Assembly: GCF_034092465.1 (NCBI RefSeq)
Contig: NZ_CP139303.1
Location: forward strand, 1,206,865 to 1,270,864
DNA: 64,000 bases
Direction of reading: 5' to 3'
DNA from: Prochlorococcus sp. MIT 1223
GTDB lineage: Bacteria; Cyanobacteriota; Cyanobacteriia; PCC-6307; Cyanobiaceae
The notes beneath the pieces were generated by a model that was not told the DNA's origin, made no database searches, and saw only the letters and a list, made by a program, of their open reading frames with translations. The number at the start of each line of letters is the position of its first letter. The first letter of the stretch is position 1. Shown here in pieces: positions 1-64,000 of the stretch. Both the position numbers and the translations under genes were made by a program.

Positions 1-110
1 GCTTGCTCTAGCAAAAAAGTAAGCTCTTGAACTTGTTCAGCAGTTAATGGAAGCGCTGGAATACCTAGCTTTTCTCTCTCTGAAGCTGATTTAAGATAAT
101 TGGTTAGCAT
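1..110 (-). CDS. acnB: Aconitate hydratase B, 5' end only (partial)
   Basis: A minus-strand reading frame starts with ATG at 110 and runs off the left edge of the window, giving 36 residues. The N-terminus contains REKLGIPALPLTAEQVQEL, which matches the conserved start of the AcnB family (a short helix followed by GIPxLPLxAEQ). AcnB converts citrate to isocitrate in the TCA cycle with a 4Fe-4S cluster; the catalytic domains lie outside this window. It is divergent from the DAHP synthase gene, with a 118-bp shared upstream region. Identification rests on the N-terminal signature only. Confidence 0.8.
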   Translation of the reverse strand, partial: MLTNYLKSASEREKLGIPALPLTAEQVQELTFLLEQ

Positions 111-228
111 TGCTTATTTTATTTATTTAATTTTATGTTGCGTGTAGATAGATGCCGAATTGCAAGTGAGAAGTGTATTCATATTGTATTTTCCTTAATC
201 TTATTGTGTTGATGAAGGAAAGCATTCA

Positions 229-1299
229 ATGAGTCTTGCATCAGATCTTCCTCTGATAGATAACACAGCAGATCTTCATGTGGTTGAGACACGTCCTTTA
301 GTGCCTCCTATTTTGCTTCATCAAGATTTACCTATTGATAAGAAAGCGGTTGAGATTGTTACTCAAACACGTAAAAGGATCCAATCTATCCTTCAAGGTA
401 CTGATAATCGAATCCTTGTGATTGTCGGACCTTGTTCTGTTCATGATATAGAAGCTGCTAAGGATTACGCTGAGCAGCTAGCGGTTTTGAGGAATCGTTT
501 TCAAGACAAGCTTGAAATTGTAATGAGAGTGTATTTTGAAAAACCTCGTACGACAGTTGGATGGAAAGGATTAATAAATGATCCTCATTTAGATGGTTCA
601 TATGACATTAATACAGGTTTAAGAAGAGCTCGTTCATTGCTTTTGGATTTATCAAATATAGGTATGCCAGCAGCAACAGAATTACTAGACCCTGTCGTTC
701 CTCAATACATAGCAGATTTAATAAGTTGGACTGCAATTGGTGCTAGAACTACAGAAAGTCAAACTCATAGAGAAATGGCATCTGGGTTATCAATGCCAAT
801 AGGTTATAAAAATGGAACAGATGGAACTGTTAAAATTGCCGCTGATGCTATGCAGGCTGCATCTAGACCGCATCATTTTTTAGGAATTAATCAAGAAGGG
901 TCTGCGTCAATTGTTACCACGACAGGCAATCCAGACGGTCATATTGTTTTAAGAGGAGGAGCTAAAGGAACAAATTATCACCTTGATGCAGTAGTTGAGG
1001 CAGCCGTAGAATTAAATAAAGCAGGTCTGATAGATCGAGTAATGGTTGACTGTAGTCATGGGAATTCAAATAAAGATTATCGTCGTCAGTCTGAAGTCCT
1101 TCGAGCTGTTGCTACTCAGATTAGTCAAGGTTCAAAACATATTATGGGAGTAATGATTGAAAGTCATCTTATTGAAGGTAATCAGAAACTGTGTGCAGAT
1201 TTGTCCCAACTCAAATACGGTCAAAGTGTTACTGATGCATGCATTAATATTCAAATGACAGAAACCTTATTATCTGAATTGGCGGCTGTAGTCAAATAG
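229..1299 (+). CDS. aroG: 3-deoxy-7-phosphoheptulonate (DAHP) synthase, class I
   Basis: This 356-residue protein has the usual length and motifs of class I (AroG/AroF/AroH) DAHP synthases: VIVGPCSVHD near residue 66, KPRTTVGWKGLINDP near 105, and the metal and phosphate-binding segment IGARTTESQTHRE near 170. It condenses phosphoenolpyruvate with erythrose 4-phosphate, the first step of the shikimate pathway, in the cytoplasm. Its product supplies chorismate, used by the pabB, pabC and chorismate lyase genes elsewhere in this window. The ATG start at 229 is preceded by a GGAAAG Shine-Dalgarno-like sequence. Which feedback type it represents cannot be told from the sequence alone. Confidence 0.93.
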   Translation: MSLASDLPLIDNTADLHVVETRPLVPPILLHQDLPIDKKAVEIVTQTRKRIQSILQGTDNRILVIVGPCSVHDIEAAKDYAEQLAVLRNRFQDKLEIVMRVYFEKPRTTVGWKGLINDPHLDGSYDINTGLRRARSLLLDLSNIGMPAATELLDPVVPQYIADLISWTAIGARTTESQTHREMASGLSMPIGYKNGTDGTVKIAADAMQAASRPHHFLGINQEGSASIVTTTGNPDGHIVLRGGAKGTNYHLDAVVEAAVELNKAGLIDRVMVDCSHGNSNKDYRRQSEVLRAVATQISQGSKHIMGVMIESHLIEGNQKLCADLSQLKYGQSVTDACINIQMTETLLSELAAVVK

Positions 1300-1318
1300 T
1301 TAATTTTAAATGTGTTAT

Positions 1319-1984
1319 TTAATTACTAATCATCAATACCCACAATGAAGAGACTCCTAATGGAACTGTTAAGTTATCAATGCCCCTAAAGCTAATTTGT
1401 TCAAGTAGCACAGCTATAGCAGTGATTATTAATAATTTTAATGGATCGAAAAATTCTCCGGTTAGATAAACCATTATTGAAAGCACTAATCCACTTACTA
1501 TTCCCATAGTTAAAGTTCCTGCGGTGGATTTATTTTGACCAAAAATCAGCCAAGTAGGAGATTTCAACCCTTTCCCGATTAATCCTGCCAAACCATCACC
1601 TAGAGCCATAATTAGAACCCCTGCTGTTACTGCCGCTGAATTATTAGGCCAAAATAAAATAATTAACAAAGTTATACTTATACCGTAGAAAATAGTTCCA
1701 TAGCTTTTCCTTTCAATATCTTCCATGCTAGATATTATCCTAAATCGATGATTAATATATAAAGCTAAGGAGATAGAAGCACAGATAAATATCGCAAGTT
1801 CTTTGCTAACTTCTATTAACCATGCAAAAGGAATGATAGGTCCGCTACCAATATGAATTATCTTTCGAACTAATTCTTTATTATTAGGAAATTTCTTTTG
1901 ACAAATCCATGAAATTATAAAAATAATGATTAACCATGTAAAAATTACAACTATAAGATTGACGTTTGCCAAACTATTCCTCAA
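1319..1984 (-). CDS. Phytol/dolichol kinase-like membrane protein
   Basis: A 221-residue, highly hydrophobic protein with about six membrane-spanning segments. The motif ALGDGLAGLIGKG near residue 127 and the following STAGTLTMG segment are typical of the CTP-dependent polyprenol/phytol kinase family (VTE5, SEC59). In cyanobacteria and plastids these enzymes phosphorylate phytol released from chlorophyll, for reuse in tocopherol or chlorophyll synthesis; that role is inferred here. The start is TTG, overlapping the TGA stop of the upstream sigma factor gene (TTGA), so the two are probably co-transcribed and translationally coupled. The substrate could be another polyprenol. Confidence 0.75.
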   Translation of the reverse strand: MRNSLANVNLIVVIFTWLIIIFIISWICQKKFPNNKELVRKIIHIGSGPIIPFAWLIEVSKELAIFICASISLALYINHRFRIISSMEDIERKSYGTIFYGISITLLIILFWPNNSAAVTAGVLIMALGDGLAGLIGKGLKSPTWLIFGQNKSTAGTLTMGIVSGLVLSIMVYLTGEFFDPLKLLIITAIAVLLEQISFRGIDNLTVPLGVSSLWVLMISN

Positions 1985-3012
1985 GCAGCTCGTTGATGTG
2001 TAGTCATTACTCTTAATTTCAGAATAGCTTTAGCTTCTAATTGTCTGACCCTTTCTCTTGAAACATTAATTTGCCTACCAATTTCAGCAAGGGTTAAAGG
2101 TTCTTCTCCATCTAGCCCAAACCTTAATCTCATTATTTTTTGCTCTCTTTCATTTAATTGAGATAACCATCCTCCTAAATGTTCTTTCTGAATACTTCTA
2201 TCCATACCTTCCATAGGTTCATCATAATTTGGATCTGGAATTAATTCCCCTAGTGTGCTTCTATCTTCTTCACCCCTTGCATGAGCGTCTAGAGATGCAC
2301 ATGGAGCACTTTGAGCGATTAAGTCTTCAAGATCTTTAGGCTCTATACCCATAGCACTTGCAAGTTCTAATCTATTTGGTTGTCGGCCAAAGCGATGTGC
2401 TAACTCTCGCGTTATACGACGCATTTTAGATAGCTTTTCACTGATATGAATAGGTAGTCGAATAGTACGAGCACTATTGTCAATTGCTCTGGTCATTCCT
2501 TGTCGAATCCACCAATAAGCATATGTAGAAAACTTATAGCCCATAGCTGGGTCGAATTTATCTACCGCTCTTTCTAAACCAATGGCTCCTTCTTGAACTA
2601 AATCAAGCAATTCAAGTCCTTGATTTTGATATTTTTTTGCAACACTTACAACCAGTCTTAGGTTGGCAGCCATCATTCGATCACGAGCACGTTTGCCCAT
2701 GCGAATTTGATGTTTTTGGCGCGTTGTTCTTTCCTCGTCAGCAGTTTCTAATAGTTTTTTCATGGCTTGTACATGATGTGCAAGCTCAATTTCTTCTGCT
2801 GCAGTTAACAAAGGAACTCTTCCAATACTACTTAAATAGAATCCAATAGCATCAGTACCTAAGCGACCAGAAGATTTATGCGGGCTTTTTGCAGCCTGAC
2901 TACTTCGATTACTCTTCTGCGCCCCTTTGATTTTCGAGGCATTTGGCAAAACAGGTTTATCTGCAGGTACTTTAGAAGTACCATTTACAGACTCCAGAGG
3001 GATCCCCATCAC
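1981..3012 (-). CDS. Group 2 RNA polymerase sigma-70 factor
   Basis: A 343-residue RpoD-related sigma factor without the long N-terminal region 1.1 extension of the primary factor. Region 1.2 (DAIGFYLSSIGRVPLL) begins near residue 54, region 2 contains DLVQEGAIGLERAVDKFD and the -10-reading YAYWWIRQGMTRAI segment, and region 4 ends with the helix-turn-helix LAEIGRQINVSRERVRQLEA. These match the non-essential group 2 (type II alternative) sigma factors of cyanobacteria, which adjust transcription to light and nutrients. The start is GTG at 3012 or the adjoining ATG at 3009; an AGGAGG Shine-Dalgarno sits 5-8 bases upstream. Which group 2 paralogue it is cannot be decided here. Confidence 0.9.
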   Translation of the reverse strand: MMGIPLESVNGTSKVPADKPVLPNASKIKGAQKSNRSSQAAKSPHKSSGRLGTDAIGFYLSSIGRVPLLTAAEEIELAHHVQAMKKLLETADEERTTRQKHQIRMGKRARDRMMAANLRLVVSVAKKYQNQGLELLDLVQEGAIGLERAVDKFDPAMGYKFSTYAYWWIRQGMTRAIDNSARTIRLPIHISEKLSKMRRITRELAHRFGRQPNRLELASAMGIEPKDLEDLIAQSAPCASLDAHARGEEDRSTLGELIPDPNYDEPMEGMDRSIQKEHLGGWLSQLNEREQKIMRLRFGLDGEEPLTLAEIGRQINVSRERVRQLEAKAILKLRVMTTHQRAA

Positions 3013-3221
3013 CCTGGCCTCCTATATTTATTTAGTTTGAAGTTAGCACTGAAAATGCAAACTTGATCAAATGAAACGAAAAACTTTCGATAGACCTATA
3101 AATTGTTGCATTAATCACCTTCGATTAGGTAAAAGACGCAATTAAAATAGCTAATATTTAGAAGAAATAGAATGTCAAGGTTCACTTCAATAGAGAATGA
3201 GCCTAATTCGTTTTTGAGATT
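3013..3221. other. Intergenic region between ppk and the sigma factor gene
   Basis: This 209-bp gap is the longest stretch without any gene apart from the psb34 region. It contains the AGGAGG Shine-Dalgarno of the sigma factor gene near its left end and no open frame longer than about 14 codons on the strand examined. I see no strong stem-loop. It probably holds the sigma factor promoter and the leader of its transcript. Confidence 0.5.
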
Positions 3222-5330
3222 TTAAATTTTTATTAATTGCTCCTGGATAGAATTTGCTTTTTTTGCACTTTCTATACGAATAAAGCTTCCATTGTTTTGC
3301 ATTTCCCATATCCCATAGTTTACGTTCAGGTAAAGATTTAATAGTTCATCTAATTGTTTTTTGAGATCTAAGTCTTCTATAGGAGTAACGGCTTCAACTC
3401 TTCTATCAAGATTTCTTCTCATCCAGTCAGCACTTCCGATATAAACTTCAGATTTACTATTATTTAAAAACCAAAAGATTCTTGAATGCTCAAGGAATCT
3501 ACCAATAACACTTATGACTCTAATATTCTCGCTGATTCCTTTTTTGCCAGGATAGAGGCAACACATGCCTCTTATAATTAGTTCGACTTTAACTCCAACA
3601 CTTGAGGCTTCATAAAGTAAATTTATAATTCTAGGATCAACTAAAGAATTCATTTTTGCTCTTATATGACCATGATTACCTTTTTTTGCATTTTCAATTT
3701 CTCTATAAATAAGCTCTTCTAAGCCTTTTCGTAAAGTTACTGGAGCCACGAGTAACTTCCTAAAGTGTTGTTGCTTGGAAAAACCAGTTAAATAATTAAA
3801 CAACTCTATTAAATCTTGGCCAAGTTCTGGTTGAGCAGAAAGTAAGCCAATATCTGTATATAAAGTAGCTGTTTTCGAATTGTAGTTTCCTGTACCAATA
3901 TGAAAATAAGTACGCAAAGAATCTTTTTCTTTTCGTACAACTAAAGCTATTTTTGTATGTGTTTTTAGACCAACGACTCCATATACAACATGTACTCCAC
4001 ATTGCTCGAGTCTCTTTGCCCATTGAATATTATTGTCTTCATCAAAACGTGCTTTTAGTTCTACTAGTGCTAAGACTTGCTTTCCATTCTCTGCAGCTCT
4101 TATGAGAGAAGATATTATTGGCGAATCTTTTGAAATTCTATATAGAGTCATTTTTATACCCATTACTTGTGGATCAGCAGCAGATTGATTAATAAACTCT
4201 TCGACAGATGTTGAGAAGAGATCGTAAGGATGATGTACTAATAAATCTTTTTTTCTTATAATTGAAAAAATACTTTTAAATTCTTCTTGTTTTATTGACC
4301 CATCTTCGAGTAAGCCGATTTGGCTGCTTTTTAGTGATTTATGAGTAATGCCTTGATGAAGATCAAATTTAAGTTTTGGAATATCTAGGTTGTAGAGCTC
4401 TATCAGTTCATCTAGACCTAGAAGGCCTTCAATTCTATATAAATCATTTTCTTTGACCTTCATACCCTCTTGGAGTAATTCTAGAATTTGAGTTGGCATA
4501 TCCTCAGAGACTTCTAACCTCACAACCTCTCCACCCATTCGTCGTTTTCTTAAACCTTCCTCGATAGCACTCATTAAATCATCAGCTTCAAAATCTCTTA
4601 GTTCAAGATCTGCATCTCGTGTCACACGGAAAAATGAATAATCTTGGATTTTCATTCCAGGAAATAGTACTTGCAGGTTGTATGCCACTACTTGTTCAAT
4701 TGCAATTGCTGTATGAATTACATCAGAATGCTTTTTACTTAAATCAGTCGGAATGGAAAGAAATCTGGGCAATGATTTTTGTGGAATTTTGATTCTGGCA
4801 AACTCTTGTTGATTAGTTTCTGGATCCAAAATTAGAGCAGCTAAATTCAGGCTTAGATTGCTTACGAATGGAAATGGATGTGATCGATCAACTGCTAAGG
4901 GTGTAAGAACAGGGAATATAGTTGTTTTAAAATAGTTTTCAGTCCAAGATTTTTGCTGATCATTTAGGTCTTCGTAATTAAGTAGATGTATTTTTTCTTT
5001 TTTTAAATTTTTTATTAAACCAGAAGCTATTTGTTTTTGCTGCTTTTGAATAATGGGAAGAAGTTTTGACCTGATATTGATTAATTGTTCTTCTGGAGTT
5101 TTCCCATCAATACTTTTCTTCCTCATACCTGCCTCAACTTGTGATTTTAATGATGCGACTCGAACCATGAAAAATTCATCAAGATTATTGCTAAAAATGG
5201 AGCAAAATTTTAGTTTTTCTAGTAGTGGTGTACTTTTATCAAGTGCTATGGCCAATACTCTTTCATTAAAGTTGATCCAACTCAATTCTCTATTGATATA
5301 AATTTCTTGGTGGACCATTTTCTGATTCAT
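3222..5330 (-). CDS. ppk: Polyphosphate kinase 1
   Basis: A 702-residue PPK1. It carries the N-terminal helical domain beginning with NRELSWINFNERVL, the DRSHPFPF segment, and both catalytic histidines: His458 in LKTHTKIAL (the autophosphorylated residue) and His615 in FLEHSRIF. The 157-residue spacing equals that between the two catalytic histidines of the E. coli enzyme. PPK1 reversibly polymerises the gamma-phosphate of ATP into polyphosphate, a phosphate reserve relevant to a phosphate-poor ocean. The preceding 209-bp gap separates it from the sigma factor gene, which is read away from it on the same strand. The start could also be Met5. Confidence 0.96.
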   Translation of the reverse strand: MNQKMVHQEIYINRELSWINFNERVLAIALDKSTPLLEKLKFCSIFSNNLDEFFMVRVASLKSQVEAGMRKKSIDGKTPEEQLINIRSKLLPIIQKQQKQIASGLIKNLKKEKIHLLNYEDLNDQQKSWTENYFKTTIFPVLTPLAVDRSHPFPFVSNLSLNLAALILDPETNQQEFARIKIPQKSLPRFLSIPTDLSKKHSDVIHTAIAIEQVVAYNLQVLFPGMKIQDYSFFRVTRDADLELRDFEADDLMSAIEEGLRKRRMGGEVVRLEVSEDMPTQILELLQEGMKVKENDLYRIEGLLGLDELIELYNLDIPKLKFDLHQGITHKSLKSSQIGLLEDGSIKQEEFKSIFSIIRKKDLLVHHPYDLFSTSVEEFINQSAADPQVMGIKMTLYRISKDSPIISSLIRAAENGKQVLALVELKARFDEDNNIQWAKRLEQCGVHVVYGVVGLKTHTKIALVVRKEKDSLRTYFHIGTGNYNSKTATLYTDIGLLSAQPELGQDLIELFNYLTGFSKQQHFRKLLVAPVTLRKGLEELIYREIENAKKGNHGHIRAKMNSLVDPRIINLLYEASSVGVKVELIIRGMCCLYPGKKGISENIRVISVIGRFLEHSRIFWFLNNSKSEVYIGSADWMRRNLDRRVEAVTPIEDLDLKKQLDELLNLYLNVNYGIWEMQNNGSFIRIESAKKANSIQEQLIKI

Positions 5331-5371
5331 TGATTCTGTTATGTGTAATTCCTATAAATGCAAACTAGCAA

Positions 5372-6676
5372 TTAAAAAGACCTAATTGTTGTCTTCTTCT
5401 TTATATTTGTTAGGCCTCCAGATATGAGTATTCCAACTCCAATTAGTAGAAACATCCCTAACCAAAAAGGACTACTTGGTCCAATATTTTTATATGCTGC
5501 ACCTGCTAATAATGCGCCTAAAAATGAGCCCAAGCTTTGTAGGCCTTGTAAGTTCCCTAATACTGCTCCTTGTCCAGATGCTGTCAGTTTTTTTGAAATT
5601 ATTGCTCTAAGAGAAGGTACTACTAAACCGGTCCCGATGGCTAAAAATGAACAAGCTGTAAATACCATTGGAATTGAATTTGCTGGATTTGCTACCACTA
5701 GAAGTAGACATCCTGTAATAACGAAACCAATACCTGACATGGTTAGTCTTGATTCTCCAAATTGTTTAACTAATTTTCCAATTAATCCACCTTGAACGAC
5801 TATTGCGATTACACCAACCCATGCCAAACTCAGGGCCGGCAGGTAACCTTTAGTGATGATAAAATTATTTATAATTAGTACAGGCTCTTTCCCAAGCCAT
5901 TTAAAAACTTCTTCTTGATAAAGTAGGAGGAAAGAAGTTAATCCATTGAACGCCATAAAAAATAGGAAAAAAGCAAATGATAGTTTATTAATTAATGGAT
6001 TTTTAAAGACCTTTATTAATTGATTAACAGGGTTTAAATCTCTTTTCTTTAGACGTATATTCTTTTCTTTATTTTTATACGTTTCAGGAAGTACTGTGAT
6101 AACAAGTATTAAATTAAAAATTGCAAATAATGTTGCCATGATTCCTGGAAGACTAAAATTTATATTCGTTAAATAACCACCTATCAAAGGTCCAACAATA
6201 AATCCTAAACCAAATGCTGCTCCTATTATTCCAAATGTTTTTGCTCGATTTTCTGGGCTAGAAATATCTGCAAGAACTGCAGTGGCTGTTGCAGCAGTTC
6301 CTCCACTTGCACCATCAATGACTCTTGCTCCAAAAAGCAATCCAAGAATTAATGGTGTTCCTCCTTTCCAAGCAGGTAAATTTGCATCCCAAATATGAAT
6401 TGATAATGCAAATAGACTAAGACCTAAAACTGAGCCAGCTACGCAAATTATTATTATTGGCTTTCTACCATATTTGTCACTAATTGCTCCAATTAGTGGA
6501 GCTACAGCAAATTGAGAGAATGCATAAGTACCTGCAAGTAGTCCTAGAACTACAGGACTGATGCCAAAGGTTGTTTTTAATTTTGGTAATAATGGCAATA
6601 GAACAGTTTCACCTAACCGGTCGTTCAGTAATGTTGCAAATGCACAAAAGAGAATGCCAATTTTAGATAGTCGCAC
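5372..6676 (-). CDS. Major facilitator superfamily transporter
   Basis: A 434-residue membrane protein with about twelve hydrophobic segments. The loop motif ISDKYGRKPIIII after TM2 near residue 65 and RVIDGASGGTAATATAVLADIS after TM4 are hallmarks of TetA/drug-H+ antiporter-like MFS proteins. A cytoplasmic basic loop (about residues 198-220) separates the two halves. The substrate cannot be read from the sequence; exporters of this type carry drugs, sugars or metabolites. The GTG start at 6676 is followed directly by TM1. It lies 41 bp downstream of the ppk start and is read divergently from the GNAT gene. Confidence 0.85.
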   Translation of the reverse strand: MRLSKIGILFCAFATLLNDRLGETVLLPLLPKLKTTFGISPVVLGLLAGTYAFSQFAVAPLIGAISDKYGRKPIIIICVAGSVLGLSLFALSIHIWDANLPAWKGGTPLILGLLFGARVIDGASGGTAATATAVLADISSPENRAKTFGIIGAAFGLGFIVGPLIGGYLTNINFSLPGIMATLFAIFNLILVITVLPETYKNKEKNIRLKKRDLNPVNQLIKVFKNPLINKLSFAFFLFFMAFNGLTSFLLLYQEEVFKWLGKEPVLIINNFIITKGYLPALSLAWVGVIAIVVQGGLIGKLVKQFGESRLTMSGIGFVITGCLLLVVANPANSIPMVFTACSFLAIGTGLVVPSLRAIISKKLTASGQGAVLGNLQGLQSLGSFLGALLAGAAYKNIGPSSPFWLGMFLLIGVGILISGGLTNIKKKTTIRSF

Positions 6677-6740
6677 TTAATTGATTAATCAGTATTTATT
6701 CCACCACTCCAGAAGAATTGTTTTCTAAGATTCAAAGAAA

Positions 6741-7217
6741 ATGAGACCTAGTTTTCAGTTAAAACCAATGAGTGGTGAGCATCACTCTACTGTTCGAGAG
6801 GTTTATGAGGATGCAATTCAGTCTCAAGGACATTGTTTTTATACGAAAGATCAAATTCAAGCTTGGGCAGGATTAGCTTGGTTACCAGGAATTTTAGAAA
6901 AGCCCCTGACGGATGGAAAAGGTTGGGTAAGTATTCAAAATCTTTCAATAGAAGCATTTGCTGTGAGATATCCAATGAATCGATTAGCACTTTTATATTG
7001 CAGGGGACGTTCTTCTCGCAAAGGCCTAGGGACTTCATTATTAAAAGTAATTGAAGATGAAGCTAGGCGAGAAGGCCAAACGAGATTAATAACAGAAGCC
7101 AGTTCTTTTAGCTATCCTTTGTTTTTGAAACATGGTTGGGTATTAGAAACACCTGAAATTATTAAAATTGGAGGCATACCTTTTACTAGGTATTTAATGA
7201 TTAAAAACTTCCTTTAA
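6741..7217 (+). CDS. GNAT-family N-acetyltransferase
   Basis: A 158-residue protein with the GNAT acetyl-CoA binding signature: a beta strand LALLYC followed by the pyrophosphate loop RGRSSRKGLGTSLLKVIE near residues 90-107, then a C-terminal strand/helix pair (LFLKHGWV). It should transfer an acetyl group from acetyl-CoA to an amine; the substrate is unknown. It is divergent from the MFS gene (64-bp gap). Its TAA stop overlaps the TAA stop of the oppositely oriented TrpD-like gene within one TTAA. Confidence 0.82.
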   Translation: MRPSFQLKPMSGEHHSTVREVYEDAIQSQGHCFYTKDQIQAWAGLAWLPGILEKPLTDGKGWVSIQNLSIEAFAVRYPMNRLALLYCRGRSSRKGLGTSLLKVIEDEARREGQTRLITEASSFSYPLFLKHGWVLETPEIIKIGGIPFTRYLMIKNFL

Positions 7218-8269
7218 AGATTAGCCTTCCATTTAATAATTTTATTTAATGTATTTTGAACTTTTCCAGACTTAAGTAATCTATCTGCCTTTTCTATACC
7301 GTTCTCAAGAGTTTCAGTTATGCCAGATACCCATAAGTAAAAACCTGCATTCCATACAACTGCATTTAATAATGGACCTTGATAATTTATAGCAGCTATA
7401 GCCCATTGCCCCCATTCTTCTCTAGACGTAAATCTTTGATCTTTTCCATATAAATTAAAATCTTTGGGGCTCAATTCAATACGTTTAACTCTATTATTGT
7501 CTAATTTATTTGCGATACATAATTTACTACTTGGGATATCAGTACCTCCTTCAAGACCTTTGACTGTAATGATCTCCTTTTCACCTAAGAGTTCTAATGT
7601 CTGCCAATGCCTTTCTTCTGTGGGTGAATGTACGAAACCTGTAACGAAAAGATGTTTTGACTGATGAGCAGTCCAAAGTAATTCCATGCTTGCAATTGTC
7701 GGCCGCTTACCTATTTCTTCTCGGTAATAAATTAAATTTTCTGCAAGTGGAAAGTGTTTTGGTTGATATATAAAACCAATATCATTTTCACATAGACATT
7801 TCTGTACTTGATTGATTGTTAGATCTATCAAGTTTAAATTTATGTCTGCCAGTAATTCACTACTTGTTACTCCATACTTAATTGGCATCCTTCTCCCGCC
7901 TTGTAGTACTACTGGTTGACCAGCACTCACAAGTACTAGAGCTGTTACTGGATAAATTGGTGCAGTTCTGGTACGGCCATCAAAAGGCATCCCGAAGCAA
8001 ATAGGTCTTTTTTGAGAATTTTTTGATTGCAAGTTTGGCCCTAGTTTTAAGTATGTATCGACCATTCCTGCTAACTCCTGTGGTTCTGGCCTTCTAATGC
8101 GATGAGCGATCATAAATGCTCCAATTTGTGTCGGACTAGGTATTCCTGTCAGAATCAAGTTAAGTGCATCTGACGATTCTTCTCGTGTCATACTTCGACT
8201 AGTTTGCTCTCCACTCCCTATTCTTTTTAGGTACTTTTTGAAACGCTCTTGACTAGTTTTTTTCTGCAT
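7214..8269 (-). CDS. Anthranilate phosphoribosyltransferase-like protein (TrpD2/YbiB type)
   Basis: About 351 residues related to anthranilate phosphoribosyltransferase: an N-terminal helical domain (FKKYLKRIGSG, MTREESSDALNLIL, GAFMIAHRIR) and the central segment FGMPFDGRTRT near residue 90. The canonical PRPP-binding glycine loop of TrpD (GTGGD) is replaced by PFDGR, which favours the TrpD2/YbiB branch, whose members bind nucleic acid or have unknown roles rather than making tryptophan. I chose ATG at 8269, whose three bases overlap the cobA ATG; an in-frame GTG at 8278 is an alternative. The gene converges on the GNAT gene and shares its TTAA stop. Confidence 0.8.
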   Translation of the reverse strand: MQKKTSQERFKKYLKRIGSGEQTSRSMTREESSDALNLILTGIPSPTQIGAFMIAHRIRRPEPQELAGMVDTYLKLGPNLQSKNSQKRPICFGMPFDGRTRTAPIYPVTALVLVSAGQPVVLQGGRRMPIKYGVTSSELLADINLNLIDLTINQVQKCLCENDIGFIYQPKHFPLAENLIYYREEIGKRPTIASMELLWTAHQSKHLFVTGFVHSPTEERHWQTLELLGEKEIITVKGLEGGTDIPSSKLCIANKLDNNRVKRIELSPKDFNLYGKDQRFTSREEWGQWAIAAINYQGPLLNAVVWNAGFYLWVSGITETLENGIEKADRLLKSGKVQNTLNKIIKWKANL

Positions 8270-9053
8270 GAATGACACCCTATTTGGAACCGTATATTTA
8301 GTAGGTGCAGGCCCAGGTGACCCTGATTTGCTAACTGTGAAGGCGCAACGTCTTATAAGTAATTGCGATGCAATTGTTTATGATTCGTTGGTGCCTAATG
8401 AGATTCTTAGTTTAGTCAAAGCATCTTGTGAGTGCATTTTTGTAGGTAAACGTCGTAATAAGCATTCTGTACCGCAACCAAAAACTAATGAATTACTTCT
8501 TGAGTTAGTGAAATCTTTTAAATGTATTGTTCGCTTAAAAGGTGGTGACCCCTTTGTTTTTGGTCGAGGAGGTGAAGAAGCAGCGTATTTATCTGGAAAA
8601 GGTGTCTCTGTAGAAGTTGTGCCTGGAGTTACCTCTGGTATTGCTGCTTCTGCTTATATGGGAATTCCTCTAACACATCGCTTGTGTGGGAGTTCCGTAA
8701 CCTTCGTGACAGGTCATGAGGGCTTTAATAAAAAAATCCCATCTGTTAACTGGAAGGAGTTAGCTAAATCAAGTGACAGTATCGTGATTTATATGGGCGT
8801 ACATAATTTGCGATATATAGTTGAACAGCTTTTAATTAATGGATTAAATCCTTTAATGCCTGTTGCAGTTATTCAACAAGCTACTGTAAAAGGACAACGT
8901 TATTTAAAATCAACCTTGGCGGAGATTGTGGGTCAAGTAGAAAAAGAGAAATTTGAATCCCCCGCAATAGTTATAGTGGGTTCAGTTGTTAATTACCAAG
9001 TTTCAGAATGTGCGCCAACTCCTTCTAATGTCACGATGCCAATCTCTTTTTAA
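8268..9053 (+). CDS. cobA: Uroporphyrinogen-III C-methyltransferase (SUMT)
   Basis: A 261-residue tetrapyrrole methylase with the family motifs VYLVGAGPGDPDLLT near residue 9, the YDSLV segment, VRLKGGDPFVFGRGGEEA near residue 85 and VEVVPGVTSG near 113. It transfers two methyl groups from S-adenosylmethionine to uroporphyrinogen III, giving precorrin-2 for siroheme and cobalamin. It contains only the SUMT domain, without the CysG dehydrogenase/ferrochelatase part. The start is forced: the only start codon between the in-frame TGA at 8250 and the conserved domain is ATG at 8268. It therefore overlaps the start of the oppositely oriented TrpD-like gene, and its promoter must lie inside that gene. 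Confidence 0.94.
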   Translation: MNDTLFGTVYLVGAGPGDPDLLTVKAQRLISNCDAIVYDSLVPNEILSLVKASCECIFVGKRRNKHSVPQPKTNELLLELVKSFKCIVRLKGGDPFVFGRGGEEAAYLSGKGVSVEVVPGVTSGIAASAYMGIPLTHRLCGSSVTFVTGHEGFNKKIPSVNWKELAKSSDSIVIYMGVHNLRYIVEQLLINGLNPLMPVAVIQQATVKGQRYLKSTLAEIVGQVEKEKFESPAIVIVGSVVNYQVSECAPTPSNVTMPISF

Positions 9054-9064
9054 CTCACCTTCAG

Positions 9065-9895
9065 TTATTTCAGTCCATATAGTAATAACCAGAAGTCTTG
9101 AGTATTAGTAAACGTATTAAGCTCATAGTCATTAACTTTATAAATACTTTGACAGCCTAAACTATTGATTAGTAGCCATTCATCATTTTTATTTGGAGAA
9201 GTTGAGAGCTCAGCTTCTTTTAAAATTCCTAGATTTATACCTTGTTGCCTCATTATGCCGGGTAGACATCCGCTTTTTAAGCTTGGGGTTAGCAATTGAT
9301 TATCCCGTTTAATAATCAAATTTGATGTGCTACCACAACAAATTGCACCGTTTGTACTTTGTAATAGTGCATCGTCATATCCTTGCTTTTTAGCTTCATT
9401 ACGACTTTGTATAGCTTGACTGTAACCAAAAGTTTTATGTGAGCTCAGACTACTATCAGCATTACGTTTTTCATTACAACTAATTAATGTAGAAATTCGA
9501 CTGAAACTTGGTTTATTTGAATACATTTCAAGCCAAAAACGATGAGAAGAAAAGTTCAATTGTTGACTAGGAAGATTGATTCCTCTATTTTGATTTCTTC
9601 CACGACTCCAATTGAGACGAATTGCGCCTTTTCCGTTGTCTAGGGAGCAGTGCTCTAGGCCTTCATGAATTAATTTCATAATCTTTTCTTCTTTAGGCGG
9701 TGTTTCCATACCAAGCTTGACAGAACTATTTCTCCAGCGTTCAAGGTGTTGTGAAACTAGTTGTGGGGATTGATTCCAAATTAGAATAGTTTCGAAAATA
9801 CCATCTCCAAAACTGACACCTCTATCATTGATAGGTATTTTTAATTCATCGAGTTGTTGCCAACGTCCATTAAACCAACCAATTTGAGTATTCAT
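9065..9895 (-). CDS. pabC: Class IV aminotransferase, probable aminodeoxychorismate lyase
   Basis: A 276-residue fold-type IV PLP enzyme. N-terminal INDRGVSFGDGIFETI near residue 22, the PLP lysine in SSHKTFGYSQAI near residue 157, and the SNLII and LPGIMRQ segments are typical of PabC/branched-chain aminotransferases. Its position 4 bp downstream of pabB supports 4-amino-4-deoxychorismate lyase, which releases pyruvate to give p-aminobenzoate for folate. A D-amino-acid or branched-chain aminotransferase role cannot be excluded on sequence alone. It converges on cobA with an 11-bp gap. Confidence 0.85.
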   Translation of the reverse strand: MNTQIGWFNGRWQQLDELKIPINDRGVSFGDGIFETILIWNQSPQLVSQHLERWRNSSVKLGMETPPKEEKIMKLIHEGLEHCSLDNGKGAIRLNWSRGRNQNRGINLPSQQLNFSSHRFWLEMYSNKPSFSRISTLISCNEKRNADSSLSSHKTFGYSQAIQSRNEAKKQGYDDALLQSTNGAICCGSTSNLIIKRDNQLLTPSLKSGCLPGIMRQQGINLGILKEAELSTSPNKNDEWLLINSLGCQSIYKVNDYELNTFTNTQDFWLLLYGLK

Positions 9896-9899
9896 TATT

Positions 9900-11225
9900 T
9901 TATTTTTCTAATGCTTTCAGAATGGGCATGAGCTTCCAGGTCATTTCTTCAGTTTCATTCAAGGGATCAGAATCTGCAACTATTCCACAGCCGGCGTTTG
10001 CTCGAAGAGTAGAGTTTTTCATAATTAAAGATCGTATAAGGATATTGCTATCAAAAGTCCCGTCCCATCCAATAGTTATAAATGACCCACAATATGGTCC
10101 TCTTGCTATTTTCTCTATTTCATTGATTCGTTGACATGCTCTTAGTTTCGGGGCACCACTTATTGATCCTCCAGGCCAACATGCTTCTAATACATCTACC
10201 CATGATTTGTTTGCTTGAATAGAACCTCTGATTACCGAAGTTAGATGATGAACTTGTGCATAACTTTCTAAATTAAGTAAGTAAGGAATATGAATTGAAC
10301 CTGGTTTACACACTCTGCCAAGATCATTTCTGAGGAGATCAACAATCATGATATTTTCGGCTCTGTCTTTAATACTTGAAACCAGATCTATTGCCATGTC
10401 AGCATCTGTTTCAAGATTCTTATTACGTGGTCTAGTTCCTTTAATTGGTCTTGTCTCAATTTCACCCTTTGGATCAACTTGTAGAAAGCGTTCTGGAGAA
10501 GTTGAGATAACGGCTTCACCTAATGCATTATCTGAGCCAATCATTACTCCACTAAATGGTGCCGGGCATTTTTTACGTAATTGTTCAAATATTGTCATTG
10601 CTGAAAGCTCGTTTGACAATTCTGTAGTACAACCAGTTGTTAGGTTTGCTTGAAAAATATCGCCCTGTTCAATTAATTCTTTTATATGTGCAACATTATG
10701 CGAAAAGTCATGCTTTGATGTATACCATTGCCATGAATTTAATGGGATTTCGGCAATTCTTGGAATTGCATCTTTACTTATATCTCTCAATTGGAGCTTT
10801 CTTATCCAAGATGACATTCTCTCGAGACGCCTTTTATTTTTTCCTTCGATCCATAGTTCTTTTTTCATAAGATCGAATTTTAGAATTGGATCGTGAGATG
10901 CAATCCAAAGTGTTGCCATCGAATCACTTTTCCAGGGATTATTAGGTTCTATCCATGCCCCTGCCTCATAGCTAAGCCATCCTGTCCAATGCCCTGGCTC
11001 TAAAGTTCTTAAAATCTCAAATGGATTAACACTTCCTTTTTCGGTTGGTAATCCTCTACAACATATACTTTCTATTGGGTCCGTAGCCAACGTAACCCAA
11101 CGACCAAGCTTACTTCCATCTCCATCAAGCCAAATAAGGCCATGCTCCCCCCATTTTTCAATTAATTTTTGTGCTATGAATTCTGGCTCTTTCCACGAGC
11201 AAAGTTCGCGATATAGAGCTGTCAT
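9900..11225 (-). CDS. pabB: Aminodeoxychorismate synthase component I
   Basis: A 441-residue chorismate-binding enzyme. It has the GDIFQANLT segment near residue 188, the PIKGTRPR motif near 259 (the lysine form typical of PabB rather than the alanine of TrpE), the metal-binding [11 protein letters not shown] segment and the C-terminal [12 protein letters not shown] motif. It aminates chorismate at C4 to aminodeoxychorismate, with ammonia from a PabA/TrpG glutaminase that is not in this window. The stop-start overlap with queC is ATGA, so it is translationally coupled to it, and pabC follows 4 bp later. Confidence 0.92.
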
Positions 11226-11902
11226 TGCCTCTGGTTACTACAAAGATCAGGGCGTCCTATTTTTTCTAATGCTTCATCACGAATACGACAACTATCACAT
11301 TTACCACAAGGATTTGCGTTTTCACTATAACAACTCCAAGTTAAGTCAATAGGTAAATTTAATCTCAATGCCTCTTTAATAATCTCTGTCTTTTTCCAAT
11401 TTACTAGAGGAGCCCAGAGTTTGATTATATTTCCTTCACGACCAGCTTTATTAGAAAGACTTGCAAGCTTTTGAAATGCTTCAAGATAGTCTGGTCTGCA
11501 ATCTGGATAACCAGAGTAGTCCATTGCATTGATGCCCAAAACAATCTGTTTTGCATGGCGAACTTCTGCGAGACTTAGTGCTATAGCAATGAATATTGTA
11601 TTTCTTCCAGGCACATAAGTGTTGGGTATGACTCCATCTGATGTTTTACTTGTTGGTAAATTTTCTCTAATATCTGTCAATGATGATCCGCCCCATGTGG
11701 CTAAATTAATTTTAATGATTTGATGCTCTTTTAATTTTAAATGATTAGCAATTTTAGTCGCTGCTTGTAATTCTTGCCTATGTCTTTGTCCATAATCAAA
11801 AGATAATGCTATGACTTCATGGCCATTTTCTTTCGCAATAGCTGCGGCTGTTGCTGAGTCTAATCCACCAGAAAGAAGAGCTATTGTTTTTCTATTATTC
11901 AT
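11222..11902 (-). CDS. queC: 7-cyano-7-deazaguanine synthase
   Basis: A 226-residue PP-loop ATPase. The N-terminal ATP pyrophosphatase loop [13 protein letters not shown] is at residues 8-20, and the C-terminal zinc site is C-x8-C-x2-C-x2-C ([15 protein letters not shown]). QueC converts 7-carboxy-7-deazaguanine plus ammonia and ATP into preQ0, the precursor of queuosine in tRNA. It sits downstream of queE (66-bp gap) and overlaps pabB by four bases, so two GTP-related cofactor pathways share a transcript. QueD and QueF are not in the window. Confidence 0.95.
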
Positions 11903-11968
11903 GATATTTGTCTTATTTAGATATTAAAAATTGAATATATGAATTATGAATAATAACAAATAAAAACA

Positions 11969-12591
11969 TCAGTCAATATTAAGCCATTTGTGAGTCTGTA
12001 CACTCATTCGCCATGCTGGATTACGTTTGACATAGTCAAATGCAAGACTTTGACCATTTTCGTTTTTCCATCCTGGTTGCAGAAAAAGAAACGGCAATTC
12101 ATCTCGAATCGACATAACTTGTTTTGCGATTGATTCTGCAAATCTTAAATCATCTTTTTCCTGAACAATAATTTTCAATTCTTGACAAGCCTTTAGTAAT
12201 TCTAATTTAGGCGGAGCATGTTTTTTCGGAGAGAGTGTTATCCAATCTGGTTGTCCACTGAGTGGATCAACGCCGCTAGTTTCAAGATGAATAGGAATTG
12301 TTTGAGACTTTCTGATGATGTCACATAACGGATCCAGGTTGTGATGTAGGGGTTCACCACCAGTGATTACAATAAATGCAGCACCTTCAGAATGGGCCTT
12401 TGAAGCATTTTTAGAAAGCTCAATCACACTTTTCCTTGGATACTTCTTGTCTGACCAAGACGCTTTTGTGTCGCACCATGGACACCCTACTTTGCAACTA
12501 GCAAGTCTAATAAAATATGCGCTCCTACCAGTATGAGCTCCCTCTCCTTGTAGAGAATGAAAGCTTTCAACTATTGGAAGATTAGCTTCCA

Positions 12592-12592
<1 letters not shown>
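11969..12592 (-). CDS. queE: 7-carboxy-7-deazaguanine synthase (radical SAM)
   Basis: A 207-residue radical-SAM enzyme with N-terminal ESFHSLQGEGAHTGR and the 4Fe-4S motif CKVGCPWCD near residue 33. ITGGEPLHH near residue 76 matches the SAM-binding GGEP motif. QueE converts 6-carboxytetrahydropterin to 7-carboxy-7-deazaguanine, the substrate for QueC encoded just downstream. Its ATG overlaps the TAA stop of pyrG by one base (TAATG), suggesting translational coupling in a pyrG-queE-queC-pabB-pabC run. Confidence 0.94.
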
Positions 12593-14259
<1,667 letters not shown>

Positions 14260-14359
14260 TTAGTTTTTTCGTATTCTTTAAATTACCTCGAACTTGTTCA
14301 AGGCCAAGAAAAATAAATAGTTTTTAGCGGAATTGAATGAAGTTTTTTGAAATACCCTT

Positions 14360-16183
14360 TCATTCTTCTTCTTCCTTAAAAGTTGATTCTATATGTAGAT
14401 CTTCCAATTGGTGCTTTGATACATCTGCAGGTGCTTTTGTCATAAGGCATCTTGCTTGTTGGGTCTTTGGGAATGCAATTGTATCGCGAATAGATTCTTC
14501 TTGACTCAGGAGCATTACTATGCGGTCTATACCATATGCAATCCCTCCATGAGGAGGAGCTCCTGTTTCTAAAGCATTCATTAAGAATCCAAATTGTTCA
14601 TTTGCTTCGTTATTGGAAAGACCAATTGTTTCAAAAACAATTTTTTGCAGTTCCGAATTGTGAATACGTAACGAACCTCCTCCGAGTTCAAGTCCATTTA
14701 AAACAAGGTCATAAGCTTGTGCTTTTGCAGAAGGTAATTTATTTTTCCATTCTTCTTGTTGACTTCCTATATCCCCAGAATTTGGTGCGCAAAAAGGATG
14801 ATGCATTGCTTCGAGTCGATTCTCTTCAGTGTTGTATTCGAACATTGGGAAATCTACAACCCATAGAAATTCCCAAGCTTGTTTATCTTCTTTTTGGGGG
14901 ATTAGGTTTAATTGGTTCGCTAAATATTGTCTAACTCTATCAAGCGTTTTATTTACAATTTCGGTTTTACCTGCACCAAATAGAATTAAATCTCCAGGCT
15001 TTGCATTTGTTTTCTTAAGTAGAAGATCTTTTTGCTCAGATTTGAGATTGTCTTTAATTGCACCAATTGAATCAATGTTGCCATCTTCTCTTACTCTAAT
15101 AAAGGCTAGTCCACCAGCCCCTGCTTTCTGAGCTTCATTAAAAATATCTCCACCTGGCTTTATTCTGACATTGCTTATAGAAGCATTACCTTGTTCAACA
15201 TTGATACATTTCACACATCCTCCACTTGAGATTGCGTTAGAAAAAACCTTAAAAGATGATTCTTTAAAAATTTCACTAGTATCTTTAAGTTCCATCCCAT
15301 AGCGAGTATCGGGTCTATCTGTCCCAAAACGATTCATTGCTTCTTCCCAGGACAATCTTGGGAATGGTGTTTCAATATTGATATTTTTTACCTTTTTCCA
15401 TATTGATGAAATTAATTTTTCATTCAGATCAAGAATTTCTTCTTGGCCCATAAAGCTCATTTCTATATCTAACTGCGTAAATTCTGGTTGCCTATCAGAG
15501 CGTAAATCTTCATCTCTAAAGCAACGGGCTATTTGATAGTACTTTTCTATTCCTCCTACCATTAGCAACTGTTTAAAAAGCTGTGGTGATTGTGGAAGAG
15601 CAAACCATTCGCCAGCGCATACTCTTGAAGGCACTAGATAGTCTCGCGCTCCTTCTGGGGTAGATCGAGTAAGTATTGGAGTTTCTACTTCTATAAACTC
15701 TTGGTCTTCAAGAAAATTTCTTGCTGCTTTAATGGTTTCATGACGCAATCTCAAATTTTTATTCATTCTTTCGCGCCGCAGATCTAAATATCGATAACGA
15801 AGTCTTATCTCTTCTTTAATTTGTTCATCATCATGAATTGAAATTGTGAAAGGTAGATTTTCAGTAACTGTATTTAGAATGATCAGTTTCTTAGCAGTAA
15901 TTTCGATTTCTCCGGTTTTTATTTTCTCATTAATCGACTCTTTAGGTCTCGAATTTACTTGGCCGACTGCTTTCAGAACTGTTTCATTTCTAAGTCCCTC
16001 TGCGATCGTGAACATTTCTGTTCCTTGATCCGGATCAACCGTTATTTGCACTGTGCCGGTCCGGTCACGAAGATCTATGAAGATGACACCTCCATGATCT
16101 CTACAACGGTCAACCCAGCCACAAAGTTCCACTTCGGAACCAATATGGCGCTTGTTTAGTTCTCCACAGCAGTTGCTGCGCAT
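14360..16183 (-). CDS. aspS: Aspartyl-tRNA synthetase
   Basis: A class II aminoacyl-tRNA synthetase of about 607 residues. The N-terminal OB-fold anticodon-binding domain contains [20 protein letters not shown]. Motif 2 ([18 protein letters not shown]) and motif 3 ([13 protein letters not shown] near the C-terminus) flank the bacterial GAD insertion. It charges tRNA-Asp; bacterial-type enzymes of this build may be discriminating or not, which I did not resolve. I start at ATG 16183 because the family begins just before the [10 protein letters not shown] segment; an in-frame ATG at 16219 would add twelve residues that do not resemble the family. Confidence 0.95.
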
Positions 16184-16256
16184 CAGAAATGTTTTCGTAT
16201 TAAAGAATGAGTTTCCCATAAAAAGGGATCTTCTCTTTTTAGAAATCAGCTAAAAA

Positions 16257-17369
16257 CTATTTTTCTTTTATAAAAAACGTTCTTTTGACAATCTTTGCGG
16301 CGTGAAATTTACCCCGAATTTCAACCATGACTTCAGTTCCCATTTGAGCAAATTCGTTTTCTACATAACCCATCGCTATTGCTTTTTTTAAACTAGGAGA
16401 CCAAGTACCACTTGTAACTTCACCTATAAATTTTTCGTTTTTAAATAATTTATAACCTTTTCTAGCAATTGCGCGTCCATTAATTTCAAGGCCAACCAAT
16501 TTTTTTTGAATTCCTTCTTGAGCTTGCTTTTCTAATGCTTCTCTACCAATAAACTTAGCAGGCATTTCTAAATTGACTAACCATCCTAAGCCTGCTTCAA
16601 ATGGAGTGGTGTTTGCATTCATTTCGTTTCCATAAAGGTGCATCCCTGCTTCTAGTCGAAGGGTATCTCTTGCACCTAGGCCGCAAGGCGTAATTCCAGC
16701 ATCGATTAATTTGGTCCATAATTTGACCCCATCTTTTTCGTTTAGAAGTAATTCAAAGCCATCTTCACCTGTGTAACCAGTCCTGCCTATAAAGATAGAT
16801 TCAGAGCTTTCATTGTTCTTGGGAAATATAGTTTGATGCCCAAAACGAGGGATGTTTACAAGAGATTTATTAAAATATTGTTCTAATACTTTTAATGAAT
16901 TGGGTCCTTGAATGGCAAGTAAAACCCCATCTTTTTTGAAATCATTTATGGATAAATCTAATTGATCTACGTGCTGTTTTATCCATTCAATATCTTCTTC
17001 AATACAAGCCGCATTAATTACTAATAAAACAGATTCTATATTTTTTGCATCGTGTCCTTGATCATAGATTATTAGGTCATCAATAATTCCACCATTTTCG
17101 TTTAATAGGACTGTGTAACAGGCTTCACCAGGACCAATTTTATGAAGATCTGTGGGAACTAATCCTTGAAGTAAGTCTTTTATATTTTTGCCTTTTATAA
17201 GAAATACGCCCATATGGGAAATATCAAACAAGCCCACTTCTTTTCTTACTGATTCATGTTCATTGATTAATCCGGAAAATTGTATGGGCATCTCCCAGCC
17301 TGCAAAAGGTGCTGTTTTGCAAGGTGTATTAATGTATGTTTTATATAGAGGAGTTTGTTTTAAGGTCAT
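16257..17369 (-). CDS. gcvT: Glycine cleavage system T protein (aminomethyltransferase)
   Basis: A 370-residue GcvT. Characteristic segments are PFAGWEMPIQFSG near residue 22, the FDISHMG start of the folate-binding domain, GRTGYTGEDGFELL near 193 and LGARDTLRLEAGMHLYG near 228. It transfers the aminomethyl group from the H protein to tetrahydrofolate, giving methylene-THF and ammonia. The partner genes gcvH and gcvP are about 22 kb away. I see no glycine riboswitch in the 110 bp upstream. The gene is divergent from a small Cys-rich gene. Confidence 0.95.
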   Translation of the reverse strand: MTLKQTPLYKTYINTPCKTAPFAGWEMPIQFSGLINEHESVRKEVGLFDISHMGVFLIKGKNIKDLLQGLVPTDLHKIGPGEACYTVLLNENGGIIDDLIIYDQGHDAKNIESVLLVINAACIEEDIEWIKQHVDQLDLSINDFKKDGVLLAIQGPNSLKVLEQYFNKSLVNIPRFGHQTIFPKNNESSESIFIGRTGYTGEDGFELLLNEKDGVKLWTKLIDAGITPCGLGARDTLRLEAGMHLYGNEMNANTTPFEAGLGWLVNLEMPAKFIGREALEKQAQEGIQKKLVGLEINGRAIARKGYKLFKNEKFIGEVTSGTWSPSLKKAIAMGYVENEFAQMGTEVMVEIRGKFHAAKIVKRTFFIKEK

Positions 17370-17479
17370 TGTTGCTGGCTTTAGGATTTGTTTTAAGCAG
17401 ATTAACCATTAATTCGGAGATAGATTTAGATTGGTAAATGTAATGCTTCGTGGCTCGATTTAAGAACTGTTATTAGCCT

Positions 17480-17731
17480 GTGATTCCGAGCAAAGAACAA
17501 ATGATTAATAAAGAATCTTGTAGATCTTGTGCACATTGTACTTCTGCTCAGATAAGCAAGGAATTTTGGTGTCGATTGAGGAAGATAAAAGTGCATTCTG
17601 AGATAGCTACTGTTGCTTTTTGCCATCATTGGACAAAATCAGTTCCTTCTTTACCTGTATTGAATAAATCTGATGTCAGTCTTGACAAACAATTGGATTT
17701 CGCAAGAACCTTATCTTCTACTGAGTCTTAG
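17480..17731 (+). CDS. Small Cys-rich protein of unknown function
   Basis: An 83-residue frame (GTG 17480, or ATG 17501 giving 76 residues) read against its neighbours. It has five cysteines: C14, C17 and C20 in SCRSCAHCT, C31 in EFWCR and C48 in FCHHW, with three nearby histidines. This spacing looks like a small zinc- or iron-sulfur-binding module; the family is unknown to me. The last 14 bases overlap the 3' end of speB, so the gene pair is convergent with overlapping tails. The ordered cysteine pattern argues for a real gene, but no close homologue can be named. Confidence 0.6.
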   Translation: MIPSKEQMINKESCRSCAHCTSAQISKEFWCRLRKIKVHSEIATVAFCHHWTKSVPSLPVLNKSDVSLDKQLDFARTLSSTES

Positions 17732-18632
17732 CTGGAATTCTAGAGCTTAATAAAATCAAGATGCTTCTTGTTACTTTGGCGGCAAAAATACTACTCATCC
17801 CGAATGGATCTAATTGAGGAGATAATTCAACAATATCTGCAGCGACAATGTTATGTTCTTTCAGCACATCAATTACAGCTGCAAAGTCATCCCATAAGTA
17901 TCCTCCTGGTTCTGGTGTCCCAGTACCAGGTAAAACGCTCGGGTCAAACCAATCAAGATCAATAGATAAGTAAATAGGAGTTCCAATAAAAGGTTTGAGT
18001 TTTTCTTTTAGATTGTGTGCTTGCGTTCCTTTTATGAAAGGAATTAAACGATTACTTTCTGCAAGTTTTTGAAACTCTTCTCGGCTTCCACTTCTAATAC
18101 CTATTTGAAATAGCTGTTTACTTGGTAATACGTCTAAGCATCTACTCATTGCACAAGCATGATTATACTTTGACCCTAACCATTCTTCTCTTAAATCGGC
18201 ATGTGCATCTAATTGAATAACAATGAGATTATTGTGATGCTCTACTGTTGCATTGATAGCACCAGAGCTAATGGAATGTTCTCCTCCAAGAATTAGTGGC
18301 TTATGCCCTTGAGATACAATTTTTCCTGTAGCTTGTCTTACTAGTTCAATAACTGGTTCAGGATCGCCATAAGGTATTTCTAAAGAACCAAGATCTGCAA
18401 ATTTCAACTCTGCGATATCTAACTTAAATTGTGGACAGAAAGTTTCTATGCCATTGCTTACGTCTCTAATTGCAGCAGGTCCGAAACGTGATCCAGGTCG
18501 AAAGGATGTTGTTCCATCATAAGGCACTCCAAAAATTGCTATCTCGCAATTTTGCGACTCTCGTTCTGCTCCCATGAAAATTGTTCCTTCACTATTGAAG
18601 TAAATATTTTCAGAGTATTTAGCTTTTTTCAT
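17718..18632 (-). CDS. speB: Agmatinase/arginase-family ureohydrolase
   Basis: A 304-residue binuclear manganese enzyme of the ureohydrolase family. Metal ligands are visible in GGEHSIS near residue 117, [10 protein letters not shown] near 143-152 and [10 protein letters not shown] near 224. With speE directly upstream (four-base ATGA overlap), agmatinase activity (agmatine to putrescine plus urea) is the likely role. Arginase or another guanidino-hydrolase cannot be excluded by motif alone. Confidence 0.9.
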
Positions 18633-19492
18633 TGTTTTAAAGCTCTTTCAACATACGCTGGTATTGCATTAAAAGCTCCTTGCTGCCAACGAGGACTCCA
18701 AATTTTGCAATCCATAGAGATTAAACTTGCCCTTGTGGTTGATGGATGTAGATATCTAGCTTGATCTTTTGCTGCAAATGTCCAACTCCACCACCCACTT
18801 GGATAAATGGGCACTGACCCATACATTGGGTCGGCGTATTCGAAAATTGTTTTAATCATCTTTACTGTATCCATATGTGCATCATAAAAAGCTTCTGGTG
18901 ATTCAGTTTGAGCAGCAAAAACACCACCTTTTTTGAGAATTCGTTTGCAGTTTTCAAAGAAAGATCTATTGAATAAACTTTGTGCTGGTCCTTTTGGATC
19001 TGAGCCATCAACAATAATCACATCATAAGAGTTATCTTTTGTATTTTCTACCCATTGAATGCCATCTCTAATTTTTAAATTAAGTCGAGGATCACTCCAA
19101 GCAGTACCTCCAATTTTTGGAAGATATTCTTGACATAAGTTAATCACCTCTTGATCTATCTCTATAAGGTCTAGATGTTTTACTTCAGTATGGCGAAGAC
19201 ATTCTCTTGCGCTTCCTCCATCCCCACCACCGATGATTAAAATTCTTTCTAAGCTTTCTGCTCCACACATTGCTGGATGAACTAAACATTCGTGATAGTC
19301 CTTTTCTTGCTTTTCTGTTGTCATCCAACAATCATCTAGTAACAGACCGTTGCCATATCGCTCAGTTTCTACGATCGTAATTTTCTGGACAGCGCTTTTT
19401 TTGACGATTAATATTTTCCCCAAAAGGCCATATCGTTGATTAGTTTGGAACTCATCGATCCACGAAGCTTCTTCTTTTCTCTGGTTTTTCAT
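18629..19492 (-). CDS. speE: Spermidine synthase
   Basis: A 287-residue aminopropyltransferase with a Rossmann fold. The decarboxylated-SAM binding loop [14 protein letters not shown] is near residue 86, LIEIDQEVI near 110 and the catalytic [14 protein letters not shown] near 161. It makes spermidine from putrescine and is followed by speB through an ATGA overlap, forming a polyamine operon with mazG 14 bp upstream on the same strand. Confidence 0.94.
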
Positions 19493-19506
19493 CTTTTTAG
19501 ATATAT

Positions 19507-20334
19507 TTAGTCAAGAGATGTTTGTTCTCTAGTACTATCCTTAGCCTTTTCCCACATCTCTTCTAATTCTTGAGTTGATTTATTGGCTAGGTTACTACCA
19601 AAAGATTTCTCCATAAAGCTGAACCTTTCGAGGAATCTTCTGTTAGCACTGCTTAGACTTTCTTCGGGATTGATTTTATACCATCTTGCGATATTAATTA
19701 GTGTAAATAGCACATCTCCAAATTCTTCTTTTATCCGAGTTTTGTTGTTCTCTTTTATCTCCTCTTTAAACTCATACATCTCCTCATCAAATTTTTTCCA
19801 CACTGCATTAATATTTTCCCATTCAAATCCTATTCCTGCTACTTTTTCTGATATAAACATAGTACCTGCTATACATGATTGAGAACGGTTTTTATGTTTG
19901 AGTTTTTCAGTAAATGGACTAGTTGAATGCTCTAGTAATTGTTCGGATGATTTAATTTGCTCCCAGCTTTTTGAGACTTCATCAATATTATTTATTTTCT
20001 TATTCCCGAATACATGTGGATGTCTACGGATTAATTTTTTTGTAATTCCTTTTATTACATCATTTAGGCAAAACCGATTCTCTTCTGAAGCAATTTCTGT
20101 ATGAAACATTATTTGGAGAAGTAAATCGCCAAGTTCTTCAATTATGTGATCATCATTTTTTTCTCGAATTGCATCTACAACTTCGTAGGCTTCTTCTAGC
20201 ACAAATGGTATCAAGGAGATATGAGTTTGCTCTACATCCCAGGGACATCCCTGATTAGGATCTCTAAGCTGAGAAATTACATTTCCGAGTTCATTTATTA
20301 GGCCTGCATCAATTCCTTTTTTCTCTTTTTGCAT
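19507..20334 (-). CDS. mazG: Nucleoside triphosphate pyrophosphohydrolase MazG
   Basis: A 275-residue protein with two MazG repeats. The first contains [13 protein letters not shown] and [10 protein letters not shown] with metal-binding [13 protein letters not shown] near residue 66; the second contains [17 protein letters not shown] near 207. It hydrolyses (d)NTPs to monophosphates and pyrophosphate, cleaning the nucleotide pool. In cyanobacteria, MazG homologues are also carried by cyanophages, but nothing here suggests phage origin. It lies at the head of a mazG-speE-speB run. Confidence 0.93.
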
Positions 20335-20386
20335 TAGAAGTCATATTTCTACTTCTTATAGTTTCTCATTTTTTTTTCTATAAACT

Positions 20387-20857
20387 TTAGTCCTTAATTT
20401 GATGATATTTGTCTTGAATTATGTGAACCCATGCACTAACTTCAATTCCCACAACTAAAGCAATTATTTTTTCAGGGTATAGAGTTATTATTTTATTGAC
20501 ATTCCGCAGCAGGATTAAAGGTTCTAGATTAATGAATTTTGATAGGAGCAAATTAATAATTATCAAGATCCCAACTAGATAAATTAATCTTATAGTCGTT
20601 CCAATAATTGGGGAATGGGATAAATTTGATCTGTGCGGAATAATTTTTCTATATGGCCACCATAAAACCTGGAGAAACCCCCATCTTTTTAGCGGTTTTG
20701 AAATAATATCCAGATCTGGAGAAAGCCATAATCCCCCTACAGCAAAGGCAAAGCTAAAGATAAAAGCAATTTGTAGGTTGTAAATTACTGCAGCTAATAG
20801 TCCAAATGGCAAAATCCATAGCTTGATAGCTCTGTCATGTTCTTTCCCAGAAGCCAT
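20387..20857 (-). CDS. DUF2227-type putative metal-binding membrane protein
   Basis: A 156-residue protein with three or four hydrophobic segments. Conserved-looking features are the N-terminal GKEHDRAIK, GGLWLSPDLDI near residue 41 and HRSNLSHSPIIGT near 76, histidine and aspartate clusters that suggest a metal site at the membrane face. This arrangement is known to me from the cyanobacterial DUF2227 family, whose function is not established. It is divergent from the tRNA-Val gene. Confidence 0.72.
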   Translation of the reverse strand: MASGKEHDRAIKLWILPFGLLAAVIYNLQIAFIFSFAFAVGGLWLSPDLDIISKPLKRWGFLQVLWWPYRKIIPHRSNLSHSPIIGTTIRLIYLVGILIIINLLLSKFINLEPLILLRNVNKIITLYPEKIIALVVGIEVSAWVHIIQDKYHQIKD

Positions 20858-20886
20858 TAATCTAAAAATGGTTTAAAGTGATTTAG

Positions 20887-20906
20887 CCTTTTAAGGCATA
20901 ATGAAA
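20887..20906 (+). promoter_or_regulatory. Possible tRNA-Val promoter with small inverted repeat
   Basis: Just upstream of tRNA-Val there is a GCCTT-TT-AAGGC inverted repeat followed by CATAAT, a plausible -10 element about 13 bases before the mature tRNA end. This is a weak inference from position and composition. Confidence 0.25.
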
Positions 20907-20914
20907 TTTAGTGT

Positions 20915-20986
<72 letters not shown>

Positions 20987-21013
20987 TTTAATTTTGATCT
21001 TCATAAATTCTTT

Positions 21014-21367
21014 ATGGAATCGGATCAACGATTGGTGAATTTATCAATAACGCCTGAAGCAGCAGCTGAACTGGTTCGGCAATCAGCTTTTGCAGGTACT
21101 CCTGGGGCTATGAGAATAGATTTAATGGAGGACAACTGTAAAGAAGGTTGGTTGCATATTAGGCTGCTTCCTGGGGCTAATGAAGGAGTTCCTATTGCTC
21201 GTACTGAAGGAGTTACTTTGTTTGCCGATGAAAATCAATTATCTTTACTTCATGGCCTTAGGTTAAATTATTTTGGAGATTTAAGTGGAGGTGGATTTTT
21301 AATAAGTACTCCTGATGGAGCTGAAAGTTGTGCTTGTGGAAGTGGGTTTAGATTCTTAAAAGGTTAG
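21014..21367 (+). CDS. A-type iron-sulfur carrier (IscA/HesB family)
   Basis: A 117-residue protein. Three cysteines, Cys42 (DNC), Cys106 and Cys108 (SCACGSGF), have exactly the C-x63-C-x-C spacing of IscA, and the segments SITPEAAAEL and LHGLRLNYFGDLSGGGF fit the HesB/IscA fold. It probably carries or delivers Fe-S clusters. ATG at 21014 is used; a longer in-frame reading would begin inside the tRNA-Val gene and is not credible. Its surroundings around Cys42 differ from classic IscA, so it may be a cyanobacterial side branch. Confidence 0.82.
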   Translation: MESDQRLVNLSITPEAAAELVRQSAFAGTPGAMRIDLMEDNCKEGWLHIRLLPGANEGVPIARTEGVTLFADENQLSLLHGLRLNYFGDLSGGGFLISTPDGAESCACGSGFRFLKG

Positions 21368-21430
21368 ATATCTATAAATTAAATAATAAATATTTCCCAT
21401 CAATATTTTTAGAATATTTTCTTATTTAGC

Positions 21431-22216
21431 TTACTTTTTAGATGGCAAAAGTCCTAAAGACGCCATGCAGATAACACCTATAAGAGGTCCTGGAGACAAG
21501 TTTAATTTTAGGGCTAGCCAAAAACCTAATAATGAAATGATGCATCCAAATACGGAAGAACGAATCATGGCTACATAAAGACTTGGTGATTTTATTAATC
21601 CCAGTAAGCTAGGACCAGATAGCAAGCCAACAACTATAATTACTCCCACTGAAGACATCGAGCTAACGATTGCTAGTGCAGTTGAGAAGCCTAAAATGAA
21701 TCTTAAAGTAGGAACTTTGATATCACTACTAGCAGCACCTTCTGGATCTAGTCCTATGTGAATGACTTGCTGGTACGACGAAATCATGATTAATGAGAAT
21801 ATTGTAAATGCAATTAAGTTTCTTAATAGATCATTCCAATTCGCTGTAAGAAGATCTCCAAATAAAACTGCTTCTAGATCAATTCTTATCCCTAATATTG
21901 GGATCAAGAGAACTCCAAGACCAAGTGCACCTGCAAGAACTGTATTAATAACTGCTTCATAATTTTCATTTCGCCTTAGCGTCAATTTTTCTGCTGTTAG
22001 AGCCCCAACCATGCCACTTATAACCCCTCCTATGACAGGCTCAATACCAAGTGCTAATGCCAAAGCTAAACCTGGTAAAACTGAGTGAGAAATAAGATTG
22101 ACTTGTAATAGTCGTTTATGAGTGATTAATACAGTTCCTATTGCAGGACATAGTATTCCTGTCAGGATTGTGACTAAGAATGGTATTAGCCACCAATTTT
22201 CAACAGAGAAAGACAT
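21431..22216 (-). CDS. znuB: Zinc ABC transporter permease
   Basis: A 261-residue membrane protein with seven to eight hydrophobic segments, of the ABC-3 (ZnuB/MntB) family. Typical motifs are LITHKRLLQVNLISHSVLPG near residue 31 and the GLDPEGAA loop near 154. It forms the membrane channel for the ZnuC ATPase encoded at 22688-23377. The metal is inferred as zinc from the adjacent Fur/Zur-type regulator and operator; manganese is the main alternative. No substrate-binding protein (ZnuA) is present in the window. Confidence 0.87.
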   Translation of the reverse strand: MSFSVENWWLIPFLVTILTGILCPAIGTVLITHKRLLQVNLISHSVLPGLALALALGIEPVIGGVISGMVGALTAEKLTLRRNENYEAVINTVLAGALGLGVLLIPILGIRIDLEAVLFGDLLTANWNDLLRNLIAFTIFSLIMISSYQQVIHIGLDPEGAASSDIKVPTLRFILGFSTALAIVSSMSSVGVIIVVGLLSGPSLLGLIKSPSLYVAMIRSSVFGCIISLLGFWLALKLNLSPGPLIGVICMASLGLLPSKK

Positions 22217-22269
22217 TAAGCAGAAAATTAACTAATGTTTTCCAAAGAGATCAAATTGCTTTTTTGAAA

Positions 22270-22671
22270 ATGGTGAAAAGTAATCCAAATATTTCTAATC
22301 GTCAAAATCAGATTCTTGAAAAACTTGGAAATTGTGATGATGAGTTGAGTGGTCAAGAACTTTACCGTGTCTTGCATGCAGGAGAATCTTCTATGGGACT
22401 TGCTACCGTTTATAGAAACCTGCAAGTACTTGTTAAAAAAGGTTTGGTTCGTTCCCGAAATCTTCCAACAGGTGAAGTTCTTTATGCACCTGTAAAGCGG
22501 GATGTTCATCATTTGACCTGCGTTGATTGTGGGATAACTACATCTCTTCAAGGTTGTCCAGTCAAAAATATTAATCTGCCACAGAGTAAAACTAAGAATT
22601 TTCAATTGTTGTTCCATACTCTTGAATTTTTTGGCCTTTGTCAACATTGCCTTGAGCGACAAAGCACTTGA
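22270..22671 (+). CDS. zur: Fur-family regulator, probable zinc regulator Zur
   Basis: About 133 residues with a winged-helix DNA-binding domain (SGQELYRVLHAGESSMGLATVYRNLQVL split across the recognition helix) and a C-terminal domain with the structural zinc site CVDCG and CQHC plus the HH pair of VHHLTC. Position between znuC and znuB and the Zur-type operator upstream of znuC point to Zur rather than Fur. I start at ATG 22270; an in-frame ATG at 22180 would extend the protein 30 residues into the znuB 5' end. It is antisense to any transcript running from znuC to znuB. Confidence 0.85.
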   Translation: MVKSNPNISNRQNQILEKLGNCDDELSGQELYRVLHAGESSMGLATVYRNLQVLVKKGLVRSRNLPTGEVLYAPVKRDVHHLTCVDCGITTSLQGCPVKNINLPQSKTKNFQLLFHTLEFFGLCQHCLERQST

Positions 22672-22687
22672 AGCACCTATTTCAAAA

Positions 22688-23377
22688 TTAACCACAACAA
22701 TAATTCCCCATGCAAGTAATGGAATCGAGTTTTTCTTGTACATCTGTAGGAGTGCCAAAGCCTAAAATTTTTTTATCTATTGCAATGACCTTGTCATAAG
22801 CATTTAAAGACTTCCCCCAATCGTGACTAGTAACACAAATAGTTAGTCCAGCATCAGCCAGTTGGCGAATAATTGTCAGAAACTGTTCCCTTGTTGGAGG
22901 GTCCAAAGCAGAACATGGTTCATCAAGTAGAAAAATTGATGCCGGTCTCATTAAAGTTTTTGCTAATAAAGCCCTTTGTTGTTGACCTCCGGAGAGAGAA
23001 TCAAGTCTTCTTTTTGCAAGCTTAGACATACCAACTCTTTGTAGACAAGCTTCTATGTCACAGCAAGTTGAATAATTGATACGACCTAAAGCAACTAAAC
23101 CTTGAACAGTGATAGGAAAATCCCAGTTAATAGAATTTCGTTGAGGCATCAGAGCAACCTGATCACGAGAGTTTTTTAATGGCTGTCCATTAACCGTGAC
23201 TTTTCCTCTATAAGGCTTGCTTTCCCCTTTTAGTAACTTTAATAATGTTGATTTTCCAGCACCATTTGGGCCAACGAGCGCAGTCATAGTACCTGGTAAT
23301 AAAGTTAGTGAAATGTTTTCTACGACTTCTCGTCTTTCATACGCAAAAGATAAATTCTCAGCTATTAAATTACCCAT
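22688..23377 (-). CDS. znuC: Zinc ABC transporter ATP-binding protein
   Basis: A 229-residue ABC ATPase: Walker A GPNGAGKST near residue 35, Q-loop LMPQR, signature LSGGQQQRALLAK near 128, Walker B IFLLDEPCSALD near 150 and the switch histidine in VTSHD. It energises metal uptake with ZnuB. A very strong Zur operator lies 41-59 bp upstream of its start. The C-terminus ends with a short Cys-containing tail (CMGNYCCG), which could bind metal; that is a guess. Its 3' end is 16 bp from the convergent zur stop. Confidence 0.92.
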   Translation of the reverse strand: MGNLIAENLSFAYERREVVENISLTLLPGTMTALVGPNGAGKSTLLKLLKGESKPYRGKVTVNGQPLKNSRDQVALMPQRNSINWDFPITVQGLVALGRINYSTCCDIEACLQRVGMSKLAKRRLDSLSGGQQQRALLAKTLMRPASIFLLDEPCSALDPPTREQFLTIIRQLADAGLTICVTSHDWGKSLNAYDKVIAIDKKILGFGTPTDVQEKLDSITCMGNYCCG

Positions 23378-23417
23378 AATTGAGAAGACTCAGAAATAGA
23401 CAGAAGCAATTACCCTA

Positions 23418-23451
23418 GCCATGATAATCATTATCAAATGATTATCATGGC
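23418..23451. promoter_or_regulatory. Zur operator (15-bp inverted repeat)
   Basis: Two perfect 15-bp arms, GCCATGATAATCATT (23418-23432) and AATGATTATCATGGC (23437-23451), flank a 4-base spacer. Inside lies TGATAATCATTATCA (23422-23436), an exact match to the TGATAAT-N-ATTATCA Zur box reported for cyanobacteria. It is 41 bp upstream of znuC, so zinc-Zur should repress znuC from here. It also lies immediately after the stop of the upstream gene at 23454 and could form a stem-loop in its transcript. Confidence 0.85.
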
Positions 23452-23453
23452 AA

Positions 23454-23708
23454 TTATTCTGTTTCAGGAAACAGTAAGCCTGCTAGCTCTTCTTCATCAA
23501 CTTCATACACTCTTGCTAAACTGGTTTCAATTGCACTGGTGACTTCCCCAGGCAAAAATCGCATTGCATCCAGAGCTTCATCTGCAATTTCATCGCTGAG
23601 AAGCTTGTCATCATTATTTAATTTTTCATCATTAATTACAGCCATGACCCAGCTTTGATATGCGTAAACCAAATCTGAAAATTCAAGGTCAGGGTTATTT
23701 AAATCCAT
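23454..23708 (-). CDS. Small acidic conserved protein, function unknown
   Basis: An 84-residue, strongly acidic protein (many Asp and Glu, ending LAGLLFPETE) with no membrane segment or catalytic motif. Its predicted helical content and fully open frame with codon use like its neighbours support a real gene. It sits between the Zur operator and a divergent promoter region that it shares with the gene at 23762. I do not recognise a functional family beyond picocyanobacterial conservation, which I recall but cannot check. Confidence 0.72.
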   Translation of the reverse strand: MDLNNPDLEFSDLVYAYQSWVMAVINDEKLNNDDKLLSDEIADEALDAMRFLPGEVTSAIETSLARVYEVDEEELAGLLFPETE

Positions 23709-23713
23709 GATAA

Positions 23714-23730
23714 TTGTGATGCCGTCACAA
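23714..23730. promoter_or_regulatory. Palindromic site TTGTGA-N5-TCACAA in a divergent promoter
   Basis: Perfect 6-bp arms with a 5-base spacer lie in the 53-bp gap between two divergent genes (starts at 23708 and 23762). The half-sites resemble those of CRP/FNR-family regulators, but the spacer is one base shorter than the E. coli CRP consensus. The regulator is unknown. Confidence 0.45.
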
Positions 23731-23761
23731 AGACAAGATCACTAAGACTTTAAAAGACAGA

Positions 23762-24229
23762 ATGTCTTTTATGGATAAAACTCAGCAAATCACGATCCAA
23801 GCTAAAGCGTTTGACTTTGCATTACACGAATTAGTTTTATGTCATAGAGAGAGCTTTCAGCCACTTTGGACAGTTGATAGTTGGGCAAAGTTTTTGATTT
23901 GGATGGCTTTAAATTGTGGCTTGAGTGGAGATAAACAAAGTCTTCAATTATTTGCGGATTCCTTGGGACCAGCTTTAACAAGTCGAATTAGAAGAATTTT
24001 CTTTGAAAGAACTATGGAAAATTTTTCTGTGTGTGTAATGGCTGATCCAGCAGAAAAGAATGTCTTGATTATTCCTCTTGAAGACAAAGTGGAAATATCA
24101 TTTTCTGAAGCTACTAAGGCGCTGGAATCTATCGCTATAACTGATTTTATTAATCGAGACCAATCTCAATGGAGAGTCAATGATGGGTTAATTAGTATTC
24201 CTTGGCTTTCTTCAGAAAGTAAAAGGTGA
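23762..24229 (+). CDS. Conserved cyanobacterial protein, function unknown
   Basis: A 155-residue soluble protein without signal peptide or membrane segments. It is mostly alpha-helical in its first half (FDFALHELVLCHRESF, LIWMALNCGLSGDKQSLQLFAD) and more mixed in its second half. I do not recognise its function. The start is ATG 23762 or ATG 23771. It is divergent from the acidic gene and lies 64 bp upstream of valS on the same strand. Confidence 0.7.
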   Translation: MSFMDKTQQITIQAKAFDFALHELVLCHRESFQPLWTVDSWAKFLIWMALNCGLSGDKQSLQLFADSLGPALTSRIRRIFFERTMENFSVCVMADPAEKNVLIIPLEDKVEISFSEATKALESIAITDFINRDQSQWRVNDGLISIPWLSSESKR

Positions 24230-24293
24230 CTTGTGCAAAAACATTGAATTTTATTAGTGTTTGAGAGGAGAGGTAACTTTTTCTTCTTTTTAA

Positions 24294-27092
24294 GTGACTG
24301 AGCAGTTTGTAGATACGAGTGCTTTCAATGCAGCAGAAGGTCTCCCAAAGACATATGACCCACAGGGCACAGAAAGTCGTTGGCAGAAGCTATGGGAGGA
24401 TCAAGGTGCCTTTCATCCAAATCCGGATAATCCAGGAGAGCCTTTTGCAGTTGTAATTCCTCCTCCTAATGTCACAGGCAGCTTGCATATGGGGCATGCT
24501 TTTAATACATCTTTAATTGATACGATTGTCAGATTTCAACGTTTACAAGGTAAGAATGTCTTATGTCTTCCAGGGACTGATCATGCATCGATTGCAGTTC
24601 AAACAATTCTTGAGAAGCAATTACAAAAGGAAGGATTAAACCGAGATAAATTGGGAAGAGAGTCTTTTCTTCAGAGAGCATGGAAATGGAAAGAAGAAAG
24701 TGGTGGTCAAATTGTTGGTCAGCTCCGTCGTCTGGGATATTCAGTTGATTGGAAAAGAGAGCGTTTTACGCTTGATAAGAATTTAAGCAAAGCAGTTTCG
24801 ACGGCTTTTGTTCGTTTGCATGAGCAAGGTCTTATATACAGAGGAGAGTATCTTGTTAATTGGTGTCCTGCTTCAGGCTCTGCTGTCAGCGACTTAGAAG
24901 TAGAAATGAAAGAAATAGATGGTTATCTTTGGCATTTTCGTTACCCATTAGCAAATATTCCTAGTGACAGTGAAATTACACATTTAGAAGTTGCTACGAC
25001 GCGTCCTGAAACGATGTTAGGTGATGTAGCCGTAGCAGTGAACCCTTCAGACAAACGTTATCAAGAACTTGTAGGCCGATTTTTGAATTTACCTTTTACG
25101 AATCGCGATATTCCAATTATTGCTGACGATCATGTTGATAAAGATTTTGGGACTGGATGTGTAAAAGTTACCCCAGCTCACGATCCTAATGACTTTGCAA
25201 TTGGTCAGCGCCATAAATTACCACTGATAACAATTATGAATAAGGATGGAACGATGAATAATAATGCTGGAAATTTTCAAGGCCTTGATCGTTTCGAAGC
25301 ACGGAAAGCAGTTGTAGATGCTTTACAAGAACAGGGACTAATAACGAAGATTGAGCCTTATCGTCATACGGTTCCTTTTTCTGATAGAGGCAAGGTTCCA
25401 GTAGAGCCTTTGTTATCTACTCAGTGGTTTGTAAAGATGGACCCTTTAGCTTCAAGGTGTCGTGAATCGTTCACCAACGGAGAGCCTCGCTTTGTTCCGG
25501 AGCGTTGGGGTAAGGTATATCAGGATTGGTTAGAAGGTATTAGAGATTGGTGTATTAGTAGACAATTATGGTGGGGACATCGTATCCCAGCTTGGTTTGT
25601 TATTAGTGAAACCAACAATAAATTAACTGATACGACGCCTTATGTGGTTGCACTTTCTGAAGCAGAAGCTTTGACGTTAGCTCAAAAAAAATATGGTGGT
25701 TTGGTTAATCTTCAGCAAGATGAAGATGTTTTAGATACTTGGTTTTCAAGTGGGCTATGGCCATTTTCAACATTGGGTTGGCCTGATCAAAATAGTGCGG
25801 ATTTGGCACGCTGGTATCCCACTAGTACTTTGGTAACCGGATTTGACATTATTTTCTTCTGGGTCGCGAGAATGACAATGATGGCAGGTGCTTTCACAGG
25901 CAAAACACCTTTTGCTGATGTCTATATTCATGGACTAGTTAGAGATGAACAAAATCGAAAAATGAGTAAAAGTTTAGGTAATGGAATTGATCCATTGTTA
26001 TTGATTGAAAGATATGGCACTGATGCTTTGCGCTTTGCGTTAGTTAGAGAAGTTGCAGGAGCAGGTCAGGATATTCGTCTTGATTTTGATCGCAACAAAG
26101 AGACTTCAGCAACAGTGGAGGCGTCTCGAAATTTTGCAAATAAATTATGGAATGCTACAAGGTTTGCTTTAATTAATTTTGGGAATTCTTTGCCTGATGT
26201 ATCGGAGCCAATAGATATGGCTACTTTAAAGTTGGCTGATCGCTGGATATTATCTCGTCTTATGAGAGTGAACATAGAAACCCTTCATCGTTTTGATAAT
26301 TATGCTCTTGGTGAAGCTGCGAAAGGCTTGTATGAATTTGCTTGGAATGATATCTGTGATTGGTATTTAGAATTAATTAAACGACGATTGACTAAAAGTA
26401 AAAATCCTACCGAAGATGAGTTAATTGATAGATCTATCGCGAAAAAAGTACTTTCTAAGGTCTTATCAGAATTGTTAATTATGCTTCATCCCTTAATGCC
26501 TCATTTGACAGAGGAATTATGGCATGCAATTACAGGTGTCTCTGAAAAAAAGTTGCTTGCACTTCACACTTGGCCATGTTTAAAAAATAGTTTTTTGGAT
26601 GATGGCTTAGAAGATGATTTCTCACAATTATTTGAATCTATTCGCTTAGTCAGGAATTTAAGAGCAGAAGCTGGGCTCAAACCTTCTCAGAAAGCCCCAG
26701 TTAGGTTTATAACTTCCAACGAAAACTTAGTAAAGATTTTAACGAATAATGAAGATGATATTCAGACCCTTACTCGCGCAGAATATGTCGAAGTACTTAA
26801 TCCTGACAAAGTTAAAAATGAATCCTCGACGAAGGCTTTAGCCGCAGTAAATGGAGACCTTGAGGTTTTATTGCCAATAGAAGGTTTAGTTGATTTGGAA
26901 GGATTGAAAACAAGGCTTGCAAATGATTTAGAAAAGGCGGAAAAAGAAATCTCTACTTTAAAAGGTCGATTGGCGAATACTAATTTTATTCAGAGAGCAC
27001 CCGAGAAGGTAGTCTCTGAATGTAGAAGAAATTTATCTGAGGTAATTACGCAGGCTGAGCTAATTAGTAGACGTTTATCAGGGCTTAGATAA
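24294..27092 (+). CDS. valS: Valyl-tRNA synthetase
   Basis: A 932-residue class Ia synthetase. The HIGH motif reads HMGH at residues 65-68, the KMSKS motif is at 556-560, the CP1 editing domain contains [15 protein letters not shown], and a C-terminal coiled coil ([18 protein letters not shown]) closes the protein as in bacterial ValS. It charges tRNA-Val and clears mischarged threonine. The start is GTG at 24294, directly after an in-frame TAA. A GAGAGGAGAGG purine stretch about 20 bases upstream may assist initiation. Confidence 0.97.
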
Positions 27093-27108
27093 ATCAAGTT
27101 CAAACAAC

Positions 27109-27729
27109 ATGAACTCTTTCACATCGTTTTTACAAGACTATTTAAATTTTTTCGATACTTCTACAGGAGTATTTTTGTTTATTCTGTTTTATGCTTTATG
27201 GATTACCTGCTTACTCCCAGGCCTTTGGCCTTCAATGCTAGCAGGTGCTTTATATGGCTCTTTTTTTGGGACAATATTTGTTTTTATGGGTGCATTCATA
27301 GGTGCAGAGTTAACTTTTTATTTGAGCCGTAAATATTTCAGAGATTGGTCTCAAAGGCGTATTGCGAACTTTCCCAGATTTCAAATAATTAAAAAGGCCT
27401 TAAGTAAAGAAGGTTTGAAACTAATAATATTGACTCGCTTATCCCCAGTGTTTCCTTTTAGCATATTAAATTTATTTTATGGTTTAAGTGAAGTCACTTT
27501 CCTTGATTATTCCATTGGTATAACAGCCATTTTACCTGGAACGATTTTATATTGTGGGTTGGGTTCATTAGCTGGTGATATCGCGAATTTTGATACAGTT
27601 TTATCTAATAAGGATGACACAACATCATTATTCTTTAGTTTGTTAGGAGTTGTTGCTACTTTTGCCGTTATTTGGATTGCTTCTAAAGCAGCACAAAAAG
27701 CACTTCAAGAATTTGAATCTCCTAGGTGA
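27109..27729 (+). CDS. TVP38/TMEM64 (DedA-like) membrane protein
   Basis: A 206-residue protein with about five hydrophobic segments. The LAGALYGSFFGTIFVFMGA segment with its following GAELTFYLSRKYFRDW, and the later LTRLSPVFPFSILNLFYGL, match the VTT/SNARE-associated domain found in TVP38 and DedA families. These proteins act in lipid scrambling or membrane homeostasis; the exact role is unknown. It begins 16 bp after valS and is probably co-transcribed with it. Confidence 0.82.
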   Translation: MNSFTSFLQDYLNFFDTSTGVFLFILFYALWITCLLPGLWPSMLAGALYGSFFGTIFVFMGAFIGAELTFYLSRKYFRDWSQRRIANFPRFQIIKKALSKEGLKLIILTRLSPVFPFSILNLFYGLSEVTFLDYSIGITAILPGTILYCGLGSLAGDIANFDTVLSNKDDTTSLFFSLLGVVATFAVIWIASKAAQKALQEFESPR

Positions 27730-27811
27730 TCAGGGTTTTTTAAGGATAAATCTCTGAGGATTGCAAAAAAAATAAACCAATAAAGTCTCAACTTAGAAAC
27801 GATACTTTTAT

Positions 27812-27881
27812 TCTCAGCAAGAGTTAAATATTTTGTTCTTCCACAGGAAGATTTAATAAATGAGAAGATTTTCGGCTGAGA
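27812..27881. terminator. Nested stem-loops between convergent genes (terminator or small RNA candidate)
   Basis: An outer inverted repeat TCTCAGC (27812-27818) / GCTGAGA (27875-27881) encloses a compact hairpin TCTTCC-ACA-GGAAGA (27837-27851), followed on the plus strand by CATTTTTAG. It lies in the 186-bp gap between the TVP38-like gene and the convergent ligA, the only convergent junction in the window with room for such structure. It may be a bidirectional terminator or a small RNA; no homology is claimed. Confidence 0.4.
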
Positions 27882-27915
27882 CATTTTTAGATTAAGTTTA
27901 AAGAAATTTTAGTGT

Positions 27916-30452
<2,537 letters not shown>

Positions 30453-30469
30453 TAGCTGAATGCGAGTTT

Positions 30470-30496
30470 TATAGAGTCTGACTTATTATCTCTATA
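30470..30496. repeat. Inverted repeat in a divergent promoter
   Basis: TATAGAG (30470-30476) and CTCTATA (30490-30496) form perfect 7-bp arms around a 13-base spacer, in the gap between the membrane-anchored unknown and the SprT-like gene. It may be an operator; no known regulator matches. Confidence 0.3.
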
Positions 30497-30569
30497 AATT
30501 GGTTGGATTATTGGTTACCCTTAGGCAGAATGTCATCGATTGTAGAAGGGTTCTTCCCTTGTTATATGA

Positions 30570-31115
30570 ATGCCCTTACTGCCTCTTTTGCCAATTTTTC
30601 ACCGTTTAAATCGAGAATATTTTGATGGTTTGTTAGTAAAAGAACATGAGCCAATCGTTTCAGTTAGGTGGAGTGACGGTCGTTTAAGAAATACAGCTGG
30701 TTTTTATCAGCGTGGACCTTCCGTTGCAGGCCGTAATGGCTGTCAGATTGTTCTATCCAGACCAGTTTTAATAAATTTGCCTAAATCTGCTATTCAGAGC
30801 ACTCTTTGCCATGAAATGATTCATGCTTGGATTGACAGGGTCCTCAAGGTTAGAGAGGCGCATGGACCTAACTTTCGTGCTCGAATGCAGGAGATTAATG
30901 CTTCTCAAAATGAGTTTGAGGTAAATATTCGTCATAATTTTCCTGTCCAGAACAAAAGGCCAAAATGGATTGCGACATGCCCCTTGTGTGGGACTTCGTC
31001 TTTCTATAAGCGCTTACTTAAAGGAGCTGCGTGTAAACATTGTTGCGATATTCTGCATGGAGGTAAATGGCATGCAAGTTGTTTACTTATTTATGAACCT
31101 ATTTTAAGGAATTAA
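30570..31115 (+). CDS. SprT-like zinc metalloprotease domain protein
   Basis: A 181-residue protein with the zincin active-site motif HEMIHAW near residue 81 (HExxH), a following HGPNFRARMQEI segment that supplies the third ligand, and a C-terminal zinc ribbon (CPLCG and CKHCC). This domain order is that of SprT/Spartan proteins, which in eukaryotes and some bacteria remove DNA-protein crosslinks; the bacterial role is less clear. A 5-bp GGG/CCC hairpin lies just upstream of the ATG. Confidence 0.85.
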   Translation: MPLLPLLPIFHRLNREYFDGLLVKEHEPIVSVRWSDGRLRNTAGFYQRGPSVAGRNGCQIVLSRPVLINLPKSAIQSTLCHEMIHAWIDRVLKVREAHGPNFRARMQEINASQNEFEVNIRHNFPVQNKRPKWIATCPLCGTSSFYKRLLKGAACKHCCDILHGGKWHASCLLIYEPILRN

Positions 31116-31118
31116 AAA

Positions 31119-31214
31119 TTGAAAGATTTTCTGTTGGTACTTCAGTTCTCTGGTTTGGTAATTGCTTTAATAGGTTCCCAACGAGAATATTGGTTGAGAC
31201 AAAAGCGAAGTTAG
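31119..31214 (+). CDS. Possible 31-residue membrane peptide
   Basis: A short frame starting with TTG at 31119, with AAGGA eight bases upstream, ends 9 bp before the next gene. It reads as a single hydrophobic helix (FLLVLQFSGLVIALIGS) followed by a charged tail REYWLRQKRS, the layout of small bacterial single-pass membrane proteins. It fits neatly between sprT-like and the next gene, without overlap. The short length makes chance possible. Confidence 0.35.
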   Translation: MKDFLLVLQFSGLVIALIGSQREYWLRQKRS

Positions 31215-31223
31215 GGTTGTTTT

Positions 31224-31745
31224 ATGAATTCATATCGTGAAAGGAATCAAAATCGTCAGCGTTCTAAGGATCCCTTAGAAAGACGAATGGACCAGTGGTT
31301 TAAAACTGGAAGACAATTTGTTGATGGTGTTTCTGGCAATCGCCCCGGTCAAAGAAGATCCAGCAAACCGATCTCCTCTCGCTTAGATAATGTTGGGAGA
31401 TGGGTTGAGGATAAGATTGATTGGTTCTTTGAAGATGGCGAAGACTGGATGGAACCTTGGCAATTAGATCAACAAAACTCTCAACAACAGAGGCCTGCTT
31501 CAAAAAAAAGACCTCTAGAGGCAATTTCCTTAAGAGGCACTAAGGCAATTGGACCTAATAAAGATATAACTAATAGCTCTTATGTTTCAGAAGATTGGCC
31601 TGATGAATCATCATTTCGAGTTAATAAATGGGAAAGACAAGAGAATACCAATAATGATCAATCTCAAAATTCTTCCGTTGATAGAGATGACGTTAGAAGT
31701 AATCCCAAAAGACCTTTACCGAAATCTAATAGAAGAAAACCGTAG
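31224..31745 (+). CDS. Conserved low-complexity protein, function unknown
   Basis: A 173-residue, hydrophilic protein rich in Arg, Gln, Asn, Ser and Pro, with a tryptophan-rich middle (RWVEDKIDWFFEDGEDWMEPW near residue 52). The basic flanks and disordered C-terminus suggest a nucleic-acid or protein-binding role, but no family is recognised. The stop is 2 bp from the stop of the convergent chorismate lyase gene. Confidence 0.65.
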   Translation: MNSYRERNQNRQRSKDPLERRMDQWFKTGRQFVDGVSGNRPGQRRSSKPISSRLDNVGRWVEDKIDWFFEDGEDWMEPWQLDQQNSQQQRPASKKRPLEAISLRGTKAIGPNKDITNSSYVSEDWPDESSFRVNKWERQENTNNDQSQNSSVDRDDVRSNPKRPLPKSNRRKP

Positions 31746-31747
31746 CC

Positions 31748-32338
31748 TCAATTAATATTCAGTTTTTGTCTGTCTGTTTTCCCAAGCCATTTTTCAAGCT
31801 CTGGACTGAATACTTCGCGAATAACAGTAAGCTCTTTTTGATTCCGGAAAAACCTATAGTGTCTACTCCAAAAAGGACCTTCAGTATGAAATTTTCTTTC
31901 TAACCATTCTGCTTGTACCAAAGCCAATCCATCTACTTCTCGAAAAAGCTCTGAGCGATCTTGGGTCAAGCTTCTCCATATTGGCTGTTCTTTGTTATGC
32001 AGATGCTTTTCTGCTTGAACCAGATTCCACCAGCTCTCAGCCCAGGCGAGAGTTTGTTCTTTAGACTTCAGCCATACTTGCCTTCTTAAGAGAGGTTTGT
32101 TTAGTTCACTTACTTCTTTAGGTGCTCTTTGATCAGCTATTGGCTCAGATTCCATTGCTATGAGCTCTACAGTCACTTCCTCACCGGTTAATAGGTGAAT
32201 ATGCCTAGTAGGACTACCATCACCTAATAGCATTAACTGCCATGGACCTGCCATTGTTCTTTGCGCATTCCATTTCAGAATTTCTTCAGTGGATGCTTCC
32301 CAAATTAATTCGGGAGAATATAAAAGACGCTTAGTCAG
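31748..32338 (-). CDS. Chorismate lyase, DUF98/UbiC-like cyanobacterial type (CTG start)
   Basis: The frame carries [18 protein letters not shown] and later [11 protein letters not shown], and [11 protein letters not shown], as in the cyanobacterial chorismate-pyruvate lyase family that makes 4-hydroxybenzoate for plastoquinone. The first ATG (32254) would start inside the conserved region at [13 protein letters not shown]. The reading frame continues upstream for 28 coding-like codons to CTG at 32338, which overlaps the TGA of mnmG and has AGGAGG five bases before it. I therefore place the start at CTG 32338, giving 196 residues. If this is wrong, the start is ATG 32254 with 168 residues. 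Confidence 0.8.
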
Positions 32339-34344
32339 GATGACCTCCTGTTTTTTGCAGAATGGCCTTCATTCCTTGCTGGATCTTTAATTTGTTCTAA
32401 CGAATTTTTGCTTTGTCTCAGATTATCAATCTTTAGCCAAATTAAAAGTGCGCTTAAGTCGGCTTTGCTTACTCCTGGTATTTGTGAAGCATCTCCAAGA
32501 TTGTGAGGCTTTGTGGCATTTAGTTTTTCGCGGGCCTCCTGCGATAGTGTTGTTATTGTTTCGTAGTTAATATTTTGTGGGAGAGGTCTTTTCCTTTGTT
32601 TTTGGATTTGATTGATTTGTTTTTTTTGTCTTTCTAGGTAGCCACTATATTTAATATCTATTTCGGCTCCTTCTCTGATTGCTATGGGCATGTTGACATC
32701 CATGTGACCATAACGAATTAGGTCATTTGTGTGCACACCTGGACGTCGCAACAGGTTAGCTAATGTAATTGATCCTTTTATGGAGGCCTGTGTTTCTTTT
32801 TCTATGATATAAGCTTCTGGACTATTTGATTTAACCCTTTTGCTTTCTAATCGCTTCTTCTCAGCTTCTATTGAATGTATTTTATTTTTGTATATTTTCC
32901 ATTGCTTGTCACTTATGAGACCAATTTGATATCCAAGTGGCGTTAGACGACGATCAGCATTATCACCACGTAGTAGAAGTCTATATTCACTACGACTGGT
33001 CAATACACGATAAGGTTCGCGAAGATCTTTAGTTATTAGGTCATTTATCATTGTGCCTATATAGCTTTCCTCCCGAGGGAACTCAATAACTTCTTTATTA
33101 TTAATTTGTTGAGCTGCATTGATGCCTGCTACTAACCCTTGTGCGGCAGCCTCTTCGTAACCTGTTGTTCCATTGAGTTGCCCTGCGCAAAAAAGGCCTC
33201 TCACTATTTTTGTTTCTAATGTAGATAATAGTTGTGTGGCTAATACATAATCGTATTCAACTGCATAAGCAGGTCTTAACATGATGCAGTTCTCAAGCCC
33301 TGGTAATGTCCTGAGTAATTGAAGTTGTAAGTTTTCAGGTAAGCCAGTTGAAAACCCTTGCACATAAATTTCTGGTGTATTAAGACCTTCTGGTTCTAGA
33401 AAAATTTGATGAGACTCTTTATCTGCAAATCTCACGATCTTATCTTCTATAGAAGGACAGTATCTAGGCCCTTTGCTGTCAATAAATCCTCCATAAATAG
33501 GTGTTAAATGGAGATTATCTTTAATCAATTTATGAGTGGATTGAGTTGTTCGAGTGATGTGACAACTAATTTGTTTTGTTGTTATCCATGAATCCGGATC
33601 AAAAGAAAAAAAACGATTTTCTGCATCACTAGGTTGCTCTTCTAATAATTCAAAATTAATACTTCTTTTATCTACTCTTGCTGGAGTACCAGTTTTTAAT
33701 CTATCAGTTTGGAATCCTAGTTTTTGTAATGACTCTGTCAATCCTTCTGAAGCTTGCTCCCCTGCTCGGCCTGCTGACATTGATTGACTACCAATCCAGA
33801 TTTTCCCGCCTAAAAAAGTTCCGGTTGTTAAGATAACTGTCTTTGCAAAATATTGAGTGCCGAAGTAAGTTTTAATACCTTTAATTATTTTTGTTTGTTT
33901 TTCGTCTGCAATATCAATTAGAGATTTTTTATTTAAATCATCTACAATGAGATCAGTTACCATAGCTTCACGTAGCGCTAAGTTTGGAACCTCATGGAGT
34001 AGTTCCAACATTTTTCGTGAATAAAGACGTTTATCTGTTTGTGCACGTAGTGCTCTTACAGCAGGTCCTCGACTTGCATTAAGAATTCTTTTTTGTAATG
34101 ACGTTGAGTCAGCCAACTTACCTATCACTCCTCCAAGTGCATCTACTTCATGTACTAACTGACTCTTTGCTGGCCCTCCTACAGCTGGATTACATGGTTG
34201 CCAAGCAATACGATCTAAGTTAAGTGTGAATAATGCTGTGGCTAGACCTAGTCGAGCAGTGGCAATAGCTGCTTCGCAGCCAGCATGTCCACCTCCTACA
34301 ACGATTACGTCAAACCTCTCATCGGAATAGTTGTTATTGCTCAT
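32335..34344 (-). CDS. mnmG: tRNA uridine-5-carboxymethylaminomethyl modification enzyme
   Basis: A 669-residue flavoprotein (GidA). The FAD-binding motif [14 protein letters not shown] is at residues 13-26, [17 protein letters not shown] near 55, and [11 protein letters not shown] near 284. The C-terminal helical domain binds MnmE and tRNA. Together they modify the wobble uridine of certain tRNAs. Its TGA stop overlaps the CTG start of the chorismate lyase. Confidence 0.96.
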
Positions 34345-34381
34345 GGTTCCCTTCTTTAGACAATAGTCACAACAAAGATAG

Positions 34382-35797
34382 TTAGGTTGCTAAATTTCTA
34401 AACCTTGTGTATTGAGGTTCAAAAAGTAATTTTACTGTGCCTATTGGACCATTTCTATGTTTAGTTACTATTACTTCTGTAATGCCTCGGTCTGTGGTGT
34501 CAGGGTTATAGTACTCATCTCTATAAATCATTAGGACTAAATCAGCATCTTGCTCGATAGAACCAGATTCGCGTAGATCACTTAGCATTGGTCGTTTATT
34601 TGTACGAGATTCTACTCCCCTGCTTAGTTGAGATAGTGCTACTACTGGAACTTTAAGTTCTCTTGCCATACCTTTTAATCCCCGTGTAATTCGTGATAGC
34701 TCTTGTACACGATTATCAGGAGTAGACCCTTCCATTAACTGTAAGTAGTCAATAACGATTAATCCAAGTTCTTTGCCTTGTTCTGCAATAAGTCGTCTAC
34801 ACAGTGAGCGCATTTCTAAAACAGTTGAATTTGGTTTATCGTCTATATACATCCGTAGATTTCCAAGAGTATTAATTCCTTCTCCTAATAACGGCCACTC
34901 CTCTTGTTGCAATCTACCAGTTCTGAGCCTTCCGCTTTCAATACCTACTTCCATCGAAAGTAACCTATAGGCTAGCTGTTCTTTACTCATTTCTAAACTA
35001 AATATACAGACAGGTAAGTCGTGTAATTGAGCAACATTTTTTGCAAGATTTAGAACAATGGATGTTTTCCCCATGGCAGGTCTGCCCGCAACAATGATTA
35101 GGTCACTGCGCTGTAGACCTTGCGTTATTCCATCTAAATCATAAAAATTGACATGGATACCAGGTATTGAGGTTCCTATTGAACGACCTTCAATTTCATT
35201 AAATGTACTTGTCAGTATTTCTGATGTAGGTGTAAGCCCTTTCGAAGGTCTCTCTTGGCTAATTGCAAAAATCTTTTGTTCAGCTTGATCTAAGGCTTCT
35301 TCCATAGGCAGGTTTTGATCAAAACCAAGTTTGATAACCTCATTCCCGGAACTTATAAGTTGCCGACGTAGAAACTTATCAGAAATTAATTGTGCGACTT
35401 GTTCGATAGAAGCTGTGGATGGAACACGCTCAACCAGTTCAACTAATCTGTTATTTCCTCCTATTTGTTCTAGAGAACCCGTATCTGCCAACCATGCACT
35501 CATCGCAGTCAAATCTGTTGGTTTACCTTGACTATGGAGCATTAATGCAGTTCTAAAGATTTCTCTATGTGCTTTCAAATAAAAAGCCTCGGGCCGAATG
35601 AGGTCTGCAACTCTACTTATGGCATCTGGATCAAGCAGAATGCCTCCAAGCACTGCCTCTTCAGCCTCTAGATTCTGAGGAGGCAGTAAATCTTGCTGGA
35701 CTTCAAACTTTGGTTCGGACAAATTGCGTGACTTTTTAAATGATTTTTCTGGATTTTTTGATCTTTCGGTTTGATCCGAGAAAGGTATATTAACCAT
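34382..35797 (-). CDS. dnaB: Replicative DNA helicase DnaB
   Basis: A 471-residue hexameric helicase. The N-terminal DnaG-interacting domain ([18 protein letters not shown]) begins near residue 39, Walker A is [14 protein letters not shown] near 237, Walker B is [10 protein letters not shown] near 344 and the RecA-fold end is [13 protein letters not shown]. No intein is present, although some cyanobacteria carry one at the Walker A site. It lies between rplI and mnmG, as in other picocyanobacteria. Confidence 0.97.
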
Positions 35798-35867
35798 TTA
35801 AAGAATTATTTAGTTTAAATAGAATTCATGGATTTACTTTGGCAATTAATTTGCAGCTTCCAAGAAT

Positions 35868-36326
35868 TTAGTAACTAATTACTTCAAGGTTAATTTCAGC
35901 AGTTACTTCGCTATGAAGTTTGATTTGTACCTTGTAATTTCCAATACCGTTAATTTCTGGAACTAATATTTCACGTCGATCTATTTCTTTTTTAGTCGCT
36001 TCTTTTATCGCTTCTGCGATGTCTCCATTAGTTACTGTCCCAAATAAAACTCCATCCTCTCCAACCTGTTTTTTAACAGTGAATCTTCCGATCGTGATCA
36101 GTGCAGTTTGAAAATCTAAGGCTTCTTGTTTCTTAGCTGCTTCAAGCTTCGCTTGTTTAGCGCGGCGGTGCTCAACTTGTTTTAATACAGCTGGAGTAAC
36201 TGCAAGGGCTTTGCCGTAAGGGAGAAGGAAGTTTCGAGCAAAACCTGGAGCAACTTCTACAAGATCTCCATCCTTACCCAAATTAACAATGTCTTCGTTG
36301 AGAACGATTTTTACTCTTTTAGCCAT
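35868..36326 (-). CDS. rplI: 50S ribosomal protein L9
   Basis: A 152-residue L9 with the N-terminal domain [28 protein letters not shown], the central lysine/alanine-rich connecting helix, and the C-terminal RNA-binding domain ending TAEINLEVI. It binds 23S rRNA at the base of L1. It lies 70 bp upstream of dnaB on the same strand. Confidence 0.97.
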
Positions 36327-36373
36327 GGTTTGATTAAAGGATTACCCTTGATTCAATTTCTTATTCTCTAACC

Positions 36374-37306
36374 TTACGATGAAATAGGTAACCTTATCTT
36401 TTTAGCAACACCTAAAGCATTTAGAAGACGAATATGTTGCCAGGTTAAATCGATTTGACGCTTTTTCAGTCCGTGACGAGCTGAATTTGGAAAAGCATGA
36501 TGGTTGTTGTGCCATCCTTCTCCAAATGTAAGAGCTGCAACCCAAGGATTATTTTTTGAATTATCTCCACTGTCATATTCCACTGTTCCCCAGCAATGTG
36601 TTGCTGAATTAACTAACCAAGTGATGTGATAAACAAAAACCAAACGTAATGGTATCCCCCATAAAACCATTGCCCAGCCGCCCACTGCTGTAATTTCTCC
36701 AATTCCAAAAAGCATTAACCCTAATGGCAGTTGAAGAAGGAGGAAGTATTTATTTAGCCATCGATAATAGGGATCTTTTATTAGGTCTCCAGCAAGTCTA
36801 GGGACTGTATCCATGGCAGGTACATGTTCAAACATCCAACCCATATGACTCCACCAAAAACCTTTATTGCTGTCATGATGATCGGGCTCGGTATCTGAAA
36901 ATGTGTGGTGGTGTCTATGAAGGCCTACCCAGTCAATTGGACCATGTTGACAGCTTAAGGCTCCGCAGGTTGCAAAAAAACGTTCAAGCCATTTTGGAAG
37001 TTGAAAAGATCTATGAGATAAAAGACGATGATAACCAAGTGTTACTCCTAGGCAGGCAGTAACCCAATAAAGAATTACAAAGGCTATAAAAGATTGCCAG
37101 CTCCAGAATTTTGGAAGTAATGCAAATATTGTTAAAGCATGAATTATGGCCATGAAAATAACTGTGCCCCATCTTTTATGAAGCCTTTCAGGCTTAAGGA
37201 CAGTTACCTTAAGAGGCATTTGTAGTTTCTTAGAAGCGGCAATTGCTTTCTCTGCGGCCACTGGCTTTTTCAATGGAGCAGACGCTTCGATCACACTGGA
37301 ATCCAT
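36374..37306 (-). CDS. desC: Acyl-lipid delta-9 desaturase
   Basis: A membrane desaturase of about 310 residues. All three histidine boxes are visible: HRLLSHRSF, HRHHHTFSD and HNNHHAFPNSARHG, with four hydrophobic segments arranged around them. This is the stearoyl/acyl-lipid delta-9 type that introduces the first double bond into membrane-lipid acyl chains using ferredoxin. ATG at 37306 is chosen; a TTG at 37357 would add an implausible N-terminus. Divergent from an XRE-like gene with a 68-bp shared promoter. Confidence 0.92.
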   Translation of the reverse strand: MDSSVIEASAPLKKPVAAEKAIAASKKLQMPLKVTVLKPERLHKRWGTVIFMAIIHALTIFALLPKFWSWQSFIAFVILYWVTACLGVTLGYHRLLSHRSFQLPKWLERFFATCGALSCQHGPIDWVGLHRHHHTFSDTEPDHHDSNKGFWWSHMGWMFEHVPAMDTVPRLAGDLIKDPYYRWLNKYFLLLQLPLGLMLFGIGEITAVGGWAMVLWGIPLRLVFVYHITWLVNSATHCWGTVEYDSGDNSKNNPWVAALTFGEGWHNNHHAFPNSARHGLKKRQIDLTWQHIRLLNALGVAKKIRLPISS

Positions 37307-37374
37307 GAGTGATCCGTATACATAATGTTTATAATAGCTGATAAGGATCCATATCAATTCTTGGAAGTGATCTT

Positions 37375-38109
37375 TTGGATGATCTTGTGACTAAAGGATT
37401 CCGCGATAAGCTTGCCGATGGCAGAAGGGCTATGGCCCATCTTATACATGTGTGGCATGAGCGTAATGGTTGGTCTCATAAAGTTTTACCTGCACTAGTT
37501 GAATCTCTTGACCTTGGCAAAATTCACAATTCTCAGATTTCTAATTTAAGGAATGGAAAGCTTGCATCGCCTGGGCCGGAAGTATTTTTTGCTTTAGCTC
37601 GGGCAAATATAATGCTTGATCAAGGCATTGAGTTAATACGCGATCAATTACTGGAAGCTCATCCTGAATTGCTAAAAGTTCTATTAGAATCATCTATTCC
37701 TATACATTCAGATGATGGTAAACCTCTTGGGGCAGGAGATTTACTTGAAATTTTCGTTGGACTAGCGCCTTTGCCTTCATCACTTGATTGGTTTATTGAA
37801 GACAATGAGGCTGTGATCTTAAGTGCAGCTTTAGCTGAATATTTATCCAACGGAAAATCATGGCGTCAATGTAGAGATGAGATTATGGCTGCCTATCCAG
37901 TAACTAAAATTAGTAGAAGAGAAAGGTTTGCTGAAGTGATGGCTGGCTTGAGAGATTATTCCGCTGAAGAATTTGATGGTGAATTATTTGATTTATATAT
38001 GACTAACCGTTCTTTAAGAGGAACTTTTTTACAAGGTGCAGATGATTTTCTTAATGCTTTAAGAAACAAAGCTATAACTCTTAGAGATGAACAATTACTT
38101 AAAAATTAA
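37375..38109 (+). CDS. Cyanobacterial protein with XRE-like helix-turn-helix, function unknown
   Basis: A 244-residue protein. The region HNSQISNLRNGKLASP near residue 50, then EVFFALARAN, resembles an XRE/Cro-like helix-turn-helix, and the rest is mostly helical and acidic. It could be a DNA-binding regulator or an unrelated helical protein. The start is TTG 37375, or GTG 37387. It stands back-to-back with desC and heads a plus-strand run with a PLP enzyme and gcvH-gcvP. I do not know its function. Confidence 0.75.
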   Translation: MDDLVTKGFRDKLADGRRAMAHLIHVWHERNGWSHKVLPALVESLDLGKIHNSQISNLRNGKLASPGPEVFFALARANIMLDQGIELIRDQLLEAHPELLKVLLESSIPIHSDDGKPLGAGDLLEIFVGLAPLPSSLDWFIEDNEAVILSAALAEYLSNGKSWRQCRDEIMAAYPVTKISRRERFAEVMAGLRDYSAEEFDGELFDLYMTNRSLRGTFLQGADDFLNALRNKAITLRDEQLLKN

Positions 38110-38123
38110 AAAATTTTCTTATT

Positions 38124-39422
38124 GTGGATAACTCTATTCAAGAACCAATAGACGATCAATTAAGAAAACTATGGGCCAAGAATTATGTTTTTTCTATTTC
38201 CAAAGAATTAACTTCACTTGCAGAAAGAAGAACAGAGAATGTATTCCCTCAATTAGAAAAAATTTTACAAGCTTTCTCTTCTGTTCGTTTAGCCCCTCAA
38301 CATTTTTCCTCTTTAACGGGATATGGTCATGGTGATCAAAGTAGAGATATTATTGATCGTATTTTTGCAAATGTTCTAGGAGCTGAGAAGGCAGCAGTAA
38401 GGCTTCAATTCGTTAGTGGTACGCATGCTATTAGCGCTGCCTTATTTGGAGTCCTGAGACCAGGAGATAATTTACTATCTGTTACTGGTAGACCATATGA
38501 AACTCTTGAAGAAGTAATAGGAATAAGAGGTTCAGGTCAGGGTTCATTATTAGAGTTCGGAGTTAATTACCAAGAGGTTTTATTAGATGAAGAAGGCAAG
38601 ATAGATTTTGTGTCTCTTGAAAAAGCTTTAGATAATCCAATTAAAATGATTTTTATTCAGAGAAGTTGCGGATATACGTGGAGGCCATCTTTATCAGTTG
38701 ATACTATTTCTAAAGTATGTTCATTAGTTCATAACAAACAACCTAATTGCATTTGTTTTGTAGATAACTGTTATGGAGAGTTTGTAGAACAAAAAGAACC
38801 AAATCAAGTAGGAGCAGACTTGATAGCGGGTTCTTTGATTAAAAATCCTGGTGGAACAATAGTTCCTGCAGGAGGGTATGTTGCGGGTCGCGCAGATTTA
38901 GTAGAGAAAGCTTGCTGTAGGCTTACTTCTCCAGGCATTGGTTCAGAAGGAGGAATCGCATTTGATTTGAATAGGGTGATTTTGCAAGGGTTGTTTCTTG
39001 CACCTCAAATGGTTGCAGAAGCCTTAATAAGTGCAGACCTTATTGCAGCTGTCTTTAAAAAACTTGGTTTTCAAGTAATGCCAGCTTCAGGAGATAAAAG
39101 AGGAGACTTGATTCAGGCTATTAGAATTGGATCTCCTGATGCAGTGAAGTTAATTTGCCAAGCATTTCAAAAATCCTCACCAGTTGGATCTTATTTACAA
39201 CCAGTTCCTTCTGAGATGCCTGGCTATGCGCACGATTTAATAATGGCTGGAGGAACATTTATTGATGGCAGTACTAGTGAATTTTCTGCAGATGCACCTT
39301 TGATTCATCCTTATAATTTGTTTGTTCAAGGTGGAACCCATCGCTCACATGTCAAAATTGCATTGATTCAAGCAATTTCCGACTTAAATAAAGCAGGTTT
39401 TGTAAAATTGCCTCAAAATTAA
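38124..39422 (+). CDS. PLP-dependent lyase, aluminium-resistance/YnbB-like family
   Basis: A 432-residue fold-type I PLP enzyme. The PLP lysine lies in AGSLIKNPGGTIVPAGGY near residue 244, an aspartate in FVDNCYGEF near 214, and conserved blocks RLAPQHFSSLTGYGHGD and GGTHRSHVK. It belongs to the family named after aluminium resistance and annotated as cystathionine/methionine gamma-lyase-like; its actual reaction is unproven. It starts with GTG 38124, 14 bp after the XRE-like gene, and lies 23 bp before gcvH. Confidence 0.82.
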   Translation: MDNSIQEPIDDQLRKLWAKNYVFSISKELTSLAERRTENVFPQLEKILQAFSSVRLAPQHFSSLTGYGHGDQSRDIIDRIFANVLGAEKAAVRLQFVSGTHAISAALFGVLRPGDNLLSVTGRPYETLEEVIGIRGSGQGSLLEFGVNYQEVLLDEEGKIDFVSLEKALDNPIKMIFIQRSCGYTWRPSLSVDTISKVCSLVHNKQPNCICFVDNCYGEFVEQKEPNQVGADLIAGSLIKNPGGTIVPAGGYVAGRADLVEKACCRLTSPGIGSEGGIAFDLNRVILQGLFLAPQMVAEALISADLIAAVFKKLGFQVMPASGDKRGDLIQAIRIGSPDAVKLICQAFQKSSPVGSYLQPVPSEMPGYAHDLIMAGGTFIDGSTSEFSADAPLIHPYNLFVQGGTHRSHVKIALIQAISDLNKAGFVKLPQN

Positions 39423-39445
39423 GTTAGTTTCTTGGCCCTACCTAA

Positions 39446-39835
39446 ATGGCCTTCGATTTTCCAGACCATTTCCTTTTTGCTGATAGTCATGAATATGCAT
39501 CACCTGAAGGAGACTTGGTGAAAATAGGCATTAGTGCTTTTGCTGTAGATCAATTGGGAGATATTGTTTTTGTAGATCTTCCAGATATAGGTACCTCTTT
39601 GGAAAGAGGTAGCGCTTTTGGCTCAGTTGAGTCTGTCAAAGCTGTTGAAGATATGTTTGCTCCAATATCTGGAGAAGTTGTAGGAATTAATGAAGCTGTT
39701 TTGGATAATCCTGAGGGGCTTCAAAATGATCCACATGGAGAAGGATGGCTTTTGAAAATTCGTCCCTCAGCTTTGAGTGAACTTAAAGAACTTATGGATA
39801 CCGAAAGTTATAAAACGAAAGTTGCGATGAAATAA
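39446..39835 (+). CDS. gcvH: Glycine cleavage system H protein
   Basis: A 129-residue H protein. The lipoylated lysine is in GSVESVKAVEDMFAP near residue 71, with the family's IGISAFAVDQLGDIVFVDLP before it and NEAVLDNPEGLQNDP after it. It carries the aminomethyl group between the P and T proteins. It lies directly upstream of gcvP (87-bp gap). Confidence 0.96.
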   Translation: MAFDFPDHFLFADSHEYASPEGDLVKIGISAFAVDQLGDIVFVDLPDIGTSLERGSAFGSVESVKAVEDMFAPISGEVVGINEAVLDNPEGLQNDPHGEGWLLKIRPSALSELKELMDTESYKTKVAMK

Positions 39836-39922
39836 AAATAATTTATCTCATGCCAGGTATATGATTTATTAACCTAAATAGATAAGAATTTAGCTTTTTA
39901 TTAGCTATCAAAATATTTGGTA

Positions 39923-42808
39923 ATGGATCAATCAAGTTTTTTTAGCAGGCATGTTGGTTTGTCTGAAGTAGATCAAGGGAAAATGCTTGATTTATTGGGA
40001 ATTTCTCAAATGGAAGACTTTATTTCTTCTGTTGTTCCTGCAAATATTCTGGATAAAACAAATAATAGTCAATACTTGCAGGACTCTTGCGACGAAAAAA
40101 AAGCGTTGGAAGAAATTGCCTTGATTGCAAATGAAAATAGAGCTTCTCGTTCTTTAATAGGACTTGGTTATTACGGGACATCGCTTCCAGCTTTAGTAAA
40201 GAGGCATATTTTGGAAAATCCATGTTGGTATACCGCTTATACACCTTATCAAGCTGAAATTTCACAAGGTCGATTGGAGGCGTTGTTTCACTTTCAAACT
40301 CTTATTAGTGAACTTACTGGTTTGCCTATAGCTAATGCGTCTCTTCTTGATGAGGCTACTGCGGCAGCAGAAGCGATGAGCTTGAGTTATGTGGTAAATA
40401 AAAAGTCTCAGGCAAAACGTTTCCTTGTTGATAAGGAAGTTTTACCTCAAACCCTCGCTGTTTTGACAACAAGGGCTAAACCATTAGGGATAATTTTAGA
40501 AGTAATAGATCCTCAGAAATTCAATTTAAATAAGGATGTATTTGGACTGCTTTTGCAATTACCTGGAAAGAATGGACATTTATGGGATCCAACTGAAGTA
40601 ATTGCCAAAGTGCATGAAATTGGAGGTTTGGCAACAGTATCTATAGATCCATTGGCTCAAGTGCTTATAGAGCCAGTGGCATCCTTCGGGGCGGATATTG
40701 CAGTTGGAAGCGCTCAGCGTTTTGGAGTGCCTATGGGATACGGAGGGCCACATGCTGCATTTTTTGCAACTAAGGAAGTTTTTAAACGACAAGTACCTGG
40801 CCGTTTAGTTGGACAATCTATTGATAATGAAGGTCAGCAGGCATTAAGACTTGCTTTGCAAACTAGAGAACAGCATATTCGTAGAGATAAGGCGACTAGT
40901 AATATTTGTACTGCTCAAGTTTTGTTGGCTGTTCTTGCAGTTTTTTATGCTATTTATCATGGTCCTAGTGGCCTTAAATTAATAGCTCAAAGAATTGTTG
41001 AACTGAGGTTAAAGCTAGAAAGTTATTTGGAGGAATTAGGATACCCTTTTCAAAAAATTGATCGTTTTGACACGGTAGAGGTTTATTGCTCAAAAGCACC
41101 TCAAGTCCATCAATTAGCCTATTCTAAAGGGTTTAATTTGCGCATTTTGCCTTTAGGTTCTTCTATAAAAAATGCTAAGGGTTTTGGTATTACTTTTGAT
41201 GAATTAACTACTGAAGATGAGCTACTAAGATTGCATGAGATTTTAGCAGATGCTTGTGGTAAAAAAATACTTAAGCAATCTATAAATCCAGATATAAATA
41301 GTTATTTAATGAAGGACATACCACTTAGGAAAAGCGATTGGTTGGAACAACCAGTGTTTAATATTTATAGAAACGAAACAGAACTTCTTAGATATATTAA
41401 TCGATTAGTAACTAGAGATTTTTCTTTGGTTCATGGAATGATTCCTTTGGGGAGTTGTACGATGAAGCTTAATGGAACTGCTGAATTGCTTCCAATAAGT
41501 TGGAAGCAATTTGCTGATATTCATCCCTTTGCTCCTAAGGATCAAGCTCAAGGTTATAAACAATTAATTTCAGATCTCAGCAATTGGCTTGGGGATTTAA
41601 CTGGTTTTCAAGGAGTCTCTTTACAGCCAAATGCAGGTTCTCAAGGCGAATTTGCAGGATTGCTTGTTATTCAAGCTTGGCATCAATCCCGTGGCGAATC
41701 GCATAGAAATGTATGTTTAATTCCAACTAGTGCTCATGGAACTAATCCAGCAAGTGCTGTAATGGCAGGGCTGAAAGTTGTACCTATTTCTTGTGATCAA
41801 AAAGGTAATGTTGATATAGAGGATCTGAAAAATAAAGCAGCAGATTATTCTGATAAGTTATCTTCCTTAATGGTTACTTATCCTTCGACTCATGGAGTAT
41901 TTGAACCACAGATTCGCGAAATTTGTGAAATAGTTCATAAAAATGGTGGGCAGGTTTATTTAGATGGTGCAAATCTCAATGCTCAAGTTGGTCTATGTCG
42001 CCCAGGTTCTTATGGAGCAGATGTTTGCCATTTGAATTTGCATAAAACTTTCTGCATCCCTCACGGAGGTGGAGGTCCTGGAGTGGGGCCTATTGCAGTT
42101 GCAGCTCATTTAACTCCTTTCTTGCCAAGTCATCCTCTTCTTGATTGTGGAGGCCATTCTGCTATTGGGCCAGTTTCTTCTGCTCCATATGGGAGTGCTT
42201 GTATTTTGCCAATTAGTTGGATGTATATACGAATGATGGGGGCAGAGAATCTCAGAAAAGCTTCCTCTATTGCAATGCTTTCTGCTAATTACATAGCCAA
42301 ACGTTTAGAGCCTTATTACTCAGTTTTGTTTAAAGGTGTAAATGGATTAGTTGCTCATGAATGCATATTAGATTTAAGGCCAATAAAAGATTCTACGGGT
42401 ATCGAAGTTGATGATATTGCAAAGAGATTAATGGATTATGGTTTTCATGCACCAACGGTTAGTTGGCCAGTTGCTGGAACACTAATGGTAGAGCCCACAG
42501 AAAGTGAAAGCTTGATTGAATTAAATCGTTTTTGTGATGCGATGATTGCAATTAGATTAGAAATTCAAGAGATTGAACTGGGAATAAGTGATAGAAAAAA
42601 CAACCCACTTTCACGCGCACCTCATACATTAAAGACAGTTACTGCTGATAAATGGGATCGTCCATATTCTCGCACTACAGCAGCTTTTCCGATGGAAGAT
42701 CAATTTAAAACGAAGTTCTGGCCTTCTGTTTCTAGAATAGATAATGCTTTTGGAGACCGTAATTTAGTTTGTAGCTGTGCCTCTTTAGAGGATTTGTCTA
42801 ACAATTAA
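39923..42808 (+). CDS. gcvP: Glycine dehydrogenase (decarboxylating), P protein
   Basis: A 961-residue P protein made of two homologous halves. The PLP lysine sits in [19 protein letters not shown] near residue 705, and the glycine-rich [11 protein letters not shown] block belongs to the second half. It decarboxylates glycine and loads the lipoyl arm of GcvH. I start at ATG 39923; TTG 39917 would add two residues. In cyanobacteria this complex handles photorespiratory glycine and supplies one-carbon units. Confidence 0.96.
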
Positions 42809-42857
42809 ACCTCTTTCCCCCTGGCACATATCAAGTTTTGTAGTTATGGTTCCATCG

Positions 42858-42877
42858 AAAACCTAATTAATGGTTTT
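42858..42877 (+). terminator. Weak stem-loop downstream of gcvP
   Basis: AAAACC-TAATTAAT-GGTTTT forms a six-bp stem 50 bp after gcvP, followed by AATTTG. The stem is AT-rich and the loop long, so it is a weak candidate for a terminator of the gcvH-gcvP unit. Confidence 0.25.
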
Positions 42878-42950
42878 AATTTGTTCATTGAGAGAAATTT
42901 TTAATTAAAATTCCTCAGTGTTTTCATCTCTTTCATAATTTTGGGGATAC

Positions 42951-43211
42951 ATGAAGAGATCTAACTCAGATGAAGTTATAAAAAAACTTCAAAATAAAAA
43001 AAATTTAACGCTTCCAGATTTTTCAAATGGTCTTGAATCAGTTTTAGGAGATGGGAAGCTATTACAAGTGGATGGCACTAATGTCATTAGAGTTCCATTT
43101 GGAATTCGACAGCCAATAAAGCAAAGACCTCAAAGGCCAGAAAGATGGGCTACTTTAGTCATACCTTTTCAGCCAGCTGGATCACCGACTCCACCACCAC
43201 AAGCTGCTTGA
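42951..43211 (+). CDS. Small conserved protein with proline-rich tail, function unknown
   Basis: An 86-residue protein with a basic N-terminus and two ordered strands (VIRVPFGIRQP, WATLVIPFQPAG), ending in a proline-rich tail (GSPTPPPQAA). No family is recognised to me. The frame is fully open and its stop codon abuts the stop codon of the convergent sqdX, with no base between them. A promoter must lie in the 142-bp gap after gcvP. Confidence 0.62.
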   Translation: MKRSNSDEVIKKLQNKKNLTLPDFSNGLESVLGDGKLLQVDGTNVIRVPFGIRQPIKQRPQRPERWATLVIPFQPAGSPTPPPQAA

Positions 43212-44366
43212 TTAATTAGACAAAGATTGACCATCATATTTTTTATCAATCACATCGGTGTAATAATTTCTTAGTTGATTAGTTGCGCTACGCCATCCCC
43301 ATTTTTCAGCTTCTTCACGAGCAGCTTTTCTCATAGATAGTCTTTGAGATTCATTCCCTAAGATTGCTTGAGTTGCTTGAATTAAACTCTCAGATCCTTC
43401 ATTTTTTCCGTCTGGATTGTAAAGACATCCATTTATTTGATCTGTAATTATATCTGGTATTCCTCCTCTATTAGCTCCTACAACGGGACAACCTGCAGCC
43501 ATAGCTTCAAGAAGTACTAAACCAAGGGTTTCTGTGCTTGAGGGGAAAAGGAAGGCATCGCCACATGCATATGCGCTAGCTAACTCTTCACCAGACAAAT
43601 ATCCAACGAAATTAGTTGCAGTATTTTGAAAGATTTTCTCTAATTGCTGCCGATATGGACCATCTCCAACTAAAGCTAAGCGAGCATTAGGGAGTGCCTC
43701 TAGTACAGGTTTAATTCTTTCTATTTGTTTTTCTGCAGATAATCTACCAACGTAGATAAGTAGTGATCCTTCATCACTAAATTCCCCAAGTAAGCGTTGA
43801 CGCATATTGTCATTTCTTAATTCTGGCCTAAATGTTTCTGTATCTACTCCTCTTTGCCATAAAGCAGTGTTTTGAATACCCTTTTCACTAAGCTCTTTTA
43901 CCATTGCTGTCGAAGTACAAAGATTAAGAACTGCTTGGTTATGAGCTGCTTTCAGTAATTCCCATAAAAGAGGCTCAAGCATTCCCATCCCATAATGTTC
44001 GAGATACTTTGGCAGGTGAGTATGATAACTAGCAATTAATCGAATATTATTAGTTTTTGCAAGCCATATTCCTCCTAAGCCAAGAACAGCTGGATTAACT
44101 ACATGAATTAAATCAGGTTGAAAGTTTTCCAAAGCATCTGAGACTGCTGGGCCTGGAAGTCCAAGTTTTAGTTCTGGGTAAAGTGGCAGAGGCATTGCTG
44201 CAACTCCAATCACTTTTGCGCCCATGTAAGTATCAGGACATCCTTCTGGGCAGAAAACAACGACTTCATCTCCAGCCTCCACAAGATATTGAACAGTTTT
44301 AGTGAGTCTGGTAACTATTCCATCAACTTTGGGTAAGAAGGTTTCTGTAAAAAAAGCTATTTTCAC
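43212..44366 (-). CDS. sqdX: Sulfoquinovosyldiacylglycerol synthase (GT4 glycosyltransferase)
   Basis: A 384-residue GT-B glycosyltransferase. The N-terminal FFTETFLPKVDGIVTRL is typical of SqdX/MgtA-like enzymes, and the C-terminal nucleotide-sugar site has GRLSAEKQIE near residue 206 and PSSTETLGLVLLEAMAAG near 275. It transfers sulfoquinovose from UDP-SQ to diacylglycerol, the last step of sulfolipid synthesis. It lies 27 bp downstream of sqdB on the same strand. Confidence 0.9.
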   Translation of the reverse strand: MKIAFFTETFLPKVDGIVTRLTKTVQYLVEAGDEVVVFCPEGCPDTYMGAKVIGVAAMPLPLYPELKLGLPGPAVSDALENFQPDLIHVVNPAVLGLGGIWLAKTNNIRLIASYHTHLPKYLEHYGMGMLEPLLWELLKAAHNQAVLNLCTSTAMVKELSEKGIQNTALWQRGVDTETFRPELRNDNMRQRLLGEFSDEGSLLIYVGRLSAEKQIERIKPVLEALPNARLALVGDGPYRQQLEKIFQNTATNFVGYLSGEELASAYACGDAFLFPSSTETLGLVLLEAMAAGCPVVGANRGGIPDIITDQINGCLYNPDGKNEGSESLIQATQAILGNESQRLSMRKAAREEAEKWGWRSATNQLRNYYTDVIDKKYDGQSLSN

Positions 44367-44393
44367 TTGATTAAATGATGTATAAATAGAAAT

Positions 44394-45590
44394 TTAACTC
44401 GATTTTTCAATTGCCTTAGCTTGTGTGCTTGTCCAAGCTGATATACAGGGGATACGTTTTCGATCACATCTATCTGACCATCTTTTTGCAATATCTACTA
44501 CTTCCGTAAGGAGGCCATCATCAAGCGTGGTTGGATCTAACCCAAGCTCAATGAAGCATCTATTGTCTACGATGAGATCATTCTCTACAGCTTCATTGCG
44601 AGGGTTGGGAAGATAATTAATTTCAGCTCCAGTAAGCGACGCCACTTTTTTGGCTAATTCACCAACTTGATGACTCTCAGTCATTTGATTAAATATCTTG
44701 ACGCGTTCTCCTTTTTCCGGAGGATTTTCTAGAGCAAGTTGGACACATTTCACTGAGTCACATATATGAATAAACGCTCTAGTTTGACCACCAGTTCCAT
44801 GAACAGTTAGGGGATATCCAATTGCGGCCTGCATGAGAAATCTATTTAGAACAGTTCCATAGTCACCGTCATAGTCAAATCTGTTTGTTAGGCGCGGATC
44901 TCGATTCGTAGCATCTGTATTTGTTCCCCATACGATTCCTTGATGAAGGTCAGTAATTCTGATTAGGTCGTTTTTGTTGTAGTACAAAAAGAGTAATTGA
45001 TCTAAGGTTTTGGTCATGTGGTAAACACTTCCTGGACTTGCAGGGTGGAGGATTTCTTCCTCAAAACGAGTGCCATCTGGTTGTGGAACTTCTACCTTTA
45101 AATATCCTTCTGGAATAGTTGCGCCTCTATGAGATCCGTAACCATATACACCCATAGTTCCTAAATGAACTATATGAATATCCAGTCCACTTTCTACTAT
45201 TGCAGCAAGTAGATTATGAGTACCATTTACATTGTTGTCTACGGTATATCTTTTGGTAGAACTGCTTTTCATTGAATATGGAGCAGCTCTTTGTTCAGCA
45301 AAGTGAACTATAGAGTTTGGTTTTTCTTCAATTAATAGATCAACCATTCTTTGAAATTCTTTCGAAATATCTAGATTGATAAATCGAATTGGCTTTCCAC
45401 CAATTTCTTCCCATGCTTTGACTCTGTCTCCAATACTTGCAATTGGAGTAAGCGAATTGACTTCTAAGTCAATATCAATTTTTCTTCGACTGAGGTTGTC
45501 GATTATCAAAACATCGTGACCTTCGTCAGCCAAATTCACTGCACAAGGCCATCCGCAGAAACCGTCACCACCGAGAACAATGATTTTCAC
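44394..45590 (-). CDS. sqdB: UDP-sulfoquinovose synthase
   Basis: A 398-residue short-chain dehydrogenase/epimerase-like enzyme. The NAD-binding IIVLGGDGFCGWPCAVNLA starts at residue 3, and the family segments FAEQRAAPYSMKSS and SPGSVYHMTKTLDQLL with the YxxxK pair follow. It makes UDP-sulfoquinovose from UDP-glucose and sulfite. GTG at 45590 is chosen because SqdB proteins begin just at this glycine-rich strand and GGGAG lies upstream; a longer reading starting at 45638 is unlikely. It is followed by sqdX and preceded by a Psb34-like gene. Confidence 0.95.
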   Translation of the reverse strand: MKIIVLGGDGFCGWPCAVNLADEGHDVLIIDNLSRRKIDIDLEVNSLTPIASIGDRVKAWEEIGGKPIRFINLDISKEFQRMVDLLIEEKPNSIVHFAEQRAAPYSMKSSSTKRYTVDNNVNGTHNLLAAIVESGLDIHIVHLGTMGVYGYGSHRGATIPEGYLKVEVPQPDGTRFEEEILHPASPGSVYHMTKTLDQLLFLYYNKNDLIRITDLHQGIVWGTNTDATNRDPRLTNRFDYDGDYGTVLNRFLMQAAIGYPLTVHGTGGQTRAFIHICDSVKCVQLALENPPEKGERVKIFNQMTESHQVGELAKKVASLTGAEINYLPNPRNEAVENDLIVDNRCFIELGLDPTTLDDGLLTEVVDIAKRWSDRCDRKRIPCISAWTSTQAKAIEKSS

Positions 45591-45649
45591 CCCAAAAAAC
45601 TCCCGCAGACGAAAAGCTATTCGATCATACGCAAGCAACTAACGGTGAT

Positions 45650-45817
45650 TCATTTGATTGTGATAGAGAAAGATATAAGAACGAACACAAATAAGCCTCC
45701 TAAAAGAATAAAAATTCTAGATCCTTTGCTATTACTAGTGTTATCTGAGATCAATTCAATTTCAGGCTCTTTAGCAAATGCGTTAAGACGACCTTCTGAT
45801 TCTTTTGTAACAGTCAT
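45650..45817 (-). CDS. Psb34-like photosystem II assembly protein (short gene)
   Basis: A 55-residue frame (ATG 45817, TGA 45650-45652) in the 320-bp space between sqdB and thiG. It reads TKESEGRLNAFAKEPEIEL near the N-terminus, then about 15 polar residues and one membrane helix (FILLGGLFVFVLISFSI). The EGRLNxFAxEP block and layout match, from memory, Psb34 (Synechocystis Ssl1498), a small PSII assembly protein that binds CP47 in competition with high-light-inducible proteins. The gene has an HLR1-like site 63 bp upstream and lies 59 bp before sqdB. The main alternative is another HLIP-related small protein. Confidence 0.68.
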   Translation of the reverse strand: MTVTKESEGRLNAFAKEPEIELISDNTSNSKGSRIFILLGGLFVFVLISFSITIK

Positions 45818-45879
45818 TAGTCTTATTTTTAGTCTCGGATGCTTGACCTTATGGGCAATTTCTAAATTTTTAAAATTCC

Positions 45880-45897
45880 GTTACTTACCGTTACTAA
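45880..45897 (+). promoter_or_regulatory. HLR1-like direct repeat (possible RpaB site)
   Basis: GTTACTTA-CC-GTTACTAA: two octamers separated by two bases, the arrangement of the HLR1 element ((G/T)TTACA(T/A)(T/A) twice, 2-bp spacer), with T in place of A at position 6 in both. It is 63 bp upstream of the psb34-like start, on the opposite strand to that gene, within the 93-bp gap after thiG. RpaB binds HLR1 and controls high-light genes in cyanobacteria. Confidence 0.5.
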
Positions 45898-45910
45898 GAT
45901 CTCAAGATGT

Positions 45911-46714
45911 TTAAGCAGTAACTATTCCATGACTTGGTGAACTGGCACTAGCTTTTTTTCTTTCTTCTAATCTCCCAGCTAAAAAAGCTTGTCTTCCAGC
46001 TTCAGTTGCTTTTTTCATTGCTTCTGCCATTGAAGGAGCATCTTTTGCTAATGCAATAGCACTATTTATTAATACAGCATCTGCACCTAATTCCATAGAT
46101 AGAGCAGCTTCACTAGGGACTCCAATCCCCGCATCAATAATGACCGGTACTTTTGCATTTTCTATAATCAAACAAATATTGGCTTCGTTCCTAATTCCCT
46201 GTGCAGATCCAATTGGTGAACCAAGTGGCATCACTGTTGCACACCCAACTTCCTCAAGTTTTTTTGCTAATAAAGGATCTGCATTTATATATGGAAGTAC
46301 TGTAAAACCTTCTTTTATAAGTTGTTCAGCAGCTTGTAGTGTTCCAAATGGATCAGGAAGTAAATATTTTTCGTCAGGAATAACTTCTAATTTTATGAAA
46401 TTATTATCTTCTTGACCGGCTAATTTTGCCAATTCTCTCCCCATTCTGGCTATTCGAATGGCTTCTTCAGCATTTGAACAACCTGCAGTGTTGGGCAGCA
46501 TCCAATATTTTTTCCAATCAATTGCCTCTAAAAGTCCTTGATGGCTTGACTCCAGTGCTTGAATTCTTCTAATTGCGACAGTGATAATTTCGCATTTGGA
46601 ACTCTCTAGACATTTTTTCATTATTGCTAGATTTTCATATTTCCCTGTTCCAGTAAGTAATCTACTTTTGAAAACCTTGTTGCCGATATTTAACATGTCT
46701 TTTTTGTTGTCCAT
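45911..46714 (-). CDS. thiG: Thiazole synthase
   Basis: A 267-residue TIM-barrel enzyme. The N-terminal [36 protein letters not shown] near residue 74, the phosphate-binding [14 protein letters not shown] near 168 and the [21 protein letters not shown] block are all present. It builds the thiazole phosphate moiety of thiamine. It lies 34 bp downstream of ycf37 on the same strand. Confidence 0.96.
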
Positions 46715-46748
46715 TTAGGGTTAATTAATTATTGAAATTGTAGAAAAT

Positions 46749-47306
46749 TTAGAAACCTTTACTATCAATATTATTTTGAGAAATAGTTCCTTTGGTTTTT
46801 TTTAGCTTTTCAAATTCTCTTAAAGCAGTTTTATTCTTTGGATCTAATCTTAGAACTTCTTCATAGAGCTCTAGGGCTTCATCTGTATCCAGTAAACGCT
46901 TTTTAGCAAAAGCTAGGTTATTTAGTGCGACCGGATAGTCTGACTTAGCTTTAATAGCAGTTTTGTAATGAATGACTGCTGATTTGAAATCATTTTGAGC
47001 TGCTAATGAGAAACCAAGTGCATTTTCAATTAGTGCCTTAGCTTCAGAGGGCTCTCCATTAAGTTGTTTTAAAGCTCTTTTAAGTGTTGCAGTTGCTTGT
47101 GGATAGAGCCTTTTCCTTAATTGAACAGAGGCGAGTTCATATAGATCCCCAGCATCTTTTGATGAGTTACTAGACCCTTCTTCAAGTTTTATTAGCTTTA
47201 TTTCGTCTTTACGAGTCCTGAAAAACTGTCTGCCGACTAAAATCGTAATTACTAATAAAAGACCACTTAGCCCGATTAAATAAGTCTCTGGAAGAGAAAA
47301 ACTCAT
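46749..47306 (-). CDS. ycf37: Ycf37-like tetratricopeptide-repeat membrane protein
   Basis: A 185-residue protein with one N-terminal membrane segment (LIGLSGLLLVITILVG) and a C-terminal domain of three TPR units (LYELASVQLRKRLYPQA, ENALGFSLAAQNDFKSA, VALNNLAFAKKRLLDTDEA). This is the Ycf37 organisation; Ycf37 helps photosystem I assembly or stability. The place between rplT and thiG fits my recollection of picocyanobacterial gene order. Confidence 0.8.
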   Translation of the reverse strand: MSFSLPETYLIGLSGLLLVITILVGRQFFRTRKDEIKLIKLEEGSSNSSKDAGDLYELASVQLRKRLYPQATATLKRALKQLNGEPSEAKALIENALGFSLAAQNDFKSAVIHYKTAIKAKSDYPVALNNLAFAKKRLLDTDEALELYEEVLRLDPKNKTALREFEKLKKTKGTISQNNIDSKGF

Positions 47307-47441
47307 AAGAAGAAGATATCTTGGATAATTGATATATAGAATTTATAATCATCGAGATAATTGTAGCTTACTCATTAATACTATTAGATATTATAAATAT
47401 GTTAAATAGCTTGATATTAAATAATTAAGGCAGCAAAACTA

Positions 47442-47789
47442 TTAACTTTTAACAGATTCAACAATTTTACTGAAATTTGACGGATCAATCACGGCCAATT
47501 GAGCAAGCATTTTTCTATTTATTCTGATATCAGCTTTCTTTAAATTTCCCATGAAAGAGCTATAACTCATTCCATTAAGTCTTGCAGCAGCATTAACTCT
47601 CGCTATCCAAAGACGACGGAAATCACGTTTTCTGCGCCTTCTATCCCTATAGGCATTGCATAGAGCTTTCATTACTCTTTGATTAGCTGTGCGGAAGAGT
47701 TTTCCATTCCCACCTCTAAATCCGCGGGCTAATTTCAGAATTTTATTGCGACGCTTTCGTGCAACATTGCCTCTTTTTACTCTTGCCAT
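47442..47789 (-). CDS. rplT: 50S ribosomal protein L20
   Basis: A 115-residue L20. The N-terminal basic arm [18 protein letters not shown], the [13 protein letters not shown] segment and the [19 protein letters not shown] block are characteristic. It binds 23S rRNA and is needed for 50S assembly. It lies 63 bp downstream of rpmI, the usual pair. Confidence 0.98.
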
Positions 47790-47852
47790 GACAAATCGAA
47801 GTTAGTTAGTAATTGTAGAAGCAAAATAGATTGCTTTATAGAGGGAATTGGC

Positions 47853-48050
47853 TTAGGAGTAAGGGAGCATCAGACTGACATTGTCTGCATCTCTCTCATT
47901 GACAACTGCTTTAGTTGCCAAATGTCTCTTGAGTTTAGGACTCTTATGATCTAGTAAGTGATTACGAAAAGCCCTGCGCCGCATGAATTTTCCTGTGCCA
48001 GTAGCTTTGAACCGCTTTGCGGCAGCTTTGCGGGTCTTTAGCTTAGGCAT
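47853..48050 (-). CDS. rpmI: 50S ribosomal protein L35
   Basis: A 65-residue L35. It shows the typical start [20 protein letters not shown], the basic middle [14 protein letters not shown] and a C-terminal helix ending MLPYS. It is paired with rplT, without infC nearby. The gene is divergent from the SpoIID-domain gene. Confidence 0.98.
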
Positions 48051-48107
48051 GTCTTAGGGGAAAAGCACCATTGATAAGCCTAGGACTTTAACCTCCCAAA
48101 AGCCAAA

Positions 48108-48123
48108 TCAGATCATTATCTGA
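48108..48123. repeat. Short inverted repeat upstream of the SpoIID-domain gene
   Basis: TCAGAT-CATT-ATCTGA forms perfect 6-bp arms with a 4-base spacer, followed on the plus strand by ATGTTTTT. It lies 20-35 bp before the SpoIID-domain gene start in the gap shared with rpmI. It could be an operator or a small transcript hairpin. Confidence 0.3.
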
Positions 48124-48148
48124 ATGTTTTTCAATTGAATTATTGCTA

Positions 48149-49708
48149 ATGAAAGCAGGTTTATTCAAAAATAAATATTTTTTTTCCGGATCACTACTGT
48201 GTTTTTTCGTCTGCTTGGGACCTTCCTTTACTAAAGCTGATGATTTGATATTTAATTATCGAAATATTTATTTTGAAGAGAGTGAGCCTGTTAAAACTTC
48301 TGCAATAAATGGCAGTAATAAGTTCTTATTAGTTGGATTGGAACCATATTTGGGTCAATTAAATATTCAATCCCATCAAGCAAAGGATATTAATTTAGTC
48401 AGCGTAGCTGGGAAATTGGTTCTTACCGACTCTCAAGGAGTTATCCATAAGGCCGGGAGCATAAGAATTGGCTGGAGGAAATCACCTTTGCACTCTTCTT
48501 TAACTATTTCTAGAAAAACAGCAGGACCTTTTTCAAGTTTTGAGTCTGCCGAGCAATTTGCAAACAGATTAAAGGAAGCTGGAATTGCTCCTGTTGTTGC
48601 TTATCCCAAGGATTGGGAAGTGTGGGTGCCTCATAATGCCAAAATTCCTAAAGGCATTGTGATGAAGCCTTGGGAAAAGTCTATTAATACTCTGGTAAGA
48701 CCTGTTTTAAAAGTTGGAGGTACAGACATACCTTTATCAGGAAATATTTCCATAGATGCGCCTAAGGGTTTGCGATGGAAGAGTGGTATTTATTCCGGTC
48801 CATTTTTTTTAAAACCTGATGCTTATGGAAGTTGGACATTTATACAGAAAGTAAGTCTTAAGGAATATTTAAGAGGAGTTGTTTCGCATGAAATTGGCTC
48901 TGGATCACCTTTAAATGCTTTAGCTTCTCAAGCCGTTCTGGCAAGGACTTGGGCACTTGCAAATAGTCATCGTTTTGCGATTGATGGTTATCATTTATGT
49001 AGTAATACACAATGCCAGGTTTATAAGGATCCCCAAAACTCAAGCCCGGAATTAGAAAAAGCTATACAAATAACTGCTGGAAAAGTTCTTAGCTGGAAAG
49101 GTAAACCAATACATGCGGTTTATCACGCTACTAATGGAGGCGTCATGGCATCTATAAATGAAGCATGGTCCGTCTCGTCATTGCCTTATCTGAAGACTAA
49201 ATTAGATGGCACTATTGCCTGGAAAAAACAGTTCCCCTTACCTCTGAATAACAAATCCTCACTTCAGAAATTTCTGTTAGCAAGTAAAGGGGCATATGGA
49301 AACAGTCATTATCGCTTCAGATGGAAACGAATTATTACATCAGAAAAACTTCGGCAAGTTCTTGATGATGCTTTTCCAAAGTCTAATAATAGGGCCCCAA
49401 TTTATTGCAAAGTCCTCCAAAGAGGTTCCAGTGGAAGGGTTTTGGCTTTGCAAATTCTCGGAACTGATAAAAAGCCTGAATTAGTACTTCGACTTGATAG
49501 TATTCGCAGAATTATTCAAGATCTACCTAGTACTTTATTCGTTATAGATCAATTAGAGGAAGGGGTTTGGAGATTCTCAGGAGGAGGATTTGGACATGGT
49601 GCAGGGTTATCTCAAGCTGGTGCAATTGAGTTAGCTAGGAGAGGATGGGATGTTGACAAAATTCTCATGCATTATTATCCAGGATCTATTTATGGAACTT
49701 TGCCGTAG
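48149..49708 (+). CDS. SpoIID/LytB-domain exported protein
   Basis: A 519-residue protein. It begins with a signal-like segment (basic start, hydrophobic YFFSGSLLCFFVCLGPSF core, SxTKADD cleavage region), followed by an N-terminal domain and a C-terminal SpoIID/LytB domain with AVLARTWALANSHR, HAVYHATNGGVMAS and GGGFGHGAGLSQAGAIELA. SpoIID is a lytic transglycosylase acting on denuded peptidoglycan in Bacillus; the non-sporulating cyanobacterial homologues probably act on the cell wall. ATG at 48149 is chosen; TTG 48143 is two codons earlier. Confidence 0.85.
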   Translation: MKAGLFKNKYFFSGSLLCFFVCLGPSFTKADDLIFNYRNIYFEESEPVKTSAINGSNKFLLVGLEPYLGQLNIQSHQAKDINLVSVAGKLVLTDSQGVIHKAGSIRIGWRKSPLHSSLTISRKTAGPFSSFESAEQFANRLKEAGIAPVVAYPKDWEVWVPHNAKIPKGIVMKPWEKSINTLVRPVLKVGGTDIPLSGNISIDAPKGLRWKSGIYSGPFFLKPDAYGSWTFIQKVSLKEYLRGVVSHEIGSGSPLNALASQAVLARTWALANSHRFAIDGYHLCSNTQCQVYKDPQNSSPELEKAIQITAGKVLSWKGKPIHAVYHATNGGVMASINEAWSVSSLPYLKTKLDGTIAWKKQFPLPLNNKSSLQKFLLASKGAYGNSHYRFRWKRIITSEKLRQVLDDAFPKSNNRAPIYCKVLQRGSSGRVLALQILGTDKKPELVLRLDSIRRIIQDLPSTLFVIDQLEEGVWRFSGGGFGHGAGLSQAGAIELARRGWDVDKILMHYYPGSIYGTLP

Positions 49709-49717
49709 AGTTTGTGA

Positions 49718-51055
49718 TTGAACTTAGTTATATCCATGGCAATAGTTGCTGCGAGTGGAAATAACCGACGCTCTAAGGCGGCATTATTTATAGTTTGTTG
49801 TTTTTTTGCTGGAGCATTTCCTCACTTCCTTGCACCAATAAGCAATCTTTTGCCTGGGATTACACTTGCTGTTTTGCTAGGTGGATATGGTTTAAGAGTG
49901 GTTTTGAGAGATAGGGAAAATACTTTTCAAAATTTAGAAAAATATAAATCTGACTCTTTTATTAGTAATTCAGAAAACATGCCATCTGTTGATATTTTGA
50001 TTTCAGCTAGGGACGAAGAAAATGTAATTGAGGAATTGATTAACAGACTTAAATTAATTAATTATCCAAAGCAAAAGTTATCAGTTTGGATTATTGATGA
50101 TGGAAGTCAAGATAATACTTCTAGCATATTAAAGAGTTTAATAGAGGGTTTGCCTAATTTTCATTTATTACAACGTGCAAGATCGGCCGGTGGTGGAAAA
50201 TCTGGAGCATTGAATCACGCACTACAATTTTTGCACGGAGAATGGTTGTTGATACTTGATGCAGATGCTCAATTAAGTGAAGATGTTTTGTTAAGACTTA
50301 TTTTAATAGCTCAAAAAACAAATTGGTCTGCAGTTCAACTTAGAAAGGCTGTGATCAATCCAAATCAAAACTTATTGACTTGTTTTCAATCTATGGAAAT
50401 GGCAATGGATGCTGTGATTCAAAGAGGAAGGTTATGCGGTGGTGGAGTTGTTGAGCTTAGAGGAAACGGACAACTCTTACAGAGACAAAGTTTGGACAAA
50501 TGTGGGGGTTTTAATGAGGGAACTGTTACAGATGATCTTGACTTAAGTTCTCGATTATTAATTGCTGGAGAGCCTATAGGAATAATTTGGAATCCGCCAA
50601 TTCAAGAGGAAGCAGTTGTTCAATGGTCTGATCTAATAAAACAGAGGCAAAGATGGGCAGAAGGAGGATTGCAAAGGTTTTTGGATTATTGGCTTGATTT
50701 ACTGTCTAATAAAGTTTCATTGAAGAAGAAAAAAGATTTGTTTTTCTTTTTTCTTCTTCAATATGCAATACCATTAATTTCATTTAGTGATCTAGCCACC
50801 TCAATTTATTTGAGATCACTTCCTTTATATTGGCCTTTATCTTTTGTTGCACTTAGTGTATCAGGATTAGCCTATTGGAAAGGTTGCTCAAGAGACAGTG
50901 AAGGTCCAGACATACCTAATCCTAGACTTATAAGATTAATATTAGCAATTATATATTTACTACATTGGTTTATCGTGATTCCTTTTGTTGCTTTGAAAAT
51001 GGCAATTTTGCCAAAGAAACTTATTTGGGTAAAGACAACACATACAGGAGCTTAA
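49718..51055 (+). CDS. Processive-type family 2 glycosyltransferase
   Basis: A 445-residue membrane glycosyltransferase. N-terminal hydrophobic segments are followed by the GT2 domain: DILISARDEENVIEEL near residue 90, the D of DDGSQDNTS near 127, DADAQL near 186, TDDLDLSSRL near 272 and the processive signature QRQRW near 309, then C-terminal membrane helices. It resembles cellulose/chitin/hyaluronan-type synthases. The polymer or lipid acceptor is unknown. The start may be TTG 49718 or ATG 49736. Its TAA stop shares a TTAA with the stop of the convergent dnaX. Confidence 0.83.
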   Translation: MNLVISMAIVAASGNNRRSKAALFIVCCFFAGAFPHFLAPISNLLPGITLAVLLGGYGLRVVLRDRENTFQNLEKYKSDSFISNSENMPSVDILISARDEENVIEELINRLKLINYPKQKLSVWIIDDGSQDNTSSILKSLIEGLPNFHLLQRARSAGGGKSGALNHALQFLHGEWLLILDADAQLSEDVLLRLILIAQKTNWSAVQLRKAVINPNQNLLTCFQSMEMAMDAVIQRGRLCGGGVVELRGNGQLLQRQSLDKCGGFNEGTVTDDLDLSSRLLIAGEPIGIIWNPPIQEEAVVQWSDLIKQRQRWAEGGLQRFLDYWLDLLSNKVSLKKKKDLFFFFLLQYAIPLISFSDLATSIYLRSLPLYWPLSFVALSVSGLAYWKGCSRDSEGPDIPNPRLIRLILAIIYLLHWFIVIPFVALKMAILPKKLIWVKTTHTGA

Positions 51056-52791
51056 TTATTATTGCTAGAGTTCTCTAGATTGACTATTTCACCATTAAAA
51101 AAATTTGCTAGTTTCTCAGCATCATTTTCTTGCTTGACTTCATTTTTATTTAATTCTTTTTTTTCAGAAGAATTTGATTGATTAATCTGCTCTTTGATTA
51201 TATCAATATCTTTTTTAATATGATTTGTTTTTTGCAGAACTTGTTTGCCTTGAACGTTATTTTCTTTTTGTTTAATAGGTTCTTTTCTACCTTTGAAGAT
51301 TAACTTTCGTGGAGTTCCTATGGTTTCTTGAATAGCTTTTTCTATAAGAACTCTTCTACTTTCAATCATACTTATCCAATTGGAGGAAACACTTATTTCA
51401 GCATGCTCTTCAGTCAGTCTGACTAAAGTAGCTTGTTGTGATAAAAGCATTTTCGTGGATGGAAGCTCAAGCGCAGCTAGTACTTGTTGCCATAATTCTG
51501 AAAGTTGATTACTTTGCTTATTTATATCAACTTTTATATCCTCTTCTTTTGGAGTAATTTCCTCTAGATTTCTTGATGTAGTTATCTCTTCTTGTTTATT
51601 AACTTCCTCTCTTGTCTTGTTTTTTTGATTAAAGGATAGATTATTAACAATTTGATTTTTACCAATTAATTCAACTTTATTATTTTCTATGATACTAGGC
51701 TTTGAAAGCAGACTAAGTAGAAGAACTTCTAGCCAAAGTCTTGGCTGTAGACTTTGCCTTAATTGATGTTCACTTCCTTTTAATTTATATTGCCATTCTA
51801 AAATACTTTCTAACTCTATTTTCTTTGTAATCTCTTCAAGCTTCTTCTCAGAATCTTTTGATAGGTTACATAACTTACTTTCATTGGGAGCGACAGATTT
51901 AATTACTAAGTCTCTGAGGACAGAAGCAAAACCTTGAAGAATAGAGATTGGCTCTCTTCCTAAATCTAGTAAATCTCTGCAAATTGTTAATGTTGAAACT
52001 GGGTTTGAATCTACTAGGGAATTAACTAATTTTAGTAGTTCATTCTCAGGTATTACTCCCAATAATTCACAAACAGAATCTAATGTAATTGGCGGAGGTA
52101 TAAGGCTTAATTGATCAAGCATGCTTTCTGCGTCTCTTAGCCCTCCTTGTGCATGCTTCGCAATCATTTCTAATGCTCCACTTTCAATAGATATTTGTTC
52201 TTCTGAAGCAATGAATCCTAAATGCTTGATTAATTCTTCTAATGAGATTCTACGGAAATCAAATCTTTGACATCTACTAAGAATCGTAGGCAAGACTCTT
52301 TGAGGATCAGTAGTTGCTAAAACAAAAACAACTTTGTTGGGAGGTTCTTCTAGTGTTTTTAATAGCGCATTAAATGCAGCTGTTGAGAGCATATGGCATT
52401 CATCTATTACATAAACCTTCCAGCGCGCTTGAACTGGGGCAAATTGCGCTTTTTCTATTAATTCACGGATATTATCTACACCTGTATTAGATGCGGCATC
52501 TATTTCTATTACATCTAGCGCGGATCCAATAGAAATTCCTTTACATAGTTCACAGGAATTACAAGGATCAACAGTAGCGCAATCTTGATTAATACAATTT
52601 AAAGATCGTGCAAGAATTCTTGCGCTTGATGTTTTTCCAGTTCCCCTTGGCCCGCTGAAAAGATATGCAGGTGCTATTCGACCAGTCTTAATTGCTTGTT
52701 GAAGAGTAAGTGCTATTGACTCTTGACCGATTAAGTCATTAAAGCTTTGAGGGCGGTATTTATGATGTAGTGGAACGTAGGCCTTGCTCAT
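51052..52791 (-). CDS. dnaX: DNA polymerase III gamma/tau subunit
   Basis: A 579-residue clamp-loader ATPase. Walker A GPRGTGKTSSARILA is near residue 47, the zinc module CINQDCATVDPCNSCELC near 66, VIDECHMLSTAAFNALLKTLEE near 129 and the arginine finger in ILSRCQRFDF near 168. After residue 380, the protein becomes a low-complexity Lys/Glu/Asn-rich linker, with an ordered block (LWQQVLAALELPSTKMLL) around 437. It builds the sliding-clamp loader. Confidence 0.95.
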   Translation of the reverse strand: MSKAYVPLHHKYRPQSFNDLIGQESIALTLQQAIKTGRIAPAYLFSGPRGTGKTSSARILARSLNCINQDCATVDPCNSCELCKGISIGSALDVIEIDAASNTGVDNIRELIEKAQFAPVQARWKVYVIDECHMLSTAAFNALLKTLEEPPNKVVFVLATTDPQRVLPTILSRCQRFDFRRISLEELIKHLGFIASEEQISIESGALEMIAKHAQGGLRDAESMLDQLSLIPPPITLDSVCELLGVIPENELLKLVNSLVDSNPVSTLTICRDLLDLGREPISILQGFASVLRDLVIKSVAPNESKLCNLSKDSEKKLEEITKKIELESILEWQYKLKGSEHQLRQSLQPRLWLEVLLLSLLSKPSIIENNKVELIGKNQIVNNLSFNQKNKTREEVNKQEEITTSRNLEEITPKEEDIKVDINKQSNQLSELWQQVLAALELPSTKMLLSQQATLVRLTEEHAEISVSSNWISMIESRRVLIEKAIQETIGTPRKLIFKGRKEPIKQKENNVQGKQVLQKTNHIKKDIDIIKEQINQSNSSEKKELNKNEVKQENDAEKLANFFNGEIVNLENSSNNN

Positions 52792-52886
52792 GCATCATCA
52801 CGAAGATCTAGAGGATACTCATTGATGAGTTGAAAATTCTTTCAGAATTGAATGAATTATTTTTTTAGATTAATAGCTTTAAAGAT

Positions 52887-54248
52887 TTAAGCTCTAGCTT
52901 GTTCTTTTATTTTCTTATTTGAAGTTAGAGGCAGTACTTTCCCTCCGGTCAGCTCATCAACCATTTCTTTTGTAATAGTAAAGTTTTTAATGTCTTTTTG
53001 AGATGGGAGTTTGTACATCAGATCTAGCATTAAATCCTCAACTATTCCTCTTAAGGCTCTTGCACCAGTCTTGCGACGAAACGCTTCCTTAGCAATTGCT
53101 TCTACGGCTTTTTTGTCAAACTCTAGTTGGACATTATCCATACTTAGTAAAGTCTTAAATTGCTTGACTACAGCATCTCGTGGCTCAGTAAGAATTGATT
53201 CGAGTGCTTGACTGTCAAGTGGTTCTAGAACAGCTGTTACTGGCATTCTTCCAATGAATTCAGGGATAAGTCCGTAACGAACAAGATCATCTGGTTCAAG
53301 TTGCTTGAGGACTTCATTGTCTTTTATATCTCTATTTAATCTTGGTACGCCATCATTGCTATTTGGCATAAAGCCAATTGAATTTCTGCCTAGCCTTTTT
53401 TGAACTACATCTTCTAGGCCTACAAATGCTCCCCCGCAAATAAATAAGATCTGACTAGTGTCTATTTGAATGCATTCGCTATAAGGGTGTTTTCGGCCTC
53501 CTTGTGGTGGAACATTTGCTACTGTCCCTTCGAGCATTTTGAGCAGGGCCTGCTGAACACCTTCGCCAGAAACATCCCTTGTAATTGAAGGATTTTCGCT
53601 TTTACGAGCTATTTTATCTATTTCATCGATATATATAATTCCTCTTTGAGCAACTTCAACATCCATATTTGATTTCTGCATGAGTCGCAGAAGAATATTT
53701 TCTACGTCTTCTCCTACATAACCTGCTTCTGTAAGTGTGGTTGCATCTGCCACAGCGAAAGGAACATCAAGCAATTCAGCAAGAGTTTGGGCAAGAAGTG
53801 TTTTTCCACTACCTGTAGGCCCTATTAAAAGAATGTTGGATTTATGAAGCTTAGTAGAAGTTAATTCGGTCTCTCCTTTCCCATCTCCTTTCCAGGCAAG
53901 TCTTTTGTAATGGTTATAGACCGCAACGGAAAGTATTTTTTTAGCTTCTTCTTGCCCAACAACTTGTTCGTCAAGAAAAGATTTGATTTTGATTGGTTTG
54001 GGGATGGAAGCAAGCGTAGGTGCAGGTTTTTTGGGAGCACTTTCAGCATTGACAGAAGATTTACGGCTTTGCTCGGATCCTTGTCTAGGATTTCCTTCAC
54101 TATCTAAAAGTTCTTCTTCAAGAATTTCATTACAAAGGTCTATGCATTCATCGCATATATAAACACCAGGTCCAGCAATTAGTTTTCTTACTTGATCTTG
54201 CGCTTTCCCACAAAAGGAGCACTTTAGATGGGCGTCAAATTTTGCCAT
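52887..54248 (-). CDS. clpX: ATP-dependent Clp protease ATP-binding subunit ClpX
   Basis: A 453-residue AAA+ unfoldase. The N-terminal C4 zinc finger ([19 protein letters not shown]) binds substrates and adaptors. Walker [15 protein letters not shown] is near residue 140, Walker [15 protein letters not shown] near 209, and the ClpP-docking IGF loop is in NSIGFMPNS. It unfolds proteins and feeds them to ClpP, encoded just upstream (111-bp gap). Confidence 0.97.
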
Positions 54249-54359
54249 CGAGCTCTGAGCAATTAGTGAAATTGGGTTTGATTGACAGATGTTTGTCAGA
54301 CGTAACTAATAGGATTGTTTAATTAAGGCTGAGAGTCATCATTCCTTAATAATTACCTG

Positions 54360-55010
54360 CTAGTTCAGACTGGTTACCACTTTGTCTATCAGGCCGTATT
54401 CAACCGCTTCTTGAGGAGAAAGGAAGTGGTCACGATCAGTGTCTTCGGTAATTTTCTCAATTGGCTGTCCAGTATGCTCTGATAGCAATGTATTTAGGGT
54501 TTCTTTAAGAAAAAGAATTTCTTTTGCTTGTATCTCGATTTCAACAGCTTGACCTTGAGCGCCTCCTAACGGCTGATGAATCATTATTCGAGAATTAGGA
54601 AGAGCTAATCTTTTACCTTTTGCTCCTCCTGATAGGAGAAAAGCACCCATGCTTGCAGCAAGTCCGTAACAGATCGTCACTACATCAGGTGCGACTTGTT
54701 GAATCGTGTCATAAATAGCCAAGCCTGCCGTTACTGATCCTCCAGGGGAATTGATATATAACTGAATATCTTTTTCAGGATCTTCTGCTTCAAGAAAAAG
54801 CATTTGAGCTACTAATGAGTCAGATACCTGGTCATTTACATCAGTACCTAAAAAAACAATTCTCTCTCTTAGAAGTCTTGAGTAAATATCAAAGGCTCTA
54901 TCCCCTCTTCCAGATTGTTCAATTACTGTTGGTAATGCATTAAGAGAGGAATTAGGGTAATAGCCTTCCCATTTGTTTTGGATTGGGTGATGGCTTCTGG
55001 AATTGTTCAC
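54360..55010 (-). CDS. clpP: ATP-dependent Clp protease proteolytic subunit
   Basis: A 216-residue serine peptidase. The catalytic serine is in [12 protein letters not shown] near residue 116 and the histidine in [13 protein letters not shown] near 140, with [15 protein letters not shown] near 89. The gene pairs with clpX downstream and tig upstream. Picocyanobacteria carry several clpP paralogues; the one linked to tig and clpX is the ClpX partner. The start is GTG at 55010, giving a short N-terminal propeptide-like stretch. Confidence 0.95.
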
Positions 55011-55046
55011 GCGAATCTATTTCCTTTAATACTAATTTAGTAAAAC

Positions 55047-56456
55047 TTAGCCTTTATCAGAGATTTTATTGCTTTTTTTTTGAGTTTTCCCTTTTGATTC
55101 CTTGGTTTTGGATTCATTTTGTTTAGTTTTTACTTTTTTTTCAGGGCTTTTTTCTATGACTGTGTTGTTTTCCTCAAGCCATTGTAAAAGCTTGTCTTGC
55201 ATAAGTTCGTCAGAGACCACTTGCTTAAGCTTTGATTGATCAATATTCTTTTCTTCAGATAGCGTAGCTTGTAACTCTTTTAATCTTGTCTCAATATCTT
55301 TTTCATTAATTTCGATATTCTCTGCTTTTGAAAGTGCATTTAGAGCAAGATTTTTTCTAAGATTATCTTCTGCTTCTTGACGTGAAGATTTCATAAGTGA
55401 CTCAACTAATTCAGGTGTAAAAATAGATTTAACGTCAATACCTTGCTGTGAGAAATTTCTTGCAGTTTGCTCAATAATGTTTCTTACTTCTATCTCAATC
55501 ATAGTGTTTGGAATCTCTACTACTAGCTCTTTAACAAGAGCATTCAGAAGAGATTCTTGCCTTGCTTTAACTTGTCCTCTCTTTGCTTCTTCTTTAAGTC
55601 TTTTTTCAAGGTCTGCTCTTAATTCACTCATATTATCTTTATCACTTGTCTGTTTAGCAAATTCATCATCAAGCTTAGGCAACTCCCTAGTTTTTAAATC
55701 CTTTAGATTTAAATTGAAGTTCGCTTTTTTACCCTTTGACTCTTCTTGATGATAGTCATCTGGGAACTGACATTTTAATATCTTTTCCTCATTAACATTC
55801 ATTCCAATAATTCCTTCAATAAAGCCAGGAATCATACGCCCATCTTCTAATTCCAAATCCATCGAATCTGCGCTTCCACCTTCTATAACGGAACCATCTT
55901 CATAATGTCCTTTGAAACTAACAACAGCAACATCTCCCATTTTTGCAGCTCTTTTTTCTACAGGTACTAAGGTTGCAAGTTCTTTTCTAGATTGTTCAAT
56001 CAATTCATCTATTTTATTTGGGTCGTAAATAACTTTCTCAGCTTCAGCTTTAAGACCTTTGGTTGATTTAAGAGTTGGTTCAGGGGCAATATCAGTCTCC
56101 AATGTGATTTTCAAATCCTTATCAGGATTGAAATTATCCAATAAAGTTTCAAATCCATCTTTTAATTCTGGCTCACAAAGAGGTTCTAGTGACTCTTGTT
56201 CAATTGCTTTTTCCCAGGATTTTTGTAAAAGAGATTCTAGTGCTGATGCTTTAATTCTAGCGACACCAAACTGTTGAAGAATTACAGCCCTAGGGACTTT
56301 CCCTTTTCTAAATCCAGGCAAATTCGCTGTTCGACATAATCGTGACACTGCTTCTTCGTAGCTGTTTTTGCATCGTTCTGATGAAACTTCTAGCTCTACA
56401 GCTATGCGACTACCAGGGATAGCGCTGGTTTTTACTTTTAAATCGTTTGAGCTCAT
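55047..56456 (-). CDS. tig: Trigger factor
   Basis: A 469-residue ribosome-associated chaperone. The ribosome-binding signature GFRKGKVPRAVILQQFG is near residue 49, the FKBP-like domain contains VVSFKGHYEDGS and RMIPGFIEGIIGM, and the C-terminal substrate-binding arms follow. The last ~35 residues are a lysine-rich low-complexity tail (SPEKKVKTKQNESKTKESK and on) which E. coli trigger factor lacks. The gene leads the tig-clpP-clpX series. Confidence 0.95.
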   Translation of the reverse strand: MSSNDLKVKTSAIPGSRIAVELEVSSERCKNSYEEAVSRLCRTANLPGFRKGKVPRAVILQQFGVARIKASALESLLQKSWEKAIEQESLEPLCEPELKDGFETLLDNFNPDKDLKITLETDIAPEPTLKSTKGLKAEAEKVIYDPNKIDELIEQSRKELATLVPVEKRAAKMGDVAVVSFKGHYEDGSVIEGGSADSMDLELEDGRMIPGFIEGIIGMNVNEEKILKCQFPDDYHQEESKGKKANFNLNLKDLKTRELPKLDDEFAKQTSDKDNMSELRADLEKRLKEEAKRGQVKARQESLLNALVKELVVEIPNTMIEIEVRNIIEQTARNFSQQGIDVKSIFTPELVESLMKSSRQEAEDNLRKNLALNALSKAENIEINEKDIETRLKELQATLSEEKNIDQSKLKQVVSDELMQDKLLQWLEENNTVIEKSPEKKVKTKQNESKTKESKGKTQKKSNKISDKG

Positions 56457-56518
56457 GGTTAAATCTCTAAGTCAAATACCTTAAGTAACTGTCAGGTCAA
56501 CTTTATAAAGCTAATGTG

Positions 56519-56537
56519 TTTTGAAAGGTTTTCAAAA
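56519..56537. repeat. Palindrome between tig and asd
   Basis: TTTTGAAA-GGT-TTTCAAAA has perfect 8-bp arms and a 3-base spacer, in the 164-bp gap between the divergent tig and asd. It is a candidate operator for one or both genes; no known regulator is implied. Confidence 0.35.
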
Positions 56538-56620
56538 TCTGCATTTATTAATTTCTTTCTTCAAACACAGCAATAGCTTCAATTCAATAACTCATTTTGT
56601 CCTGAATCTCATTAAAAAGT

Positions 56621-57652
56621 TTGGAACCTCATTCAATTTTTCCTGATCGCCCTTTAAAAATCGCAATACTTGGATCAAGTGGTGCGGTTGGTCAAGAGCT
56701 GCTTCAAATATTATCCGAACGCCTTTTCCCTATACAGGAAATTCGTTTATTGGCTTCTCCACGTTCTGCTGGCCGAACTCAAATCTGGCAAGGTAAAGCC
56801 ATTACTGTTCAAGAGGTAACCAGAGATGCATTTGAAGGAGTTGATTTGGTTTTAGCCTCTGCAGGAGGATCTGTATCTAGAGAATGGCGTGAGGTAATTA
56901 AGGCTGCTGGTGCATTGTTAATTGATAATTCCAGTGCTTTTAGAATGGAGAATGATGTTCCTTTAATTGTTCCTGAAGTTAACCCTCATTCTGTTAATGA
57001 CCATCATGGAGTAATTGCAAACCCTAATTGCACGACTATCTTATTGTCTTTGGTTTTAGGCCCTCTTGCAGCTCAATTTCCGATTAAGCGAGTAGTGGTT
57101 TCAACTTATCAATCCGCGAGTGGAGCTGGTGCATTGGCTATGGAAGAACTTAAAGAGTTGAGTCAGCAGGTTTTAAATGGTCAAAAACCTAAAAGCTCAG
57201 TTTTACCTAATTCCTTAGCTTTCAATTTATTCCTGCACAATTCTCCTATCCAAGAAAACAAATATTGTGAAGAGGAGATGAAGATGATTAATGAAACAAG
57301 AAAGATCTTAGAATTACCAAAATTAAATTTTACTGCTACTTGCGTTCGAGTGCCTGTATTAAGAGCTCATTCTGAAGCGGTAAATATTGAATTTGAAGAT
57401 CATTTTGATCTCAATAAGTCAATTAAGATTTTAGAAGATGCCCCTGGGATTGAAGTGACTCAAGATTTCGTAAATAATCGTTTCCCTATGCCTACAGATG
57501 TCACAGGCAAAGATCTAGTCTCAGTTGGGAGAATCAGAAAGGATATTAGTAATAATAAAGCGCTTGAATTATGGCTTTGTGGAGATCAAATTCGGAAAGG
57601 AGCTGCATTAAATGCAATACAAATAGCTGAATTATTGCTTCCTAAATTATGA
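56621..57652 (+). CDS. asd: Aspartate-semialdehyde dehydrogenase
   Basis: A 343-residue enzyme with NADP-binding [18 protein letters not shown] near residue 14 and the catalytic cysteine in [12 protein letters not shown] near 138, plus conserved [16 protein letters not shown] near 242. It reduces aspartyl phosphate to aspartate semialdehyde for lysine, threonine and methionine. The start is TTG at 56621: it is the only start codon between the in-frame TGA at 56603 and the conserved N-terminus. Its TGA overlaps the dapA ATG. Confidence 0.95.
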
Positions 57653-58551
57653 CTAGTTCTTATCAAGACTCTTCTGTTCCATTTGGAAGGTTATTAACTG
57701 CAATGGTTACTCCCTTTAATGATAGTGGTGATGTAGATGTAGACCAGGCTGCAAATCTTGCAAGACATTTAGTGCATCAAGGTTCAGACGGAATTGTTGT
57801 TTGTGGCACGACAGGAGAATCTCCCACGTTAAGTTGGAAGGAACAGAATTTAATGCTTCGAACTGTTAGGGAAGCAGTTAGCGGAGATGTCAAAGTCCTT
57901 GCTGGAACTGGAAGCAATAGTACTGCTGAAGCAATATTGGCGACTAAAGAAGCTGAGGCTGCAGGAGCAGATGGTGCTTTAGTCGTAGCTCCTTATTACA
58001 ACAAGCCTCCTCAAGAAGGCCTTGAAGCTCATTTTCGCTCAATTGCTTCAGCTGCTCCATCTTTGCCTTTGATGCTTTACAACATTCCAGCTCGTACAGG
58101 ATGCTCTATTTCCCCAATCACTGTAAAACGATTGATGGATTGTTCGAACATTGTTAGTTTTAAAGCTGCTAGTGGATCTGTAGAAGAAGTTACTCAATTA
58201 AGAACTTTTTGTGGTTCTCAATTATCTGTTTATAGCGGCGATGATGGCCTCTTATTACCAATGCTTGCAGTGGGTGCAGTCGGAGTTGTTAGTGTCGCTA
58301 GTCATTTGGTTGGGAGTCGCATAAAAGCGATGATTGAGGCTTATCTCAGTGGGCAATGTAAGCTAGCAGTTAGTTATCACGAGCAATTGCAGCCACTATT
58401 TAAGGCTCTCTTTGCTACGACAAATCCGATCCCTGTTAAAGCAGCTCTTGAATTAACTGGTTGGCAAGTGGGTTCTCCTCGTAGTCCGTTACTTCCGCTC
58501 AACCTTGAAATGAAAGAAGAATTGTTCCACATTCTTGAAGCTTTGCCTTGA
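57649..58551 (+). CDS. dapA: 4-hydroxy-tetrahydrodipicolinate synthase
   Basis: A 300-residue TIM-barrel aldolase. [12 protein letters not shown] is near residue 52, the tyrosine [11 protein letters not shown] near 143, and the Schiff-base lysine in IVSFKAASG near 172. It condenses aspartate semialdehyde and pyruvate, the first committed lysine step. The ATGA overlap with asd places two successive steps of the pathway in one transcript. Confidence 0.97.
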
Positions 58552-58641
58552 AATCTATTTTTTCAAGTTCTTCTAAAGTTGTCTTGACTGCCTGATCGGT
58601 TTTTAACACACCAAGTTTGTTTCTTTTATACTTTTTCCCTC

Positions 58642-60630
58642 ATGACTTCTAGTTCAATCAATTCAAATACTTCATCAGTTCAATCAAATGGAATTCGCAA
58701 ATCAAAAGACCCTTGTTTAAGAATTATTCCACTGGGTGGTTTAGGTGAAATTGGAAAGAACACATGTGTTTTTGAGTATGGCGATGACATTATGATTGTT
58801 GACGCTGGTTTAGCTTTCCCTACTGATGGAATGCATGGTGTCAATGTTGTCATGCCTGATACCACTTATTTACGTGAAAATCAAAAACGAATTAGGGGAA
58901 TGGTTGTGACTCATGGTCATGAAGATCATATTGGCGGTATTTCTCATCATTTAAAAAATTTCAATATTCCAATTATTTATGGCCCTCCTTTGGCAATGGC
59001 AATGTTAAAAGGAAAAATGGAAGAAGCTGGAGTTGCCGATAGATCTACAATTCAGACTATGGGCCCACGAGATGTTGTAAAAGTTGGCCAGCATTTTTCC
59101 GTTGAATTTATAAGAAATACACATTCCATTTCTGATAGCTTTTCTTTCGCAATTACTACACCTGTCGGAGTAGTTTTCTTCACCGGTGACTTTAAATTTG
59201 ACCATACTCCTCCTGATGGGGAGCCAAGTGATCTATCTAGAATGGCTTATTACGGAGATAAAGGAGTTCTTTGTCTGCTGTCTGATTCTACAAATTCAGA
59301 GGTTTCGGGATTCACACCCTCGGAGTATTCCGTATTCCCTAATCTCGACCGTTATATAGCCACAGCTCAAGGAAGAGTAATGCTTACAACCTTTGCAAGT
59401 TCTACTCATCGGGTGGCAATGATTATCGAGCTTGCAATGAAGAATGGACGCAAAGTTGGATTATTAGGACGTTCAATGTTGAATGTTGTAGGTAAATGTA
59501 GAGAGTTGGGCTATATGCGTTGTCCTGATGATTTGTTCTTTCCTATTAGGCATATCAGAGATTTACCAGATCGCGAAACTTTACTCTTAATGACAGGTAG
59601 CCAGGGTGAACATATGGCAGCTTTAAGTAGGATTTCCAGAGGGGAACATCAACACGTTCAATTAAAAACAACCGATACTGTTATTTTCTCTGCTAGCCCT
59701 ATTCCTGGAAATACTATTTCAGTTAGTCATACAATTGATAGATTAATTCGTCTCGGAGCAAAGGTTATTTACGGCAAGGAGCATGGCATACATGTTTCAG
59801 GTCATGGTTGCCAGGAAGACCAAAAGTGGATGCTTGGTTTAATAAAACCTAAGTTTTTCATCCCTGTACATGGTGAATACAGAATGCAAGTGCTACATGG
59901 TAAAACAGCAGTGTCTATGGGTGTACCTCCAGAAAATGTACATGTTATGCAAAATGGGGATGTTGCTGAATTGCGACCAGAGTCTTTAATTCAGGCTCAA
60001 CCTGTCAAATCAGGCGTTGAGTTACTTGATGGATCAAGAACTGGCATTGTTGATGACAAAGTGTTGAATGAGCGTCAAAAACTTGCAGAAGAAGGCTTAG
60101 CTACTGTCCTGGCGGCAGTTAGCACAGACGGAGTAATGGTTGCTCCTCCTAGAGTTAATCTTCGTGGAATTATTACTAATTTAGATGCTAAAACCATGTC
60201 TTTATGGACTGAAAGAGAAATTGCTTGGGTACTTGAGAATCGATGGAAGCAATTAACCATTCAAAGCGAAGGTAAATCAGTGGAAGTTGATTGGATTGGA
60301 TTACAGAGAGAAATTGAATCAGGATTAGGAAGAAGAATGAGAAGAGAACTACAAGTAGAACCTTTGATTTTATGCCTAGTTCAGCCTGCCCCTGCGGGAA
60401 CTCGTGCTTATAAGCCAGCTCTTGAAGATAAGGACTTGCCAGTGAATAATTCAGCCCAATCTAAAGTCCAAATGAACTCTCAAAAGAGTGGTTCTTCTCC
60501 TAAGAGATTAGATACTTCAACTCAAAGTTCTTCAGAATCAAATCCATCTGAAGTATCAGTAAAAGAAGAGAGTAAGACTGATGGACCTCAAGGAAGAACA
60601 AGGAGAAGACGTTCAGCAGTTACTTCATAA
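58642..60630 (+). CDS. rnj: Ribonuclease J
   Basis: A 662-residue metallo-beta-lactamase-fold RNase. The metal-binding HGHEDHIGG is at residues 91-99, the beta-CASP RNA-binding part contains FASSTHRVAMII and SASPIPGN, and the third motif is in PVHGEYRMQVLHG. It combines endo- and 5'-exonuclease activity in RNA turnover. The last ~60 residues form a Ser/Pro/Gln-rich linker, ending with the arginine cluster GRTRRRRSAV. It lies 90 bp after dapA on the same strand. Confidence 0.95.
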   Translation: MTSSSINSNTSSVQSNGIRKSKDPCLRIIPLGGLGEIGKNTCVFEYGDDIMIVDAGLAFPTDGMHGVNVVMPDTTYLRENQKRIRGMVVTHGHEDHIGGISHHLKNFNIPIIYGPPLAMAMLKGKMEEAGVADRSTIQTMGPRDVVKVGQHFSVEFIRNTHSISDSFSFAITTPVGVVFFTGDFKFDHTPPDGEPSDLSRMAYYGDKGVLCLLSDSTNSEVSGFTPSEYSVFPNLDRYIATAQGRVMLTTFASSTHRVAMIIELAMKNGRKVGLLGRSMLNVVGKCRELGYMRCPDDLFFPIRHIRDLPDRETLLLMTGSQGEHMAALSRISRGEHQHVQLKTTDTVIFSASPIPGNTISVSHTIDRLIRLGAKVIYGKEHGIHVSGHGCQEDQKWMLGLIKPKFFIPVHGEYRMQVLHGKTAVSMGVPPENVHVMQNGDVAELRPESLIQAQPVKSGVELLDGSRTGIVDDKVLNERQKLAEEGLATVLAAVSTDGVMVAPPRVNLRGIITNLDAKTMSLWTEREIAWVLENRWKQLTIQSEGKSVEVDWIGLQREIESGLGRRMRRELQVEPLILCLVQPAPAGTRAYKPALEDKDLPVNNSAQSKVQMNSQKSGSSPKRLDTSTQSSSESNPSEVSVKEESKTDGPQGRTRRRRSAVTS

Positions 60631-60635
60631 TTAAA

Positions 60636-61667
60636 TTAACTCTTAGAAAGATATAGGTATTCTCTAGTCCAGCCAATTTTCCATCCTGTTTTTAGGTTTA
60701 TAGAACCAGGAGGCTTACTCCTACTAGTTTTATTAGCAATTTCTTCTAAGAGATTTGAAGATAAACCTGGAACTTGATGTTCTGATAGCCATAAAGCAAT
60801 AAGGGTTTGCCTTGAGTAATGAGGGATTGCGATTAGTTCCTGTCTACATAATCCCTTTGGATGTCGAATAGTCTTTAAAGCTAGTAATGCCAAACTACTT
60901 TGCGTTGCATGATAGTTAGATAATCGTTCAGCCAAGGCCGCAATTCTTGTTGAGCAACCTGTATAGAGCTCCTCAAGAATTGGCAGAATTTCATAACGAA
61001 TTTTATTACGACGAAAATTTAAGTTTGAATTTGATGGATCTACCCATATTGGTAAATCGAGCTGTTCACAAATTTTTATCGTTTCAGATCTATTGAAATT
61101 TAATAAAGGTCGAACTAATTGAATATCTTTTTGTAAAACTCTTTTCTCTCTCAGGCTGGTCAATCCTAATAAATCACTTCCTCTAGCAATATTTAAAATT
61201 AAAGTTTCGGCTCTATCACTTGCAGTATGACCGGTTAGAACGTGTAAACAACATTTTTTTGTAGGATCTTCAGAGATCATTAATGCTCGCTTAGTAAGAT
61301 TTTCATATCTCCATTCACGTGCTGCATTTTCCGTTTTAGTTGCTTTTGCTGTGGCACGATCACAAAAAAAAGGCAGCTTTTCTTTTTCGCACCAATCTTT
61401 TAATTCTTTTGCGATAGATGATGATTCCTGGTGCCATCCATGGTCGCCATGCCATACATTTAATTCCCATTTATGAAGTCTTTGCAAGTCAAGTAATAAC
61501 TTCACAAGGACCATTGAGTCTTGTCCTCCAGATACTGAAAGAAGAAGACAGGAACCTTTAGGAAGAAGATCTATGTCTTTTTCAAGTTTGTTGTGAAGGC
61601 GATGATGCCATGTTGTCCATGGCATTTGAATTTTTTGGTATCGAGACATTCTTATGGGGTTAATCAC
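60636..61667 (-). CDS. tilS: tRNA(Ile)-lysidine synthase
   Basis: A 343-residue PP-loop enzyme. The ATP loop LLLSVSGGQDSMVLVKLL is near residue 41, the following WELNVWHGDHGWH and TGHTASDRAETLILNIARGSDL segments match TilS, and the C-terminus is shorter than in E. coli. It adds lysine to C34 of the CAU-anticodon tRNA-Ile, so it reads AUA. The start is GTG at 61667 or ATG at 61649. It is divergent from ycf23 and convergent with rnj. Confidence 0.93.
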   Translation of the reverse strand: MINPIRMSRYQKIQMPWTTWHHRLHNKLEKDIDLLPKGSCLLLSVSGGQDSMVLVKLLLDLQRLHKWELNVWHGDHGWHQESSSIAKELKDWCEKEKLPFFCDRATAKATKTENAAREWRYENLTKRALMISEDPTKKCCLHVLTGHTASDRAETLILNIARGSDLLGLTSLREKRVLQKDIQLVRPLLNFNRSETIKICEQLDLPIWVDPSNSNLNFRRNKIRYEILPILEELYTGCSTRIAALAERLSNYHATQSSLALLALKTIRHPKGLCRQELIAIPHYSRQTLIALWLSEHQVPGLSSNLLEEIANKTSRSKPPGSINLKTGWKIGWTREYLYLSKS

Positions 61668-61702
61668 CCTTATTCCATTTTGTTAGTTTTTCGCCCTGAA
61701 GA

Positions 61703-62506
61703 ATGCCAAAATCAGATTATCCATTTGATGTTGTGATGACGCGTATTAATCATTTGCCAGCTTCTCTCCAAAACAGTTTTTCGAGTAGGTCATTGCTAAA
61801 GGTCATTACGGGTTTAAATAATTTTGATAAATCCTCAGTTGCTTGTGTTGCAAAAGCAGCGGGAATTGGAGGTGCTGATTTGTTAGACGTTGCATGTCAT
61901 CCTGAAATAATTGATTTAGCTATTCAACACTCGAGCTTACCAATTTGTGTTAGTGCCATAGACCCTGAGCTTTTCCCACCGGCTGTTGAAGCAGGTGCAT
62001 TAATTATAGAAATTGGTAATTTTGATTCTTTTTATCTAAAAGGTCGTTTCTTTAGCTCTGATGAAATCCTGGCTTTAACGAATCAAACAAGAAAGCTTTT
62101 ACCTGATATTCCTTTGTCTGTAACAGTTCCTCATACCTTGCCTTTAGACAAGCAATCACAATTGGCATTGGATTTAGCGGATATAGGTGCAGATATAATT
62201 CAAACTGAGGGTGGTACATCTGCGAAGCCCCATAGTGCAGGGACACTAGGTTTAATTGAAAAAGCTGCCCCTACATTGGCTGCTGCTCATGTGCTTTCTG
62301 AAACGATAGATAAATCAAATTTCAATATCCCTATTCTTTGCGCATCTGGTCTGTCAACAGTAACTATTCCTATGGCATTTGCTACTGGTGCATCAGGAGT
62401 AGGAGTTGGATCGGCAGTAAATAAATTAAAGACTGAAATTGAAATGATAGCAGCTATTAAATCTTTAAGAGAAGCAACTAATTCTTCAAGAAGTTTAGTT
62501 AAATAA
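61703..62506 (+). CDS. ycf23: Ycf23/DUF561 family protein
   Basis: A 267-residue TIM-barrel-like protein. LLKVITGLNNFDKSSVACVAKAA near residue 32, GADLLDVACHPEI near 53 and the end block CASGLSTVTIPMAFATGASGVGVGSAV match the plastid Ycf23/DUF561 family, which has no firm biochemical function. ATG at 61703 is used; ATG at 61736 also fits the family start. It is divergent from tilS and lies 80 bp before uvrB. Confidence 0.85.
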   Translation: MPKSDYPFDVVMTRINHLPASLQNSFSSRSLLKVITGLNNFDKSSVACVAKAAGIGGADLLDVACHPEIIDLAIQHSSLPICVSAIDPELFPPAVEAGALIIEIGNFDSFYLKGRFFSSDEILALTNQTRKLLPDIPLSVTVPHTLPLDKQSQLALDLADIGADIIQTEGGTSAKPHSAGTLGLIEKAAPTLAAAHVLSETIDKSNFNIPILCASGLSTVTIPMAFATGASGVGVGSAVNKLKTEIEMIAAIKSLREATNSSRSLVK

Positions 62507-62586
62507 TTCTAATCAATTAAACATGAAAGATATTCTTCTGATTAAAAATAATAAAAGATCGTAATTACCATATTTATATATATTAA

Positions 62587-64000
62587 ATGTCTATTTATAA
62601 TCTTCAATCACCCTATACTCCTAAAGGAGATCAGCCAAAGGCTATTCGACAATTAGTTAAAGGATTAAATGATAGAAAAAACTTTCAGACTTTATTAGGA
62701 GCGACAGGTACTGGTAAAACATTTACTATTGCAAATGTAATTGAACAGACAGGAAGGCCCGCACTTGTTTTAGCTCATAACAAAACTCTTGCAGCTCAAC
62801 TTTGTAATGAATTAAGAGAGTTCTTTCCTGATAATGCAGTTGAATACTTTATTTCATATTACGATTACTATCAACCCGAAGCTTATGTTCCTGTTAGTGA
62901 TACTTATATTGCTAAGACATCTTCTATTAATGAAGAAATAGATATGCTTCGTCATTCAGCAACTAGGTCTTTATTTGAAAGGAAAGATGTAATAGTTGTT
63001 GCATCAATTAGTTGTATTTATGGGTTAGGAATACCTAGTGAATATCTTAAGGCATCTATAAATTTTAAAGTAGGAGAAGAAATAGACATAAGATCTTCTC
63101 TTAGGCATTTAGTAAATAATCAATATACTAGAAATGATATTGAACTTACTAGAGGAAGATTTAGGATTAAGGGAGATGTATTAGAAATTGGACCAGCTTA
63201 TGATGATCGACTTGTAAGAATAGAGTTATTTGGAGAAGAAATAGAAGCAATTAAATATATTGATCCAATTACTGGAGAAATAATTGAGAATCTTCAGACA
63301 GTCAATATATATCCAGCGAAGCATTTTGTTACACCTAAAGATAGATTAAAACTTGCTATAAAAGATATCCGAAATGAATTAAAGGAGCGTTTAGATTGTT
63401 TTCAAGAGGAAGGAAAATTACTAGAGGCACAAAGATTAGAACAACGAACTAAATATGATTTAGAAATGCTTCAGGAAGTAGGTTATTGTAATGGTGTAGA
63501 AAATTATGCTCGTCATTTATCGGGAAGGTCTGAAGGTACTCCCCCAGAGTGTTTAATTGACTACTTTCCTGATAATTGGTTGTTAATAGTAGATGAAAGT
63601 CATGTCACGTGCCCTCAACTTCGTGCAATGTATAATGGAGATCAATCTAGAAAAAAAGTATTGATTGAGCATGGATTTAGGTTGCCAAGTGCTGCTGATA
63701 ATCGACCTTTAAAGAGTCAGGAATTTTGGGAAAAAGCAATTCAAACATTATTTATTAGTGCTACACCGGGAGATTGGGAATTAGATCAAAGTAAAGATAA
63801 TATAGTTGAACAAGTTATTAGACCTACAGGTGTATTAGATCCATTAGTCGAAGTTAGACCTACAGAAGGACAAATTGATAATTTACTTCTAGAAGTTAAT
63901 AAAAGAGTTGTTAAAAATCAAAGAGTACTTATTACGACTTTAACAAAACGTATGGCTGAGGATTTAACTGATTACTTATCTGAAAATAGTGTGAGAGTTC
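62587..64000 (+). CDS. uvrB: UvrABC system protein B (5' part, cut by window end)
   Basis: The frame opens with ATG at 62587 and stays open to the last base, giving 471 residues. Walker A is GATGTGKT at residues 38-45, and the beta-hairpin region contains [15 protein letters not shown]-like sequence ([13 protein letters not shown] near residue 90), both hallmarks of UvrB. It is the damage-verification helicase of nucleotide excision repair. The 3' end lies outside the window. Confidence 0.97.

Follow-up and report, generated by a model that had tools for sequence, protein, structure and literature searches.

The window analyzed here, a 64,000-nucleotide stretch of the Prochlorococcus sp. MIT 1223 genome, contains a gene of the ssl1498 family that follows thiG, and the promoter of this gene lies inside the 93-bp gap between it and the 3′ end of thiG (Table 1). 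The product matched NCBIfam NF033486 over positions 1–51 of 53 (42.1 bits, E 5.9e-11). As this score falls below the curated cut-off of 45, the gene is referred to here as psb34-like. Its N-terminal motif, GRLNAFA-EP, is common to the family members (GRLNxFAxEP, invariant columns), and inspection suggested one C-terminal membrane helix. Upstream regions of psb34 were gathered from 88 distinct loci, and psb34 was found behind thiG in 85 of the 88 loci examined. Two assemblies of the same genus (G001 and G002) are incomplete; neither psb34 nor thiG was found in them, and they have no bearing on conservation.

Table 1. Features of the psb34-like locus, in window coordinates.
Feature	Position	Strand	Basis and remarks
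thiG, upstream neighbor	45911..46714	minus	ORF list; tblastn synteny, 66-76% identity; name from sequence recognition
HLR1-like tandem element, two octamers + 2-bp spacer	45880..45897	minus (gene orientation)	sequence; block in 26 aligned promoters; 10-bp period
Core conserved across relatives, GTAACGGTAAGTAACGGAA, two 10-bp units GTAAM-GGWAN	45876..45894	minus	column conservation; R1 match E 2.8e-8
-10 hexamer TAAGGT (TAnnnT class), conserved CCA before it	45846..45851	minus	26-promoter alignment
Predicted transcription start, +/- 2 bases	45839	minus	inferred from -10 box; leader about 22 nt
psb34-like gene (ssl1498 family)	45650..45817	minus	55 aa (55 codons); NF033486, N-terminal motif, place behind thiG

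HLR1, the RpaB-binding element, has the form KTTACAWW-N2-KTTACAWW, that is, (G/T)TTACA(T/A)(T/A) twice. The original prediction placed a related octamer pair before the psb34-like gene, with both octamers departing from HLR1 at position 6 only, and this description proved accurate. On the forward strand, the pair reads GTTACTTA-CC-GTTACTAA and lies 62 bases from the ATG; because the gene is on the minus strand, the element is read in gene orientation as TTAGTAACGGTAAGTAAC(GGAA), also written TTAGTAACGGTAAGTAACGGAA. The match to the consensus is not significant by itself, because the HLR1 pattern is no commoner than expected or than in the reversed control. With up to two mismatches, three matches were found in the window against six expected, and no enrichment of a strict HLR1 regulon was detected in the window's genome (86 matches against 182 for the reversed control). 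The relaxed pattern KTTACWWWNNKTTACWWW, which was fitted after the fact, yielded one match in the window against 0.04 expected. Six matches to GTAAMNNNNNGTAAM occur in the 1.8-Mb genome, and GTAAC is present twice (GTAAC-N5-GTAAC) in the psb34 copy only. Similarly, GTAAMGGNNNGTAAMGG matches exactly at psb34 only in its own genome, and two matches with one mismatch (L107 and L108) lie inside reading frames. As a separate observation, GTAAMNNNNNGTAAM is scarce in the whole genome (G000; 6 against 40 for the reversed control), a scarcity that may stem partly from avoidance of TAA stops.

These counts would suit a chance resemblance, in which an AT-rich gap happens to hold GTTAC twice: the reversed control outnumbers the true HLR1 pattern when two mismatches are allowed, and the pattern had been chosen after the sequence was seen. 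The deciding evidence for a real element is conservation, not the consensus match. An alignment of 26 psb34 promoters on the -10 box, nearly all from the Prochlorococcus group, revealed a conserved 18-bp block, TAAMGGAANGTAACGGAA, at about -55 to -38, whose distance to the -10 box TAAGGT hardly varies. Its flanks are near-random; the upstream sequence is unconserved, the spacer from -37 to -17 is mostly so, and TCCATAAGGTCCGCCGA then follows. The block repeats with a 10-bp period, since its self-identity at lag 10 was 0.55 against 0.29 in shuffles (z 11.6), while lag 11 fell below the shuffled mean (z -1.6). The conserved core extends four bases past the octamer pair on the gene side. In the hexamer, T-12, A-11 and T-7 are invariant or nearly so in the 26 promoters, and the TAnnnT class also occurs in the freshwater and marine Synechococcus sets, where the alignment was anchored on TAnnnT.

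The promoter was further described by R1, a sequence-only model of 63 positions. About 47 of 300 family genomes gave an R1 match to the promoter (E below 2e-4), many of them outside the training set, and the match and psb34 adjoin wherever a separate search had located the gene. Within the window's genome, only the psb34 promoter matches significantly (E 2.8e-8), the next best place having an E of 0.09. Thus, a genuine, evolutionarily conserved promoter element of two 10-base repeats stands upstream of the psb34-like gene, and the predicted tandem element before a Psb34-type gene is upheld by its conservation across the 26 aligned promoters. The persistence of the block at an almost constant distance from the -10 box in deeply diverged lineages with a randomized spacer, and the recovery of held-out genomes by R1 refute a chance origin of the element. 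Coincidence could still account for the HLR1 label, but as a whole this explanation is scarcely credible. RNA structure or a terminator was considered as the nature of the element and rejected (fold z -0.12, no terminator, no Rfam family). Nearer the gene, the GC-rich sequence CCGCCGA at -6 to +1 of psb34 promoters is strongly conserved in Prochlorococcus and degenerate in the window. In E. coli, GC-rich discriminators accompany stringent control.

Most lineages of the Prochlorococcus group keep the element, including most low-light Prochlorococcus lineages. In the main marine Synechococcus group, three RTGAAG units are found in the same register at -75, -65 and -55 (z 10.9). The Cyanobium-type clade retains the -55 unit as GTGAM with a degenerate second unit, and its periodicities are both weak (lag 10 z 3.4, lag 11 z 5.4). 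Three tandem units, GTAAAGGAAAGTAACAGTAAGTAACGGAA, were also observed in a 10-bp register upstream of psb34 at L015. In the ThiG and Psb34 tree, the window's gene groups with L002, L031 and L032 (support 98/87); in these sampled lineages nearest the window, unlike in the window itself, the octamer pair was not found at its normal place. The element is likewise missing from LLI-type genomes. In genus g79, which we take to be LLI-type, psb34 stands behind thiG with one GTAACG that lies near another -10 box, and in genus g17 the psb34-like gene was found elsewhere, away from thiG. Conservation of the octamers in close relatives had been proposed beforehand as a check, and the outcome is divided: they are kept over deep divergence and in most low-light Prochlorococcus, but lost in L002, L031, L032 and LLI-type genomes. 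Since nearby lineages lack it, the element is not essential for psb34. Among the psb34 promoters of 18 other cyanobacterial families, the search for HLR1 returned imperfect HLR1-like scores only. By eye, TGTTAC(A/T)-type sequences are visible shortly before the start at many psb34 genes of other families (L251, L254, L255, L256, L258, L259, L263, L265 and L268), where a -10 box could overlap an HLR1 half-site.

The likeness to HLR1 lies in the tandem direct repeat with K-TTAC cores, a 2-bp spacer and a 10-bp period, the spacing of HLR1 itself, and in a location upstream of the core promoter, where the HLR1 of RpaB-activated photosystem I genes is likewise found. However, position 6, an A in HLR1, is T in both octamers, and the strict consensus is not matched; in the 26 relatives, A never occurs at this position in octamer 1 and does so in octamer 2 in four. 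Further differences are a spacer that is mostly CC, GGAA after the second unit, and the fact that the psb34 element is essentially one recognizable site in the window's genome. Because both octamers here, and octamer 1 throughout the 26 promoters, lack this A, the element is, judged by its sequence, an HLR1-like variant and not a strict HLR1. The proposed HLR1 identity consequently stands for the repeat, the TTAC cores and the placement upstream of the core promoter, and fails at position 6 in both octamers. An exact HLR1 does occur elsewhere in LLI-type Prochlorococcus (L133-L139, L248) and has GTAAAGGAANGTAACGG in common with the psb34 core, but it carries A at position 6 in both octamers and precedes an uncharacterized protein of 85-92 aa instead of psb34. 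Among the PF00504 (Hli-type) loci, a strict HLR1 match was obtained in L103 only, at two mismatches.

Five proteins with an OmpR-type DNA-binding domain are encoded in the genome: RpaB, a second RpaB-type protein, an RpaA-like protein, a PhoB-like protein and a fifth. The names RpaA-like and PhoB-like derive from sequence inspection and family ranking. RpaB itself (L181) scored 385.4 bits against the family cut-off of 330, and the regulator suggested by the original prediction is available as a candidate. The second RpaB-type response regulator (L182; G000:C1:1301434-1301667) passes the same cut-off with 352 bits and is possibly SrrA-like; it or the RpaA-like regulator may recognize similar DNA. 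Direct repeats with a 10-bp period upstream of a good -10 box, without a -35 box, are typical of OmpR-family activators. The psb34 promoter has no recognizable -35 box, and a consensus scan found no sigma-70 -35/-10 promoter there.

On these grounds, we consider it slightly more probable than the reverse that the psb34 element is a tandem operator of an OmpR-family regulator, with RpaB the likeliest candidate, and that this regulator activates psb34 in low light and ceases to do so in high light. RpaB appears the most likely binder from the sequence of the site. The exact HLR1 with the psb34 core in LLI genomes (TATGTAAAGGAATGTAACGG) was counted in favor of RpaB; the departure at position 6, the lack of strict-HLR1 enrichment, the absence in nearby lineages, and the presence of second RpaB-type and RpaA-like regulators in the genome were counted against it. 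A possible, though less probable, alternative is that the same tandem operator serves another OmpR-family binder, either L182 or the clock-output RpaA, so that psb34 would respond to the signal of that protein, such as time of day. Such sharing has precedent, as in PCC 7942 the regulators RpaA and RpaB have promoters in common and compete for them (PMC13421787), and the genome encodes five OmpR-type proteins, of which L182 exceeds the RpaB cut-off. The conserved position-6 departure and the near-uniqueness of the site to psb34 could also signify a different specificity. Nevertheless, nothing ties the site to L182 or RpaA, whereas RpaB is documented to prefer the half-sites and spacing of HLR1, and the exact HLR1 of LLI has the same core. 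We regard it as rather unlikely that the element is an operator of picocyanobacteria confined largely to psb34, with a regulator specificity distinct from HLR1 and possibly bound by the second RpaB-type protein; if so, PSII assembly would be set by its own switch and not by the general RpaB regulon.

Other known factors are disfavored. The core, GTA-N8-TAA, is one base off the NtcA consensus GTA-N8-TAC, but its second half is conserved as TAA(C) and not TAC, and the palindrome is not formed. A PhoB-like regulator (L180) is encoded, but the Pho box consists of 8-bp repeats every 11 bp, a period at variance with the lag scores of the block (lag 10 z 11.6, lag 11 z -1.6). Control by either NtcA or PhoB thus seems very unlikely.

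In the scheme of activation by RpaB, the direct-repeat operator has a 10-bp period of about one helical turn and a predicted location of about -58 to -41 relative to the start, immediately before a -10 promoter (CCATAAGGT) lacking a recognizable -35 box. Two regulator subunits would sit on the repeats in head-to-tail order and assist RNA polymerase in engaging this weak promoter. The transcription start, the binding protein, the sign of the control and the response to light are the parts of this scheme that we infer. RpaB sites at -45 to -66 activate and those at -38 to +23 repress (review PMC13421787). By this position rule, low or growth light would be the condition in which phosphorylated RpaB activates psb34; in high light, RpaB would be dephosphorylated and activation would lapse, with Psb34 falling while the high-light-inducible Hlips rise. 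The original prediction had spoken of a light-stress control site, suggesting high-light induction. The predicted position of the site argues for the opposite sign: as the predicted place is the activating one, psb34 would be expressed in low light and shut off when light is high. This direction fits the rapid loss of Psb34 protein in Synechocystis, where 2 h of high light suffice to make it undetectable, the inverse of HliA/B (PMC9458560).

Light-stress control most likely means that RpaB represses psb34 and releases it in high light, as it does hli genes, so that the gene would be induced by high light. HLR1 near the transcription start does repress hli and nblA genes (PMC6331805, PMC11633204), and Psb34 works with Hlips. 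The scp/hli sites belong to the same element class and serve genes for PSII protection and assembly (PMC6331805), but they are repressing sites 3-13 bp away from the transcription start, whereas the psb34 site is farther upstream and should activate. At its predicted position, it is clear of the repression zone (PMC13421787), there is no -35 box to block, and the Synechocystis protein drops in high light (PMC9458560); repression is accordingly quite improbable.

A close parallel to the proposed RpaB activation of psb34 is Synechocystis atpT, in which RpaB was shown to bind a variant HLR1 (-45 to -60) that drives the gene (PMC9241938). Both cases combine an imperfect HLR1 with a promoter lacking a working -35 element and with positive RpaB action, which for psb34 is predicted. 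The two differ in gene and organism; moreover, the gel-shift binding is that of atpT, whereas the psb34 site is known from sequence, and atpT is regulated mostly by mRNA stability (PMC9241938).

RpaB targets in Prochlorococcus are little known. Among the papers found on RpaB, HLR1 and Psb34, none described a psb34 control site, and no paper was found that names RpaB together with ssl1498. The opposite course of Psb34 and the Hlips would be accounted for by a conserved element of the activator type. Such an element also allows testing, on a single gene, whether streamlined ocean cyanobacteria have retained RpaB control of PSII assembly and why LLI-type lineages have lost it.

Several further observations were made. 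In seven genomes of g79 (L133-L139 at about position 1501; L248:1080-1104), an HLR1-type sequence, exact in several, precedes the uncharacterized protein (LYDPSIGQESLTTVDVVG...), and a conserved GGGCAACCGAACATACTAG is found downstream. At L248, an hli gene lies near the HLR1-type site on the opposite strand. In genus g17, an R1 regulon (L244-L247) was discarded, as the recurring weak matches lie beside glutamyl-tRNA synthetase-like frames and were taken as coding. In the window's genome, a short Hli-like frame with identical flanking frames occurs in two copies about 18 kb apart (L104 and L105; G000:C1 about 1499000 and 1516800). Finally, in freshwater Cyanobium-type genomes (L132 and L141, about position 1501), two GTAACGG units 10 bp apart were observed between hisF and a small membrane protein gene that precedes a ubiE-like methyltransferase gene; similar sequences are present at L130 and L142-L145.
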